Origin: Kiritimatiellales bacterium
GTDB lineage: Bacteria > Verrucomicrobiota > Kiritimatiellia > Kiritimatiellales > Pontiellaceae
Assembly: GCA_003246265.1 (NCBI GenBank)
Contig: QKAU01000071.1
Coordinates: 1 to 43,884, forward strand
DNA length: 43,884 nt
Direction: 5' to 3'
In this document: piece by piece, positions 1-43,884 of the stretch
How positions within the stretch are numbered: position 1 is the first letter of the stretch
Layout of the letters: every line of letters starts with the position of its first letter
The notes under the pieces: model-generated
Database searches by the model: none
What the model was told of the DNA's origin: nothing
What the model saw: only the letters and a program-made list of their open reading frames with translations
Made by a program: the position numbers and the translations under genes

Positions 1-2031
1 GAGCTCGGGCTGGGCGAAGACCATTCCGGCCTGCTGGTGCTGGACGCCGCGCTCAAGCCGGGTACGCCGTTCGTGGAGGTCTGGGGCGCGCCCGAAACCG
101 TCATTGAACTCGAGATCACGCCGAACCGTCCCGACTGCCTTTCGATGATCGGCGTGGCGCGCGAAATGGCGGTGCTCTACGGAACCGCCCTCAGACTGCC
201 CGGCATCGACCTCGCCGAAAGCGGAAACGCGGTGGCTGAAGAGATTGCCGTAACCGTCGAGGACCCGGCCAAGTGCCCGCGCTATACGGCGCGCGTGCTG
301 AAGGGAGCCCGGATCGGCCCCTCCCCGGAATGGATGCAGAAGCGGCTCGAGGCCGCCGGGTTGCGCCCGATCAACAACGTGGTCGACATCACCAACTACG
401 TGCTGCTCGAAACCGGCCACCCGCTGCACGCCTTCGACAAAACGCGTGTAGCCGGTGGCCGCATCGTCGTCCGCAACGCGAAGCCGGGTGAAACGATGCG
501 GTCACTCGACGGGGCCGAGCGCACGCTCTCGCCGGAGATGCTGGTGATCGCCGATGCGGAGAAGCCCTCCGCCATCGCCGGCGTCATGGGCGGGGCCGAC
601 AGCGAAATCAAGGCGGGGTCCACGACCATCCTGCTGGAAGCCGCCGCCTTTGAAACCTCGACCATCCGGCATGCGGCCAAAACGCTCGGCCTGACCACCG
701 ACTCCTCCTACCGCTTCCAGCGCGGAGTCAATCCCGACACGGTGGAGTGGGCCAGCCGCCGCGCCGCCGCACTGATGGCCGACCTCGCGGGGGCCGCCTG
801 CTGCAAGGGCACCATCGATGCCTATCCCCAATCCCGCCAACCGGTGCGCATCCCGTTTTCCTGGGCGCGTATCGAGGGCATGATCGGCTCCGGCATCTCC
901 CCTGCCGAGATGAAGCGGATCTTCGTGGCCTTGGAGGTCGGCATCGAGGACGACAACGGCGAAACCGCCGTGGCCGTGGCTCCGACCTTCCGGCTCGACC
1001 TCGTGCGCGAGGTCGACCTGGTCGAGGAGATCGCCCGCATCCACGGTGTCGACAACGTACCCGCCAAGACGCCGCTGGCCAAGGTGGTGCCGGGTTCCAG
1101 CGACCGCCGCGTCCGCGCCGTTGCCGGCCTGCGCAACGTGCTCCAGGGGCTTGGTGCCAGCGAAATCATGAACTACACGCTGGTGAACCATCCGCTGCTC
1201 GACCTCTTCGGCAAGGATAACCGCGATGCACGCGAGGAGTTGCCGCATCCGATCAGCATGGACCAATCGGTCATGCGCACATCGCTGATTCCCCAACTGG
1301 TCGAGAGCCTCGGCCGCAACCGATCGCGCCAGATCGGCGAGGCGTGCTTCTACGAGCTCGGCCGCAGCTTCAACCGCGTGGAGGGTCGGCCGGTACAGGC
1401 CGAAACCGTATCGCTTGGCATGATGGGACCCGTTGGCCGTTCCCTGCTCGAGAAGCGGGCACCGGTCTCCGACGAGGAGATGTTTGTCTGGATGAAGGGG
1501 CTGGTCGAGCGGCTGGTGTCGGCACAGAAGCTGCAGGTTTCGTTCAAGGCTGCGGACCGTCCGGAGTTCGAACCCGGCAAGGCCTTGGCGGTGGAGATCG
1601 GTGGCCGGCCGGCGGGATGCATGGGGCTGGTCAACAAGGCGGCCCGCGCGGAATGGAGGCTGACGGGTCCGGTGGCCGCCGCCGAAATCCAGCTGGAGGA
1701 GCTGCTTGGGAATGCCTTCCGGGTCGCCAAGGTGAAGGAGATCGCCCCGTTTCCTTCGATGGAACGCGACATCGCGCTGGTGGTCGATCAGGCGGTGAGC
1801 CACGAAGCGGTAGTGGAGCTGGTACGCAAGGCGAATCCGGCCGATCTTGAATCGTTCGGCCTATTCGACGTCTACCAGGGCAGGGGAATCGAGAAGGGGA
1901 AGAAGAGCCTGGCCTACAACTTCGTCTACCGTTCCGCCACGCAGACCCTCACCGACAAGAAGGTCAACAAGACGCACCAGAAATTGGCCGAGTTCTTGTG
2001 CCAGCAGCTTGGGGCCATCCTGCGCGAATAA
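1..2031 (+). CDS. pheT: Phenylalanyl-tRNA synthetase beta subunit (5' end cut by window)
   Basis: Beta chain of the alpha2beta2 enzyme that charges tRNA-Phe in the cytoplasm. The reading frame is open from base 1, which encodes the family stretch ELGLGEDHSGLL, so the gene begins upstream. About 677 residues are present against roughly 800 for the family; the missing part is the N-terminal tRNA-binding (EMAP-like) domain. Visible are the TPNRPDCLS motif near residue 41, the B3/B4 region (TNYVLLETGHPLHAFD), the B5 region, the synthetase-like core, and a C-terminal ferredoxin-fold anticodon-binding domain (FPSMERDIALVVD through VNKTHQKLAEFL). pheS is not next to it: the only pheS here lies about 30 kb away on the other strand (31878-32888). 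Identification is firm. Confidence 0.97.
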   Translation, partial: ELGLGEDHSGLLVLDAALKPGTPFVEVWGAPETVIELEITPNRPDCLSMIGVAREMAVLYGTALRLPGIDLAESGNAVAEEIAVTVEDPAKCPRYTARVLKGARIGPSPEWMQKRLEAAGLRPINNVVDITNYVLLETGHPLHAFDKTRVAGGRIVVRNAKPGETMRSLDGAERTLSPEMLVIADAEKPSAIAGVMGGADSEIKAGSTTILLEAAAFETSTIRHAAKTLGLTTDSSYRFQRGVNPDTVEWASRRAAALMADLAGAACCKGTIDAYPQSRQPVRIPFSWARIEGMIGSGISPAEMKRIFVALEVGIEDDNGETAVAVAPTFRLDLVREVDLVEEIARIHGVDNVPAKTPLAKVVPGSSDRRVRAVAGLRNVLQGLGASEIMNYTLVNHPLLDLFGKDNRDAREELPHPISMDQSVMRTSLIPQLVESLGRNRSRQIGEACFYELGRSFNRVEGRPVQAETVSLGMMGPVGRSLLEKRAPVSDEEMFVWMKGLVERLVSAQKLQVSFKAADRPEFEPGKALAVEIGGRPAGCMGLVNKAARAEWRLTGPVAAAEIQLEELLGNAFRVAKVKEIAPFPSMERDIALVVDQAVSHEAVVELVRKANPADLESFGLFDVYQGRGIEKGKKSLAYNFVYRSATQTLTDKKVNKTHQKLAEFLCQQLGAILRE

Positions 2032-2089
2032 GTCGATCCGTTGTTATTTGCTCTTGGTTCTCTTTGGGAAAGTCATATTCTTCAAAACC

Positions 2090-4231
2090 ATGAAAGTTTC
2101 CAGGCGCATTGTCGCTTATTCCTCCATCCTTCTGCCGGTTGCGCTATCCGCGGCGGCCCAGCCGCACGAAACCTTTTCCGAGCGGCCGTCCAGGCGGCAG
2201 GAGGCGGCCGGCAAGGCCCGGATGCGGGCTCAGCAGGAGCGGGAGGGGGCGCGCCTATGGGCCCGGCTGCACGGATTGCCCGTGCGCACCGTCGACGGTG
2301 ATCGCGTCGTCGAACTCATGGCGATGCGGGACGGGCAGCCGGTCTACTACACCACGCTCAACGCCAATGCTGCGCTGTCTACCGCGGCGAACCAGGTGGG
2401 GCTCTATCCATTCCTTGCCGATGGAGCAGGCCTGACTGTGGGAGTTTGGGATGCGGGGTCCGTGCTTTCGAGCCATGTTGAATTCGGCGGGCGCATCAGC
2501 CTGCAGGACGGTGAGACCGCAACGGATGGCCACTCCACCCATGTGGCCGGGACGATTGCCGCCAGTGGAATCAATGCAATGGCCAAGGGAATGGTGCCTG
2601 CCGTCCTCATAGACTCCTACGACTGGGCCTTCGATGAAGACGAAATGATTTCGGCAGCGGCATCCTATGCGGGCGAACCAGGAAAGATCTACCTGTCGAA
2701 CCACTCGTATGGCATCCTGTGCGGATGGAATGGTAGCTATTGGTATGGAGGCAACATCCTGGCGGGCGAGTCGGCTTCCTTCGGGCAGTACGACTACTTT
2801 GCCCGGTACTGGGACCAGATCGTCTACGATGCGCCCTACTACCTGCCGTTCAAGGCCGCCGGCAACGATCGGGACGATCCGGCGCCGGCGGAAGGCGCAA
2901 CCTTCTTCTACTACGAATCGGGCGCACTCAAATCAAATGTGTACAACAGTGCGATCCACCCCCTGGGCGATGGCAACACCGAAGGCGGCTACGACACGAT
3001 CCAACCGAAAGGCATTGCCAAGAACATCATGACGGTCGGGGCCATCGGCGATGCCGGATACGGGACGATGCGCATCCTCGCCTATCCCTATGCCGCCATG
3101 TCCAGCTTCAGCGGCTGGGGTCCGGCGGATGACGGGCGCATCAAGCCCGACATTGTTGCCAACGGGGTTGGCTTAACCTCTACCTTGGGGTCGGGCGATA
3201 TGGTCTATGGAAGCATGTCTGGAACCAGCATGGCGACACCCAACGCATGCGGATCGGCGGCATTGCTGGTCGACTACTATGGGAAGCGCTTTCCCGGCCA
3301 GGCGATGCGGGCCAGCACGCTCAAGGGATTGATCATTCACACGGCCGACGACCTGGGGAATCCGGGACCCGACTATTCGTATGGTTGGGGTTTGATGAAT
3401 ACGCTGGCGGCGGCCGAGCTGTTGAAGGACTACGCCAACGGCAACACCATGAGGCTGACCGAGGACGGATTGGACAACGGGAATCGCAGCGACACCTTCA
3501 CCTTCTTCTGCACGGGGCTCGAGCCGGTTCGCGTTACCCTTTGCTGGACCGATCCGCCCGGAACCTACCGGGCTGATCTGGATGACCGGTCGCCGGCCCT
3601 GGTCAACGATCTGGACCTCAAGGTTGAAGACCCCGATGGCATGGTGCACTATCCCTTCACGCTGGACTACTCGAATCCCTCCGCCATGGCCACCGCCAGT
3701 GCCGAAAATGACATCGACAACGTGGAGCAGGTCTACATCGCTTCGGTGGTTCCCGGAAAATACACTATAACCGTTGATGTCGACGAACCCGCCCTCTCGG
3801 GGGGGCAGCAGTGGTATTCCCTGCTGGTCAGCGGCAGCCCTTCCGATTCGGATGACGACGGCATGCCGGACCTTTGGGAGGTGCTCTATTTCCTCAACCC
3901 GACCAACGGTTTGGCAAATGGAGACCTGGATGGCGACGGCATGGACAACGCTTCCGAATACATCGCGGGAACCCAGCCGAACCAGACTGGATCGCTGTTT
4001 TCAGTAACGGCATACGAGGTCTCCGCAACGGGTAGCAATGCACCGTTCATCGTCACATGGGACCCGGTCGCGGGCCGCGTGTACAATGTGGGGTGGTCGT
4101 CCGACCTGCTCTACGCAGGATTCACCAACATCTCCGGCGACCTTCCATATCCGGCCGGCAGCTATACCGATGCGGTGGAGCGTGCCGGTGGCGGAAACTA
4201 CTACCAGGTGGACGTCCGCCTCGACCAGTAG
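2090..4231 (+). CDS. Secreted KP-43-like subtilase (S8), paralogue 1
   Basis: Exported serine endopeptidase of 713 residues. The frame is open further upstream, but the ATG at 2090 begins a good signal peptide (MKVSRRIVAYSSILLPVALSAAAQ). A charged pro-region follows (about 22-100). The catalytic triad is visible as Asp121 (VGVWDAG), His148 (HSTHVAGT) and Ser380 (SGTSMATP), with oxyanion Asn259 (AAGND). A beta domain after the catalytic part (about 478-583, LVNDLDLKV and DNVEQVYIA) resembles the C-terminal barrel of Bacillus KP-43 protease. Thrombospondin-3-like Ca loops (from about 586: DDDGMPDLWE, GDLDGDGMDN) and the terminal module shared by this cluster complete it. Two paralogues lie downstream. 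The Shine-Dalgarno is weak. Confidence 0.93.
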   Translation: MKVSRRIVAYSSILLPVALSAAAQPHETFSERPSRRQEAAGKARMRAQQEREGARLWARLHGLPVRTVDGDRVVELMAMRDGQPVYYTTLNANAALSTAANQVGLYPFLADGAGLTVGVWDAGSVLSSHVEFGGRISLQDGETATDGHSTHVAGTIAASGINAMAKGMVPAVLIDSYDWAFDEDEMISAAASYAGEPGKIYLSNHSYGILCGWNGSYWYGGNILAGESASFGQYDYFARYWDQIVYDAPYYLPFKAAGNDRDDPAPAEGATFFYYESGALKSNVYNSAIHPLGDGNTEGGYDTIQPKGIAKNIMTVGAIGDAGYGTMRILAYPYAAMSSFSGWGPADDGRIKPDIVANGVGLTSTLGSGDMVYGSMSGTSMATPNACGSAALLVDYYGKRFPGQAMRASTLKGLIIHTADDLGNPGPDYSYGWGLMNTLAAAELLKDYANGNTMRLTEDGLDNGNRSDTFTFFCTGLEPVRVTLCWTDPPGTYRADLDDRSPALVNDLDLKVEDPDGMVHYPFTLDYSNPSAMATASAENDIDNVEQVYIASVVPGKYTITVDVDEPALSGGQQWYSLLVSGSPSDSDDDGMPDLWEVLYFLNPTNGLANGDLDGDGMDNASEYIAGTQPNQTGSLFSVTAYEVSATGSNAPFIVTWDPVAGRVYNVGWSSDLLYAGFTNISGDLPYPAGSYTDAVERAGGGNYYQVDVRLDQ
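3218..3248 (+). repeat. 31-bp identical patch shared with paralogue 2
   Basis: This segment covers the active-site serine codons and is base-identical to 8336-8366 in the second subtilase gene. The following ~200 bases are also very similar. It reflects gene duplication or conversion, not a mobile element. Confidence 0.8.
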
Positions 4232-4257
4232 CGGAAGCCCAATGGCGCTGCCTGAAA

Positions 4258-4296
4258 AAGAAGATGCCGTGTCGCCACCAGTCCGGGGATGCACCT
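4258..4296. repeat. Intergenic short element, copy A
   Basis: A ~39-base segment (AAGAAGATGCCG ... GGGGATGCACCT) resembles 13582-13622 (AAGGAGATGCCG ... AGGGACGCACCT): both ends match well and about 10 bases in the middle differ. Both copies lie just after a + strand gene for an exported protein. The rest of the 4232-4510 gap shows nothing recognisable. It may be a dispersed non-coding repeat or a terminator-like element; two copies are weak support. Confidence 0.35.
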
Positions 4297-4510
4297 GTTA
4301 AGCATGGGTTGGCCATTCACGATGCCTGCGTACGCCGTCACCTCCTTTGCAGCTGGCGGCACTCCATGGTGGATAATCCCTATGGGTCGGCACATAATTA
4401 GCTAAGACCTTGCTTCGTATCCTGCCCGCCAGGCCGGGCGGAAAGTGATGAACAAGGCCGATGTCGGCCAAAGCGGGGGAATCTTTCGCATTCCACTGAA
4501 CGGAGGTTGG

Positions 4511-6973
4511 ATGAAACGTCTTTTCTTATTGGCCGGAGGGCTGGCGGTTGCCCTGTCCCTGCTACTTACCTTTCTGCATTCTGAGAAAGCGCCGCTGCCT
4601 GCGCAGCGAACGGCGGCGACCGGCCAGGAGGAAAAAGAGCTGTCGCCGCTGTCCGGAGCGCGCGCAGATCCACTGGCCCCGGAGCTTGCTTCGGCATCGG
4701 TACCATCCGATCCGGAAACCGTCATGTCGTCCACGGTACTTTCCTTGTCCGACATCCCCGAGGGGGAATTCAAGGCCGGGGTGGTCCGGCTGCCCGAAGA
4801 GGCGCAGCGGCGCGCACTCGAAAAGCTTGATCGAAACCGGCAGCTTCTCGCCGATGTGGAGTCCCTTCGCGTCGATCCCAACGGAATGATCTACTATGTC
4901 TGCACCTTCGGAGCGGAAAGCGGGGCGGCCGCCCGTTCCATCGTGGCGACAGCGGAATCGGCCACAGCGGGAATCGAGCCGGCCGGGGCCTTGGTGCCCG
5001 TTGCGTCTCCGCCGCAACTTCACAGCCGCCCCGGTTCCGCCAATGTGCTGTTCCTCGACTTCAATGGCCATGTCATCGAGGGGACAGCATGGAACAGCTC
5101 CAAAGGGGTGGCGAAATGGGAGTGCCTGCCGTACGACAAGGATGGCGACAGAACCACCTTCAGCAGCGCGGAGATGGCGATCATCACGCAGGTTTGGGAG
5201 CGGGTGTCGGAGGACTATGCGCCCTTCGACGTCGATGTGACGACCGAAGAGCCGGTGTGGGGAACCCGGACCGGCCATGCCCTGATCACGCCCACGACCG
5301 ATAAGAACGGCGTACCATGCCCCCACAGCGGCTATGGCGGTATTGCCTATCTCGACGTGTTCGGGAATTCATGGTATTCCTACAACTACGGCGGGAACTG
5401 CTACTCCCCGGCGTGGTGCATCGACTATGTCGCCGATGACGCTGCGGAGGTCATCTCCCACGAGCTGGGGCATAATCTCAGCCTGTCCCACGACATGTCG
5501 AGCGATCTGTCGACGTATACCAACGGATACTATGCCGGCCACGTCAACGGCGGCATCCCTTGGGGGCCGATCATGGGTACGGGGTACAACGATGATGTTT
5601 CGCAATGGAGCAAGGGCGACTACTACAATGCCTTCCAATCCTCGCAGGACGACCTGTACCAGATCTCCAGCCGGCTCGGATACCGGCCGGACGACCACGG
5701 CGACACCCTCGGTGCGGCCGATGCGCTTTCGGCCGACGCGTTTGGATATCTGGCGGAAGATGGGGTCATCGAAACCACGGGCGATCCCGACGCCTTCGTT
5801 TTCACGGTGGACGAAGGGGCGGTCGATATCATGGCTTCGCCGTACCGCGCGGCGAACGGTACATGGGGAGGGAACCTCGATATCAACCTCGAACTCTACA
5901 ACGGCATCGGGACGCTCATGGCGACCAACAACCCGATACTCGAAACGAAGGCTTCCTTCTCGACCAACCTGGCGGCCGGTACCTACTACCTGCAGGTAAA
6001 GCCGACCGGCATGGGGAACCCGCTGGTCAATCCCCCGACCGGGTACGTCCTCTACGGCAGCCTAGGGCAATACAGCGTCCGTGTCGTGCCGCCCGGTGGC
6101 ATAAAGGCGTTGCCCAACATCGATGGATTCGAGGGCGGCGGAGGTAGCCTGTGGCGGCAATCAACCAGCGACGATATCGATTGGACCAGCCAGCAGGGCA
6201 CGACCCCGAGTGGTTCCACGGGGCCCTCCGGTGCCGCCTCCGGCAGCTACTACCTCTTTACCGAAGCGAGCAGCCAGCCCAACAAGACGGCAATGATCGA
6301 ATCGACCCGGCTCGACCTGGAGCATTCGACCCTGCCCACCCTGATGTTCGAGTACCACATGTATGGTGCCGACATGGGAACCCTCTCGGTCGACGTCTTC
6401 GACGGTACGTGGCACTCCAACGTCTGGGTGCGTTCAGGCCAGCAGCATACCAGTTCCAGCAACCCTTGGAGCACCGCGGTCGTCGATCTTTCCCCCTTTG
6501 CCGGAATGCGCGATGTCGTCATCCGGCTGCGCGGGAAGACGGGAGGCAACTATCGCAGCGACATGGCGATCGACAACCTCCGATTCTCCGTGGATGCCGA
6601 TGCGGACACGATGCCGGACTATTGGGAAAACCTCTATTTCGGCAGCATTACCGGTGCCGTGGCGGCCGTCGACACGGACAACGACGGGTTCGACAACCTG
6701 GCCGAATACATCGCGGGGTCGATCCCCACGGATGATGCCTCCTTCTTCATGGTCACCGAGCAGGCCATGGCCGATACCACGAATTTCGTGGTGGAATGGG
6801 CCCCATCGTTGATGGGGCGTATTTACACGGTCATGTGGAATGCCGACCTGGTATATGGGAGTTTCTCCAACATCTCCGGCGACCTCCCGTATCCGGCCGG
6901 CAGCTACACCGATACGGTCGAGCGGGTGGGCAACGGGCAGTTCTACCGCGTTGAGGTCCGCCTCGACCCATAG
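4511..6973 (+). CDS. Exported metzincin metalloprotease with PPC-like, MAM-like and Ca-binding modules
   Basis: Zinc endopeptidase of 820 residues. The ATG at 4511 is chosen over GTG 4445 and ATG 4448 because GGAGG lies just upstream and the signal segment starts here (MKRLFLLAGGLAVALSLLLT). The zinc site is HELGHNLSLSH with His317, Glu318, His321 and His327; the usual glycine of the metzincin HExxHxxGxxH signature is serine. A Met-turn candidate (GPIMGTGY) follows. Further on come a pre-peptidase C-terminal-like beta domain (about 420-528), a MAM-like domain (about 536-691, IDGFEGG ... AIDNLRFS), Ca loops (about 694-745) and the terminal module ending FYRVEVRLDP. The subtilases on either side share only the last two parts, so the tail was recombined onto an unrelated catalytic domain. 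Substrate unknown. Confidence 0.9.
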   Translation: MKRLFLLAGGLAVALSLLLTFLHSEKAPLPAQRTAATGQEEKELSPLSGARADPLAPELASASVPSDPETVMSSTVLSLSDIPEGEFKAGVVRLPEEAQRRALEKLDRNRQLLADVESLRVDPNGMIYYVCTFGAESGAAARSIVATAESATAGIEPAGALVPVASPPQLHSRPGSANVLFLDFNGHVIEGTAWNSSKGVAKWECLPYDKDGDRTTFSSAEMAIITQVWERVSEDYAPFDVDVTTEEPVWGTRTGHALITPTTDKNGVPCPHSGYGGIAYLDVFGNSWYSYNYGGNCYSPAWCIDYVADDAAEVISHELGHNLSLSHDMSSDLSTYTNGYYAGHVNGGIPWGPIMGTGYNDDVSQWSKGDYYNAFQSSQDDLYQISSRLGYRPDDHGDTLGAADALSADAFGYLAEDGVIETTGDPDAFVFTVDEGAVDIMASPYRAANGTWGGNLDINLELYNGIGTLMATNNPILETKASFSTNLAAGTYYLQVKPTGMGNPLVNPPTGYVLYGSLGQYSVRVVPPGGIKALPNIDGFEGGGGSLWRQSTSDDIDWTSQQGTTPSGSTGPSGAASGSYYLFTEASSQPNKTAMIESTRLDLEHSTLPTLMFEYHMYGADMGTLSVDVFDGTWHSNVWVRSGQQHTSSSNPWSTAVVDLSPFAGMRDVVIRLRGKTGGNYRSDMAIDNLRFSVDADADTMPDYWENLYFGSITGAVAAVDTDNDGFDNLAEYIAGSIPTDDASFFMVTEQAMADTTNFVVEWAPSLMGRIYTVMWNADLVYGSFSNISGDLPYPAGSYTDTVERVGNGQFYRVEVRLDP

Positions 6974-7144
6974 CGGCGTCCTGCCGGACCCGCTGATTTT
7001 GATATACAACGTGTTGCGGGCGGCGTAGAAATGCGCCGTGAAAACACGGGGTTATGCGATCATGGTTTCGGCATTGGTGTCCGCCTTATGCCATGCCGCC
7101 GGTTCCGAAAAGAGTGGCTGTCCATGATACGGGAGGATGGTGCC

Positions 7145-9364
7145 ATGTGCGGGAACCGGGCTATTCGGCAGGTGGTGAATGGCTCCCATCGCTTGGGATC
7201 CGTTTCCGTTATCCTTTTTCTTACGCTTTCGGCGGCGGCCGCACAGCGGCACGAAACCTTTGCGGAGAATCCTGCAAAACGCGCCGTCGCGGTGCAACGT
7301 GCCAGGGAAAAAGCGCAGCGCGAGAAGGATGAGGCGAGGCAATGGGCGCAGGCACACGGCGCTCCCCTGCGATACGACGATGGCCAGCGGCTTATGGAGC
7401 TCATGGCCATCCGCCATGGCGTTCCCGTCTATTATGCAACGAAGAACCGGAATGCCGCGATTTCGACCGCGGCAGACCTGGTGCGCCAGTCGCCGCCGTT
7501 CCATGTCGATGGCGCCGGGCTGACGGTCGGCGTATGGGACGGGGGTTCGGTACTGACCACCCATCAGGAGTTTGGCGGGCGCGTAGCCAATCTGGATGGG
7601 GTGGCGTCGCATTACCATTCCACGCATGTCGGCGGCACGATCGGTGCAGCGGGGGTTGTCACCAATGCGAAGGGCATGGCGCCGGCCGTATGCATCGATT
7701 CGTACGATTGGGATGCGGACATTGCGGAAATGATTTCACGGGCGGCCGCAACGCCAGGCGAAACGAACGCTATCTACCTGTCGAACCACTCCTACGGAAC
7801 CATCGGTGGGTGGACCTGGCGGCTGGGTGGGAGTACGTACTATTATTGGCCCTATTGGTTCGATTTCGGGCCCGGCGAGGTGGACATCTACTTCGGCCAG
7901 TACGATGCCGGTGCCGCGGATTACGACCAGGTGGTTTACGATGCACCGTATTTCCTCCCGTTTGTTGCGGCCGGCAACGACCGTTCCGACAATCCCGCAA
8001 ACGGCGAAACCGTGGTTTGGGGTGAAGTGAAAGGGAACAAGATCATACTGTGGCATTCCGTCGTCTACGACGACACGCTGCATCCGCCCGGCGACGGCAT
8101 CTACAAGGGCGGTTACGACAACATCAGCGCCGAAGCCACCGCCAAGAACATCATGACCGTGGGGGCCGTGGCCGATGCGGTGAACGGCAATCTGCGGTCG
8201 ATCGCGAACGCTTCGAACCTCTATTTCAGCAGTTGGGGGCCGGCCGACGACGGGCGCATCAAGCCGGACATCGTGGCGAATGGATGGCAGCTCTACTCCT
8301 GTTTCGATAGCTCGAATACCGACTATTACGCCATCTCTGGAACCAGCATGGCGACACCCAACGCATCGGGTTCCGCCTTGTTGCTGGTCGACTACTACGG
8401 CCGGCGGTTTCCGGGCATGGCAATGCGGGCCAGCACGCTAAAGGGATTGATCATCCACACGGCGGACGACCTGGGAAATCCCGGGCCCGACTATTCCAAC
8501 GGATGGGGTTTGATGAACACCCTGGCAGCCGCCGAGCTGGTCAAGGACTATGCCGATGGAAACGCGGTGCGCCTGACCGAAGGGGTGCTTTCGCCGACCA
8601 ACGCGACCGACTCGCTCGTCTGCTACAGCGACGGATCGGAGCCGATTCGTGCAACGTTGTGCTGGACCGATCCCCCCGGTCCGGAGCAGGCGACGCATGA
8701 CAGCAGGACCCCCGTGCTGGTCAACGATCTCGATCTCAAGATCGTCGGGCCGGATGGAACGAATTATCCCTATAGCATGGACTACGATCACCCAACCTCC
8801 AACGCTACCACGGTGACGAAAAACGATACCGACAACGTGGAACAGGTCTATCTCGCGGCCCCGTCCGCCGGCGAGTATACGATGATCGTCGACTACGACG
8901 GCCCGTTGCAGGATGGGGGGCAGCGCTATTCCCTGCTGGTCAGCGGCCTCTCTACCAACGTGGCTCCCGCCAATCCCGATCTGGATGGGGACGGCCTGCC
9001 GAACGAGTGGGAACTACGCTACTATGGCGGCCTGACTAACGGCATGCCAGGCGAGGACACCGATGGCGACGGGGCCAACAACAGGAGGGAATACATCGCC
9101 GGCACCGATCCCACCAACCCCGCCTCCTTCTTTGCCATCACGGCGTTCGGGACGGGCTCCTCCACCGGTCCACCGGTCCACCTTGCCTGGGGGCCGGTGA
9201 TCGAAGGGCGCAGCTACGCCGTTGGGTGGAGCACGAACCTTGCGGAGACGGTTTTCACCAATGTTTCCGGCGTCCTGGCCTATCCGGCCGGCAGCTATAC
9301 CGATGCAGTCGAGCATGCCGGCATGGGTCATTTCTACCAGGTGGAAGTCCATCTCGCGCCCTGA
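7145..9364 (+). CDS. Secreted KP-43-like subtilase (S8), paralogue 2
   Basis: Exported serine protease, 739 residues, same architecture as the gene at 2090. ATG 7145 is preferred to 7031 and 7124 because GGGAGG lies 8 bases upstream and the hydrophobic signal follows (SVSVILFLTLSAAAAQ). Triad: Asp132 (VWDGG), His158 (HSTHVGGT), Ser401 (SGTSMATP). The pro-region repeats the family pattern (ETFAENPAKR, ELMAIRHG, YYATKNRNAAIS). The KP-43-type beta domain (VNDLDLKI, DNVEQVYLA), Ca loops from about 612 (DLDGDGLPNEWE, DTDGDGANN) and the terminal module (PAGSYTDAVE ... FYQVEVHLAP) are all present. Parts of its catalytic domain are nearly identical in DNA to paralogue 1, which suggests a recent duplication or conversion. 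Confidence 0.93.
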   Translation: MCGNRAIRQVVNGSHRLGSVSVILFLTLSAAAAQRHETFAENPAKRAVAVQRAREKAQREKDEARQWAQAHGAPLRYDDGQRLMELMAIRHGVPVYYATKNRNAAISTAADLVRQSPPFHVDGAGLTVGVWDGGSVLTTHQEFGGRVANLDGVASHYHSTHVGGTIGAAGVVTNAKGMAPAVCIDSYDWDADIAEMISRAAATPGETNAIYLSNHSYGTIGGWTWRLGGSTYYYWPYWFDFGPGEVDIYFGQYDAGAADYDQVVYDAPYFLPFVAAGNDRSDNPANGETVVWGEVKGNKIILWHSVVYDDTLHPPGDGIYKGGYDNISAEATAKNIMTVGAVADAVNGNLRSIANASNLYFSSWGPADDGRIKPDIVANGWQLYSCFDSSNTDYYAISGTSMATPNASGSALLLVDYYGRRFPGMAMRASTLKGLIIHTADDLGNPGPDYSNGWGLMNTLAAAELVKDYADGNAVRLTEGVLSPTNATDSLVCYSDGSEPIRATLCWTDPPGPEQATHDSRTPVLVNDLDLKIVGPDGTNYPYSMDYDHPTSNATTVTKNDTDNVEQVYLAAPSAGEYTMIVDYDGPLQDGGQRYSLLVSGLSTNVAPANPDLDGDGLPNEWELRYYGGLTNGMPGEDTDGDGANNRREYIAGTDPTNPASFFAITAFGTGSSTGPPVHLAWGPVIEGRSYAVGWSTNLAETVFTNVSGVLAYPAGSYTDAVEHAGMGHFYQVEVHLAP
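8336..8366 (+). repeat. 31-bp identical patch shared with paralogue 1
   Basis: Base-identical partner of 3218-3248, at the active-site serine of the second subtilase. The third paralogue (about 10629-10660) is clearly more diverged here. Confidence 0.8.
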
Positions 9365-9434
9365 CGGTGCCGCACCGGCCGGGAGTGAATGTTGCGGGCC
9401 GGAGGATGGTCTATGATGGAACCGGACGGTTCGC

Positions 9435-11639
9435 ATGGCACGATTATCGGGCATCCTTGGATCGATGGGCGGTTTCCGCACCCCGGCAACCGCCTGTGCG
9501 GCGTTGTACCTGCTGTCTGCATCGGTCCGCGCACAACGGCCCGAAACCTTTGCAGAGGATCCCGGACGCCGGAAGGAGGCTGTCCGGGCGGTGCGGGAGC
9601 GGGCGGCGCAGCGCAAGGCCGAGGCGCGCGAGTGGGCCCGCCGGCACGGCGTTCCGATGCGCCACGAAGAGGGCGAGACCGTTTTCGAGCTCATGGCGGT
9701 CGAGGAGGGCCGACCGCTCTTCTACACCACCCTGAACGCGAACGCCGCCATTTCCGCCGCGGCGGACCGGGTGCGCGACACCGCCCCCTTCAACGTGGCC
9801 GGGCAGGGCGTGACGGTCGGGGTGTGGGATGCGGGGCTGGTCTGGACCAACCACCAGGAGTTCGGCATCCGCGTGGCGATCTCCAACGCCAATTCGTACG
9901 GGAACTACCACTCCACCCATGTGGGCGGGACGCTCAATGCGGCCGGCATCGCCGCCGCGGCCAGGGGGATGGCGCCCCAGGCGAGGATTGATTCATACGA
10001 TTGGAACTACAACGACGCCGAAATGGTCGCGGCGGCCGCGGCGGCCCCGGATGAACCGGGCCGGATCTATCTTTCCAACCACTCCTACGGCATCCTGGCG
10101 GGCTGGTCCTACTTCTATTGGACCAATCCCTACACGCGCCAGTCGGGCTACCACTGGTGGGGCAACCTCGAGACCGAGAGCACCGAGGAATATTTCGGCC
10201 AGTACGGGTACGGCGCGCGCGACTGGGACGAGATCGCCTACGGCGCGCCCTACTTCCTGCCCTTCAAGGCGGCCGGCAACGAGCGCAACAACAACCCCGT
10301 GGACGGCGAGCGGATCTTCTACACGAAGGACAACGGCTCCACCTGGACCAACACCCTCTACGACTCCACCATCCATCCCCTCGGCGACGGCCTCTACAAG
10401 AACGGCTACGACACGGTGCCCTACTACGGCAATGCCAAGAACATCGTCACGGTCGGCGCGGTTTCCGATGCCGTGGCCGATGGCGCCCGCGCCCCGGCGA
10501 ATGCCCTTGCCGCCGACTTCACCAGCTGGGGTCCCGCCGACGACGGGCGCATCAAGCCGGATCTGGTCGCCAACGGCACGGAGCTGGTTTCGTGCAATAT
10601 CGTCGCCACCAACTCCTACGCCTCACGCAGCGGCACCAGCATGGCTACGCCCAACGCCTGCGGTTCGGCCGCGCTGCTGGTCGATTATTATGGCCGCCGC
10701 TTCCCGGGGCAGGCCATGCGCGCGAGCACCCTCAAGGGATTGCTGATCCACGCGGCCGACGACCTGGGCCGTCCGGGGCCAGACTACCAGTATGGATGGG
10801 GCCTGGTGAATACGCGCGCGGCGGCGGAACTGCTGAAGGAATATGCCGATGGCAACGGCATCGCGCTGGCCGAGGCGGTGCTGGATGGCGCAACCCCTTC
10901 CCGGTCGTACACGGGAATCTCCTACGGCGACCTGCCGGTCCGCGCCACCCTCTGCTGGACCGATCCGCCGGGCCCGGCAACCTATGCCCACGACAGCCGA
11001 ACCCCCGTGCTGGTCAACGACCTGGACCTGAAGATCACGGGACCCGACGGCACCCACTACCCCTTTTCGCTCAGCTATGCCGACCCCGAAGCCGTCGCGA
11101 CCGCAACGGGGGAGAACCATGTGGACAATGTCGAGCAGGTCGTCATCGCGCTTCCGCGACCCGGCACCTACACCATCACCGTGGACCATGACGGCACGCT
11201 CCTGGGGGGGCTCCAGCATTTCTCCCTGCTGGTGGGCGGGTTGGCTTCCGATGGCGATGGCGACGGCCTGCCCGACCTGTGGGAAAACACCTATTTCGCC
11301 GATCCCGCCGGCGCATTCCCGGCAGGGGATGCGGACGGCGACGGCATGGACAACGTTTCCGAGTTCATCGGCGGAAGCGATCCGACCAACCCCGATTCCG
11401 TCTTCGGGTTCGCCTCGGCCTACCTGCTGCCTTCGGCCGGACATCCCCCCTTCGTGGTGGAATGGACGCCGCTGCCCGGTCGCCTCTACCGGATCCATTG
11501 GACCTACAGCCTCCAGTATGTCCCGTTCGAGCCGATCTCCGGGATCCTCCCATGGCCGGTCAACAGCTATACCGATGCCGTCGATCGTGTCGGCGATCCG
11601 GGATTCTATCGCATTGACGTGCGCCTCCGCACGGACTAG
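9435..11639 (+). CDS. Secreted KP-43-like subtilase (S8), paralogue 3
   Basis: Exported serine protease, 734 residues. Triad: Asp132 (VWDAG), His159 (HSTHVGGT), Ser402 (SGTSMATP). Layout is signal peptide (ATACAALYLLSASVRAQ), pro-region (ETFAEDPGRRKE), catalytic domain, KP-43-like beta domain (VNDLDLKITG), Ca loops from about 606 (DGDGDGLPDLWE) and the terminal module (NSYTDAVDRVG ... FYRIDVRL). The start is uncertain. ATG 9435 has only a weak GGACGG upstream; ATG 9465 is an alternative. A much better Shine-Dalgarno/ATG pair (GGAGG at 9401, ATG 9413) matches the start region of paralogue 2 but lies in another frame. It is the most diverged and most GC-rich of the three copies. Confidence 0.9.
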   Translation: MARLSGILGSMGGFRTPATACAALYLLSASVRAQRPETFAEDPGRRKEAVRAVRERAAQRKAEAREWARRHGVPMRHEEGETVFELMAVEEGRPLFYTTLNANAAISAAADRVRDTAPFNVAGQGVTVGVWDAGLVWTNHQEFGIRVAISNANSYGNYHSTHVGGTLNAAGIAAAARGMAPQARIDSYDWNYNDAEMVAAAAAAPDEPGRIYLSNHSYGILAGWSYFYWTNPYTRQSGYHWWGNLETESTEEYFGQYGYGARDWDEIAYGAPYFLPFKAAGNERNNNPVDGERIFYTKDNGSTWTNTLYDSTIHPLGDGLYKNGYDTVPYYGNAKNIVTVGAVSDAVADGARAPANALAADFTSWGPADDGRIKPDLVANGTELVSCNIVATNSYASRSGTSMATPNACGSAALLVDYYGRRFPGQAMRASTLKGLLIHAADDLGRPGPDYQYGWGLVNTRAAAELLKEYADGNGIALAEAVLDGATPSRSYTGISYGDLPVRATLCWTDPPGPATYAHDSRTPVLVNDLDLKITGPDGTHYPFSLSYADPEAVATATGENHVDNVEQVVIALPRPGTYTITVDHDGTLLGGLQHFSLLVGGLASDGDGDGLPDLWENTYFADPAGAFPAGDADGDGMDNVSEFIGGSDPTNPDSVFGFASAYLLPSAGHPPFVVEWTPLPGRLYRIHWTYSLQYVPFEPISGILPWPVNSYTDAVDRVGDPGFYRIDVRLRTD

Positions 11640-11666
11640 GAAACTCCATCAACCAAGGCGGTATCC

Positions 11667-13163
11667 ATGCATCCCATCGGCAGATTGGCCCTGTTCGCCA
11701 TGGCGTTGGCCAGCGCTTTGCCGGCCGCCACGCTGCAGCGGGGGCCCTATCTCCAGCGGGTCGCGACCGGCGAGATCACCGTCTGCTGGCGGTCGGATGT
11801 TGCGCAGACGGGCACCGTCCGCTACGGGACCTCTCCGCTGGTGCTGACCAACCTTCAGTCGTCGGCAGTTGTGGCAACCAACCACGCCGTCCGCATTGCC
11901 GGGCTGCAGCCTGCCACCACCTACTACTACGCCGTGGAGCAGGAGGGGCAAACCCTGGCGTCCGGAGCCAACTTGTTTTTCCGGACGGCGCCGGGTCCCG
12001 CATACGGGCCGTCCGTCCGCATCTGGATCCTCGGCGATTCGGGGACCGCGAACGCCTACGCGAAGGGGGTCTACGACGCCTACCGGAGCTTTGCCGGAAG
12101 TCGCCACACCGACCTGATGCTGATGCTGGGCGACAACGCCTACACCACCGGGACCGATGCCCAGTACCAGACGGCCGTCTTCGCCATGTATCCCGAAATC
12201 CTGCGCCAAACGCCGCTCTTCTCCTGTTTCGGGAACCACGACGGCTACGCCGATCCCGGCATGACCCAGGGCGAGCCCTACTACGACATCTTCACCTTCC
12301 CCGCCGCCGGCGAATGCGGCGGGGTGCCGTCGGGGTCCGAGGCCTATTTCAGCTTCGATTATGGCGGGATCCACTTCGTCTCGCTCGACTCCGCGGAAAC
12401 GCTGCGGACCACGAACGGCGCCATGCACGCCTGGCTGGAACAGGACCTTGCCGCGAACACCTCCCGCTGGACCATCGCCCTCTGGCACCATGCGCCCTAT
12501 ACCAAGGGAAGCCATGATTCCGACGACGAAGCCTACCTGGTCCAGATGCGCCAGAATTTCCTTCCGCTGATCGAGGCGGCCGGCGTGGACCTCGTCCTGT
12601 CGGGCCATAGCCACGACTACGAACGCTCGTTCCTGCTGCAGGGGCATTACGGCATGTCCGCCACCTTCGATCCGCTGCTGCATGCCGTCGACGGCGGGGA
12701 CGGCGATCCCTTGGGCGACGGGGCCTACGTGAAATCCGGAACCCCCGGCACGGTCTACGTGGTCGCGGGATCCGGCGGACAGCTGGGCGGGGTGCAGGCC
12801 GATTTTCCCCATCCGGCCATGGCGGTATCGAGGGTGGAGCGCGGCTCCCTGGTGCTGGACATTGAACCCGAGCGGCTCGATGCGATCTTCCTGAACATCG
12901 ACGGTGCCGTGCGCGACCGGTTCTCCATCCTGAAACCGGAACTGCGGTTCGCCGGCATCGCCGCCACCAACGCCGGGGTCTCCCTCCAGTGGTACAGCCG
13001 GCCTGGCGGAAGCTATGCCCTCTGGCGCGCTGCAAACCTCCAGTCCAACGAGTGGGTCATGGCGACCAACGGCATTCCCGCCACGGCACCTGTCAACACG
13101 CTGCTGCTTGGCGGCGAATCCCATCCGTCCGCCTTCTACCGCGTGGAGGTGGAGGCCCCCTGA
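11667..13163 (+). CDS. Exported purple-acid-phosphatase-like metallophosphoesterase
   Basis: Predicted exported phosphomonoesterase of 498 residues. A signal peptide (RLALFAMALASALPAA) is followed by a fibronectin-III-like N-terminal domain (about 23-108, RGPYLQ ... TTYYYAVEQEG) typical of purple acid phosphatases. The dinuclear-metal motifs of calcineurin-like phosphoesterases are in order: GDSGT (Asp124), GDNAY (Asp156, Tyr159), GNHD (Asn190, His191), HHAPY (274-275) and GHSHDYER (His314, His316). The last ~70 residues (LQWYSRPGGSYALW ... SAFYRVEVEAP) look like a shortened form of the terminal module of the upstream proteases, without the Ca loops. It follows the third subtilase by 27 bases, so the two may share a transcript. 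Natural substrate unknown. Confidence 0.92.
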   Translation: MHPIGRLALFAMALASALPAATLQRGPYLQRVATGEITVCWRSDVAQTGTVRYGTSPLVLTNLQSSAVVATNHAVRIAGLQPATTYYYAVEQEGQTLASGANLFFRTAPGPAYGPSVRIWILGDSGTANAYAKGVYDAYRSFAGSRHTDLMLMLGDNAYTTGTDAQYQTAVFAMYPEILRQTPLFSCFGNHDGYADPGMTQGEPYYDIFTFPAAGECGGVPSGSEAYFSFDYGGIHFVSLDSAETLRTTNGAMHAWLEQDLAANTSRWTIALWHHAPYTKGSHDSDDEAYLVQMRQNFLPLIEAAGVDLVLSGHSHDYERSFLLQGHYGMSATFDPLLHAVDGGDGDPLGDGAYVKSGTPGTVYVVAGSGGQLGGVQADFPHPAMAVSRVERGSLVLDIEPERLDAIFLNIDGAVRDRFSILKPELRFAGIAATNAGVSLQWYSRPGGSYALWRAANLQSNEWVMATNGIPATAPVNTLLLGGESHPSAFYRVEVEAP

Positions 13164-13233
13164 TCCGCCGGACGATGCGCAATCCCTTTACTTCGCAGGC
13201 GGGTTGGAATATACCTTGCTTCCGGGAAGAGGC

Positions 13234-13563
13234 ATGAAACGCGTTGTGGCAATCCTGGCGTTGCTGGCCGTTGCAGGTGCGGCGGCCTGGATGTCCTTCT
13301 GCCGTCCGATCCCTGAACCGGTCGTGCAGGCGGAGGTGACGGTATCTTCCATACCGTTGGCGGCGGAGCCGCAGCCCGCCTCAGGACCGGTGGAAACCCT
13401 TGTGGACCAGGTGGTTAAAACCAATGCCGCGCCACAGCCCGTGGCCGTCCGGCAGCCGGTGCAGCCGATCGAGGAACGCGGCGATGCCATGCTCTTCGAA
13501 ATCCAAGCCCTCGAGGGAACCCCGTTCGACTCCGCGGTCACCATGCCGTTCGAAGGCCAGTAG
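13234..13563 (+). CDS. Small exported or membrane-anchored protein, unknown
   Basis: A 109-residue protein. ATG 13234 is chosen from the longer open frame because it begins a hydrophobic N-terminus (MKRVVAILALLAVAGAAAWM), either a signal peptide or an anchor. The rest is proline- and valine-rich without a recognisable domain. It sits 70 bases after the phosphatase gene on the same strand and faces the helicase gene tail to tail. No function can be assigned. Confidence 0.55.
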   Translation: MKRVVAILALLAVAGAAAWMSFCRPIPEPVVQAEVTVSSIPLAAEPQPASGPVETLVDQVVKTNAAPQPVAVRQPVQPIEERGDAMLFEIQALEGTPFDSAVTMPFEGQ

Positions 13564-13581
13564 GTTCTAGGGCAGTGCACG

Positions 13582-13622
13582 AAGGAGATGCCGCTGCCGA
13601 GTTCACTGGCAGGGACGCACCT
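13582..13622. repeat. Intergenic short element, copy B
   Basis: A ~41-base segment similar to 4258-4296. It lies in the 95-base gap between two converging genes. A short TGCC/GGCA pairing is possible inside it, too weak to call a terminator. Confidence 0.35.
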
Positions 13623-13658
13623 CCCTACCCATTTTAACGGCAACTCAACCATTGTCTG

Positions 13659-15662
13659 CTAGGCGATCCCCGGCACCTCGACCTCGTCGACCGGGCATTC
13701 GTCGACCGATCCAAGGAAGAGGCGCCCGTACCAGTGCGACCGGACCCGGCTGTCGAGGATCGTTACCGTTCCCCGGTCGCTGGCGCTGCGGATGAGGCGT
13801 CCGACGCCCTGCCGGAACTTCAGCACGGCTTCGGGCAGGGAGTAGTCGCGGAACGGATTGCCGCCACGCGCCTCGATCGCCTCGAAGCGGGCTTCGATGA
13901 GCGGGTGGTCGGGCACCGCGAAGGGGAGCCTTGTGATGATGACGTGGCTGAGCGCCTCGCCCTGCACGTCGACCCCCATCCAGAAGCGGTCGAGCCCGAA
14001 CAGCACGCCCGCCTGGTGGCCGCGGAAGATCTCCAGCATGCGCTGCGGCGGCATGCCCGTGCCCTGCACGAGGACGCCGTAGCCCTCGTCCTCGAAATCG
14101 CCCTTGAGCGCATCGGCCACCTTGCGCATGAAGCGGGCGTTGGTGAAGAGCACGAAGGCCCGGCCCCGGCCCTCGATCACAAAATGGCGGATCGCATGGG
14201 TTGCGGCCTTCTCGAACGTGTCGGCGGAGGGCGGCGGCATGTTGGACGCAAGCTGGAGGCGCATCTGGCGCCCGTAGTCGAACGGCGATCCCACCTGCAG
14301 CTCGTGGCAGGCCTCCGCGCCGATGCGTTGACGGAAATAGGCGAGGTTTTCGCCGACCGCGAGCGTGGCGCTGGTCATCACCACGCATGGGATCGTCTCG
14401 AACAGCATTTCCCGCAGGATGGGGCCGACGTCCACGGGGGCCGAATAGAGCACCGGCAGGCGGCGGCGCCCCTGCGTCTCCACCCAGTAGACATGGCCGG
14501 CCAGCGACTGCCGAAGGAACGACTCCACCGTATCGCGCAGCTCGATCCCCCGGCTGCGCAGGCTCCTGATCTCGGCCTGCAGGTCGGCGCTTTCCGTGGT
14601 TTCCGCCAGGCCCTTGAGGTGTTCGCAGAGGCGGGTGATCCTGGCGGCCAGGTCGGTCTCGATGGGCGGCGGCGCATGGACGCGCTGCTGCGTCTTTTGC
14701 GGGCCGAGCTTGAAGTGCGCGCGGACCGCCTCGAAGAAGCCGTCGGCGGATTCGCGCACCTGGTCCGCCCCGAGGGCGCCCTGGCCGTCCTTGAGCAGGG
14801 TGCAGAGCCCGCGCTGCTTCTCGGAGTGGATGCGCCGCAGCCAGTACTCGAGCTGGTAGAGCGAGAGGCGGAGGCCAAGGTGCGAGGAGGCGACCTGCTC
14901 CATCTGGTGCGCCTCGTCGAAGACGACGTGGCCGTAGGGGGGGAGCATGGCGGCTCCCTCGGCCCGCAGCGCCAGTTCCGCAAAGAAGAGGGCGTGGTTG
15001 ACGACCAGCACCTGGGCGTCGTGCATCTCCTGCCGGGCGTTGATGTAGTAGCACTCCTTGTAGAACGGGCAGCGCTTTCCGGTGCAGTTGCCGTGCTCGG
15101 CGCAGATGGCGCTCCAGACCTCGGGATCGGGCTGCTCCCCGAGTTCCTGCAGGGAACCGTCGCCCAGCTGCCGGTTCGAAGCAAGGGCGTGGATGGCGTC
15201 GAGCTGCCGCGCCCGGGCATCATCGAACAGGTCGCCGCCGCCGCGCCGAGCCCGTTGCAGGCGCAGGAGGCAGAGGTAGTTCGAGCGGCCCTTGACCATC
15301 ACCGCCTTGACCTCGCGGCCGAGTGCGCGGCAGACGAAGGGGATGTCCTTGTGGATGAGCTGCTCCTGGAGGGTGATCGTGTAGGTGGCGATGACGCAGC
15401 GCGTGTCGTGCTCCAGCGCCGCGAGGATCTGCGGCACCAGGTAGGCGAAGCTCTTGCCGACCCCGGTCCCCGCCTCGACCGCCAGGTGGTGGCCGAGGGT
15501 GGCCGCATCCGCCACGGCGCGCGCCATCCGCTGCTGCTGCGGCCGGAGCTCGAACGCGATCCCGCCTTCCGCGCAATGCCGCTCCAGCACCCCGCCCGGC
15601 TCGAAAAAGCGGTCGGTGGCCTTGGCCGCTTCGGGCGGCGGAGTTGGATCGAGCGAGATCAT
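13659..15662 (-). CDS. dinG: DinG/XPD-type Fe-S DNA helicase
   Basis: ATP-dependent 5'-3' superfamily 2 helicase, 667 residues, expected in DNA repair or in resolving unusual DNA structures. Walker A is AGTGVGKS (about 64-71), the Walker B/DEAH box is VVFDEAHQM, and motif VI is QGVGRLIRS near the C-terminus. Four cysteines match the 4Fe-4S ligands of DinG-family enzymes: one in GRSNYLC, then GNC, KRC and KEC with spacings of 5 and 6 residues. The start at 15662 overlaps the stop of the tetrapyrrole fusion gene upstream (ATGA, 4 bases), so translation is probably coupled. There is no exonuclease domain. The DinG/YoaA subfamily cannot be settled by eye. Confidence 0.92.
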
Positions 15663-17767
15663 TCGGCGATCGTCTGCGAAACGCAGAACTCGGCCAGCGA
15701 CCGGATGGCGCCGGGGATGGTCGATTCGCGGGCCACGATGCCGGGCGCGAGGCCGTGCCGCTCCATGGCGCGGGCGGTGGGTTGGCCGATGACGACGGAG
15801 GTTTTCCCCTTCAGCGAATCCGCGCCCCACTGCGCGACAAACGAATCGACGCCCGAGGCGCTGGCGAAGAAGGCGACATCGAACCCGGGCAGCTCTTCGT
15901 GGTCGACGCGGACATTGTCGTAGATGATGGCATCCTCGACCGCCGCCCCCGTGCTGCGCAGGGCCTCGGCCAGGTCGGTCCCGGCCTTGTCGGACCGGAC
16001 GCGCAGGACGCGGTCGCCCGGCTTCAGCAGCGCATGCGCGAGCTCGACCAGCGCCTCGGCGCTGAACGAGCCGCCCGGCTGTGCGTCGACGCGGATGCCG
16101 TATTCCGCAAACTCGTCGGCGGTGCCGCGCCCGCAGACCATGATCTTCGGGATGGAGCGGTAGTCGGGCTTCTGGTCCTCGACGAGCTGCATCAGGGCGC
16201 GGACGGAAGAGGGCGAGGTTACGGCCAGCCAGTCGTACTCCTCCCACCGCAGCGGGAAGGCGCGGCGGCACTCCAGCCGGATAAGCGGGTAGGGCAGGGG
16301 CTTTCCGCCGTAGTCGACCACGGCGTCGACCGCCTTCTGCTGGATCGCGTCGGAGCAGGTCAGCAGCACCCGTTGCCCGCGCAGGGCGCCGAGATCGGTC
16401 GCGTAGGCGTAGGGAACAACGTCTCCGACGATGATCAGGCCGGGCCGCTTCGTGGAGAGGCTGGCGGCCTCGCCGGGCAGCCCTCCGATGGTGGTCTTGA
16501 CCACCGTTTCGTTATCGCCGCCGGCGTTGAAGACCAGCGCGGCGGGGGTTTCGGGGGCGTGTCCGTCGTCGATCAGCTGGCGGGCGACGGTATCGATCGC
16601 CTTGATCGACATGTAGTAGAGCACCGGCAGGAGATCCTTCATCGCGGCATCGCACCGGGCCAGGCCGCCGCCGTGGACGCGCGGGGTGAGGACGACGAAG
16701 CCGCGGGAGACATCGCGCCGTGTCAGCAGCATGCCGGTTCCGGTGGTGGCGGCCTGGAGGGCGCTGACCCCCGGGATGACGCGGAATGGAATACCCAGGG
16801 CGGCCAGTGCATCCGTCTCCTCGGCCAGGCGCCCGAAGATGCCCGGGTCACCCCCCTTGAGACGCACGACGCGCCTGCCCTGCCGTGCGCATTCGCAGAT
16901 GAGCCGGGTGGTTTCGTGCTGCTCCTTGCTATGCGCCCCGCACCGCTTGCCGACGTCGGTCGCCATGGCGTGCGGCGGCAGCTCGTCGAGCAGGAGGGGA
17001 TCGATGAGCGAATCGTGGAGGCAGAGGTTGCAGCGGCGCAGGGCGTGAAGTGTCGCCAGCGTGCAGTTCTGCTTCGAGCCGACGCCGGCCCCGGCGAAGG
17101 TGACGGCCTGCACGAAGAGGTTGCGCAGGGCCATCATGCGCCGGTCCCCTTCGCGGAAGGTGACGGCGAGGTAGCCCTGGGCCTCGGGAACCTCCAGCTC
17201 CTCCAGCGGGATCCACGACGTGATCCGCTTCTCCAGGCCGAGGCGGTTGAGGGCCGCACCCGCCATGATGACGACGTCGAAGTCGCCGCGGTCGACCTGT
17301 TCGATCCGTTCGCCGATGTTGCCCCGGATGGTCTTCTGGACGGCCTGCGGGAAGGTGCGTGCGCAGTAGGCGGCGCGGCGCTCCGAACTTACTCCGACCA
17401 TGGGGTTGGAAGGCAGGTCCGCGATGGTGCGTCCCGGGGCCAGGATGAGCGCATCGCGCGGCTCTTCGCGCCAAGGGAGCCAGAACCAGTCGATCCCTTC
17501 GGGCATGGGGGCGGGGAGGTCCTTGGCGCTGTGGACCGCGAGATCGATGGCACCGCCCCGCAGGGCGTCGTCGAGCTCGCGGGTGAAGAAGTCGGCGGGG
17601 CTGTCGCGCAGATCGGTGGTGCGGTCGGCATCGCCGACCGAGGCGATGGGCACCATCTCGAAGGCGATGCCGACAAGCATGGATTCGATGCGGTCAAGCG
17701 CATCGCGCGACTGCGTCAGGGCGAGTTGGCTGGGGCGTGTTCCGGCACGCAGCATAAGCGGTTCCAT
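15659..17767 (-). CDS. HemC-CobA-HemD fusion; HemC part lacks domain 3
   Basis: A 702-residue tetrapyrrole fusion. Residues 1-220 are hydroxymethylbilane synthase domains 1-2: [20 protein letters not shown] (Asp83, equivalent to catalytic Asp84 of E. coli), RGNIGERI and AGAALNRLG. It then passes straight into a uroporphyrinogen-III methyltransferase (about 221-455: [35 protein letters not shown]) and a uroporphyrinogen-III synthase (about 460-702: [29 protein letters not shown]). The usual HemC third domain with its LEGGC cysteine, which carries the dipyrromethane cofactor, is absent. The methyltransferase GAGPGD loop has become GAGVGS. ATG 17767 is chosen over an upstream TTG; ATG 17755 is also possible. 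The gene overlaps dinG by 4 bases. The family calls are firm; HemC activity is uncertain. Confidence 0.9.
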
Positions 17768-17840
17768 GGGCGCAAACTCTACCGGTTGGAGCCACAAATG
17801 CAACGCGGGGCGCGGGACATTTGGGGGTGGCCGATCCCGC

Positions 17841-17868
17841 TTGACTTGTTTTCGGCACGACCTATCTT
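17841..17868 (+). promoter_or_regulatory. Candidate sigma70-like promoter for the 17936 gene
   Basis: TTGACT (17841-17846) and TATCTT (17863-17868) are separated by 16 bases, about 68 bases before the ATG at 17936. It reads away from the tetrapyrrole gene. Found by eye only. Confidence 0.45.
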
Positions 17869-17889
17869 AGCGCATAAATACGCACATTG

Positions 17890-17901
17890 AATACGCGTAT
17901 T
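17890..17901. promoter_or_regulatory. 12-bp palindrome, possible operator
   Basis: AATACGCGTATT is a perfect palindrome, flanked by TTG and TGAA and preceded by a related AAATACGCAC at about 17877. It lies just downstream of the predicted transcription start of the 17936 gene, between divergent genes. A repressor site is possible; nothing here names a regulator. Confidence 0.35.
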
Positions 17902-17935
17902 GAATGATCCGCAGTTACTCTCGAAAGGGGCATGG

Positions 17936-19375
17936 ATGAATACGATGCAGGCATGGCCGGGGCTGGTGGCGGTTTGGGGTCTTTCGGTTTCGCTGGCTTG
18001 GGGCGGCATCGGCGAGCCCTTCCTGATCGCGGGGGGATCGACGGCCGAAGGTGGCGGTGCATGTCCCGCCTTCGACGGTAGCAACGTTCTTGTCGCCATT
18101 GAGAGCGGGGAAACCAACAAACTCTATTTCCAGTTCGTCGATCCAGAAGGAGGGCTGGCCGGAAGCCGGATCGATCTTGGGATTTACGGGAACACCCCGC
18201 AGATTGGATATGGAGCAGGAAGCTATCTGGTGACGTGGAATGGCAACATGTCCGGCAGTTGGCAGATGTACGGACAGAGGATGAGTCCGGCAGGAACAGC
18301 CATCGGGGCTCCATTCCAGATCAGCTTCCCGCCAGCCGACGCAGGGCCGAATGATCTGGCCCGCATCCCGTATGGCAACGACTGGTTCCTCGTGGTTTGG
18401 CAGGATTACCGGCAGGGCGACAATCCCGACCTTTACGGACGGTTCGTCAAGTCGGACGGTTCGTTGGGATCTTCGGAAATCACGGTTGCCCAGGATACCC
18501 CGAATCAAGACGATGGCAACTATTCCATGGCCTTTGGCGACGGGAAATACCTGGTGGTCTTTTCGGCCGAGCGTCGGCTAGGCATGTATGACGGGGAGGA
18601 TGTCTATGGGCAACTGTTGGCGGTGGGTGTTGGCAGGGTCGGCAACAACTTTGTGATCGACCAGAACGACCTACCCAGTTCCAACCCGACTGCGGTGTGC
18701 TGGGATGGCGAAAAATTCACGGTGCTCTTCCACGATGCTTTGCCGGTCGGGGTAGATAATGAGCAGTGGGATATCCATGCCCGTTTTGTATCGTCGGACG
18801 GGACCGTGGCCACCAACCGGATTGCCATTGCCAATTCGCCGTTTGAATCCGAAATGTTTCCGACACTTTCATTCGATGGCCAGCGATATCTGGTGACACT
18901 GACTTCCTTCACATCTCCGTCCAATGGTGTGACGAAGGGCCGTTTTTATGACAAGCTACTGAATCCGCAGACGCCTTGGTTCTTGCTGGCTCCGCCAACA
19001 GACGCGGCGACGCCCATTTCGTCGGCTATCCCGACCGGTGAAGGGCGTTTCTGCGTTGGGACATCCTATATCGTTTGGGTTCCGTCCGATGCAGGTGACG
19101 GGAATGATGCGGTTTTCGTCCGCACGGATGGCCTACGAATCACGCCCAAAGCCCCTTCGTGCGAAGGGGGCGGCATCGACGACTCCAGCTACATGCTGAC
19201 CTATGCCGATCTGTTTCCGGGTACCATCAACCACCTGGAACGGATCGGGTCGCTCACATCGACCAACGGATGGATCACCGAAACCACCTTCGTGTGCACC
19301 TCGGCTTCCACCAACCTGCAAGGTGCCGCCGATGCCGCGTGGCCCTGCCAGTTCTTCCGCCTGCGAATGGAGTAG
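17936..19375 (+). CDS. Exported beta-propeller-like repeat protein, unknown function
   Basis: A 479-residue exported protein with no family I recognise. ATG 17936 follows AAAGGGG and starts a signal peptide (VAVWGLSVSLAWG); the frame is open back to 17900. Six or seven units of about 45-55 residues repeat the pattern [FY]-[DG]-G-x2-[YF]-L-V-x-[WF] followed by [DL]YG[RQ] and SDG[TS]. Units start near residues 47, 92, 146, 200, 256, 313 and 368, which suggests a propeller. The C-terminal ~70 residues (NHLERIGSLTSTNGW ... CQFFRLRME) resemble the terminal module of the protease cluster without Ca loops. It sits between the two tetrapyrrole fusion genes on the opposite strand and ends 3 bases from the tail of the SirC-HemA gene. 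Confidence 0.82.
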   Translation: MNTMQAWPGLVAVWGLSVSLAWGGIGEPFLIAGGSTAEGGGACPAFDGSNVLVAIESGETNKLYFQFVDPEGGLAGSRIDLGIYGNTPQIGYGAGSYLVTWNGNMSGSWQMYGQRMSPAGTAIGAPFQISFPPADAGPNDLARIPYGNDWFLVVWQDYRQGDNPDLYGRFVKSDGSLGSSEITVAQDTPNQDDGNYSMAFGDGKYLVVFSAERRLGMYDGEDVYGQLLAVGVGRVGNNFVIDQNDLPSSNPTAVCWDGEKFTVLFHDALPVGVDNEQWDIHARFVSSDGTVATNRIAIANSPFESEMFPTLSFDGQRYLVTLTSFTSPSNGVTKGRFYDKLLNPQTPWFLLAPPTDAATPISSAIPTGEGRFCVGTSYIVWVPSDAGDGNDAVFVRTDGLRITPKAPSCEGGGIDDSSYMLTYADLFPGTINHLERIGSLTSTNGWITETTFVCTSASTNLQGAADAAWPCQFFRLRME

Positions 19376-19378
19376 GCG

Positions 19379-20875
19379 CTAGGCCTGGACATCGCCATTT
19401 TTGAAGCTTCCGGCGATCCTGCCGTAGAGGTCGCCGTGGTCGGCGACGATGCCTCGGCTGCGGGCAAGGATGGTGGTCATGTCGGCCAGCTCGCGCCGGT
19501 ACCAGTACTTCAGGTCGTCGAGGTCCACCACCTGGACATCGGTCGACAGGCCGTCGAGCTCGGGATCGATGTTCCGCGGCATGCCCAGGTCGAGGACGAT
19601 CACCGGTCGCTCCTGGTTGAAGAAGGGGGCGTGGCCGATGTGCAGCAGGTGCCCGGGCGCGTCGGCGGCGCTGACAATGAAGTCGGCCTCGGTGATCCGG
19701 TTCTTCATGTCGTTGAAGGTGCAGAGTTCAATCTTTCCGCCATGGCCCTCGGGCAGCGCGGGCTTGTTGACGTGGTAGCACCAGACGATCTTCGCCGCCT
19801 TGGGGAGGCTGTCCTTGACGAGTCCCGAGCCGATCATGCCGGTGCCCAGCACCATGACGGTCGATTGCGCCAGGTCGCGGCCGTTGGCCTCGAGGTAGCG
19901 CACGGCCAGGTCCTCGATCTCGCAGCTGTTAAGCAGGGGGGCCACCTGGTTCTTGATCGACTTGGAGACGTGCAGTGCATTGGAGATCCACTCCTGGACC
20001 ATGTTGCCGGCCCAGCCCCGCTGCTTGGCGGTTTCCAGGGCCTCCTTGATCTGGGCTGTGATGTGGTTCTCGCCGGGCGTCTGGGAGAGCATTCCGGCGG
20101 TTACGAGGCACAGGTGCTCGAACGCCTCCGGGCCGGTCTTGAGGTAGAACTTGTCCTCCTTGAGATGGGTGAAGCCCATGATGTGGCGCAGGATGCCGTT
20201 GCGGGCCGTCTCCTCGGAGACCGCCGCGATCACCTCGACGCGGTTGCAGGTGTTGAGGACCATGAACTCGTGGATGCCCCACAGCTGCATGATCATGAAG
20301 CCCGCGCGCTCGAAGCGGGGGCCGGTCAGGTGGAACGGCTCGCGCTCTTCGACCGTCAAGTGGTTGTGGTCGGTCCCGACCACGACGAGGTGGGCCGACT
20401 CCATCATCCGCAGGTGGCGGGCGAGGCTGTTCTTGACCATCTTCGACTGCCGACAGTCGTTGCCGCCAGAGGAGACGGCGAGCGTCAGCTGGTTGTGGCG
20501 GGTGATGGCGGGGGTGGTGAAGTCGCTGTCGGCCCAGTTGCCATCCACGCAGCAGCAGGGCACGCCCCGCTCGCGGCAGGCTTCAAGGATGCCGCGGTTG
20601 GCGCCGCGGCTGTTGGTGGCGGCGAAGACCAGAGTCTGCCCTTCAGCATCGCCGGGTTCGAACTTGCGGGCGGCGTGCCCGACGGTCCGCGTATCGACGA
20701 GCGGCGCCAGTTCTTCGCACACCTCGGGGCTGACGACCGACACCTGCGCACCGGCCTCGAGCAGCAGCTGGATCTTCCGCAGGGCCACCTTGCCGCCGCC
20801 GGCCACCAGGCATGGACGTCCGGCGACGAGGAAGGTGATGGGAAGTCCGTTACGCAATTGCTTTTCCTTGGTCAT
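19379..20875 (-). CDS. SirC-HemA fusion: precorrin-2 dehydrogenase plus glutamyl-tRNA reductase
   Basis: A 498-residue fusion of two tetrapyrrole enzymes. Residues 1-160 are an NAD-binding precorrin-2 dehydrogenase/sirohydrochlorin ferrochelatase-type domain (LVAGGGKVALRK, VSVVSPE, FAATNSRGANR, Asp111 in CVDGNWADSDF, LAVSSGG). Residues 163-498 are glutamyl-tRNA reductase: VVVGTDHNHLTVEERE, catalytic Cys210 in NTCNRVEV, GENHITAQIKEA for the usual GESQILGQVK, a nucleotide loop VLGTGMIG and VLDLGMPRNIDPEL. It stops about 50 residues after the PRNIDPEL motif, so most of the C-terminal dimerisation domain is missing. ATG 20875 is chosen because the SirC homology starts right after it. It supplies glutamate-1-semialdehyde and acts again at precorrin-2, both ends of the siroheme branch. 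Confidence 0.92.
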   Translation of the reverse strand: MTKEKQLRNGLPITFLVAGRPCLVAGGGKVALRKIQLLLEAGAQVSVVSPEVCEELAPLVDTRTVGHAARKFEPGDAEGQTLVFAATNSRGANRGILEACRERGVPCCCVDGNWADSDFTTPAITRHNQLTLAVSSGGNDCRQSKMVKNSLARHLRMMESAHLVVVGTDHNHLTVEEREPFHLTGPRFERAGFMIMQLWGIHEFMVLNTCNRVEVIAAVSEETARNGILRHIMGFTHLKEDKFYLKTGPEAFEHLCLVTAGMLSQTPGENHITAQIKEALETAKQRGWAGNMVQEWISNALHVSKSIKNQVAPLLNSCEIEDLAVRYLEANGRDLAQSTVMVLGTGMIGSGLVKDSLPKAAKIVWCYHVNKPALPEGHGGKIELCTFNDMKNRITEADFIVSAADAPGHLLHIGHAPFFNQERPVIVLDLGMPRNIDPELDGLSTDVQVVDLDDLKYWYRRELADMTTILARSRGIVADHGDLYGRIAGSFKNGDVQA

Positions 20876-20927
20876 GACCGGGTAATTCCTATCAGGTTGC
20901 GCCTTCCCAGGCGATGCAAAACCGCAA

Positions 20928-20956
20928 AACATAGGCGCAGGGCCGGGGGATGTAAA
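20928..20956 (-). promoter_or_regulatory. Candidate promoter of the sirC-hemA gene
   Basis: On the minus strand TTTACA (20956-20951) and TATGTT (20933-20928) are separated by 17 bases, about 50 bases before the start codon. Close to sigma70 consensus. Confidence 0.5.
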
Positions 20957-20975
20957 GGGCTGCTCTGCTTTTTAA

Positions 20976-21004
20976 TTGGCTTTTCGGGGGGTACTCCATA
21001 AGGT
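20976..21004 (+). promoter_or_regulatory. Candidate promoter of the tol-pal operon
   Basis: TTGGCT (20976-20981) and TAAGGT (20999-21004) with a 17-base spacer, 36 bases before the tolQ ATG, divergent from the sirC-hemA promoter. Confidence 0.35.
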
Positions 21005-21040
21005 GCCCCGACGCTAAGAAAAGAAAGGGATTCTACGACC

Positions 21041-21793
21041 ATGGACCTGTTTGCCTCCATGCTGGTTTCGCTACCGGCGGCCGACCTTGCCAGCGCATTT
21101 TGGGAAAGCACGCTTTCGGGCAAGGCGATCGTCATCCTCCTGTTCCTCGGATCGGCCGGCGCCTGGACGATCATGTGGACCAAATCGCTCCAGCTCAAGT
21201 TTGCGCGGCGCATGACCGAGGAGTTCCTCGAGGCGTTCCGGACCGAACGCAATCCCACGGCCCTCTTCACCCGGCGCGAGGAGTATCCCGGCTCCCCGCT
21301 CAACGCCATCTACAAGGCTGGCTGCAACGCCCTCGGCGGCGAGCTCCAGGCCCACGGCATCGATCCCGACGACCTGCTCATGGGCGACATGACCTCCGGC
21401 ACGCAGCGCCGCCTGACGCTCAACCAGCTCGAAACCCTCCGTTCGGTCGTCGACCGCAACGTGGCCGACGAGGCGCTCGGCCTGGAGGACCAGATGGGCA
21501 TGCTCGCCACCGCCGTCAGCGCGGCGCCCTTCCTGGGGCTGCTCGGCACGGTCTGGGGCGTGATGGATGCCTTCAGCGGCATGGCGCAGTCGGGCAACGC
21601 GGCCCTCTCCGCCGTGGCGCCGGGCATTGCCGGCGCCCTGCTCACCACCATCATCGGCCTGGTGGTCGCCCTGCCGTCGATGGTGGGCTACAACATGCTC
21701 TCCGCCCAGATCCGGCGGCTGGCCGTCCAGATGGACAACTTCGCCCAGGAGTTCGTCTCCGGCATCCAGAACACCTATGTGATCGAGGCGTAA
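21041..21793 (+). CDS. tolQ: TolQ proton-channel protein (MotA/TolQ/ExbB family)
   Basis: Inner-membrane stator of the Tol-Pal system, 250 residues, which uses the proton gradient to act on TolA and keep the outer membrane attached during division. One membrane segment lies near residues 28-46 (IVILLFLGSAGAWTIMW) and two more in the conserved domain at about 147-225 (LGLLGTVWGVMDAF; GIAGALLTTIIGLVVALPS). The family motif GLLGTVWG is intact. AAAGGG precedes the ATG. tolR follows after 3 bases. Length and gene order fit TolQ better than ExbB. Confidence 0.93.
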   Translation: MDLFASMLVSLPAADLASAFWESTLSGKAIVILLFLGSAGAWTIMWTKSLQLKFARRMTEEFLEAFRTERNPTALFTRREEYPGSPLNAIYKAGCNALGGELQAHGIDPDDLLMGDMTSGTQRRLTLNQLETLRSVVDRNVADEALGLEDQMGMLATAVSAAPFLGLLGTVWGVMDAFSGMAQSGNAALSAVAPGIAGALLTTIIGLVVALPSMVGYNMLSAQIRRLAVQMDNFAQEFVSGIQNTYVIEA

Positions 21794-21796
21794 CCC

Positions 21797-22204
21797 ATGG
21801 CCCGCCGCACCAGCATCGTCTCCCTCAACCAGATCAGCGACATCAACATGACGCCGCTGATGGACCTGACCTTCATCCTGCTGATCACCTTCATCATCAC
21901 CTTCCCGCTCATCGAGCAGGGAATCGCGATCAACCTGCCCAAGGGGTCGGCGGCCGACATGATGGAGAGCAAGACGCGCTCCATCAGTCTCAACATCGAG
22001 AAGCAGCTCTACCTCGACGATGTCCGCGTATCCCCCGATGAACTGGCGGCGGCGGTGATGGATATCGGCACGTCGTCGCCTGACACGGTGATCTACGTCC
22101 GTGCCGACCGCAATCTTCCCTATGGCGAGGTCGTGGCGGTCATGAAGATGCTACACGACGCCAACATCACCAAGATGGCGCTGGTTACGGAGGCGGAGCA
22201 GTAG
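21797..22204 (+). CDS. tolR: TolR (ExbD family)
   Basis: A 135-residue stator partner of TolQ with one membrane helix (about 21-40, [21 protein letters not shown]) and a periplasmic domain. The proton-relevant aspartate is in the conserved [12 protein letters not shown] segment. The C-terminal part ([26 protein letters not shown] in family terms) is typical of ExbD/TolR. It lies between tolQ and tolA with gaps of 3 and 2 bases, so the three are co-translated. Confidence 0.93.
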
Positions 22205-22206
22205 GC

Positions 22207-23007
22207 ATGGATTCCCTGGGGCGCAGGATATCCGTACGGGTGCTGGCGATCCATCTGGCGGTCGTCGCGGTCCTGCTGCTCGCTTCGGCCCTGCGCGGCT
22301 GCTTCCGGCCCCGGCCGAAGCCGGAGATCGTCACGTTCATCGAATTCGGCCAGCCGGCGGAGCCGGTGGCGCTTCAGGAGGTGTCTAAAATGCCCTCGCC
22401 GGAGCCGGAAACCCCCTCGCTGGTCCCCGAACCCAAACCCGTGCCCAAGCCTACACCGAAGCCGGAACCGAAACCCATTCCCAAGCCCGAACCCAAGCCT
22501 ACGCCGAAGCCGGAACCGAAACCGGCCCCCAAGCCGGAGCCCAAGCCCACCCCGAAACCCGAACCGAAGCCGGAACCCAAGCCCGAGACGAAAAAGAAGT
22601 ATGTCGATCCCAAGGACATCAAGATCGGCAAGACGGTCGGAGCGGAGGAGACGAAGCCGGCGCTTTCGAAGAAGGAGATCCAGCAGGCCCTCTCGGGCAT
22701 CGCCAAAACGACGGGACCCGTCGGCAATCCCGACGAGATCGCCGCCTATATCGGGCGGGTCGGCCGCTATTTCGACAGCCGCTGGACCCCCCCGGCGTCC
22801 GGGGGCTCCGCCAGCCGCCCGGCGGTGGTCCGGATCACGATGCGAAAAAATGGCGTGATTACCGGGCGCCAACTGATCCATAGTTCGGGCGATCCCGAAT
22901 ACGACCGTACGGCGATGGCGGCGGTCAACGCCGTCGGCACGGTGCCGGAACCGCCGGCCAGCTACCCGTACGACTATGTCGAGGTGGAGTTCCGGCTCAA
23001 CAACTAG
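22207..23007 (+). CDS. tolA: TolA-position protein with a TonB-type C-terminus
   Basis: A 266-residue energy transducer linking TolQR to the periplasm. It has an N-terminal membrane anchor (about 13-33, [18 protein letters not shown]), a Pro/Lys/Glu-rich spacer (about 75-130, units KPEPKPTP), a short charged part, and a C-terminal TonB-like domain (about 178-266: [37 protein letters not shown]). The spacer and C-terminus resemble TonB more than the helical linker of enterobacterial TolA, but position in tolQRABpal supports TolA. A TonB paralogue recruited to the locus is the alternative. Confidence 0.85.
22431..22587 (+). repeat. Pro-Lys-Glu coding repeat in tolA
   Basis: Imperfect 12- and 18-base units encode KPxPKP repeats, a periplasm-spanning rod as in TonB. 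It is prone to copy-number slippage. Confidence 0.85.
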
Positions 23008-23031
23008 GACCTTCTGCTTGGAGATGATGGA

Positions 23032-24216
23032 ATGAAGAGAAGCATGCTTTTCGGATTGGCGCTGCTGGCGGCCTGTACCGCATGGAGCCAGCGCGCCGTG
23101 GTGACGAAGGAGGGCGAGGGGAAGATCGGCATCAACCTCGGGGCCTACCAGACCGGGGGCGACGGCGCGTCGCGCACCTTCCTGGCGGTCCTCAAGGCGG
23201 ACCTGAACCGCTCGGGCTATCTCACGGTGGTCTCCTCCGGCGGCGAAGTGGCCGTGGTGGGGCGCTGCGTGCCGGGCGGCGGGCAGCTCGTCGCCGATTG
23301 CCAGGTCTACCAGACCGCCACGCGCCGCAGCCTGCTGGGCAAGCGCTACAACGCCCCCGAAAACAGCGCGCGCGGCCTGGCCCACCAGGTGGCCGACGAA
23401 ATCATTTTCGCCGTCACCGGCAAACCCGGCATGGCTTCGGGCAAGATCACCCTTGTGGGCAACCGGACCGGACGCAAGGAGATCTACATCTGCGACATGG
23501 ACGGGCAGAACATGCGGCAGGTCACCAGCGACCGCAGCATCGCCGTGGGGCCGCGCTGGACGCCGGACCTCCAGAACCTGACCTATACCTCCTACAAGCG
23601 CGGCTACCCCAACGTCTTCATGACCGGCCGCGCCAAGCCGCTCTCCAGCTACGGCGGCCTCAACGCCAGCGGGGCCGTATCGCCCAACGGCAAAAGCATG
23701 GCGCTCATCCTCTCGAAGGACGGCAACCCGGAGCTCTACGTCATGGGCCTGGGCTTCGGCGGCGGGCTCGAGCGGCTGACCCGGACCCGCCAGTGCGAGG
23801 CGAGCCCCTGCTGGTCGCCCGACGGCAACCACATCGTCTACGTCTCGGACTCGTCGGGCACGCCGCAGATCTACATCCTGCCGCGGCAGGGCGGGCAGCC
23901 GATGCGGCTCACCACCTCCGGCACGGAGAACGTGGCGCCGGACTGGGGCAAGAACGGCTACATCGTCTACAGCAGCCGGGTGGGCGGCCGCTACCGCATC
24001 ATGATCGCCAATCCCGTCAACCGCACCGTGCGGGAACTGGAGACCGACTGGGCCGACTACGAGGATCCGAGCTGGGCGCCGGACGGCCGCCACATCGTCT
24101 GTTCGCGCACCTCCGGATACCGTTCCTCCATCTACCTCCTTGACACCCAGAAAGATTCTCCTATACCGTTGGTTTCAGGTTCGGGCGATTGGTATTCGCC
24201 TTCATGCTCTCCATAA
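23032..24216 (+). CDS. tolB: TolB periplasmic beta-propeller
   Basis: A 394-residue Tol-Pal component. The N-terminal domain (about 21-135, VVTKEGEGKIGINLGAY ... GRCVPGGG) is followed by WD40-like TolB propeller blades (GRKEIYICDMDGQN, LTRTRQCEASPCWSPDGN, IYILPRQGGQPMRLT, SWAPDGRHIVCSR). The N-terminus MKRSMLFGLALLAAC contains LAAC at Cys15, which could be a lipobox; cleavage after AWSQ by signal peptidase I is the alternative. E. coli TolB is soluble. GGAG lies before the ATG, and tolA ends 24 bases upstream. Confidence 0.93.
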   Translation: MKRSMLFGLALLAACTAWSQRAVVTKEGEGKIGINLGAYQTGGDGASRTFLAVLKADLNRSGYLTVVSSGGEVAVVGRCVPGGGQLVADCQVYQTATRRSLLGKRYNAPENSARGLAHQVADEIIFAVTGKPGMASGKITLVGNRTGRKEIYICDMDGQNMRQVTSDRSIAVGPRWTPDLQNLTYTSYKRGYPNVFMTGRAKPLSSYGGLNASGAVSPNGKSMALILSKDGNPELYVMGLGFGGGLERLTRTRQCEASPCWSPDGNHIVYVSDSSGTPQIYILPRQGGQPMRLTTSGTENVAPDWGKNGYIVYSSRVGGRYRIMIANPVNRTVRELETDWADYEDPSWAPDGRHIVCSRTSGYRSSIYLLDTQKDSPIPLVSGSGDWYSPSCSP

Positions 24217-24236
24217 AAGAATCGGGGTATGTAATT

Positions 24237-24755
24237 ATGTGCAAGATGGTTGTGAAGTCGTTGTTCTTCGTTGCGTTGGCAGGTTCGCTGGCCCTCACGG
24301 GCGGCTGCAAATCCAAGAAAGCCAACTCGGCCGACCTCTACGGCTCGGGCGGCAACCTCTACGGCGATCCGCTCATGGGCGACGTGCCGCTCAACGACAC
24401 CATGGGACTGCCCGCCGATGGCGACCGCAGCATGTTCCCCCCGGTTTACTTCGCCTACGACAGCTCGCAGGTGAATCCCGAGGAGGCGGGCAAATGCGAC
24501 CAGGTGGCCCAGTACCTCAAGAAGGGCAAGGGCGGCGTGATCGTTGAAGGCCATGCCGACGAGCGCGGCAGCCGCGAATACAACCTGGCCCTGGGCGAGC
24601 GCCGCGCGCTGGCCGTCCGCGACTACCTCATCAGCCTCGGCGTCAACCCCTCCGTCATCCAGACCAAGAGCTATGGCGAAGAGATGCCGGAAGACATGGG
24701 CCACGACGAGGGGGCCTGGCGCATGAACCGGCGCGCCGTCTTCGCGATCTACTAA
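24237..24755 (+). CDS. pal: Pal peptidoglycan-associated lipoprotein
   Basis: A 172-residue outer-membrane lipoprotein that binds peptidoglycan and TolB. ATG 24237 gives a lipoprotein signal with lipobox LTGGC (Cys24); the frame is open back to 24189 but that extension is unlikely. A low-complexity linker (about 25-80) leads into an OmpA-like domain (about 80-172: VYFAYDSSQVNPEE, VEGHADERGSREYN, GERRALAVRDYL) with the diaminopimelate-binding region. It is the last gene of the operon and is followed by an intrinsic terminator. Confidence 0.95.
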   Translation: MCKMVVKSLFFVALAGSLALTGGCKSKKANSADLYGSGGNLYGDPLMGDVPLNDTMGLPADGDRSMFPPVYFAYDSSQVNPEEAGKCDQVAQYLKKGKGGVIVEGHADERGSREYNLALGERRALAVRDYLISLGVNPSVIQTKSYGEEMPEDMGHDEGAWRMNRRAVFAIY

Positions 24756-24763
24756 CTCCCTGG

Positions 24764-24796
24764 AAGGTGCGGTCCGGCGGCCGCACCTTTTTTGTT
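24764..24796 (+). terminator. Rho-independent terminator of tol-pal
   Basis: AAGGTGCGG (24764-24772) pairs with CCGCACCTT (24781-24789) around an 8-base loop, followed by a T-rich run. It lies 8 bases after the pal stop. Confidence 0.9.
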
Positions 24797-24800
24797 TCGC

Positions 24801-26063
24801 ATGCAGTTTCCCCTACCCACCATCGCGGCTCAGTTCGACGTGATCGGCGTGCTGGCGACCGTGGTGGTCTCCTTCTTGGCGATTACGCTGGTTTCCAGCT
24901 ACTACCGCTTCCAGCACATCGTCCAGGTGGCGGAGGATACCCAGCCCGAGGAGATGGGGGCGGCCCCTGAAGAGGTCCTGCGCGTCCAGCTTGCCCGCTA
25001 CCTGGCCCGCTGCGCCCGCCAGGGCAGCTCCTTCAGCGTGGCGCTGGTCCGCTGCGGCCATCCGCAGGTGCCCGTGCGGATGGATGCCCCGTTCATGGCC
25101 GCCATCCGGCATGCCGCGCGCCGCGACGATACCGCCTGCGTCCTAGACGACCGGACGGCGGTGCTCCTTGCCGAGTCGGAACCGGAGGATGCAGTGAATA
25201 TCCTGGAGCGCATCGCCGGGGCCCTGCGCGGCGCCCTGCCGGAACTCCTTCCGGGACAGGTGCGTGTGGGCATCGCCTCCTATCCGGGGCACGGGCTGAG
25301 CGGCAGGGATCTCCTGGCCGTGGCCCATCAAGGCCTCGACATGACCTCCGGCGGAAAGTCTGTCGCCATGCCCGCGATCGTCGACGTCGACGCGGAGGAA
25401 CCGGCGCAAGACGAAGTGCTCCCTGCGGAAACGGAGTCCGAAGACCAGGAGGAGATGGGATTCGACGACGACGGGGATCAAGCGGCCACGTCGTGGCGCG
25501 AGCGGCGCCGAAGCTCCATGCTCGATCCCCTCACGGGCGTGCTGAAACCCTCCGCCATCTCCCCCTTCATGCAGCGGCTGATGAGCGACCTGCGGCGCCA
25601 GAAGAAGCCTGCGGCACTCTTCTGCATCGGGGTGAACAACATGGATTACATCACCCGCTTCCACGGACAGGACGCGGCCGATTCCCTGCTCAAGGGGATC
25701 AGCCGCATCCTGCAGGAAAGCCTCCGTGCGGAAGACTTGATCGGGCGGCACGAAAAGTACGCCTTCCTGGTCCTGGCCAGCGCCTCGCTGGACGAGGCGG
25801 CCGTCATCGGCAAGCGCATCAGTACCCATGTCCAGCAGGCCGGGATCGACTGCGGGGGCAAGGTGCTCAAGACCACCATCACCCTCGGCGTGGCCACCTA
25901 CCCGGAGCATGGGCGCAACCTGCACCACCTTTACACGGCGGGCCAGCGGGTGCTCGACCACTCCCGCTCCAACGATATCCGCGCTTATGCGGTGTACGAT
26001 CCGGAAATCCATGCTAAGGTTCCATCCAAGCCAATGAAGAGCATCAAGTCCATCCAGGCCTGA
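24801..26063 (+). CDS. Membrane protein with two degenerate GGDEF domains
   Basis: A 420-residue protein with one N-terminal membrane helix (about 13-33). ATG 24801 is chosen over TTG 24792, which would lie inside the terminator. The first GGDEF-like domain (about 60-180) has LDDRTAVLLAE where the signature should be and retains only the fold (VRVGIASYPGHGLSG). After an acidic linker (about 195-235) a second domain starts with DPLTGVLKP; its signature site reads GRHEKYAFLVL in place of R-GGDEF, while later elements persist (TITLGVATYPEHG, LYTAGQRVLDHSR). Neither half should synthesise cyclic di-GMP. A role as sensor, scaffold or GTP/c-di-GMP binder is inference. It ends 18 bases before pdxJ. 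Confidence 0.85.
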   Translation: MQFPLPTIAAQFDVIGVLATVVVSFLAITLVSSYYRFQHIVQVAEDTQPEEMGAAPEEVLRVQLARYLARCARQGSSFSVALVRCGHPQVPVRMDAPFMAAIRHAARRDDTACVLDDRTAVLLAESEPEDAVNILERIAGALRGALPELLPGQVRVGIASYPGHGLSGRDLLAVAHQGLDMTSGGKSVAMPAIVDVDAEEPAQDEVLPAETESEDQEEMGFDDDGDQAATSWRERRRSSMLDPLTGVLKPSAISPFMQRLMSDLRRQKKPAALFCIGVNNMDYITRFHGQDAADSLLKGISRILQESLRAEDLIGRHEKYAFLVLASASLDEAAVIGKRISTHVQQAGIDCGGKVLKTTITLGVATYPEHGRNLHHLYTAGQRVLDHSRSNDIRAYAVYDPEIHAKVPSKPMKSIKSIQA

Positions 26064-26081
26064 TGCCGGCGGGGAGGATGC

Positions 26082-26801
26082 ATGAAGCTGGGTGTGAATA
26101 TCGACCATGTGGCCACGCTGCGCCAGGCGCGCGGCACCGTCTATCCGGATCCGCTCGATGCGGCCATCCTGTGCGCGCGGGCCGGGGCGCACGGTATTAC
26201 AGCCCATCTGCGTGAAGACCGCCGCCATATACAGGACGACGACATCCTGCGCCTGCGGGAGCTCCAGTCGCTGCCGCTCAACCTGGAGATGGCGAACGTC
26301 GAATCCATCGTGGAGATCGCCCTCGACCTCCGGCCGGCCGAGGTCTGCCTGGTGCCCGAAAAGCGCCAGGAGCTGACCACGGAAGGCGGATTGGACGTGC
26401 TGGCCCACCGCGAAGCGCTCCGCTCGACCGTGCATTGCCTCTCCGAGGCGGGGATCCAAACCAGTCTTTTCGTCGAAGCCGACCTGGACGTGCTCGATGC
26501 CTGCAAGGAGATCGGGGCGCCCGTGGTCGAACTGCATACCGGGGCCTACTGCGAGGCCGAGCCGAACGACCGGCCCCTGCTGCTCGAGCAGCTGATCCGC
26601 GCCGCCGACCACGCCCACGGCCTGGGCCTCCGGGTCAATGCCGGCCATGGCATCAATCTGGAAAACCTCGGTGGAATCCTCTGCATCCCGCATCTCGATA
26701 CGCTCAACATCGGACACAGCATCATCTGCCGCGCCGTCTTCCACGGCATGGAACGGGCCGTGGGCGAAATGCTGGAGGCGATGCAGGAATATGAAGGCTG
26801 A
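26082..26801 (+). CDS. pdxJ: Pyridoxine 5'-phosphate synthase PdxJ
   Basis: A 239-residue TIM-barrel enzyme condensing 1-deoxyxylulose 5-phosphate with 3-amino-2-oxopropyl phosphate to pyridoxine 5'-phosphate, last step of the DXP-dependent B6 pathway. Signatures include LGVNIDHVATLRQARG at the start, GITAHLREDRRHIQDDD, NLEMANVESI, LVPEKRQELTTEGGLDV, LHTGAYCEAE and LNIGHSIICRAVFHGME. GGGAGG sits before the ATG. The frequent pdxJ partner acpS is not adjacent. Confidence 0.97.
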   Translation: MKLGVNIDHVATLRQARGTVYPDPLDAAILCARAGAHGITAHLREDRRHIQDDDILRLRELQSLPLNLEMANVESIVEIALDLRPAEVCLVPEKRQELTTEGGLDVLAHREALRSTVHCLSEAGIQTSLFVEADLDVLDACKEIGAPVVELHTGAYCEAEPNDRPLLLEQLIRAADHAHGLGLRVNAGHGINLENLGGILCIPHLDTLNIGHSIICRAVFHGMERAVGEMLEAMQEYEG

Positions 26802-26867
26802 TACCAGCCGATCGAGGCGCGAGGCCGGAATGGCCCATGCCTCGATCGCCGCGTTTCACGCATATCC

Positions 26868-28355
26868 ATGAAACTTGTCGACGCCAGCCAGATGCGCGAA
26901 CTCGACCGCCGGACCATCGAGGCGGGCATTCTCGGCGAGGAGCTGATGCTCGCGGCGGGCGAGGGGCTCGCCGAGGCCATCCGGCGCTTTGCCGGCCAGC
27001 ACCAGCTGGTCGATCCCACGGTGCTTTTCGCGGCCGGCCCCGGCAACAACGGCGGCGATGCGTTCGTGGCCGCCCGATGCCTCCATGAGGGCGGATGGCC
27101 CGTGGAATGCTGGCTGGCCGGCCCGGAAGAGAAGCTTCGGGGCGACGCGCTGGCCCACTTCAGGCGCATGCGCAAGGCCGATGTGCCGTACCAAACGCTT
27201 GCGCGGCCGGACGACTGGCTCCACGCGGCCGATTGCGGAACGGATGCGGAGATCATCGTTGACGGCCTGCTGGGGACGGGCGCTTCCGGGGAGCCGCGCG
27301 GCACCGTCGCCGAGGCCATCCGCTTTGTGGATGCCCAGGCCGACCGGGCACTGGTGGTCGCCATCGACACCCCCTCCGCCATGGCCGTGCGCGCCGACCT
27401 GACCGTGGCGATGGGGCTCCCCAAGGCAGCCTGTGCCGATCCGGATAACATCGATTTCGTCGGCAGCCTGGAGGTGGTCGATATCGGCATTCCCGACGAA
27501 CTGGTCGAGGCCGCCAGCGCGCTACCCGACCGCGAACTCATCCATCCTTCCGATCTCGCCCGGCTCTTTCCCCGCCGCCCCCGCGATGCGCACAAGGGGG
27601 ACTATGGCCATGTGTTCTGCATCGGCGGCTCCAAGGGGTTCAGCGGCGCGATCGCCATGGCGGCCAAGGCGGCGCTCCGCTCCGGCGCGGGACTGGTTTC
27701 AGCCCTTGTCCCCGAAGCCATCCATGCCCTGGTTGCGCCGGTCGTCCCCGAGGCGATGTTCCACTCCAGCCTTCCGGACGGGCGATGGACGGCCATCCTG
27801 GCCGGGCCCGGAATGGGCCGGACGGCAACCACCCGCGAGCAGGTGCTCCACCTGCTCGCGGAATCCCTCATACCCCTCGTGCTCGACGCCGACGCGGTGA
27901 CGGTGCTGGCCGACCACCTCGAGGCGATCCGGGCGGCGCAATGCCCGGTCGTCCTGACGCCCCATCCCGGCGAGTTCGCCCTCCTCTTCGGCCTCAAGGT
28001 GGACGACGTGCAGCAGGACCGGTTCGGCATGGCGCGGATGGCGGCCGACCGTCTGGGAGCCATCGTGGTTCTCAAGGGGGCAGGAACGGTCGTTGCCGCC
28101 CCGGGGCATCCGCTGGCCATCAACATGAGCGGCAATCCGGGCATGGCCTGCGGCGGCTCGGGCGATGTTTTGGCCGGACTGCTGGCCGGCCTGGCGGGAC
28201 AGGGGCTCGATCCGTTCGCGTCGGCCTGCGCGGCGGTCTGGCTGCATGGCCGGGCGGGCGAACTCGCCGCGGCCGAAAAGTCGCAGGCGTCGATCATCGC
28301 CACCGATCTGGTTGAAAAGCTGTCCGAGGCCTTCCGCGAGATTTCCTGCCGATAG
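26868..28355 (+). CDS. nnr: Bifunctional NAD(P)HX epimerase / ADP-dependent dehydratase
   Basis: A 495-residue metabolite-repair enzyme for hydrated NADH and NADPH. The N-terminal epimerase domain (about 1-215) shows MRELDRRTIEAGI, AGPGNNGGDAFVAARCL and VDGLLGTGASGEPRG. The C-terminal ribokinase-like dehydratase domain (about 235-495) shows KGDYGHVFCIGGSKGFSGA, LDADAV, LTPHPGEFALLF and NPGMACGGSGDVLAGLLAG. Length is normal for the fused E. coli-type protein. It lies 66 bases after pdxJ, probably in the same transcript, and converges on the photolyase gene with a 15-base gap. Confidence 0.95.
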   Translation: MKLVDASQMRELDRRTIEAGILGEELMLAAGEGLAEAIRRFAGQHQLVDPTVLFAAGPGNNGGDAFVAARCLHEGGWPVECWLAGPEEKLRGDALAHFRRMRKADVPYQTLARPDDWLHAADCGTDAEIIVDGLLGTGASGEPRGTVAEAIRFVDAQADRALVVAIDTPSAMAVRADLTVAMGLPKAACADPDNIDFVGSLEVVDIGIPDELVEAASALPDRELIHPSDLARLFPRRPRDAHKGDYGHVFCIGGSKGFSGAIAMAAKAALRSGAGLVSALVPEAIHALVAPVVPEAMFHSSLPDGRWTAILAGPGMGRTATTREQVLHLLAESLIPLVLDADAVTVLADHLEAIRAAQCPVVLTPHPGEFALLFGLKVDDVQQDRFGMARMAADRLGAIVVLKGAGTVVAAPGHPLAINMSGNPGMACGGSGDVLAGLLAGLAGQGLDPFASACAAVWLHGRAGELAAAEKSQASIIATDLVEKLSEAFREISCR

Positions 28356-28370
28356 GAGGAGCCCGGCCCA

Positions 28371-29786
28371 CTAGCCCTTGATGGTGGCGTAGGCGGCGAG
28401 GGCCCGTTCCCGCGAGGATTTCAGATCCACGACCGGATGCGGATAGGTTTCCCCCGGCACCACGCCCGCATTGGAGAGCACTTCCTGGGGCGCCTCCCAC
28501 GGGTTGAAGAGGTATTCGTCCGGCAACCGGGCCAGTTCCGGCACGTAGCGCCGGGTGTAGGCCCCTTGCGGATCGAATTTCCGGCCCTGCGAGACCGGAT
28601 TGAAGATCCGGAAGTAGGGCGCGGCATCGGCCCCGCACCCCGCAACCCACTGCCACCCCATGCTGTTGTTGGCCAGGTCGGCGTCGACCAGGCAGTCGTG
28701 GAACCACGCTTCGCCTTGGCGCCAGTGGATGAGCAGGTTCTTGACGAGGAAGGAGCCGACCACCATGCGGATCCGGTTGTGCATATAGCCGGTCTGCCAC
28801 AGTTCGCGCATGCCGGCGTCGACGATCGGAATGCCGGTCTGGCCGCGCTGCCAGCGTCGCAACGCCTCGTCATCGTCGCGCCAGGGGAAGCGGTCGAACT
28901 TCCTGTCGAGGTTGGTGTGCGGCAGTTCCGGGAAGTGGAAGAGGAGATGGTGCGCGAATTCGCGCCAACCCAGCTCGGCATGGAATCGCGCGGTGTTCTC
29001 CCCGGCGCGGGCGGCAGCGGCGGCATGCCAGGCCTGGTTGGGGGAGAGCTCCCCGAAGTGGAGGTGCGGGGAGAGCCGGGAGACCTGCGGCCGTCCGGGG
29101 AAGTCGCGCCCCTGCGCATAGTGGGGCAGCCCCTCCGCGATAAACCGTTCCAGCCGATCCTGCGCACCCGGTTCGCCGATGGCCCAGTGGGGTTCCAGCT
29201 GAAGGTCCCAGCGGATCTTGGGCCGGAGGCCGAGGCGGTCGATCGCACGCTCCCCTTCGACGGGGCCAGCCAGCTCCAGCCGTTCCGGGCAGGGCAGGGG
29301 CCGGCGCGGCACGGCGGCCTGCAGGCAGCCCTTTCCGAAGTAGGGCGTGAAAACCTTGTAGGGCGTGCCGTCCTTTTTCAGCACCTCCCAGGGTTCCCAG
29401 AGCAGCGAGCCGTTGTAGCTACGCACGTCCAGCCCGGCATCCTTGAACCGGTTCTTCAGCACGCTGTCGCGTCCAAGGCGCCATGGGTCGTAGCAGCGGT
29501 TCCAGTGCACCCGCCCACTGCCGTGCTCCCGTGCCAGGCGGGGGATGATCTCCACGGGATCGCCGGAAACTACCTGGAGCCTGCCGTCGAGGCGGGCGGC
29601 GAGCGAGCGGAGGGCGTGGTGGAGCCACCAGCGGCTCGCGGCGCCCATGGCCCACCCGCCGTCCGGAACCTCCTCGAGGATATAGACCGGAAGCACCCGG
29701 CCCAGCCGGGCGGCTTCGTGGAGGGCTGGATTGTCGGCCAGCCGGAGATCCTGCCGGAACCAATGGATGATGACCGGGTCCGCCAT
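28371..29786 (-). CDS. phrB: Class I CPD photolyase / cryptochrome family
   Basis: Light-driven repair flavoprotein of 471 residues, the size of E. coli PhrB. The N-terminal antenna domain (about 1-130) begins IIHWFRQDLRLADNPAL. The FAD/DNA domain contains WREFAHHLLFHFPELPH, GIPIVDAGMRELWQTGY, MHNRIRMVVGSFLVKNLL, ADLANNSMGWQWVAG and RIFNPVSQGRKFDPQGAYTR, all photolyase hallmarks, with the electron-transfer tryptophan region present. ATG 29786 follows the pirin stop by 4 bases; the frame extends back to 29957 inside pirin but has no homology there. CPD rather than 6-4 specificity is inferred from general likeness. Confidence 0.94.
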   Translation of the reverse strand: MADPVIIHWFRQDLRLADNPALHEAARLGRVLPVYILEEVPDGGWAMGAASRWWLHHALRSLAARLDGRLQVVSGDPVEIIPRLAREHGSGRVHWNRCYDPWRLGRDSVLKNRFKDAGLDVRSYNGSLLWEPWEVLKKDGTPYKVFTPYFGKGCLQAAVPRRPLPCPERLELAGPVEGERAIDRLGLRPKIRWDLQLEPHWAIGEPGAQDRLERFIAEGLPHYAQGRDFPGRPQVSRLSPHLHFGELSPNQAWHAAAAARAGENTARFHAELGWREFAHHLLFHFPELPHTNLDRKFDRFPWRDDDEALRRWQRGQTGIPIVDAGMRELWQTGYMHNRIRMVVGSFLVKNLLIHWRQGEAWFHDCLVDADLANNSMGWQWVAGCGADAAPYFRIFNPVSQGRKFDPQGAYTRRYVPELARLPDEYLFNPWEAPQEVLSNAGVVPGETYPHPVVDLKSSRERALAAYATIKG

Positions 29787-29790
29787 GGGA

Positions 29791-30486
29791 TCAGGCCAGG
29801 TCGAACAGCAGGAATTCGCAGGGGGATGCGGCGACCAGCGCCAGGGAGCGCTCATCCTCGATGGCCGCGCCATCCCCGGCCTCCAGTGGAACCCCGTTGA
29901 CCGAAAGGGTTCCCAAGACCATCTGGATCCATGCGTGGCGGTCGCGAGGCAGGGCATAGGTGAGGGTGCTGCCCTGGGCCAGAAGGCCGCCGTAGAGTTT
30001 GACGTCCTGGTGGACCACGACGCTGTGCCTGTCTCCCGTCTGCGACGCGAGCAGGGTCAGGCCGTCGGGGTTGTGGTGCCTGGAAAAGTCGCGCTGCTCG
30101 TATCCCGGTTCCAGGTCCGCGCGTTCGGGGTAGATCCAGATCTGGAGCAGGTGGGTTTCGCGGTCGGTCGGATTGAACTCGCTGTGGGCGAGGCCCTTTC
30201 CGGCGCTCATCCGCTGGATTTCGCCGCGGCGGATCACGGTGCCGTTGCCCATGCTGTCCCTGTGTTCGAGCGCCCCCTCGATGATGTAGGTGATGATCTC
30301 CATGTTTTCATGGGGATGCGTGCCAAAGCCCTCGCCGCCCTGGATCCAATCCTCGTTGATGACGCGCAGCGAACGGAACTTGACTTGGCGGGGATCGAAG
30401 TAGGAGGCGAACGAGAAGGTATGGCGGCTCTTCAGCCAGCCGTGGTCTGCGGAGCCGCGGTCCGCGGATTTGCGCAGGGTGATCAT
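29791..30486 (-). CDS. Pirin-family protein
   Basis: A 231-residue bicupin pirin. The metal-site residues in the first cupin are visible: GTHPHENMEIITYIIEG (two His), AGKGLAHSEFN (His) and a following acidic residue in the QIW segment. Further typical stretches are HTFSFASYFDP, FRSLRVINEDWI and SVVVHQDVKLYGG. Bacterial pirins include quercetin 2,3-dioxygenases and redox-linked regulators; the sequence alone does not decide. GAGGAGG lies immediately before the ATG. It is 82 bases downstream of the phosphofructokinase and 4 bases upstream of the photolyase; pairing with the latter suggests a stress role (inference). Confidence 0.93.
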   Translation of the reverse strand: MITLRKSADRGSADHGWLKSRHTFSFASYFDPRQVKFRSLRVINEDWIQGGEGFGTHPHENMEIITYIIEGALEHRDSMGNGTVIRRGEIQRMSAGKGLAHSEFNPTDRETHLLQIWIYPERADLEPGYEQRDFSRHHNPDGLTLLASQTGDRHSVVVHQDVKLYGGLLAQGSTLTYALPRDRHAWIQMVLGTLSVNGVPLEAGDGAAIEDERSLALVAASPCEFLLFDLA

Positions 30487-30568
30487 TCCTCCTCATCTCC
30501 TTCCTTGCCTGACTACACCCGCACAGACAGGCGGGCGGCGGGCGTGTTCAAACCTGCGGGGGCGGCCG

Positions 30569-31867
30569 CTAGCCGTTGACCATGCTGGCGGGCTGGTGGG
30601 TCGCCTGAAGGACCGTCTGCCAGAACCAGCTCTGCGGATCGATCGTCTTGCGCTTCCCGATCATGGGGATGGGCAGGTGCACGAGCCGGTCGTGGTGGAG
30701 GCCCACGATCATGTTGGTCTTGCCCGCCATCGCGGCATGGACGGCGTTGTTGCCCAGGCGCAGGCAGTACATCGAGTCGTTGGCGTTGGCGCGGCGACTG
30801 CGGATGTTGTAGCTCGGGTCGAAGTACTTGACGTTGATCTCCATCCCCTCCTCCTTGAAGAAGGCGTTGATCTCGTCGCGCAGCAGCAGGCCGATGTCGT
30901 TGAGGTTCTTGTTGCCCGACTTGTTGGTGCCCAGGGTCTCCTTGAAGAGGTTCTGGCCGGCACCCTCCGCCACGACGATGACGGCATGCTCCTTGGCGCG
31001 CAGGCGCTGCTTGAGGACGCCGAGGAAGCCCTTGGGCCCATGGAGATCGAACGGCACTTCCGGGACCAGGCAGAAGTTGACGTTGCTGTTCGCCAGGGCG
31101 GCGCTGGCGGCGATCCAGCCCGACTCGCGCCCCATCAGCCGCACCAGGCCGACGCCGTTCCGGTAGGCCTTGGCCTCCGAGTGGGCGTTGGTGATGATGT
31201 CCCAGGTGGCTTCGACGGCCGTCTCGAACCCGAACGAGCGCTGGATCAGGTCGACGTCGTTGTCGATCGTCTTCGGGATGCCGACCACGGCGATCGGCAG
31301 GTTGCGCTTCTTCACGCCTTCGACGATGTCGCGCGCGCCGCGCTGGGTTCCGTCTCCGCCGATGGTGAAGAGGATGTTGACGTTGTAGTGGACGAGCGTG
31401 TTGATGATTTCGTCGGTGTCCTGCGGCCCGCGCGAGGACTTGAGGATGGTGCCGCCCTTCTCGTGGATCTCGTCGGTCGTGTCGGTGGTGAGCTCGATGG
31501 GGTAGTGGTAGAACTTCGCCACCAGACCCTCGTAGCCGTACTTGAAGCCCAGCACGCGCTTGACGCCGTAGCTCTGGAGGCAGCAGAAGGTCAGCGAGCG
31601 GATGACATCGTTCAGGCCCGGGCAGAGGCCTCCGCAGGTGACGATGCCGACGGTCACCTCGGCCGGATTGTAGAAGAGCTTGGCGCGGGGGCCGGCGAGC
31701 TCGAAGTATTCGATGTCCGCGATGCTTTCGATCTTGGCGAAATCCTTGGTCCGGTCGCCGGTGGAGATCGCCTCTCCGTTGTAGAATCGGCTGATCTGGC
31801 CTTTCAGCGGCGAATCGTAGGCGGGTTCGCCCAGGGTATCGACGCGGAGGATCTTGGGTTCATGCAT
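30569..31867 (-). CDS. pfkA: 6-phosphofructokinase, long-type, probably ATP-dependent
   Basis: Glycolytic enzyme of 432 residues, phosphorylating fructose 6-phosphate. The fold signatures are TCGGLCPGLNDVIR, IGGDGTQRGA, GIPKTIDNDVDL, GRESGWIAA and PEVPFDLHG. The residue after the first GGD is Gly (as in ATP-using enzymes) while the second marker is Lys in PKTIDND (as in PPi-type and long spirochaete/trypanosomatid enzymes). That G/K combination points to ATP use in the long clade. ATG 31867 is preferred over 31873 because AGGAG is then 7 bases away. It starts 10 bases after pheS, so they form an operon. Confidence 0.92.
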   Translation of the reverse strand: MHEPKILRVDTLGEPAYDSPLKGQISRFYNGEAISTGDRTKDFAKIESIADIEYFELAGPRAKLFYNPAEVTVGIVTCGGLCPGLNDVIRSLTFCCLQSYGVKRVLGFKYGYEGLVAKFYHYPIELTTDTTDEIHEKGGTILKSSRGPQDTDEIINTLVHYNVNILFTIGGDGTQRGARDIVEGVKKRNLPIAVVGIPKTIDNDVDLIQRSFGFETAVEATWDIITNAHSEAKAYRNGVGLVRLMGRESGWIAASAALANSNVNFCLVPEVPFDLHGPKGFLGVLKQRLRAKEHAVIVVAEGAGQNLFKETLGTNKSGNKNLNDIGLLLRDEINAFFKEEGMEINVKYFDPSYNIRSRRANANDSMYCLRLGNNAVHAAMAGKTNMIVGLHHDRLVHLPIPMIGKRKTIDPQSWFWQTVLQATHQPASMVNG

Positions 31868-31877
31868 GGCCATGCTC

Positions 31878-32888
31878 CTAGAACTGGTTGAGGAAGCGGA
31901 CGTCGTTCTCGTAGAGGTTGCGGATGTCGTGGATACCGTAGAGGATCATGGTGATGCGCTCGATCCCCATGCCGAAGGCGAAGCCGGTCACCTTCGCCTT
32001 GTCGTAGCCGACGGCATCGAAGACGTTGGGGTCGACCATGCCGGCGCCCAGGATCTCGATCCATCCGCTGTTCTTGCAGACGCGGCAGCCCTTGCCGTGG
32101 CAGACGTGGCAGGTGAAGTCGACTTCCACGCTGGGTTCGGTGAACGGGAAGAAGTGCGGGCGGAAGCGCACCTTCACGTCCGGGCCCATCAGCTCGCGCG
32201 CGAAGTAGGAGAGGGTCCCCTTCAGGTCGGCCAGCGAGACGTTTTCATCGACGTAGAGCCCCTCGACCTGGTGGAAATTGGCGCTGTGCGTGGCGTCCGG
32301 GGTGTCGCGCCGGTAGCAGCGGCCCGGCGAGATGATCCGCACCGGCGGTGGATGGGCCATCATGTGGCGCACCTGGACCGGCGAGGTATGGCAGCGCATC
32401 AGGTCTCCGTTGTCCAGGTAGAAGGTGTCCTGCTCGTCGCGCGAAGGATGGTCGGGCGGCGTGTTGAGCGCGTCGAAGTTGTTCCAGACCGTTTCGATGT
32501 CCGGGCCATCGGCCACGGTGAAGCCGAGGGTCTGGAAGATCTGCACGATGCGGTCGGTGATCTGCGTGATCGGGTGGCGGGTGCCCAGTCCCGGCCAGCG
32601 TCCGGGCTGGGTGGGGTCGAAACCCGGACCATCGCCGGTTCCGCCGGCCAGCTCGCCCTGGCGGGCCTTGATGCCTTCGGCCACGGCGTTCTTCAGTTCG
32701 TTGGCGGTCTTGCCGAACAGCGGCCGCTCCCCGGGGTCGACGTTGCGCAGCTCCTCCATGATTTTCGGCAGGAGCCCCTTGCGGCCCAGATAGGCGATGC
32801 GCACGGCCTCCAACCCGGCCGCGTCCTGCGCCGCCCGCACCTCGCCCAGCGCATTGTCCCTAAGATCGATCAAGTCCTGCACATTCAT
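31878..32888 (-). CDS. pheS: Phenylalanyl-tRNA synthetase alpha subunit
   Basis: Catalytic chain of PheRS, 336 residues. An N-terminal coiled coil (about 1-85, YLGRKGLLPKIMEELRNV) precedes the class II core: HPITQITDRIVQIFQTLGF, PDHPSRDEQDTFYL, motif 2 CYRRDTPDATHSANFHQVEG and motif 3 GFAFGMGIERITMILY. A CxxC-type segment (TCHVCHGKGCRVCKNSGW) is common in PheS. Length is normal. It is followed by pfkA, not pheT; pheT is at the left edge of the window on the + strand. Confidence 0.97.
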   Translation of the reverse strand: MNVQDLIDLRDNALGEVRAAQDAAGLEAVRIAYLGRKGLLPKIMEELRNVDPGERPLFGKTANELKNAVAEGIKARQGELAGGTGDGPGFDPTQPGRWPGLGTRHPITQITDRIVQIFQTLGFTVADGPDIETVWNNFDALNTPPDHPSRDEQDTFYLDNGDLMRCHTSPVQVRHMMAHPPPVRIISPGRCYRRDTPDATHSANFHQVEGLYVDENVSLADLKGTLSYFARELMGPDVKVRFRPHFFPFTEPSVEVDFTCHVCHGKGCRVCKNSGWIEILGAGMVDPNVFDAVGYDKAKVTGFAFGMGIERITMILYGIHDIRNLYENDVRFLNQF

Positions 32889-33023
32889 TTTTCCACCCGT
32901 CCCGCGTTTGGCAAACCGGGCCCTATCATCCAGTGTGGGGCCGATATGGCAATTGCTTTTTTGCGGTTTTACGGGCGCCGCCAGCGGGATTTTCCGGCGG
33001 GCAGGGAGACGCCGCGGGAATGG

Positions 33024-33284
33024 CTATGCCGCACGCTTGCGGGTCCGCCGGCGGAGATGGAGCTGTTCCACCCAGGCTTCCCCGGCCTTTTCCTCCGCAC
33101 TCCTGCGAAGGAGGCAGCCCGGCCAGTAGAAGAGCCACAGCAGGTAGCCCAGCGGCCATGCCGCCAACCCCACCAGCAGGATGTGCCACACCGGACGTCC
33201 GACCCGCTTCAGGCGGACCGATTCGATCCCGACATGGACCAGCGAGGCCAGCCACAGCAGCGTCAGTAGCGGATTTCCGTTCAT
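33024..33284 (-). CDS. Small membrane protein, unknown
   Basis: An 86-residue protein with two hydrophobic segments (about 5-20, LLTLLWLASLVHVGIE; about 33-56, HILLVGLAAWPLGYLLWLFYW) and a basic C-terminal tail (LHLRRRTRKRAA). Its ATG overlaps the stop of the upstream lipoprotein gene by 4 bases (ATGA), so it is probably a real, co-translated gene. No family recognised. It is the last gene of the five-gene cluster. Confidence 0.7.
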   Translation of the reverse strand: MNGNPLLTLLWLASLVHVGIESVRLKRVGRPVWHILLVGLAAWPLGYLLWLFYWPGCLLRRSAEEKAGEAWVEQLHLRRRTRKRAA

Positions 33285-33808
33285 GGTTTTCCTCCTTGGC
33301 CCGGCTCCAGCGTGCGCACCGCCTCGTCGAATACGGGTTCATATGCTTGTTCCGTGGCGGCGGCGCAGGTGGCGGTGATGGCAACGATCCGGTCGCCGAC
33401 CCGGACGATGTAGTGGTACGTCGCCAACGGCAAGGCATCCTGCGCGGTGCGGCGCGCGGTGACCTTCAATCCCTCCAGTCCCGAGCCGGTCTCGAATGGC
33501 AGCGTCCGAACCACCTCATACGAACACTGGTTCACCTGGTACTGCTGGAGCACTGCGGACATCGCGTCGCTGATGGTGCCCGTCCCTGTCGCGAAGTCGG
33601 TGAACAGGTTCGGCGTCACCCCGCGGTCCGGTTCGCCGGCAACGACCATGAAGTCGATCCCGGCCAGCTTCCTCCGGTGCCAGCCCTCCGGCGTCACGAT
33701 GGAGAAGTCGCCGGCCGGCTGGTAGAGCCTGCCTGCCGGAACCGGTTGCCGGTCGCCGCATCCTGCGAAGATCGCCAGGGTCGCCAGCATGGGGAGCATC
33801 TGTTCCAT
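33281..33808 (-). CDS. Predicted lipoprotein, unknown
   Basis: A 175-residue exported protein with lipobox IFAGC (Cys17) after a short hydrophobic stretch. The mature part (GDFSIVTPEGWHRRKLAG ... IVAITATCAAATEQAYEPVFDEAVRTL) looks like the PsbP/DUF1795-like fold, in which such proteins begin with F-S-I-x-x-P-x-G-W and end with a D-x-[IV]-x-x-T-[FL] motif. That likeness is by pattern only. ATG 33808 is chosen; ATG 33820 is possible. It follows the FG-GAP gene by 31 bases and overlaps the next gene. Confidence 0.75.
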   Translation of the reverse strand: MEQMLPMLATLAIFAGCGDRQPVPAGRLYQPAGDFSIVTPEGWHRRKLAGIDFMVVAGEPDRGVTPNLFTDFATGTGTISDAMSAVLQQYQVNQCSYEVVRTLPFETGSGLEGLKVTARRTAQDALPLATYHYIVRVGDRIVAITATCAAATEQAYEPVFDEAVRTLEPGQGGKP

Positions 33809-33839
33809 GGGGGATCCCATAGGCAACCACGCTTTCCGG

Positions 33840-36017
33840 CTATTCCCCCAGATAGATCAGCAGCTTGTCCTGGCTGAGGACGACGAGGTCGCCGATGCCG
33901 TCGCCGTTGAGGTCGCCGGATTCGACGTCGTGGGGCTCGGCGCCGCGGGTCTTGCCGAGGTCGGCGAAATCGGAGACGAGGAAGACCTCGAAGGAGAGCT
34001 CCTTTTCCAGTGCGCCGCCATGGAGCCCCACAAGCTCGATCGCGCGGTTGTTGGGGTCGACCAGCGCGACCATGGGCCGGGGCGGGCAGGCGAGGTGGAC
34101 GAGCTTGGCGTAGGCCAGCATCGGCAGTTCCGCCGGCGAGACGTATTCGGCCATGGAGATGGTTTCGAGGCGCTTGCCGTTGCCCATGATTTCGTTCAGG
34201 CCCGTGCGGTCGAGCAGGACGATCGTATCGCGGTCGGGATTGCGGAGCTGGACCAGGCTGAAGATGGTGGGGTCGGCGTCGGGCACATGGATTTTGCCCC
34301 AGCCATCGCCGTGGTCCGCAAAGTGGACGAGGTCGCCGGTGTTGCGGTCGTAGAGCAGGGTGCCGCCGGTGCCGTCGGAAAAGGCGTAGGGGCCGGAGGC
34401 GACCAGTTCGCCGCGCGGGTTTTCGGGGTTGTATTGCCGGGTCGCTTCGTAGCTGCCGCCGCGCCATTCGAACCGCCGGGCGATCGCGCCCTGCGAAACG
34501 ACGATGACCGATCCGTCGCCGGAGCGGGGCAGGCGGACGTTGGCGGGGGTGAGCGGCTGGGCGAGGGCGCGGAACGCTTCGGAGGTCAGCTCCTCCATTT
34601 CGCCGTTGCGGAGCAGCAGCATCCGCGGGGTGTCGTAGGGCATGAACAGGAAGAGGCCGGTGAGGCCGCCCGGCAATTCGAAGGCGAGCAGGTCGGAAGG
34701 ATCGTTCCTGGCTGCGAGCGGATAGACGGTTGCTTCGCCGCTGGCGGAGAGGCTGGCGAGGGAGAGCGCCTTGTCGTCGTCCTTGCAGACCAGCCAGCAG
34801 ATGTTGGTGGTCTCGATGGCGCAGCCGGCGAGCACGTCGCCGGGCGCATTGAGGATGGCGGGGAACCGTGCCAGGTCACCGGCGGCGTGGAGCGCGGCGA
34901 TCTTCTCCTTGCGGCTGACAACCAGCACGTCGCCGTTGGCCATCCGGGAGAGGTGGTCGACGTCGGAAAGGGTATCGATGCGCAGGGGGTCGGGGTCGAG
35001 ACCGGCCGAACCGCCGGAATAGCAATGCAGTCGGCTCAGTTCGGGCGCCGCGACAAGCAGGTCGTCGAAGCCGTCGGCATTGAAGTCCGCGGCGAGCCAT
35101 GCGGGATCCTTCTTGCCGGTGCCCTCGAGCCCGATGCGGCCGGGCGGGATCTCCTGGGCGGCCATGATGGGCGGCTGGACGACCTCCTCGAATCCATAGA
35201 GGCGGAAGGCGAGGCGGTTCTGCAGGACCAGCCCGACCTGCGGGGCGGTGCCGGGGGCCTGGAGGATGTCCATGTACTGCCGCTGCGGCAGGTCGACGGG
35301 CTGCTCGATGCCGAAGCGGCCATCGCCCCGGCCGTAGCAGATCCGCAAGGGACTCCGCTGGCTGTTGAAGTGGAAGACGAGGTCGGCCTGGCCGTCGCCG
35401 TTGATGTCGGCGATGTCGCCGTAGTAGCACTTGTCGCCGGAGAAGGCGAAAGTGCGGCGCTCCTGGAACGGGCGGCTCCGGGCGTTCCAGAGCAGCTCCG
35501 CCTGGTCGCGGCGGCACACGAGGATATCCTTGAGGCCGTCGCTGTTGAGGTCGCCGACCTGGATGGTCGCCACCGAGGCCGGATTCTTGACGAAGATCCG
35601 CTCGGGCTGCCCGAACGAGCCGTCCTCCTGCTGGAGGCGGGTCTGGAGGCCGAGCGCGCCGCCGAAGGTGACGAGGTCGGGTCGGCCGTCGTTGTCGAGG
35701 TCGTCGACGCGAATGGCCTGGAGGCCCTGGTCGACGATCATGCCCCGGTTGTCGAAGCAGTCGTCGAGTTCCGGCAACCCGTCTCCGGCGTCGGCATCCG
35801 GTTTGCGCAGGAGGATCTCCAGGCGGGAGACATGGTTGTTGGCGAAGAGCACGTCGTCGAGACCGTCGCCGTTGAGGTCGCGGACCAGCAGGCGCGAGGT
35901 GCCATTGTCGAACTTGTAGATCTCGAGGGGACGGAAGCCAAAGTCGCGTTCCGGGGCGGAAGCGCGCGCCGAGGCGGCGGCTAGGGCGGCGAGACTGAGG
36001 AGCAGGGCGTGGCGCAT
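33840..36017 (-). CDS. Exported FG-GAP/VCBS-type repeat protein
   Basis: A 725-residue exported protein starting with a signal peptide (MRHALLLSLAALAAASARA). At least six FG-GAP-like Ca-binding units are visible: VRDLNGDGLDDVLF, VDDLDNDGRPDLVTF, VGDLNSDGLKDILVC, IADINGDGQADLVF, AADFNADGFDDLLVA and, at the very C-terminus, SGDLNGDGIGDLVVL, with less regular blades between. It probably forms an integrin-alpha-like propeller used for binding rather than catalysis. It starts 13 bases after the preceding gene, so it belongs to the same transcript. No enzyme domain seen; ligand unknown. Confidence 0.88.
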   Translation of the reverse strand: MRHALLLSLAALAAASARASAPERDFGFRPLEIYKFDNGTSRLLVRDLNGDGLDDVLFANNHVSRLEILLRKPDADAGDGLPELDDCFDNRGMIVDQGLQAIRVDDLDNDGRPDLVTFGGALGLQTRLQQEDGSFGQPERIFVKNPASVATIQVGDLNSDGLKDILVCRRDQAELLWNARSRPFQERRTFAFSGDKCYYGDIADINGDGQADLVFHFNSQRSPLRICYGRGDGRFGIEQPVDLPQRQYMDILQAPGTAPQVGLVLQNRLAFRLYGFEEVVQPPIMAAQEIPPGRIGLEGTGKKDPAWLAADFNADGFDDLLVAAPELSRLHCYSGGSAGLDPDPLRIDTLSDVDHLSRMANGDVLVVSRKEKIAALHAAGDLARFPAILNAPGDVLAGCAIETTNICWLVCKDDDKALSLASLSASGEATVYPLAARNDPSDLLAFELPGGLTGLFLFMPYDTPRMLLLRNGEMEELTSEAFRALAQPLTPANVRLPRSGDGSVIVVSQGAIARRFEWRGGSYEATRQYNPENPRGELVASGPYAFSDGTGGTLLYDRNTGDLVHFADHGDGWGKIHVPDADPTIFSLVQLRNPDRDTIVLLDRTGLNEIMGNGKRLETISMAEYVSPAELPMLAYAKLVHLACPPRPMVALVDPNNRAIELVGLHGGALEKELSFEVFLVSDFADLGKTRGAEPHDVESGDLNGDGIGDLVVLSQDKLLIYLGE

Positions 36018-36030
36018 GGGGCGATCCGGA

Positions 36031-37692
36031 TCAGTATTTGAGGACGATTTTCTGGTGGAGGCCTTCGGGCACGGCTTCCGTGTACTGGTAGGAGACGTTG
36101 AAGAAGGAGGCGATGTGCTCGGCCGGCGGCATCTTGCCGAAGTCCGGCGGCGGCAGGGGCGAGCCGCTCTGCGCCCATTTCCTCGTCAGGTCCCGGGTAT
36201 GCTCGGGCGTCGCCAGCTCGCGGATGAGCACGACCATGTTCTTTTTCCAGTCGACGGCGCTGAAGGCGAACGCCCCCGACGGGGCGAAGCGGCGCAGTCC
36301 TTGGACCAGCTCGCCCGGCACGTACGGGGCGGTCGCTTCGCCGTAGGTGGTCCGGAGGGCCTGGCGGATGCCGTCGGGATCGCCGTAGACGAGGTAGTCG
36401 TCCAGGACGGCGAAGGCCGCCACCTCGTCGGGATTCTCGCTCCGGGTCAGGTAGAGGGTATGGCCGAGGAACTCCTGCACGTCAAGCATGGCGGCGATCT
36501 GCGGCTGCAGGGTCGGGGCGGACTGGGCCGTATCAAACCCCTGCCTGAAGGCCCGTCCGTCCCGGAGGCCGAGGGCGAAGACCGTAACGTCGCGCTCCGC
36601 CTCGATGGTGGAGAAGGCGAAATACTGGGTGTCGAGATGGGCCAGAAGGTCCTGCTCGATGTCGATACCGGTCTGCTGCCGGATCATGGCGAGGAGCAGG
36701 TCGAGTTGCGGCTTGGCGGCCGGTATGACAGCCTCGACCATCCGCGGTATTTCGCGCCAGAGGGCGAGGAGGTTGAGGCGGCCGGTCTCGAAGGAGGCCG
36801 GGGCTTGGGGGATGAAGGCGGCGGAAGGGAGATCGGAGGGCCGGGTGTCGACCAGGGTCAGCAGGCCCTTGCCGAACCCGTCGGCCTGGAGGGTGGTATC
36901 GATGACCAGCTGGTCGTCCTGGAGCTCCATGCGCGCGGACAGGTGTTCGATACCGAGGAGCCCCAGCGCTTCGAGCAGGGCCTGCTGTTCGTAGGGCAGG
37001 TTGCTGCCCTTTTCGGGGGACGCCTCGAAGGCCTGCCGGAGCAGCGTGGCCAGCGGCAGGTTGAGGTTCAGGACCGGGTTGCCCGCCGGCTCCTTGACGG
37101 TTTCCTTGCCGAGCCGGACAATGCATTGCTCGACCCACTCGCGGGACGGTCCGAGCATGAAGGTCCCGCCGACATCCGCCTGCCACGTGGAACTGGCGTC
37201 CGGCGATCCGGCGTTCTCGATGTGCTGGACGATCTCCACCCCCTGGAAGCCGTGCTTGAGGATTTCGAAGGGCTCCTTGGACATCGCCTTGAGTTTTTCG
37301 TCCATGTCGAGGCTGCGCCGGAAGTCCGCCTCGGCCATGGCGGCAACGATGCAGGGCTCCTCGGAGCCGGGGTCGAGGGCGAGGATGAATTCGCCGCCCA
37401 GCATCTTCAACTGCTCCATGATGAGCTCGCCCTCCGTTCCGCTCTTGTCCTTGAAGACCATCTCCTTCCAGGTTTCGGCGTCGGGATGGCCGATGAAATC
37501 CTGGAACTGGCGGTCGGCCCAGAGCCTGCCCACCGACGATTTCTTGAACTGGGACCAGAAGTTGGTGGTGTTGGAGATGCGCACATAGGCCTGGGCTTCG
37601 GGGGGCAGCAGGTCGGCCCGCTCCAGCGCCATGGCGGGGAAGGGGAGCGCAAGGGCCAGGGCGAAGAGGGCGGTGCTAGGGAAGCGGGACAT
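36031..37692 (-). CDS. Large exported protein, DUF3352-like, unknown function
   Basis: A 553-residue exported protein. Signal peptide: MSRFPSTALFALALALPFPAMA. The mature start (ADLLPPEAQAYVRISNTTNFW) and the alternation of hydrophobic strands with phrases such as FVLGPSREWVEQ-like, EDLLAHLDTQYFAF-like and FAVLDDYLVYGDPDGIRQAL recall the DUF3352 group of exported proteins that begin with a statement of the form P-x-D-x-x-x-[FY]-x-x-[ILV]. This is a pattern impression, not a search result. Its start overlaps the end of the HtrA-like protease gene by 17 bases and the FG-GAP gene begins 13 bases after it, so the three are made together. Confidence 0.75.
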   Translation of the reverse strand: MSRFPSTALFALALALPFPAMALERADLLPPEAQAYVRISNTTNFWSQFKKSSVGRLWADRQFQDFIGHPDAETWKEMVFKDKSGTEGELIMEQLKMLGGEFILALDPGSEEPCIVAAMAEADFRRSLDMDEKLKAMSKEPFEILKHGFQGVEIVQHIENAGSPDASSTWQADVGGTFMLGPSREWVEQCIVRLGKETVKEPAGNPVLNLNLPLATLLRQAFEASPEKGSNLPYEQQALLEALGLLGIEHLSARMELQDDQLVIDTTLQADGFGKGLLTLVDTRPSDLPSAAFIPQAPASFETGRLNLLALWREIPRMVEAVIPAAKPQLDLLLAMIRQQTGIDIEQDLLAHLDTQYFAFSTIEAERDVTVFALGLRDGRAFRQGFDTAQSAPTLQPQIAAMLDVQEFLGHTLYLTRSENPDEVAAFAVLDDYLVYGDPDGIRQALRTTYGEATAPYVPGELVQGLRRFAPSGAFAFSAVDWKKNMVVLIRELATPEHTRDLTRKWAQSGSPLPPPDFGKMPPAEHIASFFNVSYQYTEAVPEGLHQKIVLKY

Positions 37693-38623
37693 GGTCGGAC
37701 TCCTTGGGTTCGGTGGAAAAATGGCCGGGGCGGCGCGGCGGATCGGGATAGACGAAGCCCGATTCCGGGTTGGAGGCGTCGTAGGCGAAGGCGTCGATGT
37801 GGTCGAGGATATAGGTGGCGTGGCGGGCGGGAATGGCGAAATTGAGCCCCTCCATGGTGGGCACGCCCATGTTGATGATGCCGATCACCTGCCCGCGGGC
37901 GTTGAAGAGGGGGCCTCCCGAGTTGCCGGGGTTGACGGGGGCGTCGACCTGCAGGTAGAGGATGCCGCCAAAGTTGCGGTGCGTCTGGCTCAGCACCCCT
38001 TCGGTCACCGTCCGCTCGAGTCCGAGCGGGTTGCCGATGGCGAAGACGGTTTCACCGATTTCCAGCGTTTCGGCGGGGGCGAAGACGACCGGCGTGATCC
38101 GGGTATCGAACGCCTTGAGGCGGAGGATGGCCAGGTCGTGGAACGGGGCGGCCGCGACGATCTCGACATCGCTGTGCACCACGCGCCGCAGGATCTGCCC
38201 CTCCTGCAGGAACTGGGTGACGGAGATCTTCTTCTCCCCGGCGATGACATGGAAGTTGGTGACGAGGTAGCCCTTCTCGTTGATGAAGAACCCGGAGCCC
38301 AGCCCGGCCGCGGTCTTGACGACGACCACGGACGGGGCGAATCGCTCGGCCGCCTCGGCGGTGGTGATGCGTTCGGCGGTGCGCGCGGCGTACAGCCGGT
38401 TGGTGTTGTCGGGGACAAAGACCTCGGGGGCCTCGTCCGGGGTGGTGGCGAGGATTTCGCCGGGCGGAATGCGCAGGAGGTCGTAGCCGAGGTCCACCAC
38501 GAGACCGTTGTCGGTCTCCTTCAGGACCGGGGCCTGGAGCTGCGCGCCGCCCTTGAGCGCGATCCGCTCCGCCGAGGCGCAGGCGGCCAGAAGGATCGCC
38601 GTCAGGAAGAGGGGTGTTCTCAT
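37676..38623 (-). CDS. HtrA/DegP-like trypsin-fold protease without PDZ domain
   Basis: A 315-residue S1C-type serine protease of the envelope. Triad: His125 (VTNFHVI), Asp163 (FHDLAILRLK), Ser235 (NPGNSGGPL). An ~85-residue N-terminal region of unknown fold precedes the protease. No PDZ domain follows; the chain ends soon after FAIPARHATYILDHI with a Pro-rich tail. The N-terminus has LLAAC with Cys15, a possible lipobox; otherwise it is a cleavable signal. It is first in a cluster of five closely spaced genes and overlaps the second by 17 bases, so it may process or protect the partner proteins (inference). Confidence 0.9.
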   Translation of the reverse strand: MRTPLFLTAILLAACASAERIALKGGAQLQAPVLKETDNGLVVDLGYDLLRIPPGEILATTPDEAPEVFVPDNTNRLYAARTAERITTAEAAERFAPSVVVVKTAAGLGSGFFINEKGYLVTNFHVIAGEKKISVTQFLQEGQILRRVVHSDVEIVAAAPFHDLAILRLKAFDTRITPVVFAPAETLEIGETVFAIGNPLGLERTVTEGVLSQTHRNFGGILYLQVDAPVNPGNSGGPLFNARGQVIGIINMGVPTMEGLNFAIPARHATYILDHIDAFAYDASNPESGFVYPDPPRRPGHFSTEPKESDHVPLP

Positions 38624-38728
38624 AATCGGCCTGTTGGATGGCTAGCAGTACATAAGGGTTCGAACGTTGCACCGGGAGCGTAGCCTATGCGCCGCCGGGT
38701 GTCAAAGGGCCATGGCGGCGCAGTGCGC

Positions 38729-39979
38729 TCATCCATAGGCGCGACGCACCTCGTCGGCGATCACCTTCGCGCCTTCGCGGACGATGGTGTCGTCCTGGGC
38801 GTAGGTCACGCGGATGCATTCGAACTTGTGCTGCCAGTATTCGCTCTCGAGCCCGGGAAAGAAGTGGTGGCCGGGAATCACGAGGGTCCTGCGCGCCTTG
38901 AGCCGCTCATAGAGGTGGGCGCTGGTGCAGGGAAGTTCCGGGAACCAGAGCCAGAGGAAGATCGCCCCTTCGGGCTTGTGGATCCGGAAGGGGAGTCCGT
39001 CGAGCTCGCCCTGGAAAACGTCCAGGGCACGCCGGGCCTTGCGCTCGTAGAAGGGCCGGACCACGTCCCGGCTCAGCGCCATGATCTCGCCGCTGCGCAC
39101 GAGGTCGATCGCCAGCCGCGCACCGATGCCGCCGGGGGCGAGGTGCATCACGCCGTTGATGTCTGCGATGGCCGAGGCGATCTCCTGGTGCGCGACGACG
39201 ATGCCGGTACGCAGGTTCGGCAGGCCGAACTTGGAGAGGCTCATGCATACGACGGTGTTCGGGTTCCAGCGCGGCTTGGCTTCGGTGTAGATGATGTCGG
39301 GGAAGGGGGTGCCGTAGGCGTTGTCGATGATGAGGGGGATGCCCTTGTCCTGGGCCATCAGGTCGAGGTGGAGGATCTCCTCGTCGGTCAGGACGTTGCC
39401 GGTCGGGTTGGTCGGGCGCGATACGCAAAGGGCTCCGATGTCGTCGCCGACCTCCAGGGTGTTGAAGTCGACGTGGTACTTGAAGAGGTGGTCGTCGATC
39501 ATCCCGATGGCGGGACGCTTCGCGGTGAAGAGGCCGTCGACGAGTCCGGCATCGGCATAGCCGATGTATTCGGGGGTGAGCGGAAAGAGGATCTTCTTCC
39601 TGGAGCCGTCGGGCATCTCGCCCGCGAAGAGGTTGAAGAGGCAGAAGAAGGCATTCTGGCTGCCGTTGGTCAGGGCGATGTTTTCCGGCCCCACCTCCCA
39701 GCCGAAGGTATCGCGGAGCAGTCCGGCGAGCGCCTCGATGAAGGCGGCGTTGCCGCGGGAGGCGTCGTAGTTGCCGATCATCGTCTCGAAGCCGCGCGGT
39801 TCGGCGAGGATCGCCTCCATCCGCCGCCGGAAGACCTTCTGGACCTCGGGAATATGCGCCGGATTGCCGCCGCCCAGCATCAGCATGTCGCCCTTGGCCA
39901 TCGCCGCGCCGAGGTCGTCCATCAGCTCGGTGATCCCTGCCTTGCGCGTGAATTTTTCGCCGAACTTCGAGAGGTTCAT
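38729..39979 (-). CDS. avtA: Valine-pyruvate aminotransferase AvtA
   Basis: A 416-residue fold-type I PLP aminotransferase interconverting valine/2-ketoisovalerate and alanine/pyruvate. The likeness to E. coli AvtA runs the whole length: FGEKFTRKAGITELMDDL, LGGGNPAHIPE, NIALTNGSQNAFFCLFNLFAG, LFPLTPEYIGYADAGL, VSRPTNPTGNVLTDEE, PLIIDNAYGTPFP and the PLP-lysine segment CMSLSKFGLPNLRTG. It is monocistronic or the end of a short unit; the PEP-CTERM gene upstream has its own terminator. Confidence 0.95.
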   Translation of the reverse strand: MNLSKFGEKFTRKAGITELMDDLGAAMAKGDMLMLGGGNPAHIPEVQKVFRRRMEAILAEPRGFETMIGNYDASRGNAAFIEALAGLLRDTFGWEVGPENIALTNGSQNAFFCLFNLFAGEMPDGSRKKILFPLTPEYIGYADAGLVDGLFTAKRPAIGMIDDHLFKYHVDFNTLEVGDDIGALCVSRPTNPTGNVLTDEEILHLDLMAQDKGIPLIIDNAYGTPFPDIIYTEAKPRWNPNTVVCMSLSKFGLPNLRTGIVVAHQEIASAIADINGVMHLAPGGIGARLAIDLVRSGEIMALSRDVVRPFYERKARRALDVFQGELDGLPFRIHKPEGAIFLWLWFPELPCTSAHLYERLKARRTLVIPGHHFFPGLESEYWQHKFECIRVTYAQDDTIVREGAKVIADEVRRAYG

Positions 39980-40015
39980 GATCGAAGGCTACCTGCGATG
40001 CAGGCGGAATTCACG

Positions 40016-40042
40016 AAAAAAAAGGAGGGGCCAAGCCCCTCC
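40016..40042 (-). terminator. Rho-independent terminator of the PEP-CTERM gene
   Basis: On the minus strand GGAGGGG (40042-40036) pairs with CCCCTCC (40030-40024) around a 5-base loop, followed by eight T. It lies 23 bases after the stop of the PEP-CTERM gene and separates it from avtA. Confidence 0.88.
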
Positions 40043-40064
40043 TCCGGCATTCGTCCACGATGGC

Positions 40065-40859
40065 CTAGCGACGGAACCGCCTGCGGGCGTAGAACATGGC
40101 CGCGGACAGGACAACGAGGTTGAGGGCTCCCGGCTCGGGGATGCTGGCGGAGTAGACGTCCTTGAAGAAGAAATCGACGTTGGGTGCTACGGACGAGTTT
40201 CCGACATCGCCGTCATCGATCTGCCCACTGCTTTGCGAAGAGGTGATCATGATCCGGAAGGGATCGTTGGTGGAGGAGATGCCGCTGAGGGTCGAGAAGG
40301 TATCCCACGGCATGGCGACGTCGAGGAAGTAGTCCGGGCCGCCATCAAAGCCGGAGCCATCGCCCGTTGCCAGGCCGCTGTAGTGGTAGTAGCCGCCGGA
40401 GCCGTCGGACCACGCCACGGTGCCGAACGCGATCCCGTTGCGGTTGGTGCCCGATGCGGCGCCGAATTCCAGCAGGGCGGAGGTGTCCAGGTCGGTCGTG
40501 GAAAGCTGGAGCACCCATTCGACCGAATCGTCGCCATCGGTTTCGAAAAATACCTGGTAGGCGCCAGGCATCTTGTTCTTCGTTTCATCCAGCCGGATGC
40601 GGATCAGCAACTGGTTTTCGCTTTCGGACGGGGTGCCCAGGGCCGACCGGTACATCAGGTAGCCGGCGGCATGGGTTGCGTCGCCCACGATGTCCAGGTA
40701 TTCGTGGCCACTGTTTCCGATGTCGTTCGGGACGTCGACATAGGATCCGGTCGACGAATAGAGCGGCCACCAGGAACCGGTTCCTGGCCAATTGATGACG
40801 GCGGCATGGGTTGTTGCGGCCAACAAGGCCAGCGAGGCCAGTAGCTTGATGTTTTTCAT
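40065..40859 (-). CDS. PEP-CTERM-sorted exported protein
   Basis: A 264-residue exported protein. ATG 40859 follows GGGAGG and starts a signal peptide (IKLLASLALLAATTHA); the open frame extends to 40886 without support. The C-terminus has the full tripartite sorting signal: PEPG, a hydrophobic stretch (ALNLVVLSAAMFYA) and a basic end (RRRFRR), the exosortase target. The body (NWPGTGSWWPLYSSTG ... YVDVPNDIGNSG, with WVLQLSTTDLD and DYFLDVAMPW) is a single predicted beta-rich domain that I do not recognise. No exosortase gene is in the window. Confidence 0.88.
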   Translation of the reverse strand: MKNIKLLASLALLAATTHAAVINWPGTGSWWPLYSSTGSYVDVPNDIGNSGHEYLDIVGDATHAAGYLMYRSALGTPSESENQLLIRIRLDETKNKMPGAYQVFFETDGDDSVEWVLQLSTTDLDTSALLEFGAASGTNRNGIAFGTVAWSDGSGGYYHYSGLATGDGSGFDGGPDYFLDVAMPWDTFSTLSGISSTNDPFRIMITSSQSSGQIDDGDVGNSSVAPNVDFFFKDVYSASIPEPGALNLVVLSAAMFYARRRFRR

Positions 40860-41006
40860 GATCCTCCCTGCGAAAGAGCACTGCAATTCTGTTTTTTTCG
40901 GGTCCCGGAGAACCGTCCGCGCCTGTCGCAGGCTGCCGTAATCCGGAATCGAGGGGGAGGGATAGCATGCCGTATGCCAACCATGGTTGGTGGCGGAGCG
41001 TCGGGA

Positions 41007-41960
41007 TCAGGCCGTGGCGATTATAACCGCCCTTTTCGGGGCGGGATGGCCTTCGACGGTTCTGGCGGGATCGGCGGGATCGAGGAAGTCGGGCAGCGAT
41101 TCGAAGGCCATCCATTCCGTGGCGCGCTGTTCGGCGCTGGTGGTGGCGGTGACGTCCACCGTGCGGACGTCCGTCGCCCCGCAATGCCGCAGCCACTGCT
41201 CGAGGGTGGGGACCGAAGGGATGTTCCAGACGTTGCGCATTTTGGCGTAGCGTCCTTTTGGATCCAGGACATGGCCTTCGGGACCATCGACCACCAGGGT
41301 TTCCAGCACCATCTGCCCTCCCGGGCGCAGATAGGATTGCAGGGCCCGGATATGGTCGAGCGGCTCCTTCCGGTGGTAGAGCACGCCCATCGAGAACACG
41401 GTATCGAACGCGGCAGGCGCGGCGGGCAGCTCCTCGAGGGCCAGCGGCAGGACCCACGCGCGCGGATCGCGGATGAACCGCTTCATGGCGAAGAACTGGC
41501 AGACGTAGAGCGGGGTGGGATCGATGCCGACGGCGAGCTTCGCGCCTGCGCCGGCCATGCGCCAGCAGTGGTAGCCATTGCCGCAGCCGACGTCGAGAAC
41601 GGTCCGGCCCGCGAGCGGGGCCAGATGCGGCAAAACGCGGCCCCATTTCCAGTCGGAGCGCCATTCGGTATCGATATGCAGTCCATGGATATGGAAGGGG
41701 CCCTTGCGCCACGGGTGGAGCTGCATGAGCAGCTCTGCCAGCCCATCGATGCCGGGGCCTTCGACCCGCACCTCGGATTCCAGCGCGACGCCGGCGACGT
41801 CGGTTTCCGGAAGCCGGGCGAGGGCCTCCTCCCACCGCGGCAGGTTTCCATGCCGACCATGGCTCAGTCCGTGCGCGATGCACTCCGGCAACAACCCGGT
41901 CCAGGGTTCCAGTGGCGTGCCTTTGAGCAGCCGGTAGAATTCCGTGTAGTCGATGGTCAT
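41007..41960 (-). CDS. cmoB: tRNA U34 carboxymethyltransferase CmoB
   Basis: A 317-residue enzyme that transfers a carboxymethyl group from carboxy-SAM to 5-hydroxyuridine at tRNA position 34, giving cmo5U. A helical N-terminal part (about 1-100) precedes a Rossmann methyltransferase domain with VLDVGCGNGYHCWRM, VGIDPTPLYVCQFFAMKRF, TVFSMGVLYHRKEPLDHI and VLETLVVDGPEG. The segment KMRNVWNIPSVPTLEQWL is a CmoB marker. The ATG overlaps the cmoA stop (ATGA), matching the pathway: CmoA makes the cofactor CmoB uses. Confidence 0.95.
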   Translation of the reverse strand: MTIDYTEFYRLLKGTPLEPWTGLLPECIAHGLSHGRHGNLPRWEEALARLPETDVAGVALESEVRVEGPGIDGLAELLMQLHPWRKGPFHIHGLHIDTEWRSDWKWGRVLPHLAPLAGRTVLDVGCGNGYHCWRMAGAGAKLAVGIDPTPLYVCQFFAMKRFIRDPRAWVLPLALEELPAAPAAFDTVFSMGVLYHRKEPLDHIRALQSYLRPGGQMVLETLVVDGPEGHVLDPKGRYAKMRNVWNIPSVPTLEQWLRHCGATDVRTVDVTATTSAEQRATEWMAFESLPDFLDPADPARTVEGHPAPKRAVIIATA

Positions 41961-42682
41961 TTAATGGCGAGCATGGACATGAAGTTGAAGCACTGGAACC
42001 AGACATCGACCGAAGAGAATCCGGCTTCGAGGAGCCGGTTCCGGTGGGTCTGGATGGTTTCCGGGACGAGCACGTTCTCGAGCGCGGTACGCTTCTGGCT
42101 GATCTCGAGATCGGAGTAGCCGTGCGCCCGCTTGAAGTCGTGGTGGATCTCGGCCAGCAAGCCATCGAGGTGCGGGTCGTCGAAACAGACCTTTTCGGAG
42201 AGGATGAGGACGCCGCCGGGCCGCATGCCGGCGCAGAGGGAACGCAGCAGTCCCAGTCGCCGCCCCGGCGGGATGAACTGCAGCGTGAAGTTGAGCACGG
42301 CGACGGAGGCATCGCGGACCTCCAGGTCGAGGATATCTGCGCAGACCATCTCCACCGGCGTGGGGTTGTGGTCCCTTTCGACGGCCCTGCGGCAGCGTTC
42401 GACCATCGCCTCGGAGTTGTCGATGGAGAGGATGCGGCACCCTTCGGCCGCGATGCCGCGGCGCATGGCGAGGGTGGCGGCCCCCAGCGAGCAGCCGAGA
42501 TCGTAGAGGCGGGTGCCGGGCATGGCATAGTGGCCCGCCAGCGTCTCGATCATGGTGATGATGGCCCGGTAGCCGGGCACGGAGCGCTCGATCATGTCGG
42601 CAAAGACGTCGGCCACCTGTGCATCGAAGCGGAAATCGGCGATGCTCGCCAGCGATTTGGCGTAGATGCGGTCCTTGTCCAT
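41957..42682 (-). CDS. cmoA: Carboxy-SAM synthase CmoA
   Basis: A 241-residue Rossmann enzyme that makes carboxy-S-adenosylmethionine from SAM and prephenate. Markers: DKDRIYAKSLASIADFRFD, YDLGCSLGAATLAMR, GIDNSEAM-like SIDNSEAMVERCR, LNFTLQFIPPGRR, LSEKVCFDD and the C-terminal RLLEAGFSSVDVWFQCFNF, in which the arginine binds the carboxyl group in E. coli. ATG 42682 is chosen because homology starts there; the frame is open to 42808. It is upstream of cmoB with a 4-base overlap. Confidence 0.95.
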   Translation of the reverse strand: MDKDRIYAKSLASIADFRFDAQVADVFADMIERSVPGYRAIITMIETLAGHYAMPGTRLYDLGCSLGAATLAMRRGIAAEGCRILSIDNSEAMVERCRRAVERDHNPTPVEMVCADILDLEVRDASVAVLNFTLQFIPPGRRLGLLRSLCAGMRPGGVLILSEKVCFDDPHLDGLLAEIHHDFKRAHGYSDLEISQKRTALENVLVPETIQTHRNRLLEAGFSSVDVWFQCFNFMSMLAIK

Positions 42683-42765
42683 GGCGGGGGAATGTAGCAA
42701 AGCGGTCGCGGCGGATGCACCTACAATCCCGCCCTTTGGAAAAAACCAGGGATAATGCCTGCTGT

Positions 42766-42795
42766 TTGACTTGGATTTTATGGCAGTCCTATGGT
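42766..42795 (+). promoter_or_regulatory. Candidate promoter of the trypsin-like protease gene
   Basis: TTGACT (42766-42771) and TATGGT (42790-42795) with an 18-base spacer, 37 bases before the ATG at 42832. It resembles the candidate at 17841-17868 (TTGACT / TATCTT). Confidence 0.45.
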
Positions 42796-42831
42796 CAACA
42801 TGCATCATTGCAGAAAACGAGTAGCCTGCTT

Positions 42832-43884
42832 ATGGATAGATACATCGCTTTATTGGCCGGCCTGATCCTGGTCGGCGGTGCCGAGGCGGTCATCGTGGCC
42901 GGGGGGGATGGGGCGCAAAACACGAACGCCCCCGCAGGGGGGCAGGGGTGGGACTATGTCGGGCGGATCGACAAGCCCGGCGTCTATTCCAGCGTAACCT
43001 ACGTCTCGAACAACTGGTGCGTGACGGCCTACCATATCAAGCAGCTGGACAATCCCGTTGCCGTCCTGCTGGGCGGGGCTTCCTATCCGATCGATCCCAA
43101 CAGCTGGAAGCGGCTGACCAACAGCGTGGGCGGCAATGCCGACCTGGCCATGTTCCGGGTCGTGGGCGGCGTCGGCCTTGCCGGGCTGAAGGTCCGCTCC
43201 GCCGCCACCCTGCCCGGTTCGTCGCTGACGATGATCGGCAACGGCCGCAACCGGCAACCCGCAGAGACCCATTGGAGTGCGTTGTGGGCGGAGGTCGTTC
43301 CGCCTCCCCCTTCCCCCTACAGCGGCTACAAGTGGGCTGCGGGCGCGACCAAGCGTTGGGGCACCAACACCAAGGACGCCAATGTGGGACTGGTCGACGA
43401 CGGTTTCGGCATTACCGACATGTTCAGCTCGGATTTCGACGATGCCGGAGGGAGCGAGGCGCAGGGGGCGCTCTACGATTCCGGCGGCGGGGTCTTCTAC
43501 AACAACGGCGGCAACTGGGAGCTTGCGGGCATCATGCTCCTGGTGCTCGGCTACGTGAACCAGCCCGGCGAAGCGTCGGTCTACGGCAACCTGACCTACA
43601 TGGCCGACCTGGGTTTCTATGCCGCCCAGATGGCCGTCGTGGCGCAGATCGACGACATCGACGGCGACGGGATCCCCGATGCGTGGGAATATGCGAACAG
43701 CGGTTCCACGACCGGCGTGCTGGCATCCTTGGACCAGGATGGCGACGGGTTTACCGGGGAGCAGGAGTGGGTGGCCGACACGGTGCCGACCAACGGGGAT
43801 TCCTACCCCGCCATCTCCGGCCTCAGCACGGCCGGCAGCCTGGTCTTTGCCAGCTCGACGAACCGGGAGTACCAGATCGAGCAC
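42832..43884 (+). CDS. Exported trypsin-like (S1) protease with Ca-binding C-terminus (3' end cut by window)
   Basis: At least 351 residues; the frame is open to the last base. A signal peptide (YIALLAGLILVGGAEA) precedes a chymotrypsin-fold domain with His68 in VTAYHI (the usual TAAH has Tyr for the second Ala), Asp104 in NADLAMF and Ser217 in YDSGGGVF, where the usual GDSGGP has lost its proline. After the protease come Ca loops (DIDGDGIPDAWE, DQDGDGFTGEQEW) and the beginning of the terminal module shared with the proteases at 2090-11639 (NREYQIEH at the edge). It is divergent from cmoA. Activity is likely but not certain given the altered motifs. Confidence 0.85.
   Translation, partial: MDRYIALLAGLILVGGAEAVIVAGGDGAQNTNAPAGGQGWDYVGRIDKPGVYSSVTYVSNNWCVTAYHIKQLDNPVAVLLGGASYPIDPNSWKRLTNSVGGNADLAMFRVVGGVGLAGLKVRSAATLPGSSLTMIGNGRNRQPAETHWSALWAEVVPPPPSPYSGYKWAAGATKRWGTNTKDANVGLVDDGFGITDMFSSDFDDAGGSEAQGALYDSGGGVFYNNGGNWELAGIMLLVLGYVNQPGEASVYGNLTYMADLGFYAAQMAVVAQIDDIDGDGIPDAWEYANSGSTTGVLASLDQDGDGFTGEQEWVADTVPTNGDSYPAISGLSTAGSLVFASSTNREYQIEH

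Follow-up and report, generated by a model that had tools for sequence, protein, structure and literature searches.

The dipyrromethane that hydroxymethylbilane synthase (HemC) builds for itself and binds through a cysteine is regarded as essential to the enzyme. In Escherichia coli HemC this cofactor is borne by C242 in domain 3, which comprises residues 222-313, and enzymes with the R131L or R132L substitution bind no cofactor and are inactive (PMC3945110). Canonical HemC thus requires the cofactor, a point that counts against a cofactor-free reading of the proteins described below, and all solved HemCs matched in this work have domain 3.

Here we analyzed a gene in a 43,884-nucleotide stretch of DNA (the window; contig QKAU01000071.1 of assembly GCA_003246265.1, from a Kiritimatiellales bacterium) that encodes HemC, CobA and HemD parts in a single chain (Table 1). 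The open reading frame is uninterrupted over its whole length from the ATG, and starting instead at the TTG at 17803 would lengthen the protein by 12 aa. In a Pfam search PF01379 matched residues 6-212 along profile positions 1-206 of 207, followed by CobA at 222-430 and HemD at 482-688, and PF03900 (domain 3) had no match in the 702-aa fusion. The NCBIfam model TIGR00212 (hemC) covered it over profile positions 1-212 of 293 only. Both the CobA part (TIGR01469, 193.8 versus 185 bits) and the HemD part (PF02602, 127.3 versus 27.5 bits) passed the curated cut-offs. An AlphaFold2 model of the fusion (pLDDT 88, pTM 0.86) superposed with its HemC part on E. coli 1pda over 214 residues (2.2 Å, Z 21.6, chain range 3-226), with its middle on CysG/SUMT and with its end on HemD (4es6); the 1pda superposition shows domains 1 and 2 in full and no domain 3. 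Since CobA begins at residue 218, the whole of domain 3 is gone and nothing else, and the HemC part ends exactly at the domain 2/3 boundary. The original prediction, in which HemC homology passed straight into the methyltransferase, domain 3 and its cysteine were missing and the catalytic Asp and Arg residues were retained, was therefore correct on each of these points, with D83 (E. coli D84) and R11, R130, R131, R148, R154 and R175 all in place. It had also pointed to an altered methyltransferase loop, GAGVGS, which is indeed present but is not a sign of dysfunction, since the loop varies across the clade (GAGVGS, GAGVGD, GAGVSN) and CobA scores above its cut-off.

Table 1. Features of the fusion gene and of the related gene nearby, in window coordinates.
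Feature	Coordinates	Strand	Basis
HemC (domains 1-2)-CobA-HemD fusion, 702 aa, ATG start	15659..17767	-	ORF, Pfam, NCBIfam, AlphaFold2 model
HemC domains 1 and 2 (residues 6-215), complete, catalytic residues all retained	17123..17752	-	PF01379, 1pda fold
Asp59, diagnostic lid residue of short HemCs (E. coli Gly60 position)	17591..17593	-	alignment
Asp83, catalytic aspartate (E. coli Asp84)	17519..17521	-	75/75 short, 67/67 canonical
Glu153 (E. coli Thr154 position), second short-HemC signature site	17309..17311	-	alignment
Junction at expected start of domain 3 (E. coli 222-313, Cys242), CobA directly after	17114..17122	-	
CobA, uroporphyrinogen-III C-methyltransferase, residues 218-454	16406..17116	-	TIGR01469, CysG/SUMT fold
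HemD, uroporphyrinogen-III synthase, residues 464-700	15668..16378	-	PF02602, 4es6 fold
Met8-type precorrin-2 dehydrogenase fused to glutamyl-tRNA reductase HemA	19379..20932	-	PF13241, PF05201, PF01488

The original prediction had left room for a complete second HemC in the genome, for a sequencing error hiding domain 3 and for another protein supplying the domain, and it had proposed a genome search for a stand-alone HemC or PF03900 and an alignment of homologues. The genome (3.0 Mb, 96% complete) yielded one PF01379 in a profile search and neither a stand-alone HemC nor PF03900 above cut-off; the best PF03900 hit (E 0.29) lay in an unrelated ORF, and a chance match resembling it, at the same profile positions, was seen in a second genome (G124). 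A broader domain-3 profile of 18 sequences, which recovers every full-length canonical HemC, had no match in this genome, and no domain-3-like ORF of at least 40 aa was found at the window locus. The alignment produced 26 further HemC-CobA-HemD fusions with an identical junction from independent assemblies, which, together with the lack of a nearby domain-3-like frame, rules out a sequencing error or frameshift. Gene decay as the cause of the missing domain was also rejected. The idea that another protein supplies the domain found no support in the profile searches of this genome or of those described next.

To define the distribution of such short, domain-3-less HemCs, we drew 145 genomes of the phylum and called short and canonical forms with a profile made from canonical C-termini. 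PF01379 was present in 89 of the 145, and 37 of these 89 had the short form, namely 32 from the window's class, in which 33 genomes carry HemC, plus 5 from outside it. Scores of the HemC tails on the domain-3 profile were bimodal (at most 4.1 bits for short, at least 35 for full-length canonical HemCs), with the exceptions of one broken gene in between and two frameshifted canonical genes, L115 and L141, which were rejected as short HemCs. None of the small ORFs of at least 40 aa near true short HemC genes encodes domain 3, and PF03900 exceeded its cut-off in none of the 37 phylum genomes and in none of 22 genomes elsewhere with a short HemC. The latter have one HemC locus apiece, except for one genome with two short HemCs. 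Among the class genomes drawn, only G059 (L022/L067) has a canonical stand-alone HemC with domain 3, which may have replaced the short form.

A contig scan placed short HemCs also in Lentisphaerota (Victivallis), Omnitrophota, Bacteroidota (Bacteroidales), Spirochaetota and candidate division WS1; we note that most of the sequences are derived from MAGs. The fused architectures were HemC-CobA-HemD, HemC with a degenerate CobA and HemD, HemC-HemD, and HemA-HemC, and stand-alone short HemCs of ~220 aa were found as well. In one Omnitrophota locus the stand-alone short HemC is flanked by HemA and CobA-HemD; HemB comes after these, along with a class-III aminotransferase that is HemL by context, and a PAPS reductase lies upstream. 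Another Omnitrophota locus pair, L119 and L149, belongs to a single genome (G165) and consists of two different short HemCs, a CobA-type fusion and a HemA fusion, so that some copies may have other roles. Among 28 HemC-bearing Bacteroidales genomes, 4 had fusion-size frames (672-737 aa) with low scores and most others had frames of ~310 aa, as judged by frame length only; the short form is thus patchy there, possibly through horizontal spread. The second architecture of the window's class (L041, L044, L046, L047, L054, L056 and L065) has a GCPAD-like CobA loop. L041, the sole member of this group that was scanned, fell below the CobA cut-off (150 versus 185 bits); siroheme reductases are nonetheless present in the genomes of the group. 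Three HemC-HemD fusions without CobA (L043, L039 and L048, in G020, G007 and G053) come from genomes of one family without a siroheme reductase (PF01077), which suggests heme-only use, and L039 is adjoined by HemA, HemB and a class-III aminotransferase.

We next compared domains 1-2 of 75 short and 67 canonical HemCs. In a quick PMSF tree a single branch separated all 75 from the 67 (SH-aLRT 97), so that what the original prediction had read as one unusual protein is a cross-phylum clade with signature residues of its own. R11, S13, Q19, K83, D84, R132, R149, R176 and Q198 (E. coli numbering) are invariant in all 75 short proteins, and R155 is kept in 74. Gly60 at the lid base is replaced by Asp in 74 of the 75, as opposed to 0 of 67 canonical HemCs, and Thr154 by Glu, Gln or Asp in 62 of 75 versus 0 of 67; Lys59 is lost, and the lid motif reads DFFTRELD in the window as against GKGLFTKELE in E. 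coli. Conversely, Arg101, Arg131 and Asn151, fixed in 67/67 canonical HemCs, occur in 29, 55 and 32 of the short ones, respectively. E. coli Arg101 aligns with human Arg116, which forms a salt bridge to Glu250 of domain 3 (PMC10577081), and E. coli Arg131 binds the cofactor (PMC3945110). The relaxed residues face domain 3 or the cofactor, and the overall pattern of gains and losses fits an enzyme adapted to domain-3 loss. Two Thermoplasmata HemCs, L117 and L126, also have odd lids (APADFTD and SPDFTD), with domain 3 still present.

From these sequence data we consider it reasonably probable that the clade is a working hydroxymethylbilane synthase without the cysteine-linked dipyrromethane cofactor. 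If dipyrromethane were still bound covalently, it would have to sit on another residue, either a different cysteine of HemC or of the fused CobA, or a non-cysteine side chain, for instance that of Asp59. Candidates for this are a Cys shortly after the junction, in the loop GAGVGSxxxCT, in 22 of 27 HemC-CobA-HemD fusions, a Cys at the E. coli Ala172 position, next to the cofactor site, in 10 of 10 proteins with the degenerate-CobA or HemC-HemD architecture, and the nearly universal Asp59 itself. However, no cysteine column is common to the short HemCs, the best within domains 1-2 being occupied in 24 of 75, and six lack Cys throughout domains 1-2. The CobA cysteine is ruled out as a universal anchor by the stand-alone and the Cys-free members, and an ester to Asp would be chemically labile. 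L104, a stand-alone short HemC of 228 aa on a 99.9-kb contig, has no cysteine at all; its genome has a single PF01379 and no PF03900, and structure prediction gave two confidently folded domains (pLDDT 89.5). The L104 chain therefore cannot carry a thioether-linked dipyrromethane, and its starter, judging from the sequence, must be held otherwise or be unneeded. The lack of a clade-wide cysteine, together with this protein, supports the earlier suggestion that the primer is held differently, and we regard a covalent link to another residue as unlikely.

A second alternative is that the HemC part is weak or vestigial, with hydroxymethylbilane (HMB) formed by slow chemistry or with the domain serving only as a scaffold that binds porphobilinogen (PBG). 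The loss of a universal primer domain points in this direction, and PBG can oligomerise without an enzyme. Yet the catalytic residues are invariant, stand-alone short HemCs occur within full siroheme operons, and the HemC part is constrained at least as much as CobA and HemD, the HemC region being conserved more than the fusion protein as a whole. Within the genus, where it could be computed, HemC dN/dS was ~0.05-0.15, a rough value given that dS was high to saturated. The window's own genome retains HemB, HemE (above its cut-off) and a siroheme reductase, with no further HemC. HemB was found in 36 of the 37 short-HemC phylum genomes and was absent from every HemC-less genome except one; siroheme-dependent reductases were found in 33 of the 37, and neither was found in the 14 genomes of the class that have no HemC. 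Co-occurrence, conservation and dN/dS argue for a functional HMB synthase, and purifying selection, the invariant catalytic residues and the HemB/siroheme association argue for a working enzyme over the only partly active one that had been considered at first; a weak or vestigial HemC thus appears quite unlikely. We regard it as highly improbable that domain 3 comes from a separate, diverged small protein missed by the profiles, for while PF03900 is weak on diverged domain 3s (some canonical phylum HemCs reach only E 1e-4 to 0.02), the broader profile that finds all full-length canonical HemCs finds nothing in the window's genome, no matching ORF of at least 40 aa lies near short genes except the two frameshifted canonical genes, no such extra gene was recognised in the whole Omnitrophota siroheme operon around the stand-alone short HemC, and the residues facing domain 3 are relaxed.

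Taken together, the comparisons suggest that the short HemC is a working enzyme that is probably self-primed or uses a non-covalent primer. Domains 1 and 2 would form the catalytic cleft as before, and the invariant Asp84/Arg/Lys set would activate PBG units and link them head to tail. The growing chain would be kept in place without a covalent bond by R11, K83, S129, R132, R149, R155 and R176, which bind carboxylates. The starter would most likely be PBG itself, giving aminomethylbilane and then hydroxymethylbilane, or else a dipyrrole bound without a covalent link, which may still sit at Arg131 given that this residue persists in 55 of the short proteins. Battersby and co-workers reportedly treated the enzymic transformation of aminomethylbilane in 1982 (reference 7 of PMC8698207). 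Two gained acidic residues, Asp59 of the lid and Glu153 next to R155, might offset the lost domain. Asp59 stands two residues ahead of the Phe equivalent to E. coli F62, which stacks on R11 in simulations (PMC3945110), and a role in lid closure or in handling the incoming PBG is therefore plausible. In the window protein, the fused HemD and CobA could channel the unstable product on to uroporphyrinogen III and precorrin-2, and the HemA-Met8 fusion, 1.6 kb off, would carry the pathway on to siroheme. On the stronger proposition, that the clade across phyla starts its chain on PBG or a non-covalent dipyrrole with no covalent primer whatever, so that an anchored cofactor is not universal for uroporphyrinogen, we are evenly divided. 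If true, a natural enzyme without the domain and the cysteine would reveal the minimal chemistry of tetrapyrrole assembly and would bear on the origin or loss of the self-made cofactor. Its small (~220 aa) forms would suit mechanism and engineering studies, and pipelines that demand PF03900 would overlook the pathway in short-HemC lineages.

The Met8-HemA fusion belongs to the same pathway as the HemC fusion (siroheme, ALA supply), with the Met8 part in front of HemA. Its HemA has GlutR_N and NAD domains and no dimerisation domain, TIGR01035 matching only positions 2-324 of 416, and a dimerisation domain was likewise not seen in the HemAs next to or fused with short HemC in L095, L125, L149 and L039. 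With this domain absent from the HemAs and domain 3 from the HemCs, these lineages seem to have shortened both early enzymes. Elsewhere in the window, two neighbouring and closely similar subtilase genes (7031-11639, + strand) encode secreted-looking proteins, the first with a TSP3 calcium-binding repeat, and a full Tol-Pal-like cluster (21041-24755, + strand) comprises ExbB/TolQ, ExbD/TolR, a TonB-like protein, a TolB-like PD40 protein and OmpA/Pal.

Among known systems, the 241-residue hydroxymethylbilane synthase model NF002202 (PRK01066), whose family we take to be chlamydial, is likewise too short for domain 3, and short HemCs have in this sense already been catalogued. Stand-alone short HemCs scored 205-217 bits against it, reaching position 236 of 241; the window's protein (124.7 bits) and the five relatives scanned (best, 216.9) all fell below its cut-off of 251 bits. 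A search of the open literature, which leaves most subscription journals outside its scope, returned no paper discussing the missing HemC domain 3 or testing an enzyme of this kind, and no functional data on NF002202. Canonical HemC (E. coli 1PDA, TIGR00212) and the window HemC are alike in domains 1-2, the catalytic Asp and the Arg/Lys set, with ~35% identity to 1PDA over 214 matched residues, and they differ in that the window protein has no domain 3, no Cys242-type anchor and the lid DFFTRELD. By its sequence, the short HemC belongs to the PF01379 family but lacks two defining features of the dipyrromethane enzyme, domain 3 and the conserved Cys. With CobA-HemD and CysG fusions the window protein shares ordinary CobA and HemD parts, fusion being a known habit of siroheme/B12 genes; unlike them, it carries a HemC, minus domain 3, fused in front.
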